57,065 nt of DNA. It comes from Sunxiuqinia dokdonensis (GTDB lineage: Bacteria > Bacteroidota > Bacteroidia > Bacteroidales > Prolixibacteraceae). The translations under genes were made by a program, and so were the position numbers. Positions 1 to 57,065 of this stretch are shown here, in pieces. Within the stretch, counting starts at the first letter, position 1; each line of letters begins with the position of its first letter. Under the pieces are notes generated by a model. The model saw only the letters and a program-made list of their open reading frames with translations, had not been told where the DNA came from and did not search any database. Where the stretch lies: contig NZ_LGIA01000170.1 in NCBI RefSeq assembly GCF_001270965.1, forward strand, positions 1-57,065, read 5' to 3'.

Positions 1-882
1 CAAAGGCTCCAAATCAACCGCTCGGGTGGTGAACAAACCTCCGTAAAAGTTACTGGCCTGATCTTGCTGATAATCGATGGTGAAAATAAACTCGTCGTTT
101 TCTTCATTGCTTTGTCCCCATAGATTATTGTAATCCACCAGATTGAACCCTTGAATTTGAGAAAGGGCTGTTTTTGCTTCGGTAAAATCAGCCGTTCCTC
201 CGCCCAAAACCGTACCTGACCACAGAAAAGCATCGCCTTTCAAGGCCAGCGTTGCCGCTTTCGACCAGTAGGTTTTTTTGCCCAACCACAAACTGTTGTC
301 GTTACCAAAATATTCTAACGATGTGGCAATATCACGCTTGATTTGAGCCATGACTTCCGTCTTTGGAGCCCGGGGTTTTTTCAGGGTTTCCAAATCCACT
401 TCCAGAAGTGGCTCGGTACTGATTGGCACATCGCCCCAGGCTTTTACCATGGTGTAGTAAACTTGCGCACGCAAACCATAAACTTGTCCAAGCATATGAT
501 TTTTCTCTGCTTCGTTGGCAAATTCCACGTTGGGTGCATTTTTCACAAAGTCGTTGATGTAGTGCAACAAGCCATAAAAGTTGGCCCAGTTGCCAAAATA
601 CACCAGGGTAGAACTGATATTGTTGGCAATCAAATCAATATCGTTGGGCGAATTGGCAAAGGTATTTCCACCCCAGAGGTCTGAGCGGACTTCTCCCATT
701 TGCCATTGGGTGAACGCGTAGTTTCGGTAGCTGGAGTAAATGCCCACATGTGCAGCTTTTGCCGCTTCTTCTGTGTTCCAAAAGCCATTGTAGGTTAAAT
801 CGCTTTCCGGCTCCATATCAAGATCACAGGCACTTAAAAGTGCTATGGTCATTAGTAACAGGATATATTTTTTCAGTTTCAT
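1..882 (-). CDS. SusD/RagB-family glycan-binding lipoprotein (C-terminus cut by window edge)
   Basis: Reading in from position 882 on the minus strand gives a lipoprotein signal ending in LLSAC (lipid Cys19) followed by a SusD-like N-terminal region. The frame stays open to base 1, so about 294 residues are visible and the C-terminal half lies outside the window. SusD proteins sit on the outer surface and act as a hinged lid over the SusC transporter, binding oligosaccharides before import. The gene starts 12 bp after the stop of the SusC gene, the usual susC-susD operon order. The partner identity makes the call secure; the ligand cannot be read from this part and is inferred from the neighbouring sulfatase, GH2 and GH20 genes. 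Confidence 0.9.
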   Translation of the reverse strand, partial: MKLKKYILLLMTIALLSACDLDMEPESDLTYNGFWNTEEAAKAAHVGIYSSYRNYAFTQWQMGEVRSDLWGGNTFANSPNDIDLIANNISSTLVYFGNWANFYGLLHYINDFVKNAPNVEFANEAEKNHMLGQVYGLRAQVYYTMVKAWGDVPISTEPLLEVDLETLKKPRAPKTEVMAQIKRDIATSLEYFGNDNSLWLGKKTYWSKAATLALKGDAFLWSGTVLGGGTADFTEAKTALSQIQGFNLVDYNNLWGQSNEENDEFIFTIDYQQDQASNFYGGLFTTRAVDLEPL

Positions 883-894
883 AATTGGTAATGC

Positions 895-3800
895 TTAAAA
901 AGTTACGTTTACGCCAAAGGTTATCGTTCGTGGCAATGGGAACCTGCCGTAGTCGATTCCGTCACCGGATTCTTCAGGTGAGCTTCCGGTGAAATCATTG
1001 AAGTATGCCAGGTTTGCTCCCGTCAGATAGAGGCGCATATTATCGAAGACATTTTTTACATGTTTTCCTTGTAAATCATAGCTCAAAGTTACTTCGCGCA
1101 AGGCCAGGTAATCGCCTTTTTCCCACATTCTGGAACTACTGCTGTTCATCGATCCCTGGTCGCCACCTGCTGCCAGGTGATTCCGCTGCCGGTCAACCAA
1201 GGTAAAAATTGGAACGTTTGAAGTTGGGTTTTCCGGTGTCCACGAGTCTCTGATTTCAAGCGGACCGTTTTGGTTACCCTGGGTTTGTGCAATCCCCTTC
1301 ACCCGGCGTCCGTTGATGATCATATGCCCCACGGTAAAGTCGGTTTTCACAAACAAGTTGAAGTTCTTGTAGCTAAAATCAGAAGTTAAACCCCCGGTAA
1401 AATCGGGTGTTCGTCTCCCAATAACCTGTCGATCCAGATAGTTAATAACGTTGTCTCCATTGAGATCTTTCCAACGAGTGTCACCCAGAAAACGGGTATC
1501 CTTTTGAACGGCAAACTCTACGACACGTCCATCATGCTCGTCAATGTCGGCCTGGGTTTGGTAAACCCCGTCAAACACATAAGCGGTAATCACATCGTAT
1601 CCAACACGTTCACCTTCCTGCAAACCGCCAACATATTTGGTTTCACCTGTTGCCGGATCATATATCTCCGTTCCTCCCTGGCGGTTTTTATCCACACCAT
1701 TGTCAGGCAGTTTGTGGGCGAAGTTGCGAACAGAATAATAGGTTAGTCCAACATTCCAGTTAAAATCACCGGACTTAACCACATCGGCATTTACCTGGAG
1801 TTCAAGCCCTTTGTTCCGAAGTGTTCCATTGTTGGTTGTAATGGCCGAGAAACCAGTCCAAAGTGGCAAAGTCAGGTTGGCCAGCTTGTCTTCCACATCG
1901 CGGATAAAGTAATCTCCAATCACGGTTACGCGGTTATCAAACAAGCCCAAATCCAATCCCATATTCAAGGTGGTGGAACGTTCCCATTTCAAATCCAGCA
2001 AAGGCAATTGGTTGTTGGCGTAACCCGCCTGGGTATCGTAAATCGTCGTTTTTCCGTAGGTTCCAAAAACACCGAAGTTGCTTAATACGTCAATGTTGCC
2101 ATTCACCCCGTAACTAATACGCGGCTTAATTTTGCTGACCGTATTTTTAATATTCGACTGTTGAAAAAAGTCTTCGTTGTGTACATTCCATCCTACTGAA
2201 ACACCGGGAAAAAATCCATACTTGTTGTTTCCCAGCCGCGATGTTCCATCGTACCGGAAGGTCAAGCCCAAAAGGTATTTGTAATCGAAGTCGTAATTGA
2301 CTTGTCCAAACAGCGAGGCGATTTCATAACCAGTGCGGTACGAATAAGGAATACCGCTGGCTTCGGAGCCAACATTCATCGTGTAAATCAAGTCGGTAGG
2401 CGAAAGACGCGTGGATGCGCTGAATGAGAAATATTTTTCCTGAAAATATTCAGCACCAACCAATGCGTTGATATTATGGTTCTCAGCAAGCGTTTTCTTG
2501 TAGTTGAGCATTGCTGTAAACTGGTCACGCAAAGTGCGCTGATGCGATGCCGAGGCCAGCCGCTCTGTATTTAAACTTCCTGAATTGAGGTATGCTTTAT
2601 TAAACGATTCGTTTGAATTATTGATCGTAAAATGACTTCCTCGTGCAGTTAAGGTGAAGTCGTTCAAGAATTTGTAATCCAGTTGAACAGATGCGGTTAA
2701 GCGCTGCTCGAGGTTATAGCGAATGAACTTGTCTTGATAGTAAAGCGGATTACCAAATCCCAGGTAGGTTCCTGGCTGGTATTCGTTCGACAAACTTCCG
2801 TCCGGATTATTGTTGTAAATCCTCGATGTTGGTGCTAAACCGGCCGTACGCTGAAACAAGTTATACTCGCTGTCAAACGGCAAATTCTGATTCGAATGTG
2901 CATAAATGAAATTTGAAGTTACCTTCAGGGCATCCGTTAATTTATAGGATGTATTTAAGGTTCCTGAATACCGCTTGAAAGCAGACCCAAACACCAGGCC
3001 TTTGTCATCCATAAAGCCTAATCCAAGGTAATAGGTTCCCCGCTCATTTCCGCCGTCAAAACTCAGGCTATAGTCCTGCGCATGACTATTTTGATAAAAC
3101 AATTCGTTCATCTGATTCTCCTGAAAAATGAGCATGGTACCAGGATTCACAGGGTCTTCAATGGTTTGCCACCCTTCATAATCAAGCAGGTAGCGGTTGT
3201 CGTCCGACAATACCATCGTGGTATAAATCGAATTGGTGGTATTATTTCCGGTTCCGGCAGCCTGGGCACCAGTCAGAAATTGGTTTAACCAGGCATAGCC
3301 CATCACGTCCTGTGCCTGCTTCACACCAAGGCGGTTGAACTTCACGTAGTCAGCAGCGCCCAAATATTCCATCGGGTCTTCCCGATGTTCGTTCGTGGTA
3401 AACTTGGCCCGGAAGTTAATTCTTGACTGGCCGGCTTTTCCCTTTTTGGTGGTTACTAAAATAACACCATTGGCCGCCCTCGCTCCATAAATAGCTGTTG
3501 ATGCTGCATCTTTTAGAACTTCCATTGAGGCAATATCGTCAGAGTTCAACGCATAAAATGATCCTGGCACACCGTCAACCAAAATCAGGGGACTCCCAGT
3601 TCCCGAGAAGCTGGTACCACCGCGAACCACTAAACTGGGAGTTGATCCCGGTTGGCCAGTGGTTTGGGTCACCTTCAACCCTGCGATCGTTCCTTGCAAA
3701 GCCGTTGCCGCATTCGACCGCGGCGCACTCTCCAATACTTTTGTGTCGAGCTTGGCGATAGAGGTTGTCATCTCGGCGCGCGACTGGGTAGAATAACCGG

Positions 3801-4137
3801 TGACCACAACTTCATTCAGCGCCGTGGTTTCAACAGCCAGAGCGATGTTAATAACGCTCTGCCCAGCAATGTTAACCACTTGCCGTTCGAAGCCAACCAT
3901 CGAAAACTGTAGTTGATCAGCATCTGCCGGAAGCGCCAGTGAATAGTTTCCATCAAAGTCACTAATCGTTCCGGTTGTTGTTCCGGGAACAACAATGGTT
4001 GCTCCAGGCAGTGGCTCACCTGTAGCAGCCTCAACGATTTGTCCGGAGACATTTTGCTGACCATATGCGTAGCTGCTTAATAGCAGCGCCGTCACGATCC
4101 AGCAAAAAGACAGTAATTTTTTAAATTCCATCATCAT
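895..4137 (-). CDS. SusC/RagA-family TonB-linked outer-membrane transporter
   Basis: 1080 residues. A signal peptide (about 1-26) is followed by a carboxypeptidase-regulatory-like domain (about 29-110), a TonB plug domain (about 110-235, with VVVTGY and LVDGVPG segments typical of SusC), then a long beta-barrel ending in aromatic Phe. It forms the outer-membrane channel that imports oligosaccharides with TonB energy, capped by the SusD protein encoded 12 bp downstream. The start is one of three consecutive Met codons (4137, 4134, 4131); the choice does not affect the signal peptide. A Bacteroidota-type promoter and a GntR-type operator lie just upstream, so expression is probably controlled by the divergent GntR regulator rather than an ECF sigma or hybrid two-component system. 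Confidence 0.95.
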   Translation of the reverse strand: MMMEFKKLLSFCWIVTALLLSSYAYGQQNVSGQIVEAATGEPLPGATIVVPGTTTGTISDFDGNYSLALPADADQLQFSMVGFERQVVNIAGQSVINIALAVETTALNEVVVTGYSTQSRAEMTTSIAKLDTKVLESAPRSNAATALQGTIAGLKVTQTTGQPGSTPSLVVRGGTSFSGTGSPLILVDGVPGSFYALNSDDIASMEVLKDAASTAIYGARAANGVILVTTKKGKAGQSRINFRAKFTTNEHREDPMEYLGAADYVKFNRLGVKQAQDVMGYAWLNQFLTGAQAAGTGNNTTNSIYTTMVLSDDNRYLLDYEGWQTIEDPVNPGTMLIFQENQMNELFYQNSHAQDYSLSFDGGNERGTYYLGLGFMDDKGLVFGSAFKRYSGTLNTSYKLTDALKVTSNFIYAHSNQNLPFDSEYNLFQRTAGLAPTSRIYNNNPDGSLSNEYQPGTYLGFGNPLYYQDKFIRYNLEQRLTASVQLDYKFLNDFTLTARGSHFTINNSNESFNKAYLNSGSLNTERLASASHQRTLRDQFTAMLNYKKTLAENHNINALVGAEYFQEKYFSFSASTRLSPTDLIYTMNVGSEASGIPYSYRTGYEIASLFGQVNYDFDYKYLLGLTFRYDGTSRLGNNKYGFFPGVSVGWNVHNEDFFQQSNIKNTVSKIKPRISYGVNGNIDVLSNFGVFGTYGKTTIYDTQAGYANNQLPLLDLKWERSTTLNMGLDLGLFDNRVTVIGDYFIRDVEDKLANLTLPLWTGFSAITTNNGTLRNKGLELQVNADVVKSGDFNWNVGLTYYSVRNFAHKLPDNGVDKNRQGGTEIYDPATGETKYVGGLQEGERVGYDVITAYVFDGVYQTQADIDEHDGRVVEFAVQKDTRFLGDTRWKDLNGDNVINYLDRQVIGRRTPDFTGGLTSDFSYKNFNLFVKTDFTVGHMIINGRRVKGIAQTQGNQNGPLEIRDSWTPENPTSNVPIFTLVDRQRNHLAAGGDQGSMNSSSSRMWEKGDYLALREVTLSYDLQGKHVKNVFDNMRLYLTGANLAYFNDFTGSSPEESGDGIDYGRFPLPRTITFGVNVTF

Positions 4138-4167
4138 AAAATTAAGTGTTAGTTTTTCTCAATTGCT

Positions 4168-4182
4168 TTATGTCCTACATAA
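4168..4182. promoter_or_regulatory. Palindromic operator 1 for the GntR regulator (predicted)
   Basis: Perfect dyad TTATGT-CCT-ACATAA. The core TATGTnnnACATA recurs at 4243-4255. It lies directly downstream of the predicted susC -7 element (4190-4197), so a bound protein would overlap the expected transcription start. Its place in the gap between gntR and susC makes the GntR protein the likely binder; this is inference. Confidence 0.6.
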
Positions 4183-4189
4183 GACGAAA

Positions 4190-4220
4190 CAAATGTAGAA
4201 ATTGTTTTTTTTATTCCAAA
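4190..4220 (-). promoter_or_regulatory. susC promoter (Bacteroidota -33/-7 type)
   Basis: On the minus strand, TTTG (4220-4217), a 19-bp spacer, then TACATTTG (4197-4190). This matches the Bacteroidota consensus TTTG-N19-TAnnTTTG. Transcription should begin near 4184, leaving a leader of about 45 nt before the SusC start codon. Confidence 0.7.
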
Positions 4221-4242
4221 CATTTTTGCAAATTTGTTGTGT

Positions 4243-4255
4243 TATGTAGTACATA
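4243..4255. promoter_or_regulatory. Palindromic operator 2 (predicted, gntR side)
   Basis: Dyad TATGT-AGT-ACATA, the same core as operator 1, centred 74 bp away (about seven DNA turns, same helical face). It sits 20 bp before the gntR start codon, which fits autoregulation and possible looping between the two sites. Confidence 0.6.
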
Positions 4256-4275
4256 TTTAAAAACATACAAGCACA

Positions 4276-4998
4276 ATGGAAATTGATGAAAAAAATCTGC
4301 TAGCTGCGATTGATACAAGAAGTTTGGTAGATAAAGTAGAAATGAACCTCGTGGATTATTTTAAGAAAAATGCCCTGCAACCGGGTGATGTGATTCCGAA
4401 AGAAGTTGAACTGGCCAGTGCCATGGGTGTTAGCCGAACGGTAATTCGGGAGTCATTGAATCGACTCAAAACCATGGGGATGATTGAATCGAAAAAGCAC
4501 AAAGGAACCGTAATTACGAGCCCCGATATTTCCTCACTTCTTCAAAAGTCGATGATCCCACATATTCTGGATAACAGCACCCTAAAAGATATTTTTGAGC
4601 TTCGACTGATCCTTGAAATTGGCATCGGTGATTTGATTTTTAGACACATCACGAATCAGGACCTGCGCGAGTTGGATGAAATTGTGGATCAGGAACCCGA
4701 ATTCAGCGAAGACATTTTGTTTGATATCAGCCATGAAATTCAATTTCACAGCAAGCTGTATTCGATCACAAAAAACGAGACACTGAAGAATTTTCAGAAA
4801 ATGCTGCTTCCTGTTTTTAACTATGTTTACGACAGCGGCTTAATCCACAAGCCCATCTCAAACAAGCGTTACGTGTCGCACCGCGGAATTGTGGATGTAC
4901 TGAAAGGCGGATCTCCGGACGAATTCCGGATTGCCATGCGTCAACACCTCGAGAACCATTTTCAACGCATTATGACTTTGGAACAAAACAAAGCGTAA
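4276..4998 (+). CDS. GntR-family transcriptional regulator, FadR/FCD subfamily
   Basis: 240 residues. The N-terminal winged helix-turn-helix (about 25-95) contains the GntR signature region PKEVELASAMGVSRTVIRES; the rest is an all-helical FCD ligand-binding domain (about 100-230) that in this family often binds a carboxylate or sugar-derived effector with a bound metal. It is transcribed divergently from susC across a 138-bp gap holding two matching palindromes. The likely role is effector-relieved repression of the glycan locus. GntR/FCD control of a Sus-type locus is less usual than hybrid two-component or anti-sigma control. The effector is unknown. Confidence 0.9.
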   Translation: MEIDEKNLLAAIDTRSLVDKVEMNLVDYFKKNALQPGDVIPKEVELASAMGVSRTVIRESLNRLKTMGMIESKKHKGTVITSPDISSLLQKSMIPHILDNSTLKDIFELRLILEIGIGDLIFRHITNQDLRELDEIVDQEPEFSEDILFDISHEIQFHSKLYSITKNETLKNFQKMLLPVFNYVYDSGLIHKPISNKRYVSHRGIVDVLKGGSPDEFRIAMRQHLENHFQRIMTLEQNKA

Positions 4999-5023
4999 GC
5001 CCGGCACGGTTTCACAAAAAATC

Positions 5024-5055
5024 AAAAAAGCAGACGAATGTTCGCCTGCTTTTTT
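5024..5055. terminator. Bidirectional intrinsic terminator between gntR and the sulfatase gene
   Basis: GCAG (5030-5033) pairs with CTGC (5046-5049), with inner CGA/TCG pairing, flanked by six A on the left and six T on the right. It can end transcription of gntR on the plus strand and of the converging sulfatase gene on the minus strand. Confidence 0.8.
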
Positions 5056-5136
5056 GTATCCTATCCGTCATGCTCTATTATCAAATCGCATACTCATCTG
5101 ATTTAGTAAAATCTACCGGTTTCCGATGACTGACCA

Positions 5137-6687
5137 TTATTCATCGAGCAACACCGGATCCTGATATTGCTCCTGCAATTTATGAAGCTCCACTTTCAGT
5201 TTATCAGCCAACTCCTGATATTCTGCTTTTCCGTACAGGTTCTTCATTTCGCTTGGATCACTTTCCAAATCATATAATTCCCACTCGTCAATATCGTTGT
5301 AAAAATGAATGAGTTTATACCGGTCAGTGCGAATTCCGTAATGACGTTTTACTGCGTGCTCAGCCGGGTATTCATAAAAGTGATAATATAAGGCATCGCG
5401 CCAATCGGTAGCTTTTCCTTCGGCCAGCGACACCAGTGATTCGCCCTGGATATCTTCAGGAACATCAACACCTGCTAATTCCAAAAAGGTTGGTGCATAA
5501 TCGATATTTTGTACCAGCCCGTCAATTTTACCTTGGGCTGCGTATGCTTTTGGAAAACGCATCAGCAAAGGAGTGCGGAACGACTCTTCGTACATAAAAC
5601 GTTTGTCGAACCAGCCGTGCTCGCCCATGTAAAAGCCCTGGTCGGAAGTGTAAACCACCAGCGTATTTTCTGCCAGTCCGTTATCATCTAAATATTTCAA
5701 CAGGCGGGCCACATTATCGTCCAGCGATTTTACGCAAGCCAGGTAATCCTGCATGTAACGGTTGTATTTCCACTCGGCCAGTTCTTTGCCGCTTAGTTTC
5801 CGGGCTTTAAAATCTTCGATGATCGGGTTGTAAACCGCATCCCAGGCTGCACGTTGCTCATCGTTCATCCGTTGGTAAGCTCCATGTTCGTAATAGCCAC
5901 GGTACGGACTTTTTACTTCGCCTTCTTTATCCAGCATCTTCAGGTCGTACACCACGTCCATGTCTTTAATGATGCTCATTTCCTGCGAAGCTGCCGCAAT
6001 TCGCCCTTCGTACTGATCGTAGAAATTATCGGGTAGCGGGAACTGCTGGTCTTTAAATTCGTTCAGGTATTTTGTTGGCGGCATCCACACGCGATGCACC
6101 GCTTTGTGGTGTACCAGCATACAAAAGGGTTTGTCTTTGTCGCGTTTATCAAGCCAGTCGGTACTGAAATCGGTAATTACATCGGTTACATAACCATCGT
6201 AACGTTTTTGTCCGGTTGAGTCGATAAAATCGGGATTGTAATAGCTTCCCTGGCCCGGAAGGATGTTCCAGTAGTCGAAGCCTGTAGGATTACTTTTCAG
6301 GTGCCATTTTCCGATTAAAGCGGTTTGGTAGCCGGCTTGTTGCAGCAGTTTCGGAAAAGTTTGCTGACTGCCATCGAAAGTATCGGCATTATCGCGCTGA
6401 CCGTTGGCATGGCTGTGTTTACCCGTCAACATTACGGCACGGCTTGGTGCACAAATGGAATTGGCCACAAAACTGTTGGTGAAGGTTACTCCCTCGCTGG
6501 CAATGCGGTCGAGCCCCGGGGTTTGAATAAAACGATCATCGTAACTACTAAGGGTTTGGTACGAATGATCATCAGTCATGATAAAGATAATATTCGGTTT
6601 TTCAGGCTTAGCTTCTTTTGGAGCTGAAGCGGTGCATCCGGCAGCAAAAGAGGCCAAACCACATGCGAGTAATAAATTGCGATTCAT
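5137..6687 (-). CDS. Secreted/lipoprotein sulfatase, S1_11-like (N-acetylglucosamine-6-O-sulfatase)
   Basis: 516 residues. A lipoprotein-like leader ends at Cys18 (AAGC). Metal-site Asp39/Asp40 (MTDDH) and the formylglycine motif C79-A-P-S-R83 mark a type I sulfatase of the Cys type, which needs an anaerobic sulfatase-maturating enzyme not seen here. The internal pattern [19 protein letters not shown] followed by LPGQG-YYNPD, and the C-terminal [13 protein letters not shown] region, resemble the S1_11 group that removes 6-O-sulfate from GlcNAc; I rate that subfamily about 0.7. It would desulfate GlcNAc so that the hexosaminidase encoded nearby can act. The gene is 27 bp downstream of the GH2 gene and probably cotranscribed with it. 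Confidence 0.9.
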
Positions 6688-6714
6688 TGCGTCGATTCCT
6701 TTTAAACCTTAAAA

Positions 6715-9700
6715 TTACTTTTCTCGCAGCAGCGTTTTACTCATCTCAATGTACTTCTCCGTTGAACCGTCTTCAAACGGCACCATGAAGAAGCTGTACT
6801 CATGAGGTTCCTGTCCACTCAAGGTGTACTCTTTCTGCGGACGAGCTCCCCAACTGTTGTCACCACCCAGGCCGCGTTGTCCCAGGTCGATATTCAACTG
6901 TACGAGATCACGCTCCTTGATGTCGTTGATGTGCTTGCTGCCATTCACTTCAGGAATACCATCAATGCGAAACTCAGGCTCCACTTCACTGTTCCCTTCG
7001 TAATCCAATCCTTCGGTTGTATCAAAATCTTCGTTTGGCATATGCAAGGCGCTCATGCCTAAACCCGCTTTGGGCTGATCAGCTACAATCAACAAACCTG
7101 CACCTTGCTCATTACACAGCGCCCACCAGCCAACATCGGTCCGGTATCCGTTTTCCTGCGGACGCACGTAAGGCACATAATGCTCACTGACATTGGCTTG
7201 ATAGAGGTCGACGAAAGTAGAAGCTTTGCGATCGACATAGTTTTCCCATGGGCCACGGCCAAAATATGCGAGCTGATCGTATGCTTTTAGCAATTGCATG
7301 CGCATGCCGACGCGGGGAATATCAGCTTTATATTCGGTTGTATTCAAACGGTTGGAAACTTTAACGACGCCAGTCCCGGCAATTTCATACACACTGATAA
7401 AGCTTGTATTCACGCCAGGCAGTTCATAGGTAACTTCCACCCTGACAAGGTTTTCGGCCAGTGTTTCGGTTTCCATCGAAATCACTTCAGAAAATAAGGA
7501 AGCTTTCTTCCATTCGCGGTTATTGAACTGCATGCGGTTTCCGAAATCATTGTCGGTTGGCGCCCGCCAAAAATTGGGTCTTGGGCCTTTACCATCTTTC
7601 AGCAGTTCTGTGCCTTTATATTCGAACGAAACCGGACGACCTTCTGCCTGACTAAAAACAAAGCGAAAATCGCTATTAAAAACAACAACCTGTTTTTCGA
7701 CTTGCTGAACGGTTACCGCTTCTCCATTTGACACAGGCATCGGCTCAGCTTTGAAAAGTTTAGGCAACTCAATTTGTTCGCGGGCCACTTCAAATCCGGC
7801 GGGCAACAAGCCCCACTCATTTTTCAAGGTTGCAGACAGATGGACAAAATAGCGGGTATTGGCCTTTTGCTCAAGGCCATTCAGCGAGATCCGGATCATC
7901 TGTCCAGTGTGTGTTTCCACGTCCAGCTCGTCAAAATGGTCGGTCTTCAACGCTTTACCATCCGCCTTAATTTGAACAGTAAAGTTGAATATATTCAAAT
8001 TGGTAAAATCGTAGAGATTCTCAACAAACACGCGCAGCTCGTTGTGATTATTAACCCCCGCAGATTTAAAATTAATAAACTCGTGTGCTTTTTTCACTTC
8101 ATATAATCCGGGTTGTGCCGAGCGATCGGGAAATACAATTCCGTTATTCAAAAAAGTATTATCGGTGGGCATATTCTCGCCATAGTCGCCACCATAGGCA
8201 TAAAAGCGCTCGCCTTTCTCATTGGTTTTCCAGATCGACTGGTCCACCCAATCCCAAATAAAACCACCCTGCAAATTATCATACAGCTCAATCACATCCC
8301 AGTAATCCTGGAAATTCCCAGTGCTGTTTCCCATGGCATGGGCATACTCGCTGGGAATAAACGGACGGTTGGTTTTGTGTTTGCCGATATATTCAAAAAA
8401 TGAGGGCGATGGATATTGAGGCACCACGATATCGGTGTTCCAATCCATATCCAAAATACTGCCATCGTGATCTTTGTACGTACGCTCGTACTGCACGGGA
8501 CGTTTTTGCGGGTCGGCTGCTTTCATGGCTTCGTAGCCAGCATAAAAGTTCACCCCGTTGCCTGCTTCGTTACCCATACTCCAAATAATGACCGACGGAT
8601 GGTTTTTATCGCGTTCCACCAGGCGAACCATGCGATCGACATGCTGGTTTTCCCACTGCGGTTTTTTAGCCAAAGAATGCTCACCATAGTACATCCCATG
8701 CGACTCAATGTTGGCTTCGTCAACCACATAAATTCCATGCTCGTCACACAATTCGTAAAAACGGGCCCCACGCGGGTAATGGCTCAGGCGAACCGCATTG
8801 ATGTTATTCTCTTTCCACAAGCGAATGTCCTTCATGATCATTTCTTCGCTCATCACATGCCCGGTTTCCGGATCGGTTTCCTGGGCATTCACTCCTTTCA
8901 GGGTAATGCGCTGACCATTGACCAGCAACAAGCCTTGCTTGATTTCGACTGTACGAAAGCCAACTTTGATGGCCGTAGCTTCCAAGGAGTTCCCTTTCTT
9001 GTCCTGAACTTCCAACAAAAGCGTATATAGATTTGGATGTTCCGCGCTCCAGGGGTCTACATTTTCAACAATAGCCGAAAAAGCTCCGGATAAAGTTGCT
9101 TGTCCACCAATTTCCAACTTTTTGGAATCGCTGGTCACCAGTCCACCCTGCTCATCAATAAGCTGATAAGCCAGTTGAATTTTCTGCGCCTTGGGCAAAT
9201 GATTGCTCAGTTCAACGGCCAGTTGCAGCTCACCATTTTGGTAAGCAGCGTCAAGCGTTGCGCTGGCCTCAAAATCGCGAATGCGCAGTTTGGGCTGGGC
9301 ATACAGATAGACACTGCGCTCGATTCCACTGATGCGCCAAAAATCCTGGCACTCCAAATAAGAGCCATCGGTCCAGCGGAAAATTTGCAGTGCAATGGTA
9401 TTTTCGCCTCGCTGAAGATGTGGTGTAATATTGAATTCGGCAGGCAACTTACTGCCTTGTGAGTAGCCCACATAGTTCCCGTTAATCCATACAAAGCCGC
9501 CTGATTTCATGGCACCGATGTGCAGAAAAACTTCCTTGCCATTCCAATCGTCAGCCACTACGAAGCTGCGACGGTAAGAACCCACCGGATTATACTCGTG
9601 AGGCACTTTCCCCGGGTATTTTGGATAGATCCCGTCTAACTCAATATCATCAGCTACCGGTGCTTTGTGGTCTGCAAATTCATACTGATGGTTGACGTAA

Positions 9701-10056
9701 ATCGGCACGCCGTAACCTTCCACCTCCCAGTTCGAAGGTACTTTTATGTTGTCCCAATCTGCCACATTTTCTTCCGGATTCATGAAACTGGTCGGACGAT
9801 CTTTTGGCGAACGCACCCACTTGAACTTCCAAATTCCGTCGAGGTACTGCCGAAAATTGGCATCTATTGCTTGGGTATTTAAAGCTGCATCACTAGATCC
9901 GTGCGACACAAAAGTAGCATGCGCCGGTTCTTTGTTTTCCTGGATCACATCGACATTTTCGACATAATTCCAAACATTAGTTACCGGATCGGACGACTGC
10001 CCGGCAGCCGTCCATCCGGTCATTAAAAACGTAATGAGTAGTAGTATATTCTTCAT
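6715..10056 (-). CDS. Beta-galactosidase, glycoside hydrolase family 2 (LacZ-type, exported)
   Basis: 1113 residues, with a signal peptide ending near TAAGQ. The layout is that of long LacZ enzymes: sugar-binding jelly roll, two immunoglobulin-like domains, TIM barrel, and C-terminal beta-galactosidase small-chain domain. The acid/base is Glu497 in SMGNEAGNG and the nucleophile Glu570 in PSEYAHAMGN. It removes terminal beta-linked galactose in the periplasm or at the cell surface. It sits between the GH20 and sulfatase genes, so the expected substrate is a Gal-beta-GlcNAc unit, although activity on other beta-galactosides cannot be excluded. Confidence 0.93.
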   Translation of the reverse strand: MKNILLLITFLMTGWTAAGQSSDPVTNVWNYVENVDVIQENKEPAHATFVSHGSSDAALNTQAIDANFRQYLDGIWKFKWVRSPKDRPTSFMNPEENVADWDNIKVPSNWEVEGYGVPIYVNHQYEFADHKAPVADDIELDGIYPKYPGKVPHEYNPVGSYRRSFVVADDWNGKEVFLHIGAMKSGGFVWINGNYVGYSQGSKLPAEFNITPHLQRGENTIALQIFRWTDGSYLECQDFWRISGIERSVYLYAQPKLRIRDFEASATLDAAYQNGELQLAVELSNHLPKAQKIQLAYQLIDEQGGLVTSDSKKLEIGGQATLSGAFSAIVENVDPWSAEHPNLYTLLLEVQDKKGNSLEATAIKVGFRTVEIKQGLLLVNGQRITLKGVNAQETDPETGHVMSEEMIMKDIRLWKENNINAVRLSHYPRGARFYELCDEHGIYVVDEANIESHGMYYGEHSLAKKPQWENQHVDRMVRLVERDKNHPSVIIWSMGNEAGNGVNFYAGYEAMKAADPQKRPVQYERTYKDHDGSILDMDWNTDIVVPQYPSPSFFEYIGKHKTNRPFIPSEYAHAMGNSTGNFQDYWDVIELYDNLQGGFIWDWVDQSIWKTNEKGERFYAYGGDYGENMPTDNTFLNNGIVFPDRSAQPGLYEVKKAHEFINFKSAGVNNHNELRVFVENLYDFTNLNIFNFTVQIKADGKALKTDHFDELDVETHTGQMIRISLNGLEQKANTRYFVHLSATLKNEWGLLPAGFEVAREQIELPKLFKAEPMPVSNGEAVTVQQVEKQVVVFNSDFRFVFSQAEGRPVSFEYKGTELLKDGKGPRPNFWRAPTDNDFGNRMQFNNREWKKASLFSEVISMETETLAENLVRVEVTYELPGVNTSFISVYEIAGTGVVKVSNRLNTTEYKADIPRVGMRMQLLKAYDQLAYFGRGPWENYVDRKASTFVDLYQANVSEHYVPYVRPQENGYRTDVGWWALCNEQGAGLLIVADQPKAGLGMSALHMPNEDFDTTEGLDYEGNSEVEPEFRIDGIPEVNGSKHINDIKERDLVQLNIDLGQRGLGGDNSWGARPQKEYTLSGQEPHEYSFFMVPFEDGSTEKYIEMSKTLLREK

Positions 10057-10078
10057 GATTGAGTAGATTTCAATGTTA

Positions 10079-10137
10079 CAAAAAAGAAGCTGTCTTCACC
10101 ACCTTGCGCCAGAAAGGTTTTCAGAACACAGCTTCTT
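10079..10137 (-). terminator. Intrinsic terminator after the GH20 gene
   Basis: On the minus strand, AAGAAGCTGT (from 10137) pairs with ACAGCTTCTT (ending 10084), followed by a run of T. The 34-nt loop holds a small inner ACCTT/AAGGT stem. It would end or reduce readthrough from the hexosaminidase gene into GH2. Confidence 0.65.
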
Positions 10138-10140
10138 AAA

Positions 10141-12432
10141 TTAATAGCTGTAATTTTCCAATTTGATTTGGGAGAATTTCTCGTCACCCGCCTTTTTATA
10201 GTCAACAATGAAATGATTCCATGACTGCGGAAATCCGCCGATGTTATTGTTCAGGTAAATAATTTTGACCGGATGGGTTCCCTGAGCCAGTGCGATTTGG
10301 GCATTATTTCGCGAATAGCGTTTCACTTCGCCATCATTATTCACCAAAAGCCGACCACCAACAAAAAGCTGGTCAAAATTGGTTTGAAATTCATACACCC
10401 CATCTTCCGGGATTTCGAAATAACCTTCAAGAATAGCTCCTGTGGGCTCCTGGTAGTTGTTGATGGTTCGCAGGTTTTTCTCATTCACCTGAATGGTTTT
10501 CCAGTCTTCAACCGAATCTAAATCTGCAACTTTTATAAAGACTCCCTCAGCATACTTACCTTGCAGCCCAGTGTGGCTGGTTTCAACCGAGACAGCCGGC
10601 AGCAATTCTTGCTTCTCAACGGTGATGGTTCGTACCGGGCTCATTGTTCCTGTGCTCAGAACCGAACGGATCTTGACCGTAGCATTTTCTGTAAAAGTCA
10701 GTGGAGAATCATACACCAAGGCGTTTTGATCCGGCTCGCTTCCATCAAGGGTGTACACCATTTTCAACGAACGCGTGTTGGTAAACGCAAGCTTGGCTTC
10801 ATCAATAAATGCCATGTGGTTTGCCGGTCCTTCCGGCAGTGGAATATGGTAGTTAATATCGTGAAAATCCAACCGTACAAATTGCGGGTCCATACGTTTC
10901 AGAAAATCTTCATAGCTCTTATTTTCTTTCTGCGTCCAGCCCACTTCGGCCAAAGCGATAATACGCGGATAAATGCGGTATTCAAACAATTCGGGTGTAT
11001 AAAGGTATTCAGACCAAACATTGCCCTGCGTGCCAAGAACATGCTTGGCCAGTTCTCCTTCCAAATCGGCAGGCACCGGGTCGTAGCCGTACGACTCTTC
11101 CAGCGTGGTGTAACCACCAATAGCCACAGGTTCCACTTTGCTGTCGCCCTGATAATGATCGAGATAAACCCAGTTACCTGGGGTCATCACCACATCATGC
11201 CCTTGTTTGGCAGCCTCGATGCCACCTGCTTCGCCCCGCCACGACATCACCGTGGCCGAAGGTGCGAGTCCGCCTTCCAAAATTTCGTCCCAGCCCACCA
11301 TTTTCTTATCATGCGCCAGCAGCACCTTTTCAATGCGTTGCACAAAATAGCTTTGCAACTCATGTTCATCTTTCAGGCCTTCGGCTTTGATGCGCTTCTG
11401 ACAGTCAGCACATTCTTCCCAGCGATCTTTGGGAGATTCGTCACCGCCAATATGAAAATATTCGTAGGGAAACAGCGGCACTACCTCGTTGATAATGTCT
11501 TCCAGGAAATGAAACGTTTCTTCTTTCCCCGCGCAGTACACATCGGGCTCAACACCCCACACATTGCGAACCTGAAAAGGGCCTCCGGTGCACGACAGAT
11601 GCGGGTAGCCCACCAAAGCTGCCAGCGAATGTCCCGGCAATTCAATTTCGGGCACCACATTGATAAAGCGCTCAGCCGCATAAGCCACCACTTCCTTAAT
11701 TTCGTCCTGAGTATAGTAGCCACCATATTCACTGCCATCGCCTTCCGTGCGAATCGATCCAAGCTCGGTCAACTTCGGATATTTTTTAATGTCAATGCGC
11801 CAGCCCTGGTCTTCGGTCAGGTGCCAGTGAAAGGTATTCATTTTGAAGAGCGCCATCACATCCAGCTGTTTTTTGATGAACTCGACCGGCACAAAATGCC
11901 GGCAAACATCGAGGTGCATCCCACGCCAGGGAAAGCGTGGCTGGTCTCTAATCTGCACGAAAGGAATCACCCAGTCCACATTGGCGGCCAAAGTTTGACT
12001 TTCAATCTGCGGTGGAAGCAATTGAAGCATGGTTGCCAGTCCATAGAAGCCGGCTCGTGCTGTTGATGCCTTGATGGTAACGCCATTCTCATCAACGGCC
12101 AGCTCATAGCCCTCTTCACCGAAATCGGCTAAATCATCCAACTCGAGTGCAACAAAATTCTTTGCTGGCTTTTCCGAAGTCATTTCCAATGCAAAGCCCG
12201 CGGCTTGTTGAAAACGCTCATTAATTAAACCCGCTGCCGACTTCAACTCAGGCAGATCAGGAACTACAAAGGCAGTTGTTGAATGAACGGTGAAACAACC
12301 GTCAAGGGTAGTCATCTCGTTGGGTTGTGGAACAATCGCCATCTCCGTTTGCTCAGGACGGCTCCCGGTTTGGCAGGCGGCAAAAATCGCCGCTAAAACC
12401 ACGACTGAAAACATGTTTTTTAGACTGGTCAT
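10141..12432 (-). CDS. Beta-N-acetylhexosaminidase, glycoside hydrolase family 20 (lipoprotein)
   Basis: 763 residues from the start at 12432. That start gives a clean lipoprotein signal (AAIFAAC); the open frame extends 20 codons further but without signal features. The order is GH20 N-terminal domain, then the TIM barrel with the catalytic pair Asp331-Glu332 in HIGGDESPKDRW, which uses the substrate acetamido group as nucleophile. The C-terminal part has a chitobiase/FN3-like segment and a PA14-like region (about 620-760) that may bind sugar. It removes terminal GlcNAc or GalNAc. It is separated from GH2 by a terminator, so it may be its own transcription unit. Confidence 0.93.
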   Translation of the reverse strand: MTSLKNMFSVVVLAAIFAACQTGSRPEQTEMAIVPQPNEMTTLDGCFTVHSTTAFVVPDLPELKSAAGLINERFQQAAGFALEMTSEKPAKNFVALELDDLADFGEEGYELAVDENGVTIKASTARAGFYGLATMLQLLPPQIESQTLAANVDWVIPFVQIRDQPRFPWRGMHLDVCRHFVPVEFIKKQLDVMALFKMNTFHWHLTEDQGWRIDIKKYPKLTELGSIRTEGDGSEYGGYYTQDEIKEVVAYAAERFINVVPEIELPGHSLAALVGYPHLSCTGGPFQVRNVWGVEPDVYCAGKEETFHFLEDIINEVVPLFPYEYFHIGGDESPKDRWEECADCQKRIKAEGLKDEHELQSYFVQRIEKVLLAHDKKMVGWDEILEGGLAPSATVMSWRGEAGGIEAAKQGHDVVMTPGNWVYLDHYQGDSKVEPVAIGGYTTLEESYGYDPVPADLEGELAKHVLGTQGNVWSEYLYTPELFEYRIYPRIIALAEVGWTQKENKSYEDFLKRMDPQFVRLDFHDINYHIPLPEGPANHMAFIDEAKLAFTNTRSLKMVYTLDGSEPDQNALVYDSPLTFTENATVKIRSVLSTGTMSPVRTITVEKQELLPAVSVETSHTGLQGKYAEGVFIKVADLDSVEDWKTIQVNEKNLRTINNYQEPTGAILEGYFEIPEDGVYEFQTNFDQLFVGGRLLVNNDGEVKRYSRNNAQIALAQGTHPVKIIYLNNNIGGFPQSWNHFIVDYKKAGDEKFSQIKLENYSY

Positions 12433-12543
12433 ACTTATGCTTTTTATGGTTTGAATCTCTTTTTCAACAGCAGTCGTACCCAATGATACCATTCAAATGC
12501 ATTCTCCTATGCACAGCGATCCTACTGTTTCAAATTGTCTGCA

Positions 12544-12551
12544 CAAATATA
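12544..12551 (-). promoter_or_regulatory. Possible -7 element for the GH20 gene
   Basis: TATATTTG on the minus strand fits TAnnTTTG about 110 bp before the start codon. No good TTTG lies at the right distance upstream, so the call is weak. Confidence 0.35.
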
Positions 12552-12964
12552 TCAATTTGTGCGTGCTCGAACACACAAATCTTAAAAAGTTTTCCGAAAG
12601 TATTAGAATCCGAAAATAGTATTGACTTAGCATATTGATGATCAGCAAACTAAATTTTACATGTTAAACATCTAATCACCGATAATCCGACGATTTTTTC
12701 GTTTACGTCAAAACTGCCTTTCGAGGTAAAACCACTGCCATGACTCCGATTGGCAGCACGCTTTACCATCCATCCTAACTTCATAGTTTAAGACCGGCTG
12801 ATGACCTGAAGATGAAAAGAACGAAATTCATGCCCGGAGTGTTAAAATGGGAGCACGCACGTCAACCGATGGAAACCCGCGTGGCACCTATACAAAGCGA
12901 TCCTCCTCCGCCCCATGCGTCTGTAATTAATTGAAAAAAAATCTTTTATTCAAAAAATTAAATG
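12552..12964. other. Intergenic stretch without recognisable gene
   Basis: About 410 bp between the GH20 promoter region and the cold-shock gene. I see no open frame with coding character on either strand and no tRNA. The only structure noted is a 6-bp hairpin, CTGCCA/TGGCAG, at 12735-12756, without a T run. Confidence 0.5.
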
Positions 12965-12972
12965 TATATTTG
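12965..12972 (+). promoter_or_regulatory. -7 element of the cold-shock gene
   Basis: TATATTTG matches TAnnTTTG, 30 bp before the start codon. The upstream -33 box is degenerate in an A/T-rich tract. The predicted leader is short (about 25 nt) and A/T-rich, without the long structured leader of E. coli cspA. Confidence 0.5.
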
Positions 12973-13002
12973 CGCCAGTATTTATTATTTATTACAATTA
13001 TT

Positions 13003-13194
13003 ATGAACAAAGGAACAGTTAAATTTTTCAACGAATCCAAAGGTTTTGGATTTATCACAGACGGAGCATCATCAGAAGAGTATTTCGTACACGTATCAGG
13101 ATTGAACGACGAAATTAGAGAGAACGACGAAGTAACTTTCGATCTTCAAGATGGCCGTAAAGGATTAAATGCCGTAAATGTTAAACTTGCGTAG
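13003..13194 (+). CDS. CspA-family cold-shock protein (single CSD domain)
   Basis: 63 residues from ATG 13003, the right length for a one-domain cold-shock protein. The frame opens 24 codons earlier at a TTG, but that part overlaps the -7 element and is not protein-like. RNP1 is present as KGFGFI and RNP2 as EYFVHVS, the aromatic nucleic-acid-binding face. It binds single-stranded RNA/DNA and melts RNA secondary structure. It is monocistronic, with a strong terminator 30 bp after the stop. Confidence 0.95.
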   Translation: MNKGTVKFFNESKGFGFITDGASSEEYFVHVSGLNDEIRENDEVTFDLQDGRKGLNAVNVKLA

Positions 13195-13223
13195 TTTATA
13201 ATTATATAAGACATTTATTACTG

Positions 13224-13260
13224 AAAACCAGCTCAATTTATTTTGAGCTGGTTTTATTTT
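13224..13260 (+). terminator. Intrinsic terminator of the cold-shock gene
   Basis: Perfect 13-bp stem: AAAACCAGCTCAA (13224-13236) with TTGAGCTGGTTTT (13243-13255), a six-base loop and a T-rich tail. Confidence 0.9.
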
Positions 13261-13354
13261 GTCCAATCTATTGCGGTAACCTCAATTCACAATATGTTTT
13301 GACAGCGGGATTTAATCGACCGCTAACGATATGAGAAGAATAGTTTTCAGACCA

Positions 13355-14278
13355 TTAACCGTTTGCCAGGGCTGTCAGTGCATTTTCGGTACGTGATAAA
13401 TAGTTATCGATTTGTTCAGTAGTTTCGAAACCGACAATCATCATATCAACCGAGCCCAAGCCAAGCACAAACTTCAGGGCATGGTCAATTTTCTGGCTGT
13501 CATCGCGATATTCGCCATTGCCAACCAGTTTCATACCGATTACGCCTTTCCCGGATTCATGCAGTTGGTTGATCACCTCGATCACTTCTTCCGGTTCGGG
13601 CTTGTCCATGGCAATACCGTAAGGATTGATCCGCACGTGAATAATGTCCACCCACGGGCTTGCAGCCGCCTTTTTCATCGCATCGAGCGAATGCACCGAC
13701 ACGCCATGTGCCCGGACAATTCCTTTGGCTTTCAATTTATCGAGGATCTCCATCTGCCGTTTTTGGGTATCGGTCCAGTCGGTTTCAACCATACAATGAA
13801 TTTGAACCATGTCTAAATAATCGGTATTCAACTCTTTACGAAAACGATCAATGACAACATCAGCATCGGGTCGTTCCGGCTCCGGAATTCCGCCCGGCCT
13901 CACCCAAATTTTCGAACAAAGCGTAATCTTGTCCCGATCCATTGTCTGGAGTGCTTCTGCCATCAGCGGATGCGTACCATAAGAATCAGCACAATCGAAA
14001 AACCGTATGCCCCGGTCGTAGGCGTGCTGTAATAACTCAAGGCTCTTATTCTTGTCCTGCCTAGTCAGGTAGGCAGTTCTGTTTCCTGCATGAACGCCCG
14101 TTCCCATACCAATCAAAGTAGATTCAACGCCCGATTTTCCAAGCTTGATGACTTGCAGCGGATCTTTGGATCGCACAGGTTTTCCGGCAGCCAGCAGCGG
14201 ATTATCGAAAAGAAGATGAGCCGTTCCCAGTGACAAGGCGGCAATAAATTTACGACGGTTCAATCCAGGTATGTTCAT
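13355..14278 (-). CDS. Aldo/keto reductase with Tat-like signal
   Basis: 307 residues from ATG 14278. This start places a twin-arginine-like motif, NRRKFIAALSLG, at the N-terminus; the frame is open 37 codons further up but that extension has no signal features. The TIM-barrel aldo/keto reductase tetrad is visible: Asp in FFDCADSYGTH, Tyr in the same segment, Lys in LCSKIWV, His in MVQIHCM. It should be an NADPH-dependent oxidoreductase, probably periplasmic if the Tat signal works. The substrate is unknown, and neighbours give no operon context. Confidence 0.85.
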   Translation of the reverse strand: MNIPGLNRRKFIAALSLGTAHLLFDNPLLAAGKPVRSKDPLQVIKLGKSGVESTLIGMGTGVHAGNRTAYLTRQDKNKSLELLQHAYDRGIRFFDCADSYGTHPLMAEALQTMDRDKITLCSKIWVRPGGIPEPERPDADVVIDRFRKELNTDYLDMVQIHCMVETDWTDTQKRQMEILDKLKAKGIVRAHGVSVHSLDAMKKAAASPWVDIIHVRINPYGIAMDKPEPEEVIEVINQLHESGKGVIGMKLVGNGEYRDDSQKIDHALKFVLGLGSVDMMIVGFETTEQIDNYLSRTENALTALANG

Positions 14279-14433
14279 ACTAAAGGTTTTTAATTCGTTG
14301 ATGATATCAACAAATGTAACAGAAATTGGTTGATTGACAGTACCAACTATAAAAACTGTTTTAGGGCGAGGTTTTTTCCTGATTACCAATTAAATTCGAC
14401 GAATACGAGCAAAGTCCGGCTGGACGTTCCGTT

Positions 14434-15288
14434 TCAGTCAAGAAATTCAAACTGCAGCGTGATGTGTTGAATATCAAATTCTTCTCTTAAAATCTGCGCC
14501 AGCTGTTTGCTGATCATTTTCGTCCCGGAAAGCGGCAGATCCTTGTTTAACACAACATGTGCTTCAAAATGAACCGTGCTGTCAGTCAGGCGCCAAACGT
14601 GGATGTGATACACCCGGGCCACGAGTTCATGCGCAGTCAGCCGCCGTGCAATCTCCGGCACCAAAATACCGGAAGGCGCAAACTGCATCAGGATTTCCGT
14701 TGATTCTTTCAGCAATTTGTAGGTATGGAACAGAAGATAAAAACTAATCAGCAAGGTCACCGTCGGATCAATCCAATACCATTCCCATTGCCAAATGCAC
14801 AAAGCTCCCACGACAACAGCAACAGAAGTGAGGGCATCTCCCATCAGGTGAAGGTACGCGGCCTTAATATTCAAATTTTGATGCTTGTCGGCATGTAATA
14901 AAAAAACGGAAAAACCATTGGCCGCAATTCCCAAGACACCCAACCAAAGCATCCAGCGAAAATCAATAACCTGCGGGTCGAAATAACGTTTGATGGCCTC
15001 AACCATCAGGTAAAACGAAATGGCCACCAACACCAAAGCATTGATGAAAGCAGCGATAATTTCGGCCCGCTGAAAACCAAAGGTGCTTTTTGATGTTTTC
15101 TCGCGTCGGCTTAACCGGTTGGCCACGTAGGCCAGCACAACGGCGAGACTGTCGCTCAAGTTATGCAAAGCATCTGATATCAGGGCCAGACTGCCCGAGA
15201 TGATTCCCCCGATGATTTGCGCAAGGGTAATCACGACATTGAGAATTATAGTGATGCCCAATCGCTTTTGTGCATGGTCATGTGCCAT
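14434..15288 (-). CDS. Cation diffusion facilitator family metal exporter (CzcD/ZitB-like)
   Basis: 284 residues with about six membrane segments. The metal-site motifs are in place: SDALHNLSDS in segment 2 (HxxxD) and HLMGDALTS in segment 5 (HxxxD). A C-terminal cytoplasmic ferredoxin-like domain (about 205-284) contains VYHIHVWRLTDS, typical of the family. It exports Zn2+ (also Cd2+/Co2+ in relatives) from the cytoplasm in exchange for protons. The gene is divergent from the ECF sigma operon across about 130 bp. No metal regulator is adjacent. Confidence 0.92.
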   Translation of the reverse strand: MAHDHAQKRLGITIILNVVITLAQIIGGIISGSLALISDALHNLSDSLAVVLAYVANRLSRREKTSKSTFGFQRAEIIAAFINALVLVAISFYLMVEAIKRYFDPQVIDFRWMLWLGVLGIAANGFSVFLLHADKHQNLNIKAAYLHLMGDALTSVAVVVGALCIWQWEWYWIDPTVTLLISFYLLFHTYKLLKESTEILMQFAPSGILVPEIARRLTAHELVARVYHIHVWRLTDSTVHFEAHVVLNKDLPLSGTKMISKQLAQILREEFDIQHITLQFEFLD

Positions 15289-15364
15289 AGCTTTACTAAC
15301 AGCAAATTAAAACGAATGTTCCGGCTACCCCCCGCGAAAACGAATACCAATCACGATTTCTGCC

Positions 15365-15372
15365 TATATTTG
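15365..15372 (+). promoter_or_regulatory. -7 element for the ECF sigma operon
   Basis: TATATTTG fits TAnnTTTG and would place the transcription start near 15378, about 40 nt before the first in-frame start. No clear -33 box is seen. Confidence 0.4.
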
Positions 15373-15416
15373 AAGCAAATTTTTTTGATAAGAATCACAA
15401 CTCCTGATGCAACAAT

Positions 15417-16016
15417 TTGAATTTTCATACCGTCTTTCAATCAGAAACAAAAACACCATTGGACGCACTTTACAAAAATATCCATCAAGATGTGATTGAC
15501 CGCTGTAAGTTGGGCGAACGCAATGCACAGTTTCAGCTGTATAAAATGTATTACAAGTCGATGTACAACACCAGTCTTCGGATTGTTGGCAACGACACAG
15601 AAGCAGAAGACATCATGCAGGAAGCGTTTTTAAGTGCCTTCAAAAAAATCGACACCTACTCGGGGCAGGTCAGTTTTGGGGCCTGGCTCAAGAAAATTGT
15701 CGTCAATCGTTCGTTGGATTATTTGAAGAAGCGAAAAGTTCATTTTGAAGAACTGGACGAACGGACAGCGGACGAAATGGAAACGCCCATGATGGAAACC
15801 CGGGAATTGAATCTCGAAAAGTTGAAGCAGGCGATTATGCAACTTCCGGAAGGTTACCGGGTGGTATTGAGCCTTTATTTGCTCGAAGGATACGATCATG
15901 ACGAGATTTCTGAAATCCTGCACATCAGCAATTCGTCCTCACGGTCGCAGCTGTTGCGGGCAAAAAACAAGTTGCGCGAATATTTGCAAAAAGATGAAGT
16001 TTATTCAATGAATTAA
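15417..16016 (+). CDS. ECF-subfamily RNA polymerase sigma factor
   Basis: Up to 199 residues. Region 2 (RIVGNDTEAEDIMQEAFLSA, about 55-75) and region 4 (LPEGYRVVLSLYLLEGYDHD) are typical of Bacteroidota ECF factors. No ATG is available in frame: the start must be TTG 15417 or TTG 15459; the latter gives MDALYKNIHQDVIDRC, nearer the usual N-terminus. An ATG at 15407 opens a different 30-codon frame overlapping the beginning. It is followed after 12 bp by a one-membrane-segment protein that may be its anti-sigma factor and then by a secreted repeat protein, suggesting an envelope-sensing circuit. Confidence 0.92.
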   Translation: MNFHTVFQSETKTPLDALYKNIHQDVIDRCKLGERNAQFQLYKMYYKSMYNTSLRIVGNDTEAEDIMQEAFLSAFKKIDTYSGQVSFGAWLKKIVVNRSLDYLKKRKVHFEELDERTADEMETPMMETRELNLEKLKQAIMQLPEGYRVVLSLYLLEGYDHDEISEILHISNSSSRSQLLRAKNKLREYLQKDEVYSMN

Positions 16017-16028
16017 TACCGGATAATT

Positions 16029-16592
16029 ATGAAAGATCTATTGGAGAAGACCATTCGGGAAAACAAACTTAAGCTGGAAGAAGAGGCGCCGGAGGGGCAC
16101 TTCGAACGGTTTGAAGCCAAACTGAACCGGGAACATAAAACCTTCCGCCTTGACAGAAAGATGATTCTGCAACTGGCTGCGGCACTGGTTTTCGTTCTGC
16201 TGCTGGGCAACCAACTGCGCCTGTATTTCGGGCCTGTTCAAAGCCAGCAGGAGCAGCAGGCCGCCACGCTCTCTTCGGTTTCGGACGAGTACAGCGAAGT
16301 TGAATTTTACTTCACCTCAGCCATCAACCAGGGAATGAGCGAATGGGACAAATTGATTCAAGATGGCTACATTTCTGAAGCGGATCAGCAAATGATGACC
16401 AACGAAATAAAAGAATTCGACCAGATGCAGGCACAGCTTCAGAAAGAGCTGCAAGCCAATCCTGACGACGATCGGGTAATTCAGGCCATGCTGGAATATT
16501 ACCAGGCCAAACTAAGTGTGATCACGCTGATTATTGACAAATTGAAAGAAGTTAAACACCAAAAAATGACCCATAATGAAACTGAAATTTAA
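16029..16592 (+). CDS. Putative anti-sigma factor: single-pass membrane protein with coiled-coil
   Basis: 187 residues, no confident family match. About 45 charged cytoplasmic residues precede one membrane helix (about 46-64, LQLAAALVFVLLLGNQLRLY), followed by a helical, Gln/Glu-rich outer part likely to form a coiled coil. Small single-pass proteins encoded directly after an ECF sigma gene commonly serve as anti-sigma factors holding sigma at the membrane; here that is inference from order, size and topology, since the usual FecR or zinc anti-sigma motifs are absent. Its end overlaps the next gene by 17 bp, implying coupled translation. Confidence 0.65.
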   Translation: MKDLLEKTIRENKLKLEEEAPEGHFERFEAKLNREHKTFRLDRKMILQLAAALVFVLLLGNQLRLYFGPVQSQQEQQAATLSSVSDEYSEVEFYFTSAINQGMSEWDKLIQDGYISEADQQMMTNEIKEFDQMQAQLQKELQANPDDDRVIQAMLEYYQAKLSVITLIIDKLKEVKHQKMTHNETEI

Positions 16593-17610
16593 AATTCTCA
16601 TCCTGATTCTGGGATTAAGCCTCACTGCCGCCCAGGCAGCCGAATATACCCGGAACGAACATGCGTCTTATCTGAAATCGCAGGTTCAGGCGTTAGACAT
16701 TACCAATAAGTTTGGAACCATTACCATCAACGACTTTGGAGGCGACTCGGTTGTGGTTGATGTGGTGATTTCCGTAGAAAACACAAACGAAAAGAAAGCG
16801 GAAGCGCTGCTCAACGAAATTCGTATCAATATTCGCCGTGTGGGCCATGTTTTAAACCTGCAAACCGTGATCAACGACGATTTCAAAACCAAAGGCAACT
16901 TCTCGATCGATTATACCATCAACATTCCGGCCGACCGCGACCTGACAGTAACCAATAAGTTTGGCAACCTGGTGCTCAATAATCTGAACGCCAAAGGCAC
17001 ATTTGACCTGGGCTACGGAAACATGAATGCCGGAAAACTGGAAGCGCCTGGTGGCAGCAAAATCAACCTGACCATAGCTTACGGCAAAGCCGACATTGAA
17101 TCGGTCAATCATTTACAGGCCGAGGTAAAATACTCCAAAATATTTATCGGCGAAGCTCAAAGCATTCAGGCTGAATCTAAATATTCAGGCTTGAATATTA
17201 AAAGGATGGGTGAGCTGGTCCTCGAATCGAAATACGATGGTTTGAATGTGGATGAAATCGCAACGCTCAAGGCCAATTCAAAATACACCAATTACAGCAT
17301 TGAAAAGCTTCAAAAATCGCTGGTTCTGGATACCCAATACGGATCTGTGAGGATTAGCGATGTGGCAGAAAATTTCGACAATATAGAAGTTACAAACAGC
17401 TATGGAGGCATTGAATTGGGACTGAACCAAGCCAACTACCAGATTGATGCGGCCTGCGATTACTGCGACATTAAGTACCCGGAAACCGAATTTGAGGGAA
17501 ACCGCGAAAAGCGTGACCATAGCTTCAGCTTACAAGGAATGATTGGATCGCAATCCAATAAGAAAGTAGTCATTAAAAGTCGTTATGGCGGAATCAAACT
17601 CATGAAATAG
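16576..17610 (+). CDS. Exported beta-repeat protein (DUF4097/adhesin-like)
   Basis: 344 residues with a signal peptide (about 1-21, ending AAQA). The body is built of short beta repeats: TNKFGTITI and TNKFGNLVL near the start, then repeated SKYxxLxI-type units (about 180-260), ending in SRYGGIKLMK. This looks like the right-handed beta-solenoid of DUF4097-type proteins, found next to ECF/anti-sigma pairs in many Bacteroidota. It overlaps the anti-sigma-like gene, so the three form one operon. It probably sits in the periplasm or outer membrane; its function is unknown. Confidence 0.75.
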   Translation: MKLKFKILILILGLSLTAAQAAEYTRNEHASYLKSQVQALDITNKFGTITINDFGGDSVVVDVVISVENTNEKKAEALLNEIRINIRRVGHVLNLQTVINDDFKTKGNFSIDYTINIPADRDLTVTNKFGNLVLNNLNAKGTFDLGYGNMNAGKLEAPGGSKINLTIAYGKADIESVNHLQAEVKYSKIFIGEAQSIQAESKYSGLNIKRMGELVLESKYDGLNVDEIATLKANSKYTNYSIEKLQKSLVLDTQYGSVRISDVAENFDNIEVTNSYGGIELGLNQANYQIDAACDYCDIKYPETEFEGNREKRDHSFSLQGMIGSQSNKKVVIKSRYGGIKLMK

Positions 17611-17630
17611 CTTTAACTGGCGAAAAAAAG

Positions 17631-17663
17631 AAACCGTAAGTTCAATACTTGCGGTTTTTTTTT
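17631..17663 (+). terminator. Intrinsic terminator of the ECF operon
   Basis: AAACCGTAAGT (17631-17641) pairs with ACTTGCGGTTT (17647-17657), with one T-G pair and a five-base loop, followed by a T run. It ends 15 bp before the next start codon. Confidence 0.85.
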
Positions 17664-17678
17664 ACTTTTATTCCCCGC

Positions 17679-18791
17679 ATGAATAAAAAATTACACGTCG
17701 TCAGTTTCAATGTTCCCGATCCACCCAATTACGGTGGAATCATTGATGTATACTATAAACTTAAATACCTGGCCCAAGCCGATATTGACATCATTCTGCA
17801 CTGTTTTCATTACGGAAGGCAAGCCTCTGCAGACTTGGAAAAAATATGCCACCAAGTTTATTATTACAAACGCAAGCAAGGGCCGATTAACCTGCTCTCG
17901 ACCTTACCTTACATTGTAAAAACACGAAGGTCAAAAACCCTGCTTGAAAACTTACAAAATGAAATTGTGCCCATTTTGTTCGAAGGGCTGCATTCGTGCT
18001 ACTACCTGGATCATCCGCTGCTGGGCGCTTATCCGAAGGTTGTTCGAACACACAACGTGGAGCACCACTACTATCAGTATTTAAGTTCGTCGGAGCAAAA
18101 CCTGTTCAAACAGGCCTACTTTAAGCTGGAAGCATTCAAGCTGCGATGCTTTGAGAAGAAACTAAAGCATGCCTCTGCCATTTTAAGCATTTCGCCAGAC
18201 GACACGCGCTATTTCAAAAACAACTACCGCATGGGCGATTACATTCCGGCCTTTCATCCGTTTGATCAAGTGAAAGCCAGCTGGGGATTCGGTGAATATA
18301 TTCTGTATCATGGCAACCTGGGAGTCGCCGAAAACCAAAAAGCCATCGGCTATTTGTTGGATCGTATTTTTACTGAAATCACCTTACCCCTGATTATTGC
18401 CGGGAAAAATCCTCCCGACTGGCTGACAAAAAAAGCAGCCGACATTCCGCATGTCAGCGTCATTGGCAACCCGGATACGGACGTGATGGACCACCTCATC
18501 CGGAATGCGCAAATCAACCTGATTCCTAGCTTTCAGCCTACCGGCCTGAAGTTGAAACTATTGGCCTCGCTGTTTCTTGGTCGTCACTGCGTGACCAACT
18601 CGCCCATGGTTCTGAATTCCGGATTGAGTCATCTTTGCTATATTGCAGACAATATTGCTGATCTGGTAAAAATCATTCAGCAAAAATTTGAAGAAGAAAT
18701 TACGAACGAAGAAATCAATCAACGCAAAGAGATTCTGGAAACCCAATTTTCGAATGAACAAAATGCTCAAAAAATTTACGACCTTATTTAG
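17679..18791 (+). CDS. Glycosyltransferase, GT-B fold (GT4-like)
   Basis: 370 residues from ATG 17679; ten further upstream codons overlap the terminator and are not used. It begins with a Rossmann strand (LHVVSFNVPDPPNYGG), where the glycine-rich turn is typical of GT-B acceptor domains. The C-terminal half has an ILYHGNLGVAENQKAIGYL donor-domain strand and TDVMDHLIRNAQINLIPSF, where GT4 enzymes recognise the nucleotide sugar. The usual EX7E motif is not clear. Probably transfers a sugar in the cytoplasm to an envelope glycan. It overlaps the next gene by 38 bp. Confidence 0.75.
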   Translation: MNKKLHVVSFNVPDPPNYGGIIDVYYKLKYLAQADIDIILHCFHYGRQASADLEKICHQVYYYKRKQGPINLLSTLPYIVKTRRSKTLLENLQNEIVPILFEGLHSCYYLDHPLLGAYPKVVRTHNVEHHYYQYLSSSEQNLFKQAYFKLEAFKLRCFEKKLKHASAILSISPDDTRYFKNNYRMGDYIPAFHPFDQVKASWGFGEYILYHGNLGVAENQKAIGYLLDRIFTEITLPLIIAGKNPPDWLTKKAADIPHVSVIGNPDTDVMDHLIRNAQINLIPSFQPTGLKLKLLASLFLGRHCVTNSPMVLNSGLSHLCYIADNIADLVKIIQQKFEEEITNEEINQRKEILETQFSNEQNAQKIYDLI

Positions 18792-20172
18792 TATTGTTCT
18801 GCTCAATAGCCTGGTCTCAATACTGGCCGCGCAACCCCACGCGCTGCAACTCAACTTTCCCGATGAGCAAAACGACACGGTGCTGCTGGCACACTATTAC
18901 AATGGCAAGTTGTTTGTAAACGACACGCTGATTTTTGACCAGATGGGAAGTGCCAGGCTTGACGGTGCATTGCGCCCTCAAGGAATTTACACCCTTTATT
19001 TCGACGAGAATAGACGCCTTGACTTTCTGCTTGGAGCAGATCAAACCCTGACAATCGGCCAGGAAAACGGTGCGATAAAAGTGACAGGAGCACTGGAAAG
19101 TGAGTGGTTTCAGGACTATATTGATCACCTGGCAACGAAGAAAACGGAGGCGGCAGCCTTGCGCCAAAAACTGGATTCGTCAAACGGGCAGGCTGAAACG
19201 ACAGCCGGGCTGAAACAACAACTGGCAGACCTGGATGATGACATTCAGCAAAAATGGCAACAGGAAGCTGAAAAAGGGGCCAGAACATTTTACGGCAAAT
19301 TTATGGCTTCGAACATCCGTCCGACGATGAACAAGGAGAAACTTCCTGCACCTGTACAAACCAACGACAGCCTGCTGTGGGTGTACAATTACAACTTCAA
19401 TAAAAACCATTACTGGGACAATTTTGATTTGCTGGATGCCCGCATGTGGCGCACACCAACAATCAACAGTAAACTAAATGAGTACTTCAACCAAGTCCTG
19501 ATCCAACATCCCGATTCGGTTTTGCCAGTTGCCATTGATCTGATAGAGGCCAGCAAAATCAATCGCGAAATTTTTCAAAACCTCACGTCCTTCGTGCTCA
19601 ACAACAGTATACAATCAGAATACCTGGGCATTGAGAATGTGTTTGTGGCCGTGGCCGAAAAATATTACCTGCGCGGTGAAGCGTTTTGGGCCACCGAAAA
19701 AACACTGGAAACGATTCGCCGTGAAGTTTATTTCCGTAGAAACAATTTGCTCGGAGAAGTGGCCAAGGAGTTGTTTTTGCCCGATGAAGCAGGAAATTAC
19801 CAAAGCCTGCATCAGCAAACCACGCCTTTTACCTTGGTCGTTTTTTGGGAGCCGGAATGCGGGCATTGCAAAAAGCAGGTGCCGCAGCTTTTCGAAGAAG
19901 TGTTCCTCAAAACGGATCCGTCAAAACTGGCGATCATGGCTGTTTATACACAAACCAACAAGAAGGAGTGGCTTGATTTTCTGGAAGAGCATGAACTGAA
20001 TGGCTGGCTGAATGTGTGGGATCCGGACCAGGTGAGCAATTTTCAGGTGAACTACAACACGCGCACAACACCCATGATTTATTTGTTGGACTCAGACAAG
20101 AAAATCATCGCTAAAAAACTGACGGTTGAGCAGGTCAAACAACTACTTGATCAACTGATTGATGCCGGCTAA
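18754..20172 (+). CDS. TlpA-like thiol-disulfide protein with DUF4369/DUF5106-like N-terminal region
   Basis: 472 residues from ATG 18754 (an ATG at 18763 is equally possible); either start gives a signal peptide ending in LAAQ. The N-terminal 110 residues resemble the DUF4369 beta domain, then comes a charged coiled-coil segment and a helical DUF5106-like middle. The C-terminal thioredoxin fold carries the redox motif C369-G-H-C372 in WEPECGHCKKQVP and a cis-Pro loop in RTTPMIYLL. It likely reduces or exchanges disulfides in the periplasm. The start lies inside the glycosyltransferase gene and the stop overlaps the converging protease gene by 4 bp. Confidence 0.85.
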   Translation: MNKMLKKFTTLFSIVLLNSLVSILAAQPHALQLNFPDEQNDTVLLAHYYNGKLFVNDTLIFDQMGSARLDGALRPQGIYTLYFDENRRLDFLLGADQTLTIGQENGAIKVTGALESEWFQDYIDHLATKKTEAAALRQKLDSSNGQAETTAGLKQQLADLDDDIQQKWQQEAEKGARTFYGKFMASNIRPTMNKEKLPAPVQTNDSLLWVYNYNFNKNHYWDNFDLLDARMWRTPTINSKLNEYFNQVLIQHPDSVLPVAIDLIEASKINREIFQNLTSFVLNNSIQSEYLGIENVFVAVAEKYYLRGEAFWATEKTLETIRREVYFRRNNLLGEVAKELFLPDEAGNYQSLHQQTTPFTLVVFWEPECGHCKKQVPQLFEEVFLKTDPSKLAIMAVYTQTNKKEWLDFLEEHELNGWLNVWDPDQVSNFQVNYNTRTTPMIYLLDSDKKIIAKKLTVEQVKQLLDQLIDAG

Positions 20173-22367
20173 TAATCGCCCAGGTACACCACTTTGGTCT
20201 GATAGTTTCGTTTGCGGCCGGCATCCACAATATTCAAGAGGTAATGTCCGGGCACCAGGCCCGAAAAGTCGAAGCTAAGCCACCGATCGCCCGGGTGCTC
20301 ATAACGAACGGACACCTGGCGCCCCATCAAATCGAAGACTTCCACACGGTACGGATTAATCGGCTTATCAAATTTGATCAACAATTCCTGACCGCTGTGA
20401 AATGGGTTGGGAAACACCTCGATTTCGAGATTGGCCTTTTTCAAACTATCATCCGAAACCAGCGTGTCAACATGACAGAGAATCACTTCCATCAACATCG
20501 CCGAACCTTCCTGTCCGTTGGTTTTTTCCTGGTAGGTGTACCACTCGTTGCCATCCTGAATAAAGAATGAGTTGAGCGGTTCCACCTCGCGTTTGGCTAG
20601 CAATACGGAGAAAACATCCGATTCCTCCAACAATTCGATTGAACAAACAATAAAAAACACGCCTTCCGTTTCAACACGCTGGTTAAACGCCAGATAGTTC
20701 ATCACACCTTTATCCAACGATTTTAAACTGTAATCCTGAATATACAGCAAACGCTCCGGATAATGATTGCCGGAATAAACAGCGATACTGATTTTGCCTT
20801 CAGAATTGCTTCGGCCCAGCGAAAGCGCTCCAACTCCGATAGACACACCGGACAGTTCGGCACTAACGGACTTTTCTATTCGCTCGGCAAAAGCCATAAA
20901 ACCATAGTCGTTGGTTCCACTCCAATATCCTTTCGAAACGCCCTGCTCCATAATCTGCAAATTGGCATGCGTATCTTCATCTCTTAAATTAGTATAGGCA
21001 CCACATAAATTTTCGGCGGTAAACGGCGAAAACCCACTAATTGACTGTACGTTGGAATTGCCCGGATCAAGCCATCTTTTCAATTGTTTGTTTTCCTGCG
21101 GGTAGTAATTCCAGGCCAAATCCAAACGTGCAAAGTAATCGCGATAAGGACTTTCGCAAGTGGCTGCTCCGCCGGTAAGCGAACCGATCAATCGCTTTTT
21201 GTGATTGATCAGAGCCGCGCCCGACGATCCCCCTTCGGTTGTTCCTTCTTCCCAACTCCCAATATACCAAAAGCCATTGTCCACATAATCCTGACTATAC
21301 GTTTTGACAAGTGCCTTATTCCGGTCGATCGTTATTTTTTTGACATCGCCCGACGGATGATGAATGCTGGCGCTCGAATCAGGTGGCGTTGTACTTCGGT
21401 CCCAACCCAAATAATAAGGCCGATACTCCGGCGGAGGAGCCGCACTCAACTCCACCAAAGCGAAATCCAAACTATCTGATGTTGCCCGCAAAGCGCTTCC
21501 ACTCAGGGAGTGACTCGCGTCCCCATCAATATCGCCACAATACGGCGACTCGTAATTGAAAAGAAACACTGATTCATTGGCATCCTTGTTGGTCGAAATA
21601 CAATGTCCTGCGGTATAAACGTACGGCGTACCGTCGTTGCGGGTATTGTTTACCAAAGCACCCGAGCACAAGTCAATGCCGCTGACAATAATCCGGCACG
21701 CGGCATTCTTTTCATCGCGGTAAGCATCCAGCCAATCACAGTTCACATTGATGTTGCAATCCCCCGCAGCATGTCCCAAAGGTCGGCGTTCCGATTTCAA
21801 GGATTGAATGCCGATAAAATCATGGTTGACCTGGCGAATGGAAAGCTCAGCTTCAAAAGCGGCATTCACGGGCTCTTCGTACTGAACCACCAGCTGATCA
21901 CCCGCAACGGGAGAACTTGCAAATACGCCATTCGCGGAATTATTTTTTGAGGTGAATGCCCCAATTAAATCTGACTGGTCGGCCGAAAATAAAAACAGGC
22001 GCGCACCATCGGGCAATTTGTAGCGGTCAAAAATCAGGTTCAATGATTTGGCTCCTTCGGAGTGTAAAACAAGCTGCCAAACACGATAATTCCCCACTTC
22101 AAGCCAGCGTCCCGAATTTTTGGTATTGAGCGAAACCTCCACCGGCTGGGCAAAACGCAAAGGCTTTAATTGATTTCCATCCAGCCGGGCCTAGCTTGAT
22201 TTTAGCAGCCGTTCGTTATCCAGGGCAGGTAAGGCAACCATGGCCTTACTTTTCAGCGAAGCTGGCCAGGAAACTTCCAAAGGAATTCCTCCATCTGACA
22301 GTTGCCCCAGTGCAGGGTGTGCGAACCATATCAGCAACATTAAAAAAATCAGTCGGTAACCTCCCAT
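20169..22367 (-). pseudogene. T9SS-secreted trypsin-like (lysyl endopeptidase-type) protease, interrupted by in-frame TAG
   Basis: One reading frame runs from ATG 22367 through a signal peptide (MGGYRLIFLMLLIWFAHPAL) to a TAG at 22191-22193, then continues in the same frame with no shift to 20169. Without the TAG it would encode about 732 residues. After the stop come a beta-rich N-terminal domain, a serine-protease domain with His in YTAGHC (about 21604), Asp in LDFALVEL and Ser in GGSSGA (about 21220), and a C-terminal type A T9SS sorting domain (FPNPF to VVYLGDY). The downstream part alone lacks a secretion signal and has only a TTG start (22160). It is a recent nonsense pseudogene, a readthrough gene, or a base-call error. 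Confidence 0.8.
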
Positions 22368-22496
22368 GCCATTCAAATTCACTCAAAAATAGGAAAATAT
22401 AATAACACTTGTTCTTATTGAAGTGTTTTCGTTGAAAGATGATAATTTTAGGCCGTGGAAACCGGGCTGCAAAATTGCAGCTAAAAATGAAATAGA

Positions 22497-22910
22497 ATGA
22501 AAGTTTTGGTCATGTACGTCAACGAATTCAGCTATACGCCAGCTGAAAAGAACCTGGAAGAAGCGGAAACAGTACTTAACGGAAAAACCATTGCTGACGC
22601 CATTCTGGCCTTTATTCAGGTTGAAGAAGGTGATGAACTGAAAGATGTGAAAAGCCGCGAAAAGAAACTGGTCAATCACCTGAAGTGGACGGCCCGGAAA
22701 AACAATTGCAAGCGCATCATTCTGCATTCGTTCGCCCATTTATCCGAGTCGAAAGCCAGTGTTGAATTTACGAAGTCGTTGTTCGACGAGGCTGAAAAGC
22801 GCTTGCAGAATGCGGACTTTGAAACTTTTCAAACGCCATTCGGATATTTTCTCGATTTAAAAATTGATGCGCCCGGCTATTCGCTGGCCCGCATCTGGGC
22901 AACACTTTGA
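22497..22910 (+). CDS. Free-standing archaeal-type threonyl-tRNA synthetase editing domain
   Basis: 137 residues, the size of the isolated editing domain (tRNA-Thr_ED, DTD-like fold) found at the N-terminus of archaeal ThrRS. Features seen are the opening MKVLVMYVNEFSYTP, the HSFAHLSESKA segment that in archaeal ThrRS lines the editing pocket, and the end FGYFLDLKIDAPGYSLARIW. In archaea this domain hydrolyses mischarged Ser-tRNA(Thr); as a separate bacterial protein it may edit in trans or deacylate D-aminoacyl-tRNA. It is followed after 1 bp by a TatD gene and then tcdA, which acts on t6A in tRNA, supporting a tRNA-related setting. Confidence 0.85.
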   Translation: MKVLVMYVNEFSYTPAEKNLEEAETVLNGKTIADAILAFIQVEEGDELKDVKSREKKLVNHLKWTARKNNCKRIILHSFAHLSESKASVEFTKSLFDEAEKRLQNADFETFQTPFGYFLDLKIDAPGYSLARIWATL

Positions 22911-22911
22911 T

Positions 22912-23568
22912 ATGCCATTTGTCAATATTCATGCACACCACCGTGCAGATGATGGAAGCATACAGCTGATCAATCATCCTGTTCAGAAGGACTTTCCGGA
23001 AAGGCCGGAAGCAATCTATTCGGTTGGCATACATCCTTGGGATCTTGAAAAGCTGGATACGGGAAAAATGTTGCAGAAGCTGTCCCTTCTTTCAGAAAAC
23101 AAAAACGTGCTGGCCATTGGCGAATGTGGGCTGGACCGGGCAATTGATACCGATTTTGAATTTCAGGAACGCCTATTTCGGCGGCAGATCGAACTGGCAG
23201 AAATAAAAGGGAAGCCACTCATCTTGCACGTGGTCAAATCCTATCCCGACTTGATTCGCATCAAAAAAGACAGTTCGGCTCCTACCCCATGGATTTTGCA
23301 TGGCTATAACGGAAACCAGCAAACAAGCCAGCAACTCTTGCCGCATGACTTTTACTTCTCGTTCGGCCCCCAATTGCTGAAAGGCCAACCGAAACTTTTG
23401 GATTCCATTCAGCAAATCCCCATTGAAAAGCTCTTTTTCGAAACCGACGACAGCTCGGAAAAGATTGAAACAATTTATACTTTTGCAGCCCCAATCCTGG
23501 GTTTGACAATAGAACAACTACAGGAAACGGTATTCAATAATTATCAAAGAATTTTCGAAAATGGCTAA
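22912..23568 (+). CDS. TatD-family metal-dependent hydrolase (short form)
   Basis: 218 residues from ATG 22912; a longer frame begins inside the previous gene. The amidohydrolase fold is shown by the first metal motif HAHH near the N-terminus, IGECGLDR (metal Glu), HVVKSYPDL and FFETDDS (late Asp). TatD enzymes are Mg2+-dependent 3'-5' exonucleases or D-aminoacyl-tRNA deacylase-like hydrolases. It is slightly shorter than the usual 255-265 residues. It overlaps tcdA by 8 bp and follows the editing-domain gene directly, so the three are cotranscribed. Confidence 0.85.
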   Translation: MPFVNIHAHHRADDGSIQLINHPVQKDFPERPEAIYSVGIHPWDLEKLDTGKMLQKLSLLSENKNVLAIGECGLDRAIDTDFEFQERLFRRQIELAEIKGKPLILHVVKSYPDLIRIKKDSSAPTPWILHGYNGNQQTSQQLLPHDFYFSFGPQLLKGQPKLLDSIQQIPIEKLFFETDDSSEKIETIYTFAAPILGLTIEQLQETVFNNYQRIFENG

Positions 23569-24289
23569 ATGGCAAGAGCGTACGGCCTTGATGTTGGGTG
23601 ATGAGGATTTGAACAAATTGCGGAAAGCACATGTGTTGATCGTTGGCTTAGGGGGCGTTGGCGCTTATGCTGCCGAACAACTTTGCCGTGCGGGCATCGG
23701 ACAAATGACAATTGTTGATGGCGATGTGGTGGAACAAACCAACCGAAACCGGCAATTGCCGGCACTCATTAGCAACGAAGGCAAACCCAAGGCCGAAATT
23801 CTCGGCGAACGCTTTAAAGACATCAACCCCGAGCTCAACCTTCGCGTAATTCACGAGTATTTGAAAGATGAGCGCATGATTGAAATCCTCCACGAAGCCC
23901 GCTACGACTATGTGGTTGACGCCATTGACACGCTGGCACCCAAAGCATTTCTGATTTATCACAGTGTGCAGGCCAGGCTACCCATCGTGAGCTCGATGGG
24001 TGCTGGTGGAAAATTTGATCCGGCACAGGTGCAACAAACCGACATTTCGAAAAGCTACAATTGCAGGCTGGCCAAAATGATCCGCAAGCGCCTGCACAAA
24101 CTGGGAATTCGCAAGGGAGTAAAAGTGGTATTTTCCGCCGAAGAGGTCGACCCCAGGCGCGTCAGAATTGAGGAAGGCCAGAACAAAAAATCAGCCGTGG
24201 GAACGATTTCCTATATGCCACCGGTCTTTGGCTGCTTTTGCGCTTCGGTGGTGATCCAGGATTTGTTGAAACAAAAACCGGAGGCGTAA
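23561..24289 (+). CDS. tcdA: tRNA threonylcarbamoyladenosine dehydratase
   Basis: 242 residues, an E1-like/ThiF-fold enzyme. The nucleotide-binding loop VGLGGVGAYAAEQL (about 30-43) and the Asp/Arg site VDGDVVEQTNRNRQLPA match the TcdA (CsdL/YgdL) family. It uses ATP to cyclise t6A37 of ANN-decoding tRNAs to ct6A. In many bacteria tcdA neighbours sulfur-transfer genes; here it closes a three-gene unit with the ThrRS editing domain and TatD, all plausibly acting on tRNA. Confidence 0.92.
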   Translation: MAKWQERTALMLGDEDLNKLRKAHVLIVGLGGVGAYAAEQLCRAGIGQMTIVDGDVVEQTNRNRQLPALISNEGKPKAEILGERFKDINPELNLRVIHEYLKDERMIEILHEARYDYVVDAIDTLAPKAFLIYHSVQARLPIVSSMGAGGKFDPAQVQQTDISKSYNCRLAKMIRKRLHKLGIRKGVKVVFSAEEVDPRRVRIEEGQNKKSAVGTISYMPPVFGCFCASVVIQDLLKQKPEA

Positions 24290-24408
24290 TTTCATCGCTT
24301 TATCAACCTGTAAAAAAAGGTCTCTTTATTCAGGATTTCACCTCCGCGTTTGTTTCTTCCATTCGTGTCCAATAGCGCTTTTCGGCCCTGTTTGCCGTTC
24401 GGATTAAA

Positions 24409-25776
24409 ATGAAGGCGACTAAAAATGACAAGGATAAACTGAAGAATAAGTACAGCTATAAATGGGGTAATATAACCTCCGTTCTGCGGTGGAACAACCA
24501 GATGTCGTCAAAGCTATTTTCGAATATTTCTGTTTATTACAGCAATTACGGTCTAAATAATCTCTTTAGCTCCAGTTCTGATAAGGGGCTTGCTAAATTT
24601 CATGCTAAATCAGATATTAATGATCTGAGTATAATGGGCGATTTTGATTGGTTTGTTTCTTCTGCCTATACCCTTAGGTTTGGAGGCAAAACAGGTCTCA
24701 TGCATTTTGCACCTAACATTACACAGATAGCTGATGAAACTTCCAATACAAAGCTTAATGAAGATCAGAGAAACCAATCTTTCAGCTATGAAGCCTTTGT
24801 TGAAAATGAATTAAAGCTAAACAAGTTCAATATCAATTTTGGGCTTCGTGGTTCGATTTATGATACCGGGGATAAAGCCTATCAAAACATTGAGCCTCGC
24901 CTGGCAATAGGCTATCGCTCAGTTGGAGGGTTCTCTACGAATATTGCCTTTACAAGAATGTCTCAATTCATACATCTGCTTTCTAATTCATCGTTAGGTA
25001 TGCCAACCGACCTGTGGGTAGCTTCAACCGATAAAGTGAAGCCACAAACAAGCAATCAGGTTTCGGTTGGAGCAGAAATGAAGTTAGCTAACTATTCATT
25101 TGGAGTGGAAGCCTATCATAAGAAAATGAGCGATGTTATTAGATTTGATGAAGGAGCTGTCTTTCTTAGTACTCAGGAAGCAAAATGGGAAGAAAACATC
25201 CTGGATGGACAAGGAAGAGCTCATGGCGTTGAGTTTATGATAAAAAAGAATGCCGGAAGGTTTAAGGGAATGATATCCTATACATTAGCCTGGTCTGAAC
25301 GTCAATTTAACAAAGTTAACCAGGGGGAATGGTTTCCTCATGAACACGATAGACGACATGATATTTCTTTTTTGGGAGAGTACTCATTGTTTAAATCAAA
25401 GAATAGAGAGCAATCACTTTCTTTTGGCTTCATATTACAGTCGGGAAATAATATCAGTATGCCCGATATAGAATACGAAGGGATGTACTTGCTTGACATG
25501 CACAATCCAAATCTACAAAATCCGGATTGGCCCAAATCCCGGCAATCCTATGACTCTCCAAATAATTTCAAGATGCCTTTATTTCATCACCTGGATTTAA
25601 GTTACAATACCAAAAGGATAACTAGCAAGGGAAAAACTCACACCTGGTCTTTCTCAGTTTACAATGTCTACAACAAAATGAATCCATGGTACTACTACAA
25701 AGGCACAAGTGGAAAATTAAAGCAAGTTTCCATATTTCCCATCATTCCATCTATTGGTTATAAATATACATTCTAG
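24409..25776 (+). pseudogene. TonB-dependent receptor, C-terminal barrel fragment
   Basis: 455 codons resembling only the last half of a TonB-dependent outer-membrane receptor: alternating beta strands, a SWxxxRQFN-like strand, HxxDRRHD near residue 313, and a C-terminal aromatic end (YKYTF). There is no signal peptide, carboxypeptidase-like domain, TonB box or plug, and an in-frame stop at 24373 closes the frame upstream, so it cannot reach or gate the membrane. Its codons are markedly more A/T-rich (ATA, AGA, TTA) than the genes on either side. It looks like the remnant of a transferred gene whose 5' half was lost. Confidence 0.75.
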
Positions 25777-25885
25777 CCATAATATCTCAACTCCCCCACT
25801 CCGCAGAATTGTAACGAAAATGTCAGACGTAAGAGATCATCAGAAAAACTTATGCCCTTCCCGCTGAAACTTTTCCCAATCAGCT

Positions 25886-25915
25886 TTTGTTATTTAGAAA
25901 AATTATTTAGGTTTG
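25886..25915 (+). promoter_or_regulatory. Promoter of the methionine operon leader
   Basis: TTTG (25886-25889), 18-bp spacer, TAGGTTTG (25908-25915), a good match to the Bacteroidota consensus. Transcription should start near 25920, about 17 nt before the leader-peptide ATG and about 208 nt before the first structural gene. Confidence 0.7.
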
Positions 25916-25936
25916 CATCAACATTAAAGGCAACTG

Positions 25937-26032
25937 ATGGACAATTCCAGAACATACCAGCAACTATCTACAGCACTTTCCACAAGTGCTGCTGTCGTGT
26001 CTATGCCATCCATGTCTATGTGTATGCGATAG
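25937..26032 (+). CDS. Methionine-rich leader peptide (predicted attenuator peptide)
   Basis: 31 codons, ATG 25937 to TAG 26030-26032. The last nine residues read MPSMSMCMR, four Met codons (residues 23, 26, 28, 30) just before the stop. This is the arrangement of classical amino-acid leader peptides, where scarcity of the amino acid stalls the ribosome on the control codons. The ORF begins about 17 nt after a well-formed promoter, and the genes behind it make methionine precursors (MetY, MetA). The stop codon touches a stable hairpin. Peptide expression and function are inferred; no homologue was looked up. Confidence 0.6.
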   Translation: MDNSRTYQQLSTALSTSAAVVSMPSMSMCMR

Positions 26033-26092
26033 CCTTCAACCGGTATTGTATCGATGCGGATTGAAGGCGCCCCACAAAAAACTCCATTTTTT
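26032..26092 (+). promoter_or_regulatory. Attenuator-like hairpin of the methionine operon
   Basis: GCCTTCAACCG (26032-26042) pairs with CGG-a-TTGAAGGC (26057-26068), an 11-bp stem with one bulge. An alternative stem, CGATA (26027-26031) with TATCG (26049-26053), cannot coexist with it, so a ribosome stalled on the Met codons could change the fold. A T6 run lies at 26087-26092, but 18 nt after the stem, which is too far for a textbook terminator; control could instead act on translation of the next gene. Confidence 0.5.
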
Positions 26093-26127
26093 CACACTCA
26101 TTTTTCGTTTAATTTAATACTGAACTT

Positions 26128-27474
26128 ATGCCTGTGCATGTCGTCCGGCTTGGTGGAAATAACATCAATCAGCCCGCAATCATTCATTCTTTAACAAGCA
26201 TTCTGAAAAAGGTTGAAAAGAATCACATCCTGGTGGTTTCTGCTTCAGAAAATATTCAACGCATCCTGGTCTCCGGACTGGAACTACTGTGCATTTCGTC
26301 GCAAACCTACAGCGAACTGCTGGCCAACTTACGCGAGGAAGCGGCCTTGGTGGCTCAGCTGAATCAGACGCCGGAGCTTCCCGTGTTTGAACAAAGCCTG
26401 CTGCCACTGGAGCGCTTGCTGCAAGGTATTCAATACACCGGCGACTATTCGCTGGCCCTGCGCGATCAGGTGTTAAGCTATGCCGAAATCATGACCACGG
26501 CCTTGTTGCACGATCTGTTCAATCACGCCGGACTGGAAGCACAATTGCTGCTTCCTCAGGAACTTGGACTGATCGTGACCGATGAATACGGAAGTGCCAG
26601 CATTCTAAAGGCCCAGTCGGTTGAAAATATTCGGCCTCGCCGGTGGGAAAGGCTCAGTCTTATTCCTGGCTCCTATGGAATAACCCAAGCCGGCAAAATT
26701 GCCCGGATTGGTGATCGGGCCGCCGATTATACCGCGGCAGCGCTGGCCTCCATTTTGGATGTCGCGGAACTAGAGCTGTGGGAGATCAGTAAATCGTTTA
26801 AAACAGCTGACGACGAAGTGATTGCTGACGCTTCCTATATTGAAAACCTAACTTATGCCGAAGCTTCGGAATTGGCCTACTTTCACCATTCGTCCATTCA
26901 TCCGCGGATCGTAGAACCGCTGATTGAGCAACATATTCCCATTCGGGTTTTCGAGTTGCAGAATGGTGAAAAGATTCTCAAAACCACCATCAATTCTTCG
27001 CTTGGCGAGCAAACACAAACGATTAAAAGCGTGGCCCACAGCGATGATATTGCTATTTTGAAACTCAATGGGCCCGGCGTTGGTTTTAAACCGGGCATCC
27101 TTGCCACGGTGACCACAGCCTTTGCCAAACATCAAATCAACATCCGGTCAGTAATCACGGCGCAAACCAGCATCAACATCATCATTGGGAAACAAGATGT
27201 GGTGAAAGCCGAAAAAATCAGCCGACAGCTCGACCTGAGTTCAGTGAGCCAAATTGAGTTTGTTTCGAACATCTCACTCATTGCAATTGTTGGACATGGC
27301 ATGCAAACCAATCACGGTATTTCGGCCCAATTATTTTCAGCCGTTGCCAAGCACGAAATTAACGTGTTGCTAAGTGGTTCGGGAGCATCAGACCTGGTTA
27401 GCTACCTCATTGTAGAAGAGCAGGACAAGCAAAAAGCAGTCAACGAAATTCATAAAATATTTTTCAATTCTTAA
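26128..27474 (+). CDS. Aspartokinase homologue with degenerate kinase site and two ACT domains
   Basis: 448 residues aligned in order with monofunctional aspartokinases. The kinase motifs are eroded: KFGG[ST] is R7-LGGNN12, the GRGGSDYTA segment is G195-DRAADYTA, and the WTDVDG...ADPR loop is W218-EISKSFKTADDEV. The catalytic Lys, the Gly-rich site and the TD pair are therefore missing, while Asp200 and Tyr201 remain. The two C-terminal ACT domains (about 312-375 and 383-448) are well kept, including the GHGM...GISAQLFSAVAKHEINVL pattern. I infer a non-catalytic, amino-acid-sensing paralogue, although weak or altered activity cannot be excluded. First structural gene after the Met leader; metY follows after 18 bp. 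Confidence 0.8.
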   Translation: MPVHVVRLGGNNINQPAIIHSLTSILKKVEKNHILVVSASENIQRILVSGLELLCISSQTYSELLANLREEAALVAQLNQTPELPVFEQSLLPLERLLQGIQYTGDYSLALRDQVLSYAEIMTTALLHDLFNHAGLEAQLLLPQELGLIVTDEYGSASILKAQSVENIRPRRWERLSLIPGSYGITQAGKIARIGDRAADYTAAALASILDVAELELWEISKSFKTADDEVIADASYIENLTYAEASELAYFHHSSIHPRIVEPLIEQHIPIRVFELQNGEKILKTTINSSLGEQTQTIKSVAHSDDIAILKLNGPGVGFKPGILATVTTAFAKHQINIRSVITAQTSINIIIGKQDVVKAEKISRQLDLSSVSQIEFVSNISLIAIVGHGMQTNHGISAQLFSAVAKHEINVLLSGSGASDLVSYLIVEEQDKQKAVNEIHKIFFNS

Positions 27475-28794
<1,320 letters not shown>

Positions 28795-28800
28795 CTAAAC

Positions 28801-28834
28801 ACTTCCCGGGGGTCTTCAACGGCGTCCGGGAAGT
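28801..28834 (+). other. Intercistronic hairpin between metY and metA
   Basis: ACTTCCCGG (28801-28809) pairs perfectly with CCGGGAAGT (28826-28834). No T run follows, so it is not a standard terminator; it may slow ribosomes or protect the upstream mRNA. It lies wholly in the 56-bp gap. Confidence 0.5.
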
Positions 28835-28850
28835 CATATAAATAAACAAG

Positions 28851-29768
28851 ATGCCATTAAATATACCAGACCAACTACCTGCCATTGAATTGCTTCGCGA
28901 AGAAAACATCTTCGTGATCGACAAAACAAAGGCCTCTCATCAGGATATCCGTCCGTTGAAAATTGTCATTCTGAACCTGATGCCTTTGAAAATATCGACG
29001 GAAACCGACTTGTTGCGTTTGCTGTCGAACACCCCGCTTCAGGTTGAAATTGATTTTTTGAAGATCAAGGGACACAAGCACAAAAACACCTCGGCAGAGC
29101 ACATGCGGGCGTTTTACACCACCTTCGACAAAATCAGGAAAAACAAGTACGATGGCATGATCATTACGGGTGCTCCGGTAGAACAACTTCCGTTTGAAGA
29201 AGTAACTTACTGGGACGAAATGAAGGAAATTCTCGATTGGTCCGCCCATCACGTGACCTCATCCTTGTTTATTTGCTGGGGATCGCAGGCGGCGCTGTAC
29301 CATTTTTATGGCATTCCGAAGTACAGCCTCGACAAAAAGATGTTTGGCGTGTTTAAGCACCGCGTGTCAGATAATAAAATACCAATTTTCAGAGGTTTTG
29401 ACGACGAGTATTTTGTACCGCATTCCCGCCATACCGAAATCAGAAAAGAGGATATTGACAAGATTCCTGAGCTGGAAATCATTTCCACTTCCGAAGATTC
29501 GGGCGTGAATATGCTGATGGCCAAAAACGGGCGGCAATTCTTTATTACAGGGCATTCGGAATATTCGCGCAACACGCTGAGCAATGAATATTTTCGCGAC
29601 CTGAAGAAAAAACTTCCAATCGAAGTTCCGAAGAATTATTTTCCGAATGACGATCCGGCTGAAAAACCAAACATGAAGTGGCGATCGGCAGCCAACCTGC
29701 TGTTCACCAACTGGCTGAATTACTACGTTTACCAGGAAACCCCGTATAATTTGGATGACATTGGGTAA
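28851..29768 (+). CDS. metA: Homoserine O-acetyltransferase (MetA family, acetyl-CoA type)
   Basis: 305 residues, close to E. coli MetA (309), and the key residues fall at the same numbers: nucleophile Cys142 in FICWGSQA, His235 and Glu237 in TGHSEYSR. Residue 111, which decides the acyl donor, is Glu (GAPVEQLPF); Glu111 enzymes use acetyl-CoA whereas Gly111 enzymes use succinyl-CoA. The product is therefore O-acetylhomoserine, the substrate of the MetY encoded just upstream. Last gene of the leader-aspartokinase-metY-metA operon. Confidence 0.93.
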
Positions 29769-29822
29769 GGGTACTGATTTCTTGACTCCTGAATATTTAT
29801 TAATTTTAGGGGAACCAAAAAA

Positions 29823-30488
29823 ATGAGAATCATGTCAGAAAAGAAAAAAATAGCCGTTGTCCTTTCAGGAAGCGGCGTATACGACGGATCGGAAATACAC
29901 GAAACCACCTTGACCATGCTGGCCATTGCGCGCCAGGGAGCCAGTTATGAACTCTTCGCTCCCAACGTGGATCAAGCCCACGTTATCAACCACCTGACCG
30001 GCGAGGAAATGTCCGAAACCCGGAATGTGCTGGTTGAATCGGCCCGCATTGCACGCGGTAAAATTGCCGATTTAAAGACTTATGAGGCCAGCCAGTTCGA
30101 TGCACTGGTATTTCCCGGAGGATTTGGAGCAGCCAAGAACCTCTGCACGTTCGCTTTCGACGGGCCAAACTGCACCGTCAACGAAGACGTAGAAGAGGCC
30201 ATTCGGCAGACCGTGGCGGCAAACAAGCCAATTGGGGCCCTTTGCATTGCCCCGGCGGTTATTACGCGAATTTTGAAGGACGTGGAAGTGACCATTGGAA
30301 ATGACTCGGGCACGGCAGGCGCCATCGAAAAAATGGGCGGAACTCACACCAACGCGACACATGGCGAAGTGGTTTTCGACCCGAAATACAACATTTACAC
30401 CACACCTTGTTATATGCTTGATGCCACCATTGACCAAATTGCAGATGGAGCCGAAAATATCATTCAAGCCATTTTAAAATCGCTCTAG
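29823..30488 (+). CDS. elbB: ElbB-type glyoxalase-like protein (DJ-1/PfpI superfamily)
   Basis: 221 residues (218 if it starts at the second Met, 29832). The opening VVLSGSGVYDGSEIHE and the nucleophile elbow GALCIAPAV, with Cys at the turn, match ElbB (YhbL), a class I glutamine-amidotransferase-fold protein with glyoxalase activity in vitro; the old link to isoprenoid synthesis is unproven. It starts 54 bp after metA and could be read through from the methionine operon, but no functional link is evident. Confidence 0.9.
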   Translation: MRIMSEKKKIAVVLSGSGVYDGSEIHETTLTMLAIARQGASYELFAPNVDQAHVINHLTGEEMSETRNVLVESARIARGKIADLKTYEASQFDALVFPGGFGAAKNLCTFAFDGPNCTVNEDVEEAIRQTVAANKPIGALCIAPAVITRILKDVEVTIGNDSGTAGAIEKMGGTHTNATHGEVVFDPKYNIYTTPCYMLDATIDQIADGAENIIQAILKSL

Positions 30489-30497
30489 CGAACTTTT

Positions 30498-32429
30498 TCA
30501 TTTGGTTGAAATTATTTTAAACTCGGTACGGCGGTTTTCAGCCCGGCCCTGTTCTGTTTCGTTGGTGGCAACCGGAACTGTAAAACCGTAGCCATAAAAA
30601 CTCAAACGCCCCTGCTCCACCCCATTTTCAACCAAATAATCGTAAACCGACCGAGCCCGGTTTTCCGACAATTCCTGGTTCATTTCGGCACTGCCAATCG
30701 AATCGGTATGCCCGCCAATCTCAATATTGACCTGTGAATTATTCCCCAGAAATTCCACCAGCTTATCGAGTTCAGCTTTCGATTGGCTCAGCAAAGTGTA
30801 CTTTCCACTTTCGAAAAAGATATTACGCAAAACAGTGGCCTTGCCAATTTCAATGGCACTAAGCGGAATATCCAATAAAATGGGATCTTCCACTTCGCGA
30901 AGCTGTTTTAAGGCGAAGTTTTCGGAATGAAACAAATAGCCGTCTTTAGAAACATTAAAGGCATATTCCTTTCCAATTGGCAGGCACATTAAAAATTCGC
31001 CAAGCTCCCAGCACGATTCTGTTTTGGCAACCAATTCATTGCTATCCAGATCAATCAATTCGATATGGGCACACAAAGCTTGGCGGGTGGAGTCGTCGAA
31101 AACACGGCCTTGCACATACGAAACCGGAGTTGGCCTCACCGCCGGATACAATTCAAACTGATAAAGATCAAGCCCTTGGGAGCCGGGACGATCCGACGCA
31201 AAATAGGCCGTTAAACCGGCAGCATTCACAATCAGGCCCTGTTCATCGTTATGGGTATTAATCGGATACCCCATGTTTTCGGGTTTCTGCCAGCAGGAAT
31301 CACCTGTCAGGCGAGCGAAAAAAATATCGGAACCACCCAGGCCCGGATGCGTGTCCGAAGCAAAATAAAGCGTTGTCCCGTCAGCATGAATAAATGGCGA
31401 GGTTTCGTTGCCTGTCGTATTGATGGAGTCGCCCAAATTTTCCGGTTCACTCCACTGCGGCCCTCCCGACGAACTGAAGCCATTCAACCGGCAACGCCAA
31501 ATGTCCATGCCGCCTTTACCGCCTTTTCGATTCGTGGCAAAATACAGGTATTCGCCGTTTGCCGAAATGGAGGGCTGAGACTCCCAGGCACCTGAATTAA
31601 CCGGTTCTCCTGCATTTTGTGGTATTGACCACCGCCCACTCCTATTTCTCGAATAGTAAATGTCGCAACTGCCGTAACCATCACTTCGCGAACAAGCAGT
31701 AAAAAAAAGCAGTTTCCCGTCAGCCGAAATGCTTTGTGCTCCTTCATTATTCGGGGTGTTGATTGCCTGCATGGGCTGTGATTCCAGCCAAACGCCCTGT
31801 TCATTTGCCGACATGTAAAAATCTTCCTGGTATCGAAGCGAAGCGGCTCCTGATGCCGGATTAAGCCTGGTAAAAACCAGTATCTTTCCGTCTACTGTCA
31901 GACTTGGCCAATAGTCATTGTATTCTGAATTGACTTTGTCGCCCAAACTTACGGCATCCATTTCGACCGCGCGCTTGTATAATGAAATGGCAAATTGGCA
32001 GTCTTGAATCTTGGCTTGCGCATTCTCATAAAACGGATGATTGGAAGAAGCTAAGTTGATAAAAGCTTGATAAGCATCCAGCGCTTTTTGATATTCGCCA
32101 ATACGAAAACTGGCGTTTCCCAATACATAGTTGATTTTGGCAGTATGTTCAGACTCCAACGCCAATGCCTTCTCGAGATAAACAATCTGCAAGCTATCCG
32201 CTTTTGTTTCATTGTAAATATCGGCCATCAGCAACATGGCTTCCAGAAAGCCACCATCGGCCTTCAAGGCCTTTTCCAGGTCTTCGATGGCCGCGCTGTT
32301 CTCACCCTGCTGAAAGAGCGTCGTCGCATTGTTAAAAAATTTCTCTGCCTTCTTACTCGAAGTTGATAAATTCTGTCCATTGACAACGAAAACCAGGCAG
32401 AAAGCAAAAATGGTCGTTAGTAGCTTCAT
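30498..32429 (-). CDS. PorE-like protein: TPR, PD40 propeller, CRD and OmpA domains
   Basis: 643 residues. Domains in order: signal peptide (about 1-18), TPR repeats (about 25-155), WD40-like PD40 beta-propeller (about 175-425, blades such as LLFFTACSRSDGYGSCDIYY), a carboxypeptidase-regulatory-like fold (about 435-510), and a C-terminal OmpA peptidoglycan-binding domain (about 530-643, GGHTDSIGS and NRARSVYDYL). This is the layout of PorE, a lipoprotein of the type IX secretion system that links it to peptidoglycan; the leader here lacks a clear lipobox, and the family has many paralogues, so the T9SS role is only probable. Confidence 0.8.
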   Translation of the reverse strand: MKLLTTIFAFCLVFVVNGQNLSTSSKKAEKFFNNATTLFQQGENSAAIEDLEKALKADGGFLEAMLLMADIYNETKADSLQIVYLEKALALESEHTAKINYVLGNASFRIGEYQKALDAYQAFINLASSNHPFYENAQAKIQDCQFAISLYKRAVEMDAVSLGDKVNSEYNDYWPSLTVDGKILVFTRLNPASGAASLRYQEDFYMSANEQGVWLESQPMQAINTPNNEGAQSISADGKLLFFTACSRSDGYGSCDIYYSRNRSGRWSIPQNAGEPVNSGAWESQPSISANGEYLYFATNRKGGKGGMDIWRCRLNGFSSSGGPQWSEPENLGDSINTTGNETSPFIHADGTTLYFASDTHPGLGGSDIFFARLTGDSCWQKPENMGYPINTHNDEQGLIVNAAGLTAYFASDRPGSQGLDLYQFELYPAVRPTPVSYVQGRVFDDSTRQALCAHIELIDLDSNELVAKTESCWELGEFLMCLPIGKEYAFNVSKDGYLFHSENFALKQLREVEDPILLDIPLSAIEIGKATVLRNIFFESGKYTLLSQSKAELDKLVEFLGNNSQVNIEIGGHTDSIGSAEMNQELSENRARSVYDYLVENGVEQGRLSFYGYGFTVPVATNETEQGRAENRRTEFKIISTK

Positions 32430-32530
32430 GGCTCCACGTGTTCTTTTTCGGTTTTATTTGAAGGCCTAATTTCATAAATTTTTAACAGAATATCATCAAA
32501 GAATCAGGATTCCATACGAAAATATCGAAT

Positions 32531-33805
32531 TTGGCGCCGCTACTGTTCACCACAACCAAAATCAAACGCAGAATATCCTTACTTTTGAGCCCTGAAAATC
32601 AAGAAAAATTGAACCAATTGCGAAAGATATTTCATTTCAACCCAACCTGTGAGCTGGCCATTGCCAACGGTTCAGCCCATTATCAGGCGCCCGCCATCCT
32701 TCGCGAATTTGAAGAAGAACTGGCTCCTATTCTGAGCCTTTTTGCTTCTGACAATGATCACGTTTTAAAGGAAAAGCCGCTCCCCGATCAATTCATCGCA
32801 CAAATGGCCGAACTGGGTCTTTCAAGTGCCGCATATCTGTCGAAAGCACAATCACAGGAGTTGGTAAAAACCGAGCCTGTCTGTTTGCAACCGTGGGGAT
32901 GGAGCCCGGCCGAATTAAATTTTCTGGCTGGATACCATGAGCTTCCCGAGGTACAGGCACAGCATCGGCGAATTGCCCACAGCGATCTTTTCCAACGCAA
33001 ACATGCGGTGCAGTTTAACAACGAATTTTTGGATGAAAATCCACAGTCTTTTTTCCCACGAAAAGAAGAGCGGCCCCAGTTACTCCGTTCGCTTGAAGCC
33101 GTTGAACATTACCTACTGAAACACCCGAAAATTGTACTTAAATCGCCGCTAAGCTCGAGTGGACGCGGCTTGCAGGTCATTCGAAAAAGGAATCTGAACG
33201 ACTCAAACAAACGCTGGATTAAAACCACACTGGACCAGCAAGGCTATTTGGTTGCTGAGCCCTTATTCAATAAACAAGCGGATTTATCCTTTCAGTTTGA
33301 ATTGTTGCCAGAGAGAGAAGTGGTCTTCCTGGGAGTCAGTTTCTTTCAAACCAACAAAAACGGGCAATACCTGGGCCATCACATCAATCCGACAAGCGAG
33401 CTGGTTTATCGGTATTTTAAACAGGACGAGTTAAACACAATTGCCGACGGATTAACGAAGCAGCTGAAGAAAAGCTGTTTTCATCAGCTTTATCAAGGTT
33501 TTTTGGGTATCGATGCCTTGATTTACGAAGCAGAGGAACAGATCAAAATTCAACCCTGTCTGGAAATCAACCCGCGCTTCAATATGGGTGTTTTAAGCCA
33601 AGCGATTGAGCGGAAGATTCATGCAGAAAGCAGCGGTGTCTTTCAAACTTATTATCACCCCAAAACCTCCTACCTTGATTTTGCAGAAGAGCAGACAAAA
33701 AGTAATCCGCCTGTAACAACGGATGAACGATTGAGAAAAGGTTTTGTTTCCCTCACCGCTCCTGGAAAAAGCAGCCGGTTTGGCGCTTATATTCTGCTAT
33801 TTTAA
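32531..33805 (+). CDS. ATP-grasp-like protein of unknown function
   Basis: 424 residues starting at TTG 32531; no ATG is in frame between the upstream stop (32483) and there. Two segments suggest an ATP-grasp fold: K204-SPLSSSGRGLQV (nucleotide-binding loop) and E345-INPRFNMG (metal-binding Glu/Asn/Arg). ATP-grasp enzymes ligate a carboxylate to an amine via an acyl phosphate; the substrate here is not predictable. The N-terminal 200 residues match nothing I recognise. It converges with and overlaps the response-regulator gene by 9 bp. Confidence 0.65.
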   Translation: MAPLLFTTTKIKRRISLLLSPENQEKLNQLRKIFHFNPTCELAIANGSAHYQAPAILREFEEELAPILSLFASDNDHVLKEKPLPDQFIAQMAELGLSSAAYLSKAQSQELVKTEPVCLQPWGWSPAELNFLAGYHELPEVQAQHRRIAHSDLFQRKHAVQFNNEFLDENPQSFFPRKEERPQLLRSLEAVEHYLLKHPKIVLKSPLSSSGRGLQVIRKRNLNDSNKRWIKTTLDQQGYLVAEPLFNKQADLSFQFELLPEREVVFLGVSFFQTNKNGQYLGHHINPTSELVYRYFKQDELNTIADGLTKQLKKSCFHQLYQGFLGIDALIYEAEEQIKIQPCLEINPRFNMGVLSQAIERKIHAESSGVFQTYYHPKTSYLDFAEEQTKSNPPVTTDERLRKGFVSLTAPGKSSRFGAYILLF

Positions 33806-34189
33806 ATACCGGTTCAGCACTTCAAACAGCGAATTCAGGCGAATTGGCTTCGCTAAAAACTCGTCGCATCCTGCCTCGACGCTTCGCTTTTCCTCGCCTG
33901 ATAAAATGTAGGCACTTTGCGCCACAACGAGAACCTCAGGACGCATCGACTTGATTCGCTGGGTGGCTTCAAAACCATCCATTTCAGGCATATTTAAATC
34001 CATCAAAACCAAATCGATCTGCTTGTTTTCACCGAAAATACGAATGGCTTCCTTTCCATTTCCAGCCGACAAGGTGCTGACGCCATACTTATGCAAAGCA
34101 GCCCTAAAATAGCTGTCACTGTTCTCGTTATCCTCAACGATAAGAACTGTTTTCCCAGAAAAAACATCATTGATACTCGCCATAGCCAT
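33797..34189 (-). CDS. Single-domain response regulator (CheY-like receiver)
   Basis: 130 residues, receiver domain only. The acidic pocket (Glu19/Asp20), phosphorylated Asp64 in LVLMDLNMPEMDG, Ser92 in the switch position and Lys114 in FLAKPI are all present. Without an output domain it must work by protein contact, for example in a phosphorelay or by docking on a hybrid kinase. No kinase lies nearby, so the partner is encoded elsewhere. Confidence 0.92.
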   Translation of the reverse strand: MAMASINDVFSGKTVLIVEDNENSDSYFRAALHKYGVSTLSAGNGKEAIRIFGENKQIDLVLMDLNMPEMDGFEATQRIKSMRPEVLVVAQSAYILSGEEKRSVEAGCDEFLAKPIRLNSLFEVLNRYLK

Positions 34190-34299
34190 TGATTATTTTT
34201 TGAAAAGTTACGCAAAAAATTAAACTATCAAGTCAAATGCTTTTGCACAACATCATTCAGATCATTTGTTTTAAACAGTTTCTTATTAACAGGAACATA

Positions 34300-34336
34300 A
34301 AAAAACTGTTCAAATAAAACGTTTGAACAGTTTTTT
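34300..34336 (-). terminator. Intrinsic terminator of the thioredoxin-like gene
   Basis: Perfect 15-bp stem, left arm 34300-34314 and right arm 34322-34336 (core ACTGTTC/GAACAGT), seven-base loop, with A6/T6 ends. It lies 45 bp past the stop at 34381 and can act in both directions. Confidence 0.9.
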
Positions 34337-34380
34337 GTATTTTAAAATCGACCGACTAAAAACTTCCAGATAGGCTCATC

Positions 34381-34983
34381 CTATTCCTTCTTCCGCTTAA
34401 TGCTGCAACCAATTGGCTTGGTTTCGGTCTGCGCAATTTCGGCACCTGCAGCAAGATTGGCAATGGCCGTTTTCAAGTAGGCTTTTTTAACTCCGGATGC
34501 ATCGTCGTAGTTATCATCGATCGCTCCTTTGTAAACCAGTTGGTAATCCTTGTCGAAAAGAAAAACATGCGGCGTGGTTTGACCACCAAAAGCGTTGGCC
34601 AGCAAGCTGTTTTCATCAACAAGGTACGGGAAGTTATAAGCCTTCTCTTTGGCATGCTTTTTCATCGCTTCGTACGAATCAACGCCATCGCGATTACCAT
34701 AATTGGAGTTGACCACCACCATGCCCACATTGTGATCATCTGCCCATTTCTTTAAACCATTGTAACGGTCTTCCCATTTAATTACAAAGGGACAGGTATT
34801 ACACGAAAAAATCAGTACCAGACCATTTTCATCAAGCGCATCGTCAAGCGACATTTTTTCGCCCGAAACGTCCAGCATTTTTACTGCCGTGTGCCTGGCT
34901 TTGTCGCCAATTTCCAAATGGGGTTCCCCCGCATAAGCAAGAAAACCAGTAACAATCAAAATAAAAGATAACAAGGTTTTCAT
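34381..34983 (-). CDS. Periplasmic thioredoxin-like (AhpC/TSA-type) protein
   Basis: 200 residues from ATG 34983, chosen because it begins a clean signal peptide (MKTLLSFILIVTGFLAYAGE); the frame is open 38 codons further up and would overlap pdxH. The thioredoxin fold has the redox pair C61-N-T-C64 in IFSCNTCPFVIKW and a late cis-Pro region (GQTTPHVFLF). The family occurs widely in Bacteroidota as a redoxin-domain protein; peroxidase or disulfide-exchange activity is possible. The C-terminal Lys/Arg tail contains one more Cys. Confidence 0.85.
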   Translation of the reverse strand: MKTLLSFILIVTGFLAYAGEPHLEIGDKARHTAVKMLDVSGEKMSLDDALDENGLVLIFSCNTCPFVIKWEDRYNGLKKWADDHNVGMVVVNSNYGNRDGVDSYEAMKKHAKEKAYNFPYLVDENSLLANAFGGQTTPHVFLFDKDYQLVYKGAIDDNYDDASGVKKAYLKTAIANLAAGAEIAQTETKPIGCSIKRKKE

Positions 34984-35061
34984 ATCTGCATTCATATTGG
35001 TTATGAAAGAATAACAAAACCTTTTTGCAAGTTGTTTGTAAATAAATCTAAACAACTGTAA

Positions 35062-35694
35062 ATGCTTAGAGAAATCCGAAATAATTACCAAAAACACAAG
35101 TTAGAAGAAGCCAAATTGCCGGAAGATCCAATCGCATTGTTTGATTATTGGCTGAAAGAAGCGATTAAAGAAAAGGTGCAAGAGCCCACAGCAATGGTTG
35201 TGGCCACCGCGGCTGACGGCATTCCGGATGCAAGAATTGTGTTGCTGAAAGAAATTAGCGACGGGAATTTTCATTTTTACACCAACTACCACAGCACCAA
35301 AGGTCGCCAACTGGCCACCAACCCCCATGTCGCACTCAATTTTTTCTGGCCTGAATTGGAACGACAGGTTCGAGTAAAAGGGACCACATCAAAAGTGAAC
35401 GATGCGCTTTCGGAAGAATATTTCAATACCCGACCACGCGAAAGTCAGCTGGGGGCATGGGCCTCGGCCCAAAGCGAAACCTTGACGAACCGTCAGCAAT
35501 TAGAGCAAAAATACGAGGAGCTGGAAAAACATTATGAAGGCGAAGTCATCCCCAAACCAGCACATTGGGGAGGCTACCAGGTTGAGCCTTTCGAAATTGA
35601 ATTTTGGCAGGGCCGTCCGGGCAGACTCCACGATCGGATTCAATATCAGAAAAATGCACAAGGTCAGTGGACATTCAGAAGACTTTCTCCTTGA
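35062..35694 (+). CDS. pdxH: Pyridoxamine 5'-phosphate oxidase
   Basis: 210 residues (E. coli 218), split-barrel FMN enzyme. Signature segments: PTAMVVATAADGIPDARIVLLK, FYTNYHSTKGRQL (FMN phosphate contacts), ALNFFWPELERQVRVKG, and the C-terminal GRPGRLHDRI with the substrate-binding Arg and His. It oxidises pyridoxine or pyridoxamine phosphate to PLP in the last step of vitamin B6 synthesis and salvage. It is divergent from the thioredoxin-like gene, with about 78 bp between the starts. Confidence 0.95.
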   Translation: MLREIRNNYQKHKLEEAKLPEDPIALFDYWLKEAIKEKVQEPTAMVVATAADGIPDARIVLLKEISDGNFHFYTNYHSTKGRQLATNPHVALNFFWPELERQVRVKGTTSKVNDALSEEYFNTRPRESQLGAWASAQSETLTNRQQLEQKYEELEKHYEGEVIPKPAHWGGYQVEPFEIEFWQGRPGRLHDRIQYQKNAQGQWTFRRLSP

Positions 35695-35750
35695 GACTAA
35701 GACTTTGCGTTCGAGCATTTTGATTAAAAACATAGATATTTGATAGAATA

Positions 35751-36644
35751 ATGAAGTTTGGAAAAGTTGACCATCCAGAGCACGTTGATTTCGCGTTGCC
35801 CCACGATCATCCCGGAACAAAAGTGATTCTTGAAAACACGACAGCCGACCAGAGATTAACGGTTTATGTTGGCTGTGCAAAATGGAACCGTCAGGATTTG
35901 AAGGGATTCTATCCGAGAGGCACAAAAGATGAATTGGCTTATTATGCCACTCAGTTCAACTCAATTGAATTGAATGCGACATTCTACCGGATGTTCGATT
36001 CGGAACAAATAAAAAACTGGCGGGACAAAACCCCGGCAGACTTTAAGTTTTTCCCAAAAATAACCCAATCAATCAGCCATATGCGACGATTGAACAATGT
36101 AGAACAACTAACCGAGGCCTATTGCGACAACATTGTTCATTTTGAAGAAAAACTGGGGATGGTTTTTCTCCAATTGCACAACAATTTTGGTTACAAAAAT
36201 TTTGATCGACTAGCCTCGTTCGTTGAGAAATTCCCCAAAGCCATTCCGCTGGCTACCGAAGTTCGACACCACGAATGGTTTGATGACGAAAAGGCTTCCC
36301 GCGCGTATTATGATTTACTTGAAAAACACCACGTGACCAATATTTTAGTTGACACGGCTGGCCGACGAGATTTACTTCATATGCGCCTCACTACGCCTAC
36401 TGCTTTTGTCCGCTTTGTCGGTGCCAATCATCCCGACAGCGAATACAAACGACTGGATGACTGGGTGGATCGGTTGGAGCATTGGGTTGGTTTGGGTTTA
36501 AAGAACATCTATTTTTTCGTTCACCAAAACCTGGAAAAGGAATCTCCTACCCTTTCGGCTTATTTCATCAACAAAATAAACGAACGACTTGGAACGAACT
36601 TAAAACCACCAACCCTTCCAAACGCAAGCGGGAGCTTGTTTTAA
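35751..36644 (+). CDS. DUF72-domain TIM-barrel protein (YecE-like)
   Basis: 297 residues. DUF72 features: VYVGCAKWNR with RGTKDELAYYATQFNSIELN, then FYRMF, FKFFPKITQSISH, and VRFVGANH. The family adopts a TIM-barrel fold of unknown activity; it is 57 bp behind pdxH. The stop codon lies inside a GC-rich hairpin (36627-36656). Confidence 0.88.
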   Translation: MKFGKVDHPEHVDFALPHDHPGTKVILENTTADQRLTVYVGCAKWNRQDLKGFYPRGTKDELAYYATQFNSIELNATFYRMFDSEQIKNWRDKTPADFKFFPKITQSISHMRRLNNVEQLTEAYCDNIVHFEEKLGMVFLQLHNNFGYKNFDRLASFVEKFPKAIPLATEVRHHEWFDDEKASRAYYDLLEKHHVTNILVDTAGRRDLLHMRLTTPTAFVRFVGANHPDSEYKRLDDWVDRLEHWVGLGLKNIYFFVHQNLEKESPTLSAYFINKINERLGTNLKPPTLPNASGSLF

Positions 36645-36656
36645 CAAACTCCCGCT
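36627..36656. terminator. Hairpin at the end of the DUF72 gene, between it and araB
   Basis: AGCGGGAG (36627-36634) pairs with CTCCCGCT (36649-36656), with inner TTGT/ACAA. It spans the DUF72 stop. The T runs are poor on both sides, so terminator function is moderate. Confidence 0.5.
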
Positions 36657-36683
36657 CAACTATTTTGTACCGAAATAATGATT

Positions 36684-38363
36684 TTACTTTTCTGTAAGCT
36701 TTTCTTCGATGAAGCCTCCCAAAGCCAGATAATCTTCGTACAGTTTCTGGTATTTGGCAACATTCTCCGGAATTGGATGATATTCTTGTTCGAAACCACC
36801 GCCCATTTTTTTCTGAGCTTCATTTGTTGTGGCATACACACCGGCAACTACAGCGGCGGCCATGGCTGAACCCAAGGCACAAGCCTGCTCCGAGCGCGCC
36901 ACTTTGATGGGCATATTCAGCACATCGCAAACAATCTGCATCACCAATGTCGATTTTTTGGCCACACCGCCCAGGGCGATTACGCCGTCAATGCGAACGC
37001 CTTCGCTACGAAACCGATCAACTATGGCTTTTGAGCCAAACGCTGTAGCTTCAACCAAAGCACGGAAAATACGTGGCGCATCGGTTCCCAGGCTCAGGCC
37101 CGCAATGGCGCCTTTCAGGTTCTGGTTGGCATCCGGTGTCCGCCGTCCGTTCATCCAATCAATGGCCAGCACGCCACTTTCGCCAATACCAATTTTTTCG
37201 GCTTCTTTTGAAAGTTCGGCAATCATGTTATCAGCCATTTCATCAATCAAAGCCTGGCGCTGTTCGTCGATTACCAAACTGCTTTTCGCCAGAATTTGTT
37301 CGGCAGGCCACATCAGCAGGCGTTTAAACCAAGCATAAATATCACCAAAAGCCGACTGACCCGCTTCCATGCCCAGCATACCCGGGGTTATGGAGCCATC
37401 CACTTGTCCGCAAATTCCGGCCACGAGTTTATCGCCAACTTCTTCCATTGGCGCTACCAACATGTCGCAGGTTGACGTTCCCATCACCTTACTCAGATGG
37501 TAGGGTTCAATCTCGGCACCCAAAGCACCAAGATGCGCGTCGAATGCACCAACGCCGACAACAACATCAGTTGATAAACCCAGCTTGTCGGCCCACTCTT
37601 TGGAAAGCTTGCCAACCGCCACATCGCAGGTATAGGTCTCCTTGTATAAACGATCGCGCAAACCGCCCAACAGCGGATCTAGTGCGGTTAAAAATTCTTC
37701 GGAAGGCAAACCGTCAAACGCTTCGTGCCACATGGCTTTGTGGCCCGCAGCACAACGGCTTCGTTTTAACGTTTTGGGACGGGTATTTCCTACCAGCACT
37801 GCCGGAATCCAATCGCAATGCTCGACCCACGAATTGGCGGCCCGATAAACCGCAGGATCAACCCGCGATACGTGCAACAATTTAGCCCAAAACCACTCCG
37901 AAGAATAAACACCACCTTCAAACTTGGTGAAATCGATATCCCACTGGCGGGCCAAATCATTAATTTGATCGGCTTCCTTGACCGCCGTGTGGTCTTTCCA
38001 AAGAACGAACATGGCGTTGGGATTTTCCTCAAAACCAGGGGTTAATGACAGCGGCGTTCCTTTTTCATCGACCGCCACAGGGGTTGAACCAGTGGTATCA
38101 ACAGAGATTCCAACCACATTTTCAGCCACACCTTCCGGCGCCTGTTTCAAGGCTTCCACAATGGTGTACTCCAATCCTTCAAGGTAATCTTTCGGATGCT
38201 GGCGAAACTGGTTTTGTGCAGGATCGCAATACAGGCCTTTCTTCCAGCGGGGATATTCGAAAACCACACTGGCCACTTCTTCACCCGTCTCTACGTTCAC
38301 AATGAGCGAACGCACCGAGTCCGAACCGTAATCCAATCCGATCGTGTATTTTGCTTGTGTCAT
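36684..38363 (-). CDS. araB: L-ribulokinase
   Basis: 559 residues, FGGY-type carbohydrate kinase. The first ATPase motif is IGLDYGSDSVRSLIVN; the second-domain DWMNGRRTPDANQN segment and the late ALGGVAKKSTLVMQ adenosine motif are typical of AraB. It phosphorylates L-ribulose to L-ribulose 5-phosphate with ATP. Last gene of the arabinose operon, 20 bp after araD. Confidence 0.95.
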   Translation of the reverse strand: MTQAKYTIGLDYGSDSVRSLIVNVETGEEVASVVFEYPRWKKGLYCDPAQNQFRQHPKDYLEGLEYTIVEALKQAPEGVAENVVGISVDTTGSTPVAVDEKGTPLSLTPGFEENPNAMFVLWKDHTAVKEADQINDLARQWDIDFTKFEGGVYSSEWFWAKLLHVSRVDPAVYRAANSWVEHCDWIPAVLVGNTRPKTLKRSRCAAGHKAMWHEAFDGLPSEEFLTALDPLLGGLRDRLYKETYTCDVAVGKLSKEWADKLGLSTDVVVGVGAFDAHLGALGAEIEPYHLSKVMGTSTCDMLVAPMEEVGDKLVAGICGQVDGSITPGMLGMEAGQSAFGDIYAWFKRLLMWPAEQILAKSSLVIDEQRQALIDEMADNMIAELSKEAEKIGIGESGVLAIDWMNGRRTPDANQNLKGAIAGLSLGTDAPRIFRALVEATAFGSKAIVDRFRSEGVRIDGVIALGGVAKKSTLVMQIVCDVLNMPIKVARSEQACALGSAMAAAVVAGVYATTNEAQKKMGGGFEQEYHPIPENVAKYQKLYEDYLALGGFIEEKLTEK

Positions 38364-38383
38364 TTTAATTCAATTTTTAGTTT

Positions 38384-39067
38384 TTATTGTCCATAATAGG
38401 CATCTTTCCCGTGCTTACGCAGAAAGTGCTTATCGAGTAAAGTTTGCGACATTTCGGTGTTTGGATTAAGATGAAAGGAACGGAAAGTCATTTTAGCCAC
38501 TTCTTCCAACACAACAGCATTGTGGACCGCCTCGTGAGGATCGGTTCCCCAGGAAAATGGTGCATGGTTATTGACCAGCACACCGGGCATAAAATCAGGA
38601 TTCAGCTCTTTGAACCGTTCCACGATAACATTGCCGGTTTCCAACTCGTAAGCACCTCGAATTTCTTCATCCGTCATTTTTCGCGTACACGGAATTTCGC
38701 CATAAAAATAGTCAGCGTGTGTTGTTCCCACAGCAGGAATCGGCTTTCCGGCCTGTGCCCAGCTGGTGGCCCATTCGGAATGCGTATGTACAATACCGCC
38801 AATATTTTTAAAATTCCGGTACAACACCAAATGTGTCGGCGTATCGGACGAAGGCTTGTAGTTGCCTTCCACCTGCTTGCCATCCAAATCCAGCACAACC
38901 ATATCTTCAGCTTTCATCCCGTTGTAGGAAACTCCGGAAGGTTTGATTACCACCAATCCTTTTTCCCGGTCAATTCCGCTGACATTGCCCCAGGTAAAAA
39001 CCACCAGCTGGTGTTTCACCAGGTCAAGATTCGCCTGGCAAACCTGTTCTTTTAATTCCTCTAACAT
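38384..39067 (-). CDS. araD: L-ribulose-5-phosphate 4-epimerase
   Basis: 227 residues from ATG 39067 (MLEELKEQV), the usual AraD length; a Met ten codons earlier is not favoured. Class II aldolase-like fold with the Zn2+ His pair in [12 protein letters not shown], the later His of [16 protein letters not shown], and NHAPFSWG. It interconverts L-ribulose 5-phosphate and D-xylulose 5-phosphate, feeding the pentose phosphate pathway. Confidence 0.95.
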
Positions 39068-39127
39068 CTTGTCCTTTTTTAAATCAAAAAATTGCAATTA
39101 CCTATTATCGTCTGGTACTTTTGTCTC

Positions 39128-40846
39128 CTACCAGAAATAAATATAAAAAGCCACGGTGATACCGAGAATGATGACGGTGTGCATCACATCCCAATGGTTC
39201 CAACTGGCTCGTGTTGCAGCTTTTTGTCCGGCAGTGGCCGATGAGAAGGTTAAGCCTTCCAGCTGGGCTGCAGGCGCCGACTGGGTAAAACGGCTGACCA
39301 CCATAATGACCAGGATACTAAAAACCAACATACCACCACTGAAGAACAGCCAGTTGACATCGTAGAACAGGGTATAGAACCAGTTGGTAACACCTGTCTC
39401 GGCTGCCCACACTTTCACATCGGCATAGCCGTCAGCTTTTGCTTGCGTGGTATAAAGCACCTTGGCTCCAATGCGCAAAACCCCAATAATAAAGCCGGCA
39501 ATCATCCCCCACATACCTCCTTTGGGAGTAGGTTTTGACGAAACAACGCCCAAAAGAAAGGCCGCTGCAATTCCTGGCGCCAGCACCGACTGCACATCCT
39601 GCAAATAGGTATAAAGTACATCGCCAATACTACGCATCACCGGAATCCACAATACGCCCAAGACCACCACGACAACGGTCGCAATTCGTCCAACATGCAA
39701 CAACCGGCGTTCGCTGGCTTCGGGACGGTATTTTTTATAGAAGTCGATGGTAAAAAGCATAGCTGACGAATTAAACAAGGAAGCCAACGAACTCATTAAA
39801 GCCGCCAAAATTCCACAAACAACCAGCCCTTTTACACCGGCAGGCAGCAAAGTGGCAACCAGCGTTGGGAAAGCAGCATCAGAGTTTGTTAAGGCAAACA
39901 CCTGCCCATTGATCACCACGCCTTTTTGTGCCATCGCGAAAGCAATCATTCCCGGAATCATAAATAAAAACACGGGAGTTAACTTCAGGTAGGCACCGAA
40001 AATCGTTCCCCGGCGGGCTTCCGTTTCGTTTTTACCCGAAAGCACCCGCTGAACGATAAACTGGTCGGTACACCAGTACCAAAAGCCAATCACGGCTGAT
40101 CCAATAAATACGCCCAACCAAGGAAAATCCTGGTCGCGGTTACTTCGGATCAGGTTGGTCATGCTGTCTCCATAGTCGTTTACCGGAGTCGCACTGGCAA
40201 TAGCCATCATCTCGTCCCACCCGCCCAGCGCACGCAGTCCTAAAACAACGATGATGATGGAGCCTAAGAGCAATATTGGGGTTTGCAATACCGATGTATA
40301 AAGTACCGATTTCATACCACCAATAACGGTGTAAATCGCTGTCAGTAGAACAAGTCCCACAGCCGATATCCAGAAGAAATCAATTCCCCACACAGACTCA
40401 ATTCCAAATACTTCCTTGAAAACCAATCCGCCGGCGTAAACCGTTACGGCCACTTTGGTCAACACGTAACTGATCAGCGAGATCATGGATAAAATGGTAC
40501 GCGATTCTTTATTGTACCGTCTTTCCAGAAACTCGGGCATGGTGGTCACCATACTTCGCGAATAGAAAGGGACAAACACCCATCCCAGCACCAGGATCAT
40601 CCATCCCTGAATTTCCCAGTGGGCCATCGCCATTCCGCTCGAGGCGCCGGCTCCAGCCAAACCAATTAAGTGTTCCGATCCAATATTGGAAGCAAAAATA
40701 GACGCTCCGATAGCGATCCACGAGGCTCCCCGCCCTGCGAGGAAATAATCGCCTGAAGTTTCTTCTTTCTGCCTAAACACCCACACAATAATCCCGATCA
40801 GTGCAAGGGCAAAAATCCCGATCACAATCCAGTCAAGTAAACCCAT
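39128..40846 (-). CDS. Sodium:solute symporter (SSS family), probable arabinose transporter
   Basis: 572 residues with about 14 membrane segments. SSS hallmarks: FLAGRGASWIAIGASIFASN near the N-terminus (sodium site 1 region), GFWYWCTDQFIVQRVLSGK, and ALMSSLASLFNSSAMLFTID. The SGLT-like group carries sugars with Na+. Its place between araA and araD makes L-arabinose the expected substrate. The gaps are 42 bp and 60 bp. Confidence 0.9.
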   Translation of the reverse strand: MGLLDWIVIGIFALALIGIIVWVFRQKEETSGDYFLAGRGASWIAIGASIFASNIGSEHLIGLAGAGASSGMAMAHWEIQGWMILVLGWVFVPFYSRSMVTTMPEFLERRYNKESRTILSMISLISYVLTKVAVTVYAGGLVFKEVFGIESVWGIDFFWISAVGLVLLTAIYTVIGGMKSVLYTSVLQTPILLLGSIIIVVLGLRALGGWDEMMAIASATPVNDYGDSMTNLIRSNRDQDFPWLGVFIGSAVIGFWYWCTDQFIVQRVLSGKNETEARRGTIFGAYLKLTPVFLFMIPGMIAFAMAQKGVVINGQVFALTNSDAAFPTLVATLLPAGVKGLVVCGILAALMSSLASLFNSSAMLFTIDFYKKYRPEASERRLLHVGRIATVVVVVLGVLWIPVMRSIGDVLYTYLQDVQSVLAPGIAAAFLLGVVSSKPTPKGGMWGMIAGFIIGVLRIGAKVLYTTQAKADGYADVKVWAAETGVTNWFYTLFYDVNWLFFSGGMLVFSILVIMVVSRFTQSAPAAQLEGLTFSSATAGQKAATRASWNHWDVMHTVIILGITVAFYIYFW

Positions 40847-40888
40847 TAGTTCAAAGTTTTTAGTTTGTGTTTATTAGTTCAAAAAATT

Positions 40889-42379
40889 CTAAAGTCCTTT
40901 GGAAAGGTGATAATACAAATCATTCCATTTCAGTTCTTTTTTGAAATCTGAAATTTGGGTATTTTCATCAATCACCACCAACTCAAGACCAATCATTTCG
41001 GCCAAATCTTCCAGGTATTCTCTGTTCAATGCCATACTAAAGCTGGTATGGTGAGCTCCGCCAGCTAAAATCCAGGCTGCAGCGCCAATTTCCAGGTTTG
41101 GCATTGGAACCCACAAGGCGCAGGCCACGGGCAATTTCGGAAGTGCTTTTGGGGTGATACATTTCACCGGATTAAGGATCATGCGCATGCGGCCTCCCAT
41201 ATCAACCAAGGTTGCATTGATACCATCGCCTTCGGGAGCATTGAACACCAAACGGGCCGGAGCATCCTTGCCTCCAATTCCCAAGGGGTGTACTTCAATT
41301 TTGGGTTTTGCCGCCGCAACTGTCGGACAAATTTCAAGCATGTGCGCACTCAAAACGGCTGGTTGCGCCGGATCCAAATGGTAGGTATAATCTTCCATGA
41401 ATGAGCAGCCACCTTCCAAGCCCTGGGCCATCACTTTCATGATACGAACCAAAGCCGATTGTTTCCAGTCGCCTTCAGCACCAAAACCATATCCTTGCTC
41501 CATCAATCGCTGACAGGCCAGCCCAGGTAGTTGCTTCAGTCCATGCAAATCTTCGAAATTGGTGGTAAAAGCCTTATAACCATGCTTGTCTAGGAATTTC
41601 TTCAAGCCCAATTCAATCTTGGCCTGGTAACGAATATTCTCATTCGATTGATCATCCAGTTGATACTCGCTCGCATAAACGTCCATCAAAGCGTCGATGT
41701 CGGTTTCTGAAACTGTGTCCATACTGGCCACCAAATCGCCTACCCCATGATAGTTTACCTGCCAACCTAAAACACGCTGAGCTTCAACTTTATCGCCCTC
41801 GGTTACAGCCACATGCCGCATATTATCACCAAAACGACAGATTTTCAAACTCTTCGATTCGTTGTAACCAACAGCAGAGCGCGTCCACCTACCTAGTTTC
41901 TCCTGCACATTTTGATCTTCCCAATGGCCTACAATCACCTTCCGGTTTAGGCGCATGCGCGAGCAGATAAACCCAAATTCGCGGTCGCCATGGGCCGATT
42001 GGTTCAGGTTCATGAAATCCATATCAATGGTTTCCCATGGAATATCGCGGTTAAATTGGGTATGCAGGTGAACAAACGGTTTATTCAACACGCTCAGCCC
42101 CTGAATCCACATTTTCGAGGGAGAAAAAGTATGCATCCAGGTTATCAGCCCAATACAGTTGGGTGAACTGTTGGCCTCGAGGCAGCAATTGTAAATTTCG
42201 TCGGGTGTTTTCAGCACCGGCTTAAAAACAATTTTTACAGGAATAGCAGCTGAAGCATCAAAAGCCTTGGCTATAGTTTCTGAGTCTTTATCAACTTGTT
42301 GCAACGTTTTTTCGCCATACAAATTCTGACTACCAGTGATAAACCAGACTTCATACGATTTTAAATCCTTTGTTTCCAT
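40889..42379 (-). CDS. araA: L-arabinose isomerase
   Basis: 496 residues (E. coli 500). The N-terminal segments FITGSQNLYGE, TWMHTFSPSKMWI and HLHTQFNRDIPW are diagnostic; later GAEGDWKQSALVRIMKVM and FMEDYTYHLDP carry the metal-binding Glu residues and GGAHHTSF the C-terminal His. It converts L-arabinose to L-ribulose with Mn2+. Starts 21 bp after araR. Confidence 0.97.
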   Translation of the reverse strand: METKDLKSYEVWFITGSQNLYGEKTLQQVDKDSETIAKAFDASAAIPVKIVFKPVLKTPDEIYNCCLEANSSPNCIGLITWMHTFSPSKMWIQGLSVLNKPFVHLHTQFNRDIPWETIDMDFMNLNQSAHGDREFGFICSRMRLNRKVIVGHWEDQNVQEKLGRWTRSAVGYNESKSLKICRFGDNMRHVAVTEGDKVEAQRVLGWQVNYHGVGDLVASMDTVSETDIDALMDVYASEYQLDDQSNENIRYQAKIELGLKKFLDKHGYKAFTTNFEDLHGLKQLPGLACQRLMEQGYGFGAEGDWKQSALVRIMKVMAQGLEGGCSFMEDYTYHLDPAQPAVLSAHMLEICPTVAAAKPKIEVHPLGIGGKDAPARLVFNAPEGDGINATLVDMGGRMRMILNPVKCITPKALPKLPVACALWVPMPNLEIGAAAWILAGGAHHTSFSMALNREYLEDLAEMIGLELVVIDENTQISDFKKELKWNDLYYHLSKGL

Positions 42380-42400
42380 CGTGTAGTTTTTTATGATTTG

Positions 42401-43108
42401 TTATACTTTAATAATTCGACCGATTTCTTTTTCTTGAATGCCTTCCTGGTGATAGCAATAGTAGTAGGCTCCTTTTTTCGATTCTGTGGAATCTTTTCTG
42501 TTTGACCTTTTCAAAATACCCAACGACAATATTTTCTTTCTGAAATTACCCGGATCAAGTTCGCGCTGAAAAATTGCTTCGTAAAGTCGTCGCAACTGGG
42601 TGAGCGTAAAAAGCTCGGGCAACAACTCTGACCCAACCAATTGATAGCCGGCTGTGTATTGCAGTTTTGCCAGAGCTTTTGCTACCATTTCGTTATGATC
42701 GAAAATTAGGTCGGGCATATCCGTTAATGAATACCAGGTCGCACCATATTCCTTTAAAAGGTTTTCATCGTACTGATCCAGTCGTACCAAGGCGTAATAA
42801 GCCAAACTGATGACCCGGGCTGCTTTTTCGCGATCTGGCTCGGCAAAGGCGGCCACCTGCTCCATGAAAATATTATCCAGTCCGGTGGTCTTTTTCAATA
42901 TCCGTATGGCCGCCTGATCGGAAGACTCATGATTCTGAACAAATCCTCCAGGCAAAGACCAGTTTCCTTTTGACGGTTCAAAACTACGCGGATAAAGCAG
43001 CAGTTTCAGCTCACCGTTGTTATAACCAAAGATGACACAGTCTACTGCAACATAATGCCTGGGGTGCGCCCCATACATTTCAGACAAGAATTCATTTGTT
43101 GATTCCAT
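42401..43108 (-). CDS. araR: AraR, Nudix-fold arabinose repressor
   Basis: 235 residues from ATG 43108. The N-terminal Nudix domain (about 15-150) has the box spacing G55-x5-E61-x7-R69 but then ILKKTTGL in place of REUxEExGU, so the metal-binding glutamates are gone and it cannot hydrolyse nucleotides. The C-terminal winged helix (about 165-235, FTLTQLRRLYEAIFQ) binds DNA. This matches the Nudix-related AraR known from Bacteroides, which releases DNA when L-arabinose binds. It leads the operon it should control. Confidence 0.93.
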   Translation of the reverse strand: MESTNEFLSEMYGAHPRHYVAVDCVIFGYNNGELKLLLYPRSFEPSKGNWSLPGGFVQNHESSDQAAIRILKKTTGLDNIFMEQVAAFAEPDREKAARVISLAYYALVRLDQYDENLLKEYGATWYSLTDMPDLIFDHNEMVAKALAKLQYTAGYQLVGSELLPELFTLTQLRRLYEAIFQRELDPGNFRKKILSLGILKRSNRKDSTESKKGAYYYCYHQEGIQEKEIGRIIKV

Positions 43109-43126
43109 AGGTTTCAAAATTATAAA

Positions 43127-43192
43127 AGTATTATTTACTCTTAATAGGCTTTCTTATTTTTTTTCAGATAAATGTTCTATAACACAAAAGTA
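43127..43192 (-). promoter_or_regulatory. Possible promoter and operator of the arabinose operon
   Basis: On the minus strand TACTTTTG (43192-43185) fits TAnnTTTG, without a clear -33 box. Nearer the gene lies a short dyad, AGTA-n5-TACT (43127-43139), a candidate AraR site. Both are weak on sequence alone. Confidence 0.35.
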
Positions 43193-43360
43193 AGCGATCT
43201 GACTTTCTTTATTAAGAATCAACTTAAAATCGATCGAAGAAGAATCCGTAGCTCTGTCCATTCACTTTTTAGTTTACCCAAGCTGGTACTTGCAGATTTT
43301 GCCCATGAAACAGAACGACGAAAAATTCATCAAAAACAAACGACTCAATGACATTTTTTT

Positions 43361-43368
43361 TATATTTG
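43361..43368 (+). promoter_or_regulatory. -7 element for tRNA-Leu
   Basis: TATATTTG fits TAnnTTTG, about 80 bp before the tRNA. The remaining 170 bp between here and the araR promoter show nothing further. Confidence 0.45.
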
Positions 43369-43448
43369 CAACGCTTTAAACGAAAAGCCAGAGCTGATGG
43401 ATTTGTTAGCCGAAAGCAATCTATTTTTGCATTGTTTCACAACTTACT

Positions 43449-43534
43449 GCCCAGATGGTGAAATTGGTAGACACGCCAGCTTGAGGGGCTGGTGACCGAT
43501 TATGGTCGTGCAAGTTCGAGTCTTGTTCTGGGCA
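43449..43534 (+). tRNA. tRNA-Leu(GAG)
   Basis: 86 nt. The acceptor arms GCCCAGA and TCTGGGC pair fully. The anticodon stem CCAGC/GCTGG holds the loop TTGAGGG with anticodon GAG. The variable arm is long, as in tRNA-Leu, and the T loop is TTCGAGT. The CCA end is not encoded. Confidence 0.97.
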
Positions 43535-43551
43535 CAATTCGAAATTCAAAT

Positions 43552-43597
43552 AAAAACAAAAGCGCTTAAATTCAATGATTTAAGCGCTTTTGTTTTC
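43552..43597 (+). terminator. Intrinsic terminator of tRNA-Leu
   Basis: Perfect 19-bp stem, 43553-43571 with 43578-43596 (core AAAGCGCTTAAAT), six-base loop, A- and T-rich ends. It can function on both strands. Confidence 0.9.
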
Positions 43598-43690
43598 AGG
43601 GTATGTATTAAAAATGGAGAACCAATTACCGAATATGACTAACAGGGACCAGTCGGTGTTCAAAGATCAAGCTCCTATTCTGCTGATATA

Positions 43691-43734
43691 CTCAAATAAA
43701 AAAGGTGCTCAATCCATTGATTTTAAGCACCTTT
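43691..43734 (-). terminator. Intrinsic terminator of tRNA-Arg
   Basis: On the minus strand AAAGGTGCT (from 43734) pairs with AGCACCTTT (to 43701), followed by further T. It lies 25 bp past the 3' end of tRNA-Arg. Confidence 0.85.
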
Positions 43735-43758
43735 AATTCAAATTAGTTTGTATTTCTG

Positions 43759-43832
<74 letters not shown>

Positions 43833-43848
43833 ATCCTTAAAGCGGTTG

Positions 43849-43878
43849 CAAAGATATAAAAATATCAAAAACGGCAAC
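43849..43878 (-). promoter_or_regulatory. Promoter of tRNA-Arg
   Basis: On the minus strand GTTG (43878-43875), 18-bp spacer, TATCTTTG (43856-43849), close to TTTG-N19-TAnnTTTG. The start would be about 10 bp before the mature tRNA. Confidence 0.5.
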
Positions 43879-43921
43879 CGTGCAAAAAGTATATTTTCAG
43901 CTAATGTCCGATTCGGTCAAA

Positions 43922-44956
43922 CTACACCAGGTGAATATTGTGTTCGCGGCATTGTTTGTACATATCTTCCGGCCAAATACTCGATTGAATTTCTCCAATA
44001 TGTGCTTTACGCAGGAAATACATGCACATGCGTGATTGCCCGATACCTCCGCCAATTGACAGCGGAAATTCGTCGTTCAACAGGCGCTTGTGCCACAAAA
44101 GCTCCTGGCGGTCTTCGGTATTGGTGATTTTTAACTGGTGCAACAGCGTTTCCTTATCAACGCGAATCCCCATCGATGATATTTCGAATGAACTTTGCAG
44201 TACCGGGTTCCAAATCAGAATATCACCATTCATACCTTTGTACCCATTTACGGTTTCGGTCGACCAGTCGTCGTAGTCTGGTGCACGGCCATCGTGAATC
44301 TGTCCGCTGGGCAGCTCACCCCCAATGCCAATAATGAAAACGGCGCCATGGGCTTCGGCTATGGCATTCTCCCGTTCTTTCGGAGTCAGGTCTGGATATC
44401 TGGCTTCCAGTTCTTCGGCATGGATGAAGGTAATTTCTTCGGGTAAAATCGGCGTAATCTGCGGATAGTGTTCAAACACAAAAAACTCGGTCCTCAACAA
44501 CACGGTATAGATTTTCCGGACAATTTTTTTCAGAAATTCCAGGTTGCGTTCTTCACTTGTAATCACCCGTTCCCAGTCCCACTGGTCCACATAAAGCGAG
44601 TGAATATTGGTCAGTTCTTCGTCCGGACGGATCGCATTCATGTCGGTATACAATCCGTAGCCCGGATCAATATCCAGGTCGGCCAGGGTCATCCGCTTCC
44701 ACTTGGCCAGCGAGTGTACGACCTCGGCAACATGGTCATTCAACTCTTTCACCGGAAAAGTCACCGGACGTTCAATGCCGCTCAAATCGTCGTTAATACC
44801 GGTGCCTTTCAGTACAAAAAGAGGTGCCGTTACTCGGCTTAACTTCAATTCGGAAGACAAATCCTGCTGAAAAAAATCCTTGACCAGCTTAATGGCCTTT
44901 TCCGTCTGTCTCAAGTCAAGATGAGACTTGTAATTCTCCGGGAAATATAGTTTCAT
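43922..44956 (-). CDS. asnA: Aspartate-ammonia ligase (asparagine synthetase A)
   Basis: 344 residues (E. coli 330). The fold is related to class II aminoacyl-tRNA synthetases; visible motifs are VTAPLFV near residue 45, SLYVDQWDWERVI, and the C-terminal class II-type motif GGGIGQSRMCMYFL with the ATP-binding Arg. It makes asparagine from aspartate and free ammonia with ATP. It stands alone next to the tRNA-Arg gene. Confidence 0.95.
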   Translation of the reverse strand: MKLYFPENYKSHLDLRQTEKAIKLVKDFFQQDLSSELKLSRVTAPLFVLKGTGINDDLSGIERPVTFPVKELNDHVAEVVHSLAKWKRMTLADLDIDPGYGLYTDMNAIRPDEELTNIHSLYVDQWDWERVITSEERNLEFLKKIVRKIYTVLLRTEFFVFEHYPQITPILPEEITFIHAEELEARYPDLTPKERENAIAEAHGAVFIIGIGGELPSGQIHDGRAPDYDDWSTETVNGYKGMNGDILIWNPVLQSSFEISSMGIRVDKETLLHQLKITNTEDRQELLWHKRLLNDEFPLSIGGGIGQSRMCMYFLRKAHIGEIQSSIWPEDMYKQCREHNIHLV

Positions 44957-45157
44957 ATGCTATTAAGTATCGCTGTATTGATGCAGCTTGATGTAAATTG
45001 GTTATTTTCTGGGCGCTAAAATTAGCAAGAATCTTTCAATTTGGCGGAAAATTCGCCATTAATTCAAGAAAATGACATCCAGACAAACAGAATCTATTTG
45101 AACGATTTGTTCTTCTTCAAAAAATCAACTCACCGAATTTGCTATTTTTGCAGCCCT

Positions 45158-46345
45158 ATGAGCGGAAGCATGCGGTTCAATATCATCAGTCTGTATCTGA
45201 TAAAATTTGCCAAGTGGTTTAACTTGGTCATGCCAGTGGTGGTGATTTTCTACCAGGACAACGGCCTGAGCATGCAAGAAATTTTCTGGCTCAAATCCAT
45301 CTATTCCATGGCTATTGTCTTCATGGAAATCCCTTCGGGCTATTTGGCTGATGTGTGGGGGCGCAAACACACGCTACTGCTGGGTGCCATTTTGGGAGCC
45401 GGCGGATTTGCCTTGTACTCCTTCTCCTATGGATTTTGGGCCTTTGCCGTCGCAGAAATCGTGCTCGGACTGGGGCATAGCTTTGTTTCGGGGGCCGACT
45501 CCGCCATGCTTTACGACACCTTGAAATCATCGAAAAAAACCGACCAATACATTAAGCAGGAAGGTTGGATCACCTCGGCCGGGAACTTCGCCGAAGCCAT
45601 TGCCGGCGTAACAGGCGGCTTGCTGGCCACCATCAGCCTGCGCATGCCCTTCTACTTCCAGTTTGCCATTGCCGCCATTGCTATTCCTGCGGCCCTGTTC
45701 CTGAAAGAACCGAAATGGCATGCCAAGGAAGTTGCCCAAAGTTTCAGCACGATTCTGCAAACCATTCGAAAAACTTTTAACCACCGCGAGTTGCGTGCCG
45801 CAATTTTGGTTTCTTCATTTACCGGAACAGCATCGCTTACCTTTGCCTGGTTTGTGCAGCCGTACTTTAAAGCAGCCGATGTGCCTTTGTCGGCTTTTGG
45901 AATCCTGTGGACCTTGCTCAATCTATCGGTTGGCGTTTCCTCCTTTTTATCCTACAAAGTGGAGAAACGGCTAGGCCAGCGCAATTCATTACTGATTATC
46001 ATTTTCGGATTAAGCCTGAGCTACCTTTTGGCGGCTTGGGAAATCAGTCTGGCTGGCATCGCCATCCTGTTTGCCTTCTACTTGTTTCGCGGTATCGCCC
46101 ACCCCATCCTGAAAGATTACATCAACCGCTACACCCAGTCCGAAGTGAGGGCCACCATCTTGTCGCTTCGGAATTTTGTCATTCGCATCAATTTCGCCAT
46201 TATTGGCCCCTTGCTGGGCTACCTCACCGACGAGTTTAGCCTGGGTACAGCACTGCTGGTCGCCGGAATCACCTATCTTGTTGCCGCTTTGGCTACTGCC
46301 CTGCCCCTTCTTTCAACCAGCAGCTCAAAAGAAACTATGGAATAA
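45158..46345 (+). CDS. Major facilitator superfamily transporter
   Basis: 395 residues from ATG 45158, or 391 from the next Met (45170). The open frame goes 39 codons further up, but those residues are hydrophilic and cross a TATTTTTG promoter-like site. About 12 membrane segments; MFS motif A is MEIPSGYLADVWGRKHTLLL in the first loop. The substrate is unknown; relatives with this EIPSG motif are drug- or sugar-type exporters. Divergent from asnA. Confidence 0.85.
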   Translation: MSGSMRFNIISLYLIKFAKWFNLVMPVVVIFYQDNGLSMQEIFWLKSIYSMAIVFMEIPSGYLADVWGRKHTLLLGAILGAGGFALYSFSYGFWAFAVAEIVLGLGHSFVSGADSAMLYDTLKSSKKTDQYIKQEGWITSAGNFAEAIAGVTGGLLATISLRMPFYFQFAIAAIAIPAALFLKEPKWHAKEVAQSFSTILQTIRKTFNHRELRAAILVSSFTGTASLTFAWFVQPYFKAADVPLSAFGILWTLLNLSVGVSSFLSYKVEKRLGQRNSLLIIIFGLSLSYLLAAWEISLAGIAILFAFYLFRGIAHPILKDYINRYTQSEVRATILSLRNFVIRINFAIIGPLLGYLTDEFSLGTALLVAGITYLVAALATALPLLSTSSSKETME

Positions 46346-46414
46346 ACAATTCATTTTGGACATTATTCTTTATTTTCAGACTCTGAATTCACAAGCACTA
46401 AACCAACTAATCCG

Positions 46415-47401
46415 ATGAAAATTTTCCAATTCAGTTTTCTCCTCACCCTTTGTTTTTTTGTTTTCGAGTTGAAAGGCAAGCAACCCGTTAAAATCATTTT
46501 CGACACCGACATGGGGCCCGATTACGATGATGTTGGCGCCATTGCCGTGCTGCATGCTTTGGCCGCCCAAGGCGAATGCGACATACTGGCTTGCTGTGCC
46601 AGCGATGGCTACCCGACTATCGCACCAACCATCGACGTATTTAATCAATATTTTAAACGTGCCGATATCCCTGTTGGCGCTGCAGGCAAAGATGCGCCTG
46701 ATTTTAGTGCCGGAAACCACTGGAACGACTCCATTGTAACCAAGTATTTCAACCAAAACAAAACCAATGCAGACTATCCATCGGCTGTGGAAGTTTACCG
46801 GAAAACGCTGGCCAGGCAAAAAAACAACAGCGTAACAATTGTCACCGTAGGGTTTGTGAGCAACCTGGCCGACTTGTTGCAGTCCGGCCCCGATGAGTTT
46901 TCGCCACTCTCCGGATTGGAACTGGTGAAGAAGAAAGTGAAAAACTGGGTAGCTATGGCCGGACGCTTTCCCGAAGGAGGCGAATTTAATGTCAACCGAC
47001 ATCCGGAAGCTTCGTTTGAGGTCTTTCAACATTGGCCAACGCCCATCCTGTTCAGCGGATGGGAAATCGGTTCATCTATTTTCACCGGGCGCCGGTTGGC
47101 TGATGAAGGTTCGGTCAACAATCCGCTGGCCTGGGCTTACCGCTACAACCTGGATACCTACGAAGGAAAAAAAGCCGATAAACGACAATCATGGGATCAA
47201 ACTGCCGTACTTTGCGCGGTGCGAAATCCCGAAGACTACTTCTATGTCGCGGGCCCCGGCAAGTTTGTCATCTTCGAAAACGGGCACAATACCTGGGATC
47301 CCGACACCGATGCCAGCCACTACTTCCTGGTACACAAATATCCGTATCATAAAATTGCTGATGTGATTGATGAATTGATGCTTTACGAGCGGCAACCATA
47401 G
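46415..47401 (+). CDS. Exported nucleoside hydrolase (inosine-uridine type)
   Basis: 328 residues with a signal peptide (about 1-21). The Ca2+ site is D30-TDMGPDYDD39, the nucleoside-hydrolase signature, and VTIVTVGFVSNLADLL forms the next conserved strand. It cleaves ribonucleosides to base and ribose; the signal suggests periplasmic scavenging. The late HNTWDPD segment is a family-typical active-site region. It lies 69 bp after the transporter gene, so co-transcription and a shared role in nucleoside use are possible but unproven. Confidence 0.88.
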   Translation: MKIFQFSFLLTLCFFVFELKGKQPVKIIFDTDMGPDYDDVGAIAVLHALAAQGECDILACCASDGYPTIAPTIDVFNQYFKRADIPVGAAGKDAPDFSAGNHWNDSIVTKYFNQNKTNADYPSAVEVYRKTLARQKNNSVTIVTVGFVSNLADLLQSGPDEFSPLSGLELVKKKVKNWVAMAGRFPEGGEFNVNRHPEASFEVFQHWPTPILFSGWEIGSSIFTGRRLADEGSVNNPLAWAYRYNLDTYEGKKADKRQSWDQTAVLCAVRNPEDYFYVAGPGKFVIFENGHNTWDPDTDASHYFLVHKYPYHKIADVIDELMLYERQP

Positions 47402-47412
47402 CTTTTCGACAG

Positions 47413-48192
47413 CTAAACGGTCAATTTCAAACCGTCGTAAGCCAGAAACACATTTTCGGGCAATTGCGGCTCAACGTCGGCATGTTTGCCCATCAGGTGC
47501 GAGATGTGGGTGAGATAAGCGCTTTGGGGCTTCAATTCTTCAATCAGTGCCACCGCTTCTTCAATATTGAAATGCGAAATGTGTTTTTCGAAACGAAGCG
47601 CATTCACCACCAGCAAATCCAAGTCCTTCAGTTTTTCCTTTTCCTCCGGATCCACCCGGTTGACATCGGTGAGGTAGGCCATTTTTCCAAGCCGGAATCC
47701 AAACACCGGCAATTTGTGGTGGTAGCCACGCACCGGAATCACCTCGACAGAATTGAAGCTGAAGGGTTTGTTTTCAATCAGATGCAGGTTCATTTGCGGA
47801 ATGCCGGGATACTTGTGCTCTTCAAACACATAGTCGAAAACGCGCTTAATGGTTTGGTGGACCCGCTTTTCGGCATAAATATCGGTAGGATGTTTTTGTA
47901 CCCAATTGAAAGCCCGAATATCGTCCAAGCCAAAAATATGGTCGGTGTGCTCATGGGTCAAAAAGATGGCATCGAGCTTTTGCAGGCCAATGCGCAACAT
48001 TTGCTGGCGAAAATCAGGCCCCGCGTCAATCACAATCTTGTGCCCGTTGGCGTCAATAAAAAGAGCCGTCCGCAAGCGTTTGTCTTTCGTATCAGCCGAC
48101 CGGCACACCGCACAATTGCAGGCCACCACCGGAACCCCTTGTGAAGTGCCGGTTCCCAGAAATTCAATTTGTATGTTTAACTTCTGTCCCAT
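47413..48192 (-). CDS. MBL-fold metal-dependent hydrolase (PhnP/RNase Z-like)
   Basis: 259 residues from ATG 48192. Metallo-beta-lactamase motif H80-EHTDH85 in FLTHEHTDHIFG, preceded by an FLGTGTSQGVP strand and a Cys-rich loop (CNCAVCRSAD) that in PhnP binds a structural zinc. Probably a phosphodiesterase acting on small cyclic or nucleotide substrates; no phosphonate genes are nearby, so a PhnP role is not implied. Confidence 0.9.
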   Translation of the reverse strand: MGQKLNIQIEFLGTGTSQGVPVVACNCAVCRSADTKDKRLRTALFIDANGHKIVIDAGPDFRQQMLRIGLQKLDAIFLTHEHTDHIFGLDDIRAFNWVQKHPTDIYAEKRVHQTIKRVFDYVFEEHKYPGIPQMNLHLIENKPFSFNSVEVIPVRGYHHKLPVFGFRLGKMAYLTDVNRVDPEEKEKLKDLDLLVVNALRFEKHISHFNIEEAVALIEELKPQSAYLTHISHLMGKHADVEPQLPENVFLAYDGLKLTV

Positions 48193-48248
48193 AACTGTCA
48201 GCAAAACTACAAAAATTCAATTTTCGAAGGCTGCCCGTGTAAATTAAT

Positions 48249-48256
48249 TAATTTTG
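48249..48256 (+). promoter_or_regulatory. -7 element for the RsmI-like gene
   Basis: TAATTTTG fits TAnnTTTG; it would give a leader of about 10 nt before ATG 48272. The -33 box is unclear. Confidence 0.4.
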
Positions 48257-48271
48257 AAGAAATTTTGATCT

Positions 48272-48973
48272 ATGGCCAATTTGTATTTGATTCCGTTAAC
48301 CTTGGGCGAAAGTGAACTCAACACGGTGCTACCCGACAGAAACAGCTCAGTCATTCGTTCCATTTCGCACTTTATTGTTGAGAATATCCGAACTGCCCGG
48401 CGTTTTCTGAAAAAAGTGGACCGTGAGATTGACATTGATTCGCTGCACTTTTACGAGCTGAACAAGCATACCGATAAGAAACAACTGCATGCCTACCTCG
48501 ACCCAATCAAGGCAAACTTGCCCATGGGCATCATGAGCGAAGCCGGCTGCCCAGGCGTGGCCGATCCCGGCGCCGAGGTGGTGCGCATTGCCCACGAAAA
48601 AGGCATCCGCGTGGTTCCACTGGTGGGGCCTTCCTCCATTTTGCTAGCCATGATGGCCTCGGGCATGAACGGACAAAACTTCGCCTTCAATGGCTACCTG
48701 CCCATACCCAAAGGCGAAAAAGCCAAACAAATCAAGCAGCTTGAAAGCCGCATTTACACTGAAAACCAAAGCCAACTGTTTATTGAAGCGCCCTACCGCA
48801 ACCTACAGCTGCTGGGCGATTTGCTGACCAACTGCCAAGCCCACACCAAACTGTGCATTGCCTGCGACCTCACGCTCGACACCGAGTTTATTCAAACCCG
48901 CTCCATCAACGATTGGAAAAAACACCAACCCGACATCCAAAAACGACCGGCTATTTTTGTGCTGGGAAAGTGA
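48272..48973 (+). CDS. SAM-dependent tetrapyrrole-methylase-family protein (RsmI-like)
   Basis: 233 residues. The fold is that of RsmI, the 16S rRNA C1402 2'-O-methyltransferase: MGIMSEAGCPGVADPGAEVV (SAM site), VVPLVGPSSILLAMMASG, and a C-terminal EAPYRN segment. It is shorter than RsmI (about 286) and belongs to a Bacteroidota group usually annotated only as SAM-dependent methyltransferase, so the target may differ from C1402. Confidence 0.85.
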   Translation: MANLYLIPLTLGESELNTVLPDRNSSVIRSISHFIVENIRTARRFLKKVDREIDIDSLHFYELNKHTDKKQLHAYLDPIKANLPMGIMSEAGCPGVADPGAEVVRIAHEKGIRVVPLVGPSSILLAMMASGMNGQNFAFNGYLPIPKGEKAKQIKQLESRIYTENQSQLFIEAPYRNLQLLGDLLTNCQAHTKLCIACDLTLDTEFIQTRSINDWKKHQPDIQKRPAIFVLGK

Positions 48974-49031
48974 AGCAACAGTGAGAGGCCTGCGGAGGTT
49001 GGTATAGTAACCTATCGCGACGATGCAAGCT

Positions 49032-49109
49032 GGGCTTTAGCCCAAACGGGTTTTGGGCTAAAGCCCGATTGTTGCAGGCGATCCCGTGTCCCCCGGATAA
49101 ATCCGGGGG
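49032..49109. repeat. REP-like pair of extragenic hairpins
   Basis: Two adjacent inverted repeats. The first has perfect 15-bp arms, GGGCTTTAGCCCAAA (49032-49046) and its complement (49052-49066), with a five-base loop. The second is CCCCCGGAT (49090-49098) with ATCCGGGGG (49101-49109). A degenerate GGGCTTTAGCC appears again near 49250. GC-rich paired palindromes between genes are typical of REP/BIME elements mobilised by RAYT transposases; none is encoded here. Confidence 0.7.
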
Positions 49110-49335
49110 TTAATGATGCTGTCGGTGATTTCTCTTCGAATGATCCAGCGGTTGGTGCCGGTACCGGTCGGTGTTCATCCACTGCCTTGGAATCTGCACC
49201 ATGCAGTAACCCGGTACTTCAGGGCCGGGCGGTTGCGATAACTCAACATGGGCTTTAGCCTCATCATTGAGCGGGTTTGCTTCTAGCAAAATACGCCGGA
49301 CAAGTCTCCTTTAGCTTGTGAACAGCCGAAATCCT

Positions 49336-49612
49336 GCCGGGGAAGGGAAAAACAGCTCAGAGACTGCTCAACAGCCATTGGGAAGCCAGGATTTTGCTCC
49401 GGGGCCACTCATTTTCCGCCGTGGATAAGATTTTTTGCGCTGTGGCGGCATTTTTTTCGCTGTGGACAAGATTTTTCCCGTCGTGGCGGCATTTTCTCCA
49501 TTGTGGATAAGATTTTTGGCGTTGGGGAGGCTTTGTTCTCGCTGTGGAGGGTCGGTTGGCGTTGGGGAGGGTAAAAAGCCGCCGGGGAGGGTCATCCCAG
49601 CTCGGGGCCGCT
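49336..49612. repeat. Tandem array of 20/21-bp half-units in a 41-bp higher-order repeat
   Basis: About 13 imperfect half-units of 20-21 bp. In the centre two types alternate: GTGGATAAGATTTTT-like (21 bp) and GTGGCGGCATTTTT-like (20 bp), giving an exact 41-bp dimer between about 49400 and 49560; outer copies decay to GGGGAGGGT forms. Six or seven T tracts recur every 20-21 bp, two helical turns, so the DNA may be bent. Because 41 is not a multiple of three, the open frames across it on the minus strand are not protein repeats. Confidence 0.8.
49420..49510 (-). other. Three DnaA-box-like 9-mers at 41-bp spacing
   Basis: On the minus strand: TTATCCACA (49502-49510, exact TTATnCACA consensus), TTGTCCACA (49461-49469) and TTATCCACG (49420-49428), each exactly 41 bp from the next. 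They are part of the tandem unit, so they are not independent occurrences. Whether DnaA binds is unknown; no dnaA gene is in the window. Confidence 0.45.
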
Positions 49613-49682
49613 AAAATCAAGGCTTTCAGAATTCATCAAGCGTAATTAACGCTTCCGTTTGGTTTTCATCTCTGTAAAACAC

Positions 49683-49925
49683 CTATGATCCGTATTCGCA
49701 AATTGTTCTTGCTTTTCCGGCCAGTAGGGTGCTGTCAAAGTTGATCTGACTCAACGGTCCGGAACTTTTTTCGCCCAACACCGCCAGTTCCACCAAGTTC
49801 TGCACCATGTCGGCGTGTGAATTGCCTTCGCGAATCCACATCACCCTTTTCAAAACATGGCCGTGATCGCGATAGTCAAATGGGGAGGGAGAGGAAGTTG
49901 GTAGAAAGCTATCCCAATGACCGGT
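49683..49925 (-). pseudogene. 80-codon coding remnant of unrecognised family
   Basis: Between stops at 49926-49928 and 49683-49685 the minus strand reads 80 codons with protein-like composition, including YRDHGHVLKRVMWIREGNS, MVQNLVELAVLG and INFDSTLLAGKARTI. There is no suitable start and no signal or membrane segment. It looks like the 3' end of a decayed gene ending at a normal stop. I do not recognise the family. Confidence 0.45.
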
Positions 49926-50135
49926 TCATAAATCACAAAATCTATGTTCCATCCACCAAACACAGGAGCTCCGCTTGCTTCAGTTCCCAAAAAACACCTG
50001 TTTGAAAATTTTAATAGGGCAAGCAGTCGCTGGTTTAGTTGATTTTACTATTTTCAGGGCTGCAAAAATTGAGGGGAATCACTCCCAATACAAATCATTA
50101 ATTATAACCAATTTGTCGTTTTCAATAAATTTAGA

Positions 50136-51317
50136 ATGATGGAAAAGAAATCTACCCGACCCATTTCAGTATTTAAAACAATCGTACCAATTCTTGTAAT
50201 TATTCTAAGTTTTTCTTCGTGTAACAAGAAAAAACCCGAGAATGGACCGATTTACAACAAAGCGTTTAAACAAGTCATTTTGGATGCACGGAAAGACCTG
50301 GCCACACACATGATCACCGGCTTTACACCAGGCACTTCGATTTCTGTTTCGGTTGACGGTGAAATCGTTTGGTCCGAAGGACTTGGCATGGCCAGCAAAG
50401 AGCTGAATGCGCCGGTAACACGCGACACGAAATTCCGTATCGGCAGCAGTTCGCAGTTGTTTACCACCTTCCTGATTGCCAAACTACAGGAAGAAGGTTT
50501 GCTGGATTTGGATGACAGCTTTTATGACTACATCCCCGAATTTCCAAAGAAAGATTTTGACTTCACCCCACGAATGCTGGCCGCTCAGGTGGCCGGTTTT
50601 CCCGAAAGCTCGCGGACCCAACTGCTTCAGCAAGATTTAAAAATCCGCACCCTGAAAGACTACATCAGCGAGTATGAAAATGATCCTTTGGTGTACGAAC
50701 CCGACACCTATTACTTTAAGTCGGACTATAGCCTGGCCCTGTTGGGAATTCTGGCTGAAGAACTGACCGACCAAAATTTTTCAAGCTTAATCAGGGAAAC
50801 CATCTTGGATACGCTCAAACTCGACGATACCATGATTGACAGTCAACTGAGTATTATCCCAAACCGAAGCAATGCTTACCACCGCGATTTCATTGCCCGA
50901 CTGGTGAATGCCCCCAGCGTCAATCTGGCGCCCATGGCTCCGGCATTGGGATTTTTATCAACGGCCGACGATTTGAACAAAGCGGCCCAGCAAATTCTGG
51001 AACCCGGTTTCTTCAATCAGGAAAGCATCGATTTGTTTCATGAGCCGTATCAACTGCGTACCGGACAACAGCTAAACAGTAGTTTCGGATGGCTGGCCAC
51101 CGTTGATCGCGACGGCCGGAAACTTCTGGGTCAGGCTGGGAGCACTGTTGGCGGAAGTTCGGCTATTGCGGTCTATCCTGAAGCTAAGCTCGTGGTCAGT
51201 ATTTGCTCGAATTTAGGTGATGACATGGATGAACTGCCCGTTTTAAAAATTGCCAGTCACTTTTTAAAGCAGATCGCGCCACTACCTGCTGACACGCTGG
51301 GAACCCCTGCGGAATAA
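50136..51317 (+). CDS. Serine-hydrolase (class C beta-lactamase) family lipoprotein with lost catalytic motifs
   Basis: 393 residues, a lipoprotein signal ending at Cys29 (SFSSC), then a fold collinear with class C beta-lactamase/DD-peptidase-like serine hydrolases (FRIGS, LDDSFYDYIPEFP, GFLSTADDL, AVYPE). All three catalytic motifs are altered: SxxK is S104-S-S-Q107, YxN is K195-S-D197, and HxG is Q333-A-G335. Only the would-be nucleophile Ser104 remains. It is therefore probably a non-catalytic binding or regulatory protein on the periplasmic face. Upstream is the 1.16-kb repeat region; a strong terminator follows. Confidence 0.85.
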   Translation: MMEKKSTRPISVFKTIVPILVIILSFSSCNKKKPENGPIYNKAFKQVILDARKDLATHMITGFTPGTSISVSVDGEIVWSEGLGMASKELNAPVTRDTKFRIGSSSQLFTTFLIAKLQEEGLLDLDDSFYDYIPEFPKKDFDFTPRMLAAQVAGFPESSRTQLLQQDLKIRTLKDYISEYENDPLVYEPDTYYFKSDYSLALLGILAEELTDQNFSSLIRETILDTLKLDDTMIDSQLSIIPNRSNAYHRDFIARLVNAPSVNLAPMAPALGFLSTADDLNKAAQQILEPGFFNQESIDLFHEPYQLRTGQQLNSSFGWLATVDRDGRKLLGQAGSTVGGSSAIAVYPEAKLVVSICSNLGDDMDELPVLKIASHFLKQIAPLPADTLGTPAE

Positions 51318-51427
51318 AGCCAACGGATTGTTCGAATGGCTCCCTTCTGGGACCGGATGAAATAGGAGAACAATCTTCCATCAATCTTCTCTGTCAAAGT
51401 AGAAAAAGATGAAAACTGAAGGCCATT

Positions 51428-51473
51428 AAAAACAGCAAAAGACCATTGAATTCAATGGTCTTTTGCTGTTTTT
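51428..51473. terminator. Perfect 46-bp palindromic bidirectional terminator
   Basis: Arms 51428-51450 and 51451-51473 are exact complements over 23 bp with no spacer (centre TTGAATTCAA), starting with A5 and ending with T5. It serves the convergent genes on both sides. Confidence 0.85.
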
Positions 51474-51545
51474 ATTTGGATTGGACAATGGCAGGCCGGA
51501 TAAAACACCGGCAACCTGCCACGCCGTTTCGATATCGAACGAAGC

Positions 51546-52253
51546 TTACGGCAGTATTTTCCCGTCTTCCATGATGAGCTCGTAAAAATAGCCGGCGCCA
51601 AAGTCTTTGTCCAGGGTTACGGTACCTTCAACAACAATTACGTCGCCCACTTCAGCCACTTCATTCGACGTGATGGTCAAATCGTAGTTTTCGCCATGTT
51701 TGGTTCCGTCCTGAATGTGCAGCCAATTACGCGACATGATGTTCTTATTTACTTTGACCACCTGACCTTTCACGGTCACTTGCTGTCCTGAAAAATCGCT
51801 TTTTGAAGCATACAAGTCAGCAATGGACACGCCACCATCAACCGGGTTAATCTGAATACCTTCGTTAAAATCTTCGAGCGCCTTGCCTTGCGGCGATTGC
51901 TTTCCAGCCACCGGATTGTTTGAGGTAATGGGTTGCTGGCTGAACTTCTGCACAAAATAAATCGAGTCAAACACCCGCCCCAAAGCTTTACTTTCAAAAT
52001 CCTTCATTTCCAGGGCTGACTCATAATAGTACTTTTCTCCCACTTCGACTTCCTGCCGGTTGACGGCCAACCAAAATTCCTGGCTGTTTTCGCTCACTTT
52101 CAAGTAGGTGTAGGTACTGGTTTGAATCACTTCCTCAACCGTTACCTGATGAACCAGTGAACTGGTATCAAGGGGTTGCACGGCTTCTTTCTTTTTCTGA
52201 ACACAGGATGACAACAAGACGCTGCCAATCAACAAGGCAAATAATAATCTCAT
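51546..52253 (-). CDS. Lipoprotein with OB-fold nucleic-acid-binding-like domain
   Basis: 235 residues from ATG 52253, which opens a lipoprotein signal (LIGSVLLSSC); an earlier Met 21 codons up precedes no signal. The C-terminal 90 residues (SIADLYASKSDFSGQQVTVK to YFYELIMEDG) resemble the OB-fold of periplasmic tRNA_anti-like or NirD/BOF-type proteins, with the GQVVKVNKNIMSRNWLHIQDG core. The function is unknown. It lies 55 bp downstream of the acyltransferase gene and may be cotranscribed. Confidence 0.75.
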   Translation of the reverse strand: MRLLFALLIGSVLLSSCVQKKKEAVQPLDTSSLVHQVTVEEVIQTSTYTYLKVSENSQEFWLAVNRQEVEVGEKYYYESALEMKDFESKALGRVFDSIYFVQKFSQQPITSNNPVAGKQSPQGKALEDFNEGIQINPVDGGVSIADLYASKSDFSGQQVTVKGQVVKVNKNIMSRNWLHIQDGTKHGENYDLTITSNEVAEVGDVIVVEGTVTLDKDFGAGYFYELIMEDGKILP

Positions 52254-52308
52254 AATACGATCATTTAATTTTATTTCTAAAACATCTGGTCTGCAAAGAA
52301 AGTTGAAA

Positions 52309-54099
52309 TTATTCACGACTACTATAAAAACGGTTCAAAATTGCTCCGTCGTTGGTTTCTTTCGACAGCGACTCAATCACACCTTTGGGCACGTCGTACA
52401 CATCGAGTAAAATCAACCCATCCAAACAGCTGTTAAATTTGGGGTCGACATTAAAGCCAATGATATTGGCGTTCAGCTTGATGTATTTTTTCAGCAATAC
52501 GGGCAATCCGGTGTTGAGCTGGTCCACATCGCCAATAAAACGGTCGAGTTTGTTGATGTCGTCGAGGTTTTCCATAATCACATTCATGTTCGGGTCGGGA
52601 CTTTTAAACTTGAATGCTTTTCGAGGCGATACCAGCCGGGCATTTTGCCAGTCGAAATGGTGCGACATGATAAACTTAATGATCAGTTCTTTCGAGGTTT
52701 TTGCATAATTGGCACTGATACTGACCGGCCCGATCAGATAACGGTACTCCGGGTTTTTCAGCAAAAAATAAAGAATCCCTTTCCACTGCAGAAACAAAGG
52801 CAGCGGCTGGCGCTGGTATTCCTTCACTACAAACGAGCGGCCCAGCTCGACAGCCTGTTCCAGAATGGGCTCAAACGATTCATGCAACTTAAACAAACTG
52901 TGAATATAAAACCCGCGCAAGCCAAACTCATGCAAAATATCGGCTCCTTTACCTATGCGGTAAGCTCCGACAATCTTTTCTGCTTCAACATCCCAAATAA
53001 AAAGCTGGTGATAATACAAATCGAATTCATCCAAATCAATGCCACGGTTGGTTCCCTCGCCCACTTCGCGAAAAGTCATTTCGCGCAGCCGGCCAATTTC
53101 ATACAGAATCGTAGGAATCTCGTTCGATGGCGCGCAAAACACCTTGAAATTTTTCACCTGAAACAACAAGCTGTCGCTTCCCAATCCCGCAACTTCATTT
53201 TTGATGGTGTCGGGCAACGAGGCTTTCACAATTTCTTCCACCCGCTTTTGCCTTTTCAGCGAATAGTTGAAAAAACGTTTCACCTGTATTCGCGAGTTCA
53301 GGCTATACGTTCTGGCCCTCAGGTAACGGCCAAACTGGTACACCTCCGGAAAGGTTGCCTGTTCACTGACCGAAATAGTGGAGCCAATCCGAATCTTAAC
53401 CGGCTTACGGCGCTTATTGAGCAGCTCCGATGGCAGCCTGGCCTGTTGCAAATTGGGCTTAATTCGGCCCATGAGATGAAACAAGCGGCTGTTGTGCCCA
53501 CTGAAATAAACCGGAATAACCGGAACCTCGGAGTGCTTAATAAACTTGAGTGCCGCATACTGCCACTGCCGGTCGGTAATTTTATAGTTGGCCTGGTAGC
53601 CCGACACCTCACCCGCCGGAAACAGGCAGAGCCCACCGCCCGAATCCAGGTGTTTCATGGCAGCTTTAATGCCACCAAAGCCGGACGAAGTGGATTTGCG
53701 GGACTCAAACGGATTGACAGGCAAAAAGAAATCACTGATGGGTTCAATCTTTTTCAGAAGAAGATCAGCCATCACCTTCACATCCGAGCGCACGAGGCTA
53801 ATAATTTTGATGAGCAAAATCGCGTCGAGCCCACCAAACGGATGGTTAGCCACAACAATAAAAGGCCCCGTTTTCGGAATCTTGCGCAACTCCTCCGCAT
53901 CAAACTCGTACTTGATTTCCAAAATTTTGATCAACTCATCAATAAACGCCGTGCCCTGCTTGTCGGCTATCTGCCCATAAAGCCGGTTCAGCTTACTAAA
54001 CCGTAAAACATACATGATGAACTTGGCAAGGTTTTCACCGCCCAGATAAGCCAGGTAGGGAGTGGCTTGAAGAATGTCTTTAGGTTTGACAATTTCCAT
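52309..54099 (-). CDS. OlsF-like fused O-/N-acyltransferase for amino-acid lipids
   Basis: 596 residues with two acyltransferase modules. The N-terminal half is PlsC-like, with H86-PFGGLD92 and the later FPAGEVSGY motif of haemolysin-type lysolipid acyltransferases. The C-terminal half (about 290-460) resembles OlsB, the GNAT-type N-acyltransferase that loads a 3-hydroxyacyl chain onto ornithine (LREMTFREVGEG, DLYYHQLFIWD, LGRSFVVKEYQRQ, GPVSISANY). This fusion is OlsF in Flavobacterium johnsoniae and makes ornithine lipid from the free amino acid; in Bacteroides related separate genes make glycine lipids, so the amino acid here is not certain. A membrane-associated cytoplasmic enzyme. Confidence 0.85.
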   Translation of the reverse strand: MEIVKPKDILQATPYLAYLGGENLAKFIMYVLRFSKLNRLYGQIADKQGTAFIDELIKILEIKYEFDAEELRKIPKTGPFIVVANHPFGGLDAILLIKIISLVRSDVKVMADLLLKKIEPISDFFLPVNPFESRKSTSSGFGGIKAAMKHLDSGGGLCLFPAGEVSGYQANYKITDRQWQYAALKFIKHSEVPVIPVYFSGHNSRLFHLMGRIKPNLQQARLPSELLNKRRKPVKIRIGSTISVSEQATFPEVYQFGRYLRARTYSLNSRIQVKRFFNYSLKRQKRVEEIVKASLPDTIKNEVAGLGSDSLLFQVKNFKVFCAPSNEIPTILYEIGRLREMTFREVGEGTNRGIDLDEFDLYYHQLFIWDVEAEKIVGAYRIGKGADILHEFGLRGFYIHSLFKLHESFEPILEQAVELGRSFVVKEYQRQPLPLFLQWKGILYFLLKNPEYRYLIGPVSISANYAKTSKELIIKFIMSHHFDWQNARLVSPRKAFKFKSPDPNMNVIMENLDDINKLDRFIGDVDQLNTGLPVLLKKYIKLNANIIGFNVDPKFNSCLDGLILLDVYDVPKGVIESLSKETNDGAILNRFYSSRE

Positions 54100-54227
54100 G
54101 ATTCAGGTTTTATTCTCGCTCTAAATTTAGAAAGGATAAAGCTTGCTTTTACACAATGACGCGGTTTTTTTAAATTGAGTTCCACCTAAAAAAGAGATCA
54201 AAGTCTTTTAAATCAACAAAAGCAGGT

Positions 54228-54256
54228 TAACTTTGCCATCATAAATCAAGAAGGAG
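54228..54256 (+). promoter_or_regulatory. -7 element and strong Shine-Dalgarno site of the YgiQ gene
   Basis: TAACTTTG (54228-54235) fits TAnnTTTG. AAGGAG (54251-54256) is a full Shine-Dalgarno sequence, six bases before the GTG start at 54263. Most genes in this window lack such a site, so it decides the non-ATG start. Confidence 0.6.
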
Positions 54257-54262
54257 CGACAC

Positions 54263-56104
54263 GTGAATCAGTTATACGAAAAATATCAGACAACCGATTG
54301 GTTGCCGACCACCCGAAAAGAAATGGACGAACGCGGCTGGGACGAAGCCGATATTATTTTATTTACCGGCGATGCCTATGTTGACCACCCGTCTTTTGGA
54401 GCGGCCGTCATTGGCCGGATCCTGGAAGCCGAAGGATTACGCGTGGCCGTTGTTCCCCAACCCAACTGGCTCGACGACTTGCGTGACTTCAAAAAGCTGG
54501 GCACTCCCCGACTCTACTTTGCCGTGACCTCGGGAAATATGGATTCGATGGTCAACCATTACACCGCCAACAAACGCAAGCGCTCCAAAGATGCTTACAC
54601 ACCCGGCGGCCAGCACGACAAGCGTCCGGACTATGCGGCCACGGTGTATTGCAACATTCTGAAGAAACTCTACCCCGACACGCCCGTTATGCTGGGTGGT
54701 ATTGAAGCTTCCCTGCGGCGGGTGACGCACTACGATTACTGGCAGGACAAGCTGAAACCATCGATTCTGAAAGAAGCCAAAGCGGATTTGTTATTCTACG
54801 GAATGGGTGAAAAATCCATCCTCGACTTTACCCGGCTGGTGCAGCGAGGCGTTGATGCCCGTACGATTACCAACCTGCCGCAAACGGCTTTTTTGGTTGA
54901 TAAAGATGCCAGCTATGCCACCAACAAGAAATGGAATAACATCGATTTGTATTCGCACGATGAGTGCCTGAGCGACAAGAAAAAGTTCGCCAAAAACTTC
55001 ATGCATATTGAAGAGGAGTCCAACAAGTCGGAAGCCAATAAAATTACCCAGCACATTGGAAACCAGCAAGTGGTGGTCAACCCGCCCTGGCCGCCGTTGG
55101 AAGAAAAGGAAATTGACCGCTTTTACGATTTGCCCTTTACCCGGCTTCCGCACCCCAAATACAAAAACAAGGAAACCATACCGGCCTACGAAATGATCCG
55201 GCACTCGATCAATATTCACCGCGGGTGTTTTGGAGGCTGCACTTTTTGTACGATTTCGGCCCATCAAGGCAAATTTATTGCCAGCCGTTCCGAAAAATCG
55301 ATTTTGAAAGAAGTGGAACAGGTCACCCAAATGCCCGACTTCAAAGGCTATATTTCAGACTTGGGCGGCCCATCAGCCAACATGTACAAAATGAAGGGAA
55401 TTCACGAAGAAATCTGCCGCAAGTGTAAGCGCCCGTCGTGCATCTTTCCCGAAGTATGCAAAAACCTGGATGTGGATCACAAACCCATGCTCGACCTGTA
55501 CCGCAAGGTTCGCCAAAATCCAAAGATTAAGAAAGCTTTTGTAGGCAGTGGCATCCGTTACGACATGATTCTACACGAAACAAAAGACAAGCAGGTGAAT
55601 AAAAATAACATGGAATACCTGCGCGAAGTGGTGAAATATCATGTCTCAGGACGCTTAAAAGTTGCCCCTGAGCATACTTCAGATGATGTTTTAAAAGTGA
55701 TGCGCAAGCCGTCATTCAGTCATTTTTATAAGCTCAACAAAGTCTTCAACGAAATCAACAAACAAGAAGGTTTGAACCAGCAGTTGGTACCTTATTTCAT
55801 TTCGAGCCATCCGGGCTGCCAAAATACCGACATGGCCAACCTGGCTGCCGAAACCAAACAACTGGATTTCAAGCTGGAGCAAGTGCAGGACTTTACCCCA
55901 ACACCCATGACACTGGCCACCGTGATTTACTACACCGGCTACCATCCCTATACGATGGAGAAGATTTACACGGCCAAATCGAAAAAAGACAAACTATCGC
56001 AACGCAAATTCTTTTTCTGGTATAAAAAAGAGTACAAACAACAAATCCGGCAAGAATTGCTTAAATTGAACCGCAAAGATTTATTAAAAAAGATTCTGGA
56101 TTGA
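54263..56104 (+). CDS. ygiQ: YgiQ-family radical SAM protein
   Basis: 613 residues, starting at GTG with a good Shine-Dalgarno site. The N-terminal YgiQ domain (LPTTRKEMDERGWDEADIIL, then DAYTPGGQHDKRPDYA) is followed by the radical SAM core with C322-x3-C326-x2-C329 in HRGCFGGCTFCTISAHQG, which binds the 4Fe-4S cluster and SAM. A second Cys group (CRKCKRPSCIFPEVC, about 390-405) may hold another cluster. The family is widespread, and its reaction is unknown. Confidence 0.95.
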   Translation: MNQLYEKYQTTDWLPTTRKEMDERGWDEADIILFTGDAYVDHPSFGAAVIGRILEAEGLRVAVVPQPNWLDDLRDFKKLGTPRLYFAVTSGNMDSMVNHYTANKRKRSKDAYTPGGQHDKRPDYAATVYCNILKKLYPDTPVMLGGIEASLRRVTHYDYWQDKLKPSILKEAKADLLFYGMGEKSILDFTRLVQRGVDARTITNLPQTAFLVDKDASYATNKKWNNIDLYSHDECLSDKKKFAKNFMHIEEESNKSEANKITQHIGNQQVVVNPPWPPLEEKEIDRFYDLPFTRLPHPKYKNKETIPAYEMIRHSINIHRGCFGGCTFCTISAHQGKFIASRSEKSILKEVEQVTQMPDFKGYISDLGGPSANMYKMKGIHEEICRKCKRPSCIFPEVCKNLDVDHKPMLDLYRKVRQNPKIKKAFVGSGIRYDMILHETKDKQVNKNNMEYLREVVKYHVSGRLKVAPEHTSDDVLKVMRKPSFSHFYKLNKVFNEINKQEGLNQQLVPYFISSHPGCQNTDMANLAAETKQLDFKLEQVQDFTPTPMTLATVIYYTGYHPYTMEKIYTAKSKKDKLSQRKFFFWYKKEYKQQIRQELLKLNRKDLLKKILD

Positions 56105-56157
56105 AGATTGGTCATTGGTGATTGGGTTTGAATTCGGAATTAGAAACGATAGTTGAT

Positions 56158-56904
56158 ATGAAAACAAAGTTTACGCTCATTGGATTGTTTTTTCTACTTC
56201 TTGGCTGTGCTGAAATGCAACAAATTGCCAAAACCATTTACGATGATCAGCAACCGCTCAGCCAAAATGAGATTGTGGCCGGCTTGAAGCAGGCTCTGGT
56301 TGTAGGGACCGACAGCTCGGTATCCGAACTCTCAGGATTAAATGGCTATTTAAAAGACGAAGCGGTGAAAATTTTGCTTCCGCCCGAGGCCGATATCATC
56401 ACCAAAAATCTGAGCAAGCTTCCCGGTGGACAGGATTTGGTTGATAAAGTGATTACCAGCATCAACCATGCCGCTTCGGACGCTGCCAAAGACGCCGCGC
56501 CCATCCTGGTAAACAGCATCAAAACCATGAGCATACAAGATGCAGCCGGGATTTTAACAGGCGGTGATTACGCGGCAACGGACTATTTGCGGCGAACTAA
56601 CTACGAGGCCCTGCTTGCCCTCTATCAACCCAAAATTGAAGGTTCGCTTAACAAAAAAGTCGTGGGCAACTACACCGCGCAGCAATCGTGGGATGAAATG
56701 ACCGGCAAATGGAACCAGGTAGCCGGCTCGTTTGTGGGCCAACTGGCCGATTTAGAAACTGTTGAAACGGACCTGAGCGCCTACCTCACCAAAAGAGCGC
56801 TGGATGGCTTATTCCTGAAAATTGGCGAAACTGAAAAGAACATCCGGCAAGATCCGGCAGCCCGGGTGACAGATTTATTAAAACGGGTATTTGCGAGGCA
56901 GTAA
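56158..56904 (+). CDS. DUF4197 lipoprotein
   Basis: 248 residues from ATG 56158, which begins a lipoprotein signal (LIGLFFLLLGC); twelve codons upstream are open but lack signal features. The body is mostly helical with the DUF4197 pattern: LSQNEIVAGLKQAL, then DLVDKVITSINHAASDAA and the ALDGLFLKIGETEKNIRQDPAARVTDLLKRVF end. The function is unknown. The short direct repeat GATTGGTCATT flanks the gene (56106-56116 and 56914-56924). Confidence 0.88.
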   Translation: MKTKFTLIGLFFLLLGCAEMQQIAKTIYDDQQPLSQNEIVAGLKQALVVGTDSSVSELSGLNGYLKDEAVKILLPPEADIITKNLSKLPGGQDLVDKVITSINHAASDAAKDAAPILVNSIKTMSIQDAAGILTGGDYAATDYLRRTNYEALLALYQPKIEGSLNKKVVGNYTAQQSWDEMTGKWNQVAGSFVGQLADLETVETDLSAYLTKRALDGLFLKIGETEKNIRQDPAARVTDLLKRVFARQ

Positions 56905-56964
56905 GTCATCGGAGATTGGTCATTAGTTGTCATTCAATGGTCATTTATAGTTAGTTAATCCTTA

Positions 56965-57029
56965 TGAACTAATATTTACTGGAGATAATTGTTTTTGTCT
57001 AATGATTATTTCCAGTAAATATTAGTTCA
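56965..57029. repeat. Inverted repeat at the contig end
   Basis: TGAACTAATATTTACTGGA (56965-56983) is exactly complementary to 57011-57029; after one mismatch a further 5 bp (ATAAT/ATTAT) pair, leaving a loop of about 15 nt. It ends at the base before the adapter. It may be a real hairpin or a fold-back artefact of library preparation. Confidence 0.7.
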
Positions 57030-57065
57030 AGATCGGAAGAGCGAAAAATAGGGAAAAAAAAAAAA
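57030..57065. other. Sequencing adapter and poly-A, not genomic
   Basis: AGATCGGAAGAGC (57030-57042) is the common 13-base Illumina TruSeq adapter start. It is followed by an A-rich stretch ending in poly-A, as seen when a read runs past its insert. These 36 bases should be trimmed. Confidence 0.95.

Follow-up and report, generated by a model that had tools for sequence, protein, structure and literature searches.

In the ribosome-mediated attenuators of the trp, his, leu, thr, ilv and phe operons, a short ORF follows the promoter, carries clustered codons for the end product of the pathway and lies before the cognate operon. TnaC-type arrest peptides also place the regulatory event near the stop codon of a leader, where TnaC stalls with tryptophan. 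Among the RNA-based sensors, T-boxes bind tRNA as RNA, and SAM-bound SAM-I riboswitches switch genes off. The attenuator specificities named in the accessible text of one paper are His, Leu, Thr, Trp, Ile/Val and Phe, and methionine is absent from them (PMC3766115). Strong clues for leader-peptide attenuation before amino-acid operons have been described in a flavobacterium, in an article whose main text does not contain the word "methionine" and in whose supplement a Met case could sit (PMC9723704). With regard to SAM sensing, the available portions of the respective papers describe that the 3' side of P1 contains the RBS in RBS-sequestering SAM-I riboswitches (PMC2258182), that uncharged initiator tRNA is a direct ligand of SAM-I in the Xanthomonas campestris met operon (PMC7270179), and that a SAM riboswitch and a T-box are combined in one leader (PMC12452182). 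None of the literature matches listed, for which titles and the beginnings of abstracts were covered (subscription papers and supplements lay outside), presented a Met leader peptide or a tandem of SAM-I and a leader peptide. Methionine would be an odd choice for a ribosome-read sensor, because every translation start needs Met.

Here, we analysed a stretch of 57,065 nt from Sunxiuqinia dokdonensis (contig NZ_LGIA01000170.1), which as a whole is called the window below. The original prediction had pointed to a Met-rich leader peptide before a methionine operon in this DNA, with a hairpin at the leader stop codon and an alternative stem competing with it. The features that we consider are as follows:

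25886 to 25915, + strand: promoter, which we take to be of the Bacteroidota type; TTTG at 25886-25889, an 18-nt spacer and TAGGTTTG at 25908-25915
25937 to 26032, + strand: leader ORF of 31 codons, MDNSRTYQQLSTALSTSAAVVSMPSMSMCMR followed by the stop; ATG at 25937, TAG at 26030-26032; Met-x-Met end also in relatives
26003 to 26026, + strand: cluster of four in-frame Met codons, ATG at 26003, 26012, 26018 and 26024
26032 to 26068, + strand: hairpin GCCTTCA...TGAAGGC with an upper stem; arms 26032-26038 and 26062-26068
26069 to 26127, + strand: spacer between the hairpin and lysC; a scan found no terminator in it
26128 to 27474, + strand: lysC-like aspartate kinase with ACT domains, first gene of the operon
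27493 to 28794, + strand: metY, O-acetylhomoserine sulfhydrylase family (TIGR01326, 665.8 bits; cut-off 495.1)
28851 to 29768, + strand: metA, homoserine O-acetyltransferase type (NF047918, 502.1 bits; cut-off 460.5)

The promoter TTTG-N18-TAGGTTTG and the 31-codon Met-rich ORF behind it can be read in the window sequence just as claimed. The four Met of the C-terminal end MPSMSMCMR, which is followed directly by the stop, and the hairpin at this stop are likewise present, and both are conserved in relatives; the leader stop codon and the hairpin share one base, 26032, at which the former ends and the latter begins. Profile matches agreed with the proposed MetY and MetA operon, in which the lysC-like kinase comes first. 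The Rfam covariance search of the leader interval returned no family at the gathering threshold, and hence no SAM riboswitch, a match to which had been named in advance as evidence against the prediction. At E-values up to 10, six sub-threshold matches were obtained in all, belonging to eukaryotic-type or small nucleolar RNA families. There was no match of the T-box covariance model in the window leader and none of SAM-I in the window's own genome, and no such leader was seen ahead of metH in this genome. Upstream of the promoter, a 455-codon ORF (24409-25776) matches the beta-barrel of TonB-dependent receptors. The gene may be truncated, since the match covers the barrel model only from position 63 onwards and the search listed no plug domain.

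Conservation was examined in the family Prolixibacteraceae, which NCBI places in Marinilabiliales and which belongs to Bacteroidales in the GTDB orders used by the genome collection. A kinase orthologue (at least 37% identity) was found in 80 of 100 genomes of the family, the rest having only the bifunctional-kinase paralogue near 27%. With G074 (a fragment) and G090 left out, 78 lysC orthologues were examined (30 + 40 + 8). Both ATG-NNN-ATG and the hairpin occur before 74 of them, three have a shorter leader ending SML together with the hairpin, and one has neither. Specifically, 69 of the first 70 upstream regions contain ATG-NNN-ATG, the stop-codon region and both stem arms, L048 being the sole orthologue of the 78 that lacks leader and hairpin. 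Five of the later eight regions have the full motif, and in the other three, all from genus g12, the same hairpin follows a leader of 15 codons that ends SML (in two of these three, with a single Met besides the start). A search of the class with the family model R1 gave no evidence of wider distribution: there were matches in 20 of 395 genomes, the window's included, and the 19 others, as well as one weak match elsewhere in the window's own genome, were counted as chance because they lie in or beside unrelated genes, judging by the printed ORFs.

The promoter is part of this conserved arrangement. In 62 of 66 loci (the set obtained with the stricter pattern), the element TAnnTTTG was found at a distance of 60-190 nt upstream of the leader stop, as compared with a background of 112 out of 1061 windows of 130 nt taken from 16 named loci. 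Its distance to the leader ATG is 20-26 nt in 51 of the 62, and the four loci without it are those of g7 (Prolixibacter), which carry a SAM-I aptamer. Counted from the first in-frame ATG after the promoter, the leaders of the 62 loci comprise 28-34 codons (49 loci), 37-40 codons (11) or 7-9 codons (2).

The Met codons are conserved in a manner that depends on the reading frame. In the last 15 codons of 69 leaders, ATG occurs 283 times in frame and only 11 and 4 times in the two other frames. Met is found at positions -4 and -2 in 68 leaders (in the remaining one, the last two Met are at -3 and -1). These last two Met codons belonged to the search pattern; the pattern did not include the Met at -9, present in 53 leaders, or the one at -6, present in 47. 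Meanwhile, the rest of the peptide mostly drifts, with little excess of changes at third codon positions. When the start and the last four codons were left out, 113 same-clade pairs, which share ancestry and are thus not independent, differed at codon positions 1, 2 and 3 in 656, 718 and 819 cases, respectively. A clearer third-position excess was seen in subgroup g11 (190, 270 and 331), where some protein constraint on the leader body is possible. The original prediction had asked whether the Met codons are kept while other codons drift, and had named a lack of conservation of Met codons or stems as evidence against it; in the upstream regions of relatives, the Met codons were indeed kept. 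Judging from these alignments, a drifting body with conserved Met codons, frame and promoter distance is the signature of a codon-reading leader peptide, here one for methionine. We consider it probable, with a likelihood of roughly 60%, that the leader is a ribosome-read methionine sensor, in which stalling of the ribosome at the leader Met codons would hold the stop-codon hairpin open.

The same end of the leader could also be read as an arrest peptide, in which nascent Met-x-Met-Arg/Gln would stall the ribosome at or near the stop together with a bound ligand (methionine, SAM or another), so that the Met would act as peptide. Most of the 69 leaders end in Arg (55) or Gln (9), leader length differs little within subgroups, and the stop codon overlaps the hairpin, all of which would fit such a peptide. 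However, the drifting body gives little hint of a constrained protein, wide conservation being limited to the final residues. Any of 12 different residues can stand between the last two Met (63 loci), and across 22 leaders of other families the distance from the end of the Met pair to the stop ranges from 0 to 27 nt. The stop itself is TAG in 64 leaders and TGA in one, but it has moved in four of the 69, being replaced by GAG in L019, CAG in L022 and L038 and CTG in L043, so that the frame enters the hairpin. Termination exactly at the stop position would therefore not be needed. On the whole, an arrest peptide seems unlikely.

With regard to the hairpin, its lower stem is near-invariant in sequence and more conserved than a plain stem requires, and in L025, where it has changed, it is still complementary (CAGTCTTCG/CGAAGACTG). 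All of the 62 distinct hairpins are more stable than the mean of their own shuffled-loop versions, and the window's own leader folds just mildly better than shuffled sequence (z -1.9). Alignments of six subgroups contain the hairpin in every case; additional stems specific to each lie downstream in g7 and g9, and no downstream pairing partner is common to the six. Two further candidates were dropped: a conserved downstream AGCG pairing with GCGCU before the stop (g9 and g11), which species with GCGAU do not follow, and a loop CGGU resembling the UGGN site of T-boxes (by eye), the bases of which vary among relatives. Several of L054-L069 (g7, g8 and g16) show by eye a second small hairpin after the first one, with arms that change and remain complementary and with no U-run.

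These data bear on the attenuation logic of the original prediction, of which the Met leader and the conserved hairpin stood, and the competing stems and termination at a U-run did not. A classical attenuator, in which mutually exclusive stems choose between terminator and antiterminator, can be drawn in the window with both stems. Nevertheless, the alternative CGATA/TATCG stem is found in only three of 66 loci, the window included, and T5 starting within 14 nt of the stem in just four of 65. The T6 run at 26087-26092 is indeed 18 nt 3' of the stem, as had been noted together with a doubt about termination, and this doubt agrees with the scan of the window, which found no intrinsic terminator. 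The subgroup folds, which have no common downstream partner, argue in the same direction. Upstream of lysC in L170 and L179, two SAM-I loci of other families, by contrast, a weak Met-codon hairpin is followed by seven T and overlapped by a longer alternative stem (by eye), so that a classical attenuator version of this leader may exist at these two loci. As far as its sequence indicates, the window leader is not a classical terminator/antiterminator attenuator, because the competing stem occurs in 3/66 loci and no U-run follows the hairpin, and we regard this mechanism as very unlikely for the leader in general.

It is also conceivable that leader translation and the hairpin set mRNA stability or lysC translation in a general way, e.g., as a guard against Rho or a nuclease, without methionine sensing and with the Met codons kept for some other reason. 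The strongly conserved hairpin sequence, the lack of a terminator in the scan and a G-poor spacer (absolute family averages, C 0.176 and G 0.091) would be compatible with this idea. Yet it is the Met codons that are kept while most of the peptide drifts, and leaders resembling this one also precede other genes for methionine or homocysteine. A role of this general kind thus appears quite improbable to us, and a methionine sensor read by the ribosome is still preferred.

SAM-I riboswitches (RF00162) were found in 40 of the 100 Prolixibacteraceae genomes. They precede the lysC operon in four g7 loci (64-66 bits) and in three g12 genomes; Prolixibacter therefore has both SAM-I and the leader at this operon, and the window keeps the leader alone. 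We read 25 of the 40 SAM-I places (among L278-L307), two of which are lysC loci. A short ORF after the aptamer is present in 17 of the 23 others: ten contain ..NMCM.. (e.g., ..GANMCMRQRF and ..SNMCMC) and seven have one Met at the end (e.g., ..SNSCMR). In the other six, a gene start comes directly after SAM-I (three loci) or there is no ATG in range (three loci). The gene behind most of the 23 begins like one tested protein, which proved to be HcyBio of homocysteine synthesis (PF01837, 491 bits).

Outside this family, SAM-I lies upstream in seven of eight kinase loci from other families of the order, and in four of the seven (L100 with ..EISMCMR, L104 with ..LPMGME, L105 and L106) a short ORF with Met-x-Met at its end comes next. 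A set unbiased with respect to the peptide was obtained without recourse to any Met motif, by reading all 61 places at which RF00162 matched in the order (54 of 198 genomes). In 41 of the 61 loci, the first ATG 4-25 nt after the aptamer opens an ORF of 12-69 codons; the remaining 14 loci apart from those with a direct gene start (see below) have no ORF, a very short one or one placed otherwise. ATG in the last 15 codons of the 41 ORFs is again mostly in frame (77 versus 6 and 4; Fisher 2e-26). Met-x-Met is present in 22 of them, from 18 families, and absent from 19, and several leaders behind SAM-I hold one Met or none. Simple sequence patterns recognised the first gene after the 22 as metY (10), lysC (4), metH (3) or metX (1), with four unrecognised, one of which is a HcyBio-type locus (L244).

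The position of the leader start relative to the aptamer is similarly constrained. In 39 of the 41 loci, 9-16 nt (about 12 nt) separate it from the aptamer, a spacing that mostly applies to Prolixibacter as well, and at six other SAM-I loci the metH start codon itself is 12-20 nt after the aptamer; in Prolixibacteraceae, a HcyBio-type start follows SAM-I at 7-12 nt in three loci. This agreement in distance suggests that the riboswitch probably gates translation of the leader. Among the 19 named kinase loci with SAM-I, 13 have short ORFs (ATG 32, 0 and 0 in the three frames), and nine of the 13 contain Met-x-Met. Four of the six without an ORF by the first-ATG rule (L141, L142, L152 and L182) do have a leader, and were probably missed since the aptamer end of the model overruns the leader start.

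Two controls were available. SAM-I occurs in 209 of 295 genomes from other orders of the class, and the 30 best-scoring of these loci, a small control, gave five short ORFs with ATG counts of 2, 1 and 1. One random short ORF upstream of the aptamer at each of 56 loci gave 18, 9 and 17. T6 within 200 nt of SAM-I was found in 21 of the 30 other-order loci versus 21 of 59 in the set from the order.

Not every locus follows the pattern. No leader was seen before metY in L089, from another family, and the Marinilabiliaceae leaders (..FRMPGRA) contain just one Met towards their end and are weak for codon counting, as are the leaders with a single Met or none in g12 and behind SAM-I. Thirteen-codon ORFs like MMQLFYFRMPGWA follow SAM-I in L151, L154, L155, L156 and L160 (Carboxylicivirga, Plebeiobacterium or Bacteroidales); a single Met lies close to their end, and so does a GC-rich repeat. 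The short ORF behind SAM-I in L222 ends SISSCCCFCCC and is a possible cysteine-codon leader.

RNA structure beside the Met codons also recurs, as a tendency, in leaders behind SAM-I. Mean folding z in these leaders was -1.71 for the 60-nt segment that surrounds the end of the first Met-x-Met (n=31; Wilcoxon 2e-7), 19 of the 31 being below -1; the mean was -0.40 for the next 60 nt (9/31 below -1) and -0.15 for the preceding 60 nt (n=30). No clear structure was seen at the Met pair in 12 of the 31 (z > -1). The recurring structure is not one hairpin, because hairpin sequences differ between families.

This difference also weighs on another explanation, in which the leader region would be an RNA element bound by a protein or an RNA, with the AUG triplets as an RNA motif and the ORF incidental. 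Within the family, AUGCGNUAGCCUUC is highly conserved at the nucleotide level, as such an element would be. On the other hand, neither the frame preference of ATG (283 : 11 : 4 in the family and 77 : 6 : 4 behind SAM-I) nor the recurring start position would be expected, and the same Met pattern accompanies quite different hairpin sequences in other families. An incidental ORF is hardly credible in our view.

Returning to the methionine sensor, the ORF, its frame, the Met codons, the promoter distance and the hairpin are conserved, and from them we infer translation of the leader, stalling at the Met codons and the direction of the response. Transcription would begin a few nucleotides downstream of the -7 element, with a ribosome soon entering the 31-codon leader. 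If charged Met-tRNA is scarce, this ribosome would slow or stall on the Met codons just before the stop. A ribosome with the Met codon at -2 in its A site covers roughly the next dozen bases, and with a footprint of this size it should reach the 5' arm of the stem. The leading edge of the stalled ribosome would thereby keep the hairpin open, and lysC-metY-metA would be expressed. If methionine is plentiful, the ribosome would finish and depart, the hairpin would fold and expression of the operon would fall. A caveat for any such sensor is that Met starvation would slow initiation too, since initiation uses Met. The readout is the least certain part. Because the family has neither a common partner structure nor a U-run, the sequence does not reveal how stalling would be coupled to expression; Rho-aided premature transcription termination would be favoured, considering that no U-run follows the hairpin and that the spacer is poor in G.

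In the tandem loci, the riboswitch would control whether the leader is translated, and low SAM and low Met-tRNA would thereby be sensed in series. Since SAM-I shuts genes off and faces the leader start in the tandem, leader translation should favour expression, which is in line with the direction proposed above. For the order as a whole, the chances seem to us evenly balanced that this is a two-input series gate, in which low SAM would admit the ribosome and low Met-tRNA would hold it, turning the methionine genes on, with most sampled Prolixibacteraceae keeping the leader without the riboswitch at lysC-metY-metA.

If the tandem works as proposed, a riboswitch would decide whether a sensor peptide is translated and the peptide would read tRNA charging, i.e., two textbook devices would be joined in one leader. 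It would then offer a clean system for studying how a cell tells methionine shortage from SAM shortage, and would represent a control layer in this order without an Rfam family (the leader part matched none).

Compared with ribosome-mediated attenuators, the predicted leader has the same short ORF after the promoter and the same clustering of end-product codons before the cognate operon, its translation being predicted here. It differs in that the amino acid is Met, that the Met codons alternate with others, and that there is no U-run terminator and no conserved competing stem. The Met-codon leader may work like a leader-peptide attenuator; we do not assign it to that class, because the searches for a terminator and a competing stem were negative. 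It shares with TnaC-type peptides an event near the stop, whereas its nascent chain is little conserved beyond the Met pattern and the final Arg/Gln. SAM-I itself is absent from the window, and Prolixibacter and members of 18 families of the order carry it immediately before a leader of this kind; in the tandem the start codon that it faces belongs to a leader peptide and not to an enzyme. By analogy of function, the nearest relatives are the leaders that combine a SAM riboswitch with a T-box and the Xanthomonas SAM-I that binds uncharged initiator tRNA. The former, as described in the available text, also pair a SAM sensor with a tRNA sensor, although no T-box match was found here. As far as the available text on Xanthomonas campestris goes, both there and here one leader RNA would report on SAM and methionine, and the part that we propose for the present case is a translated Met-codon leader.
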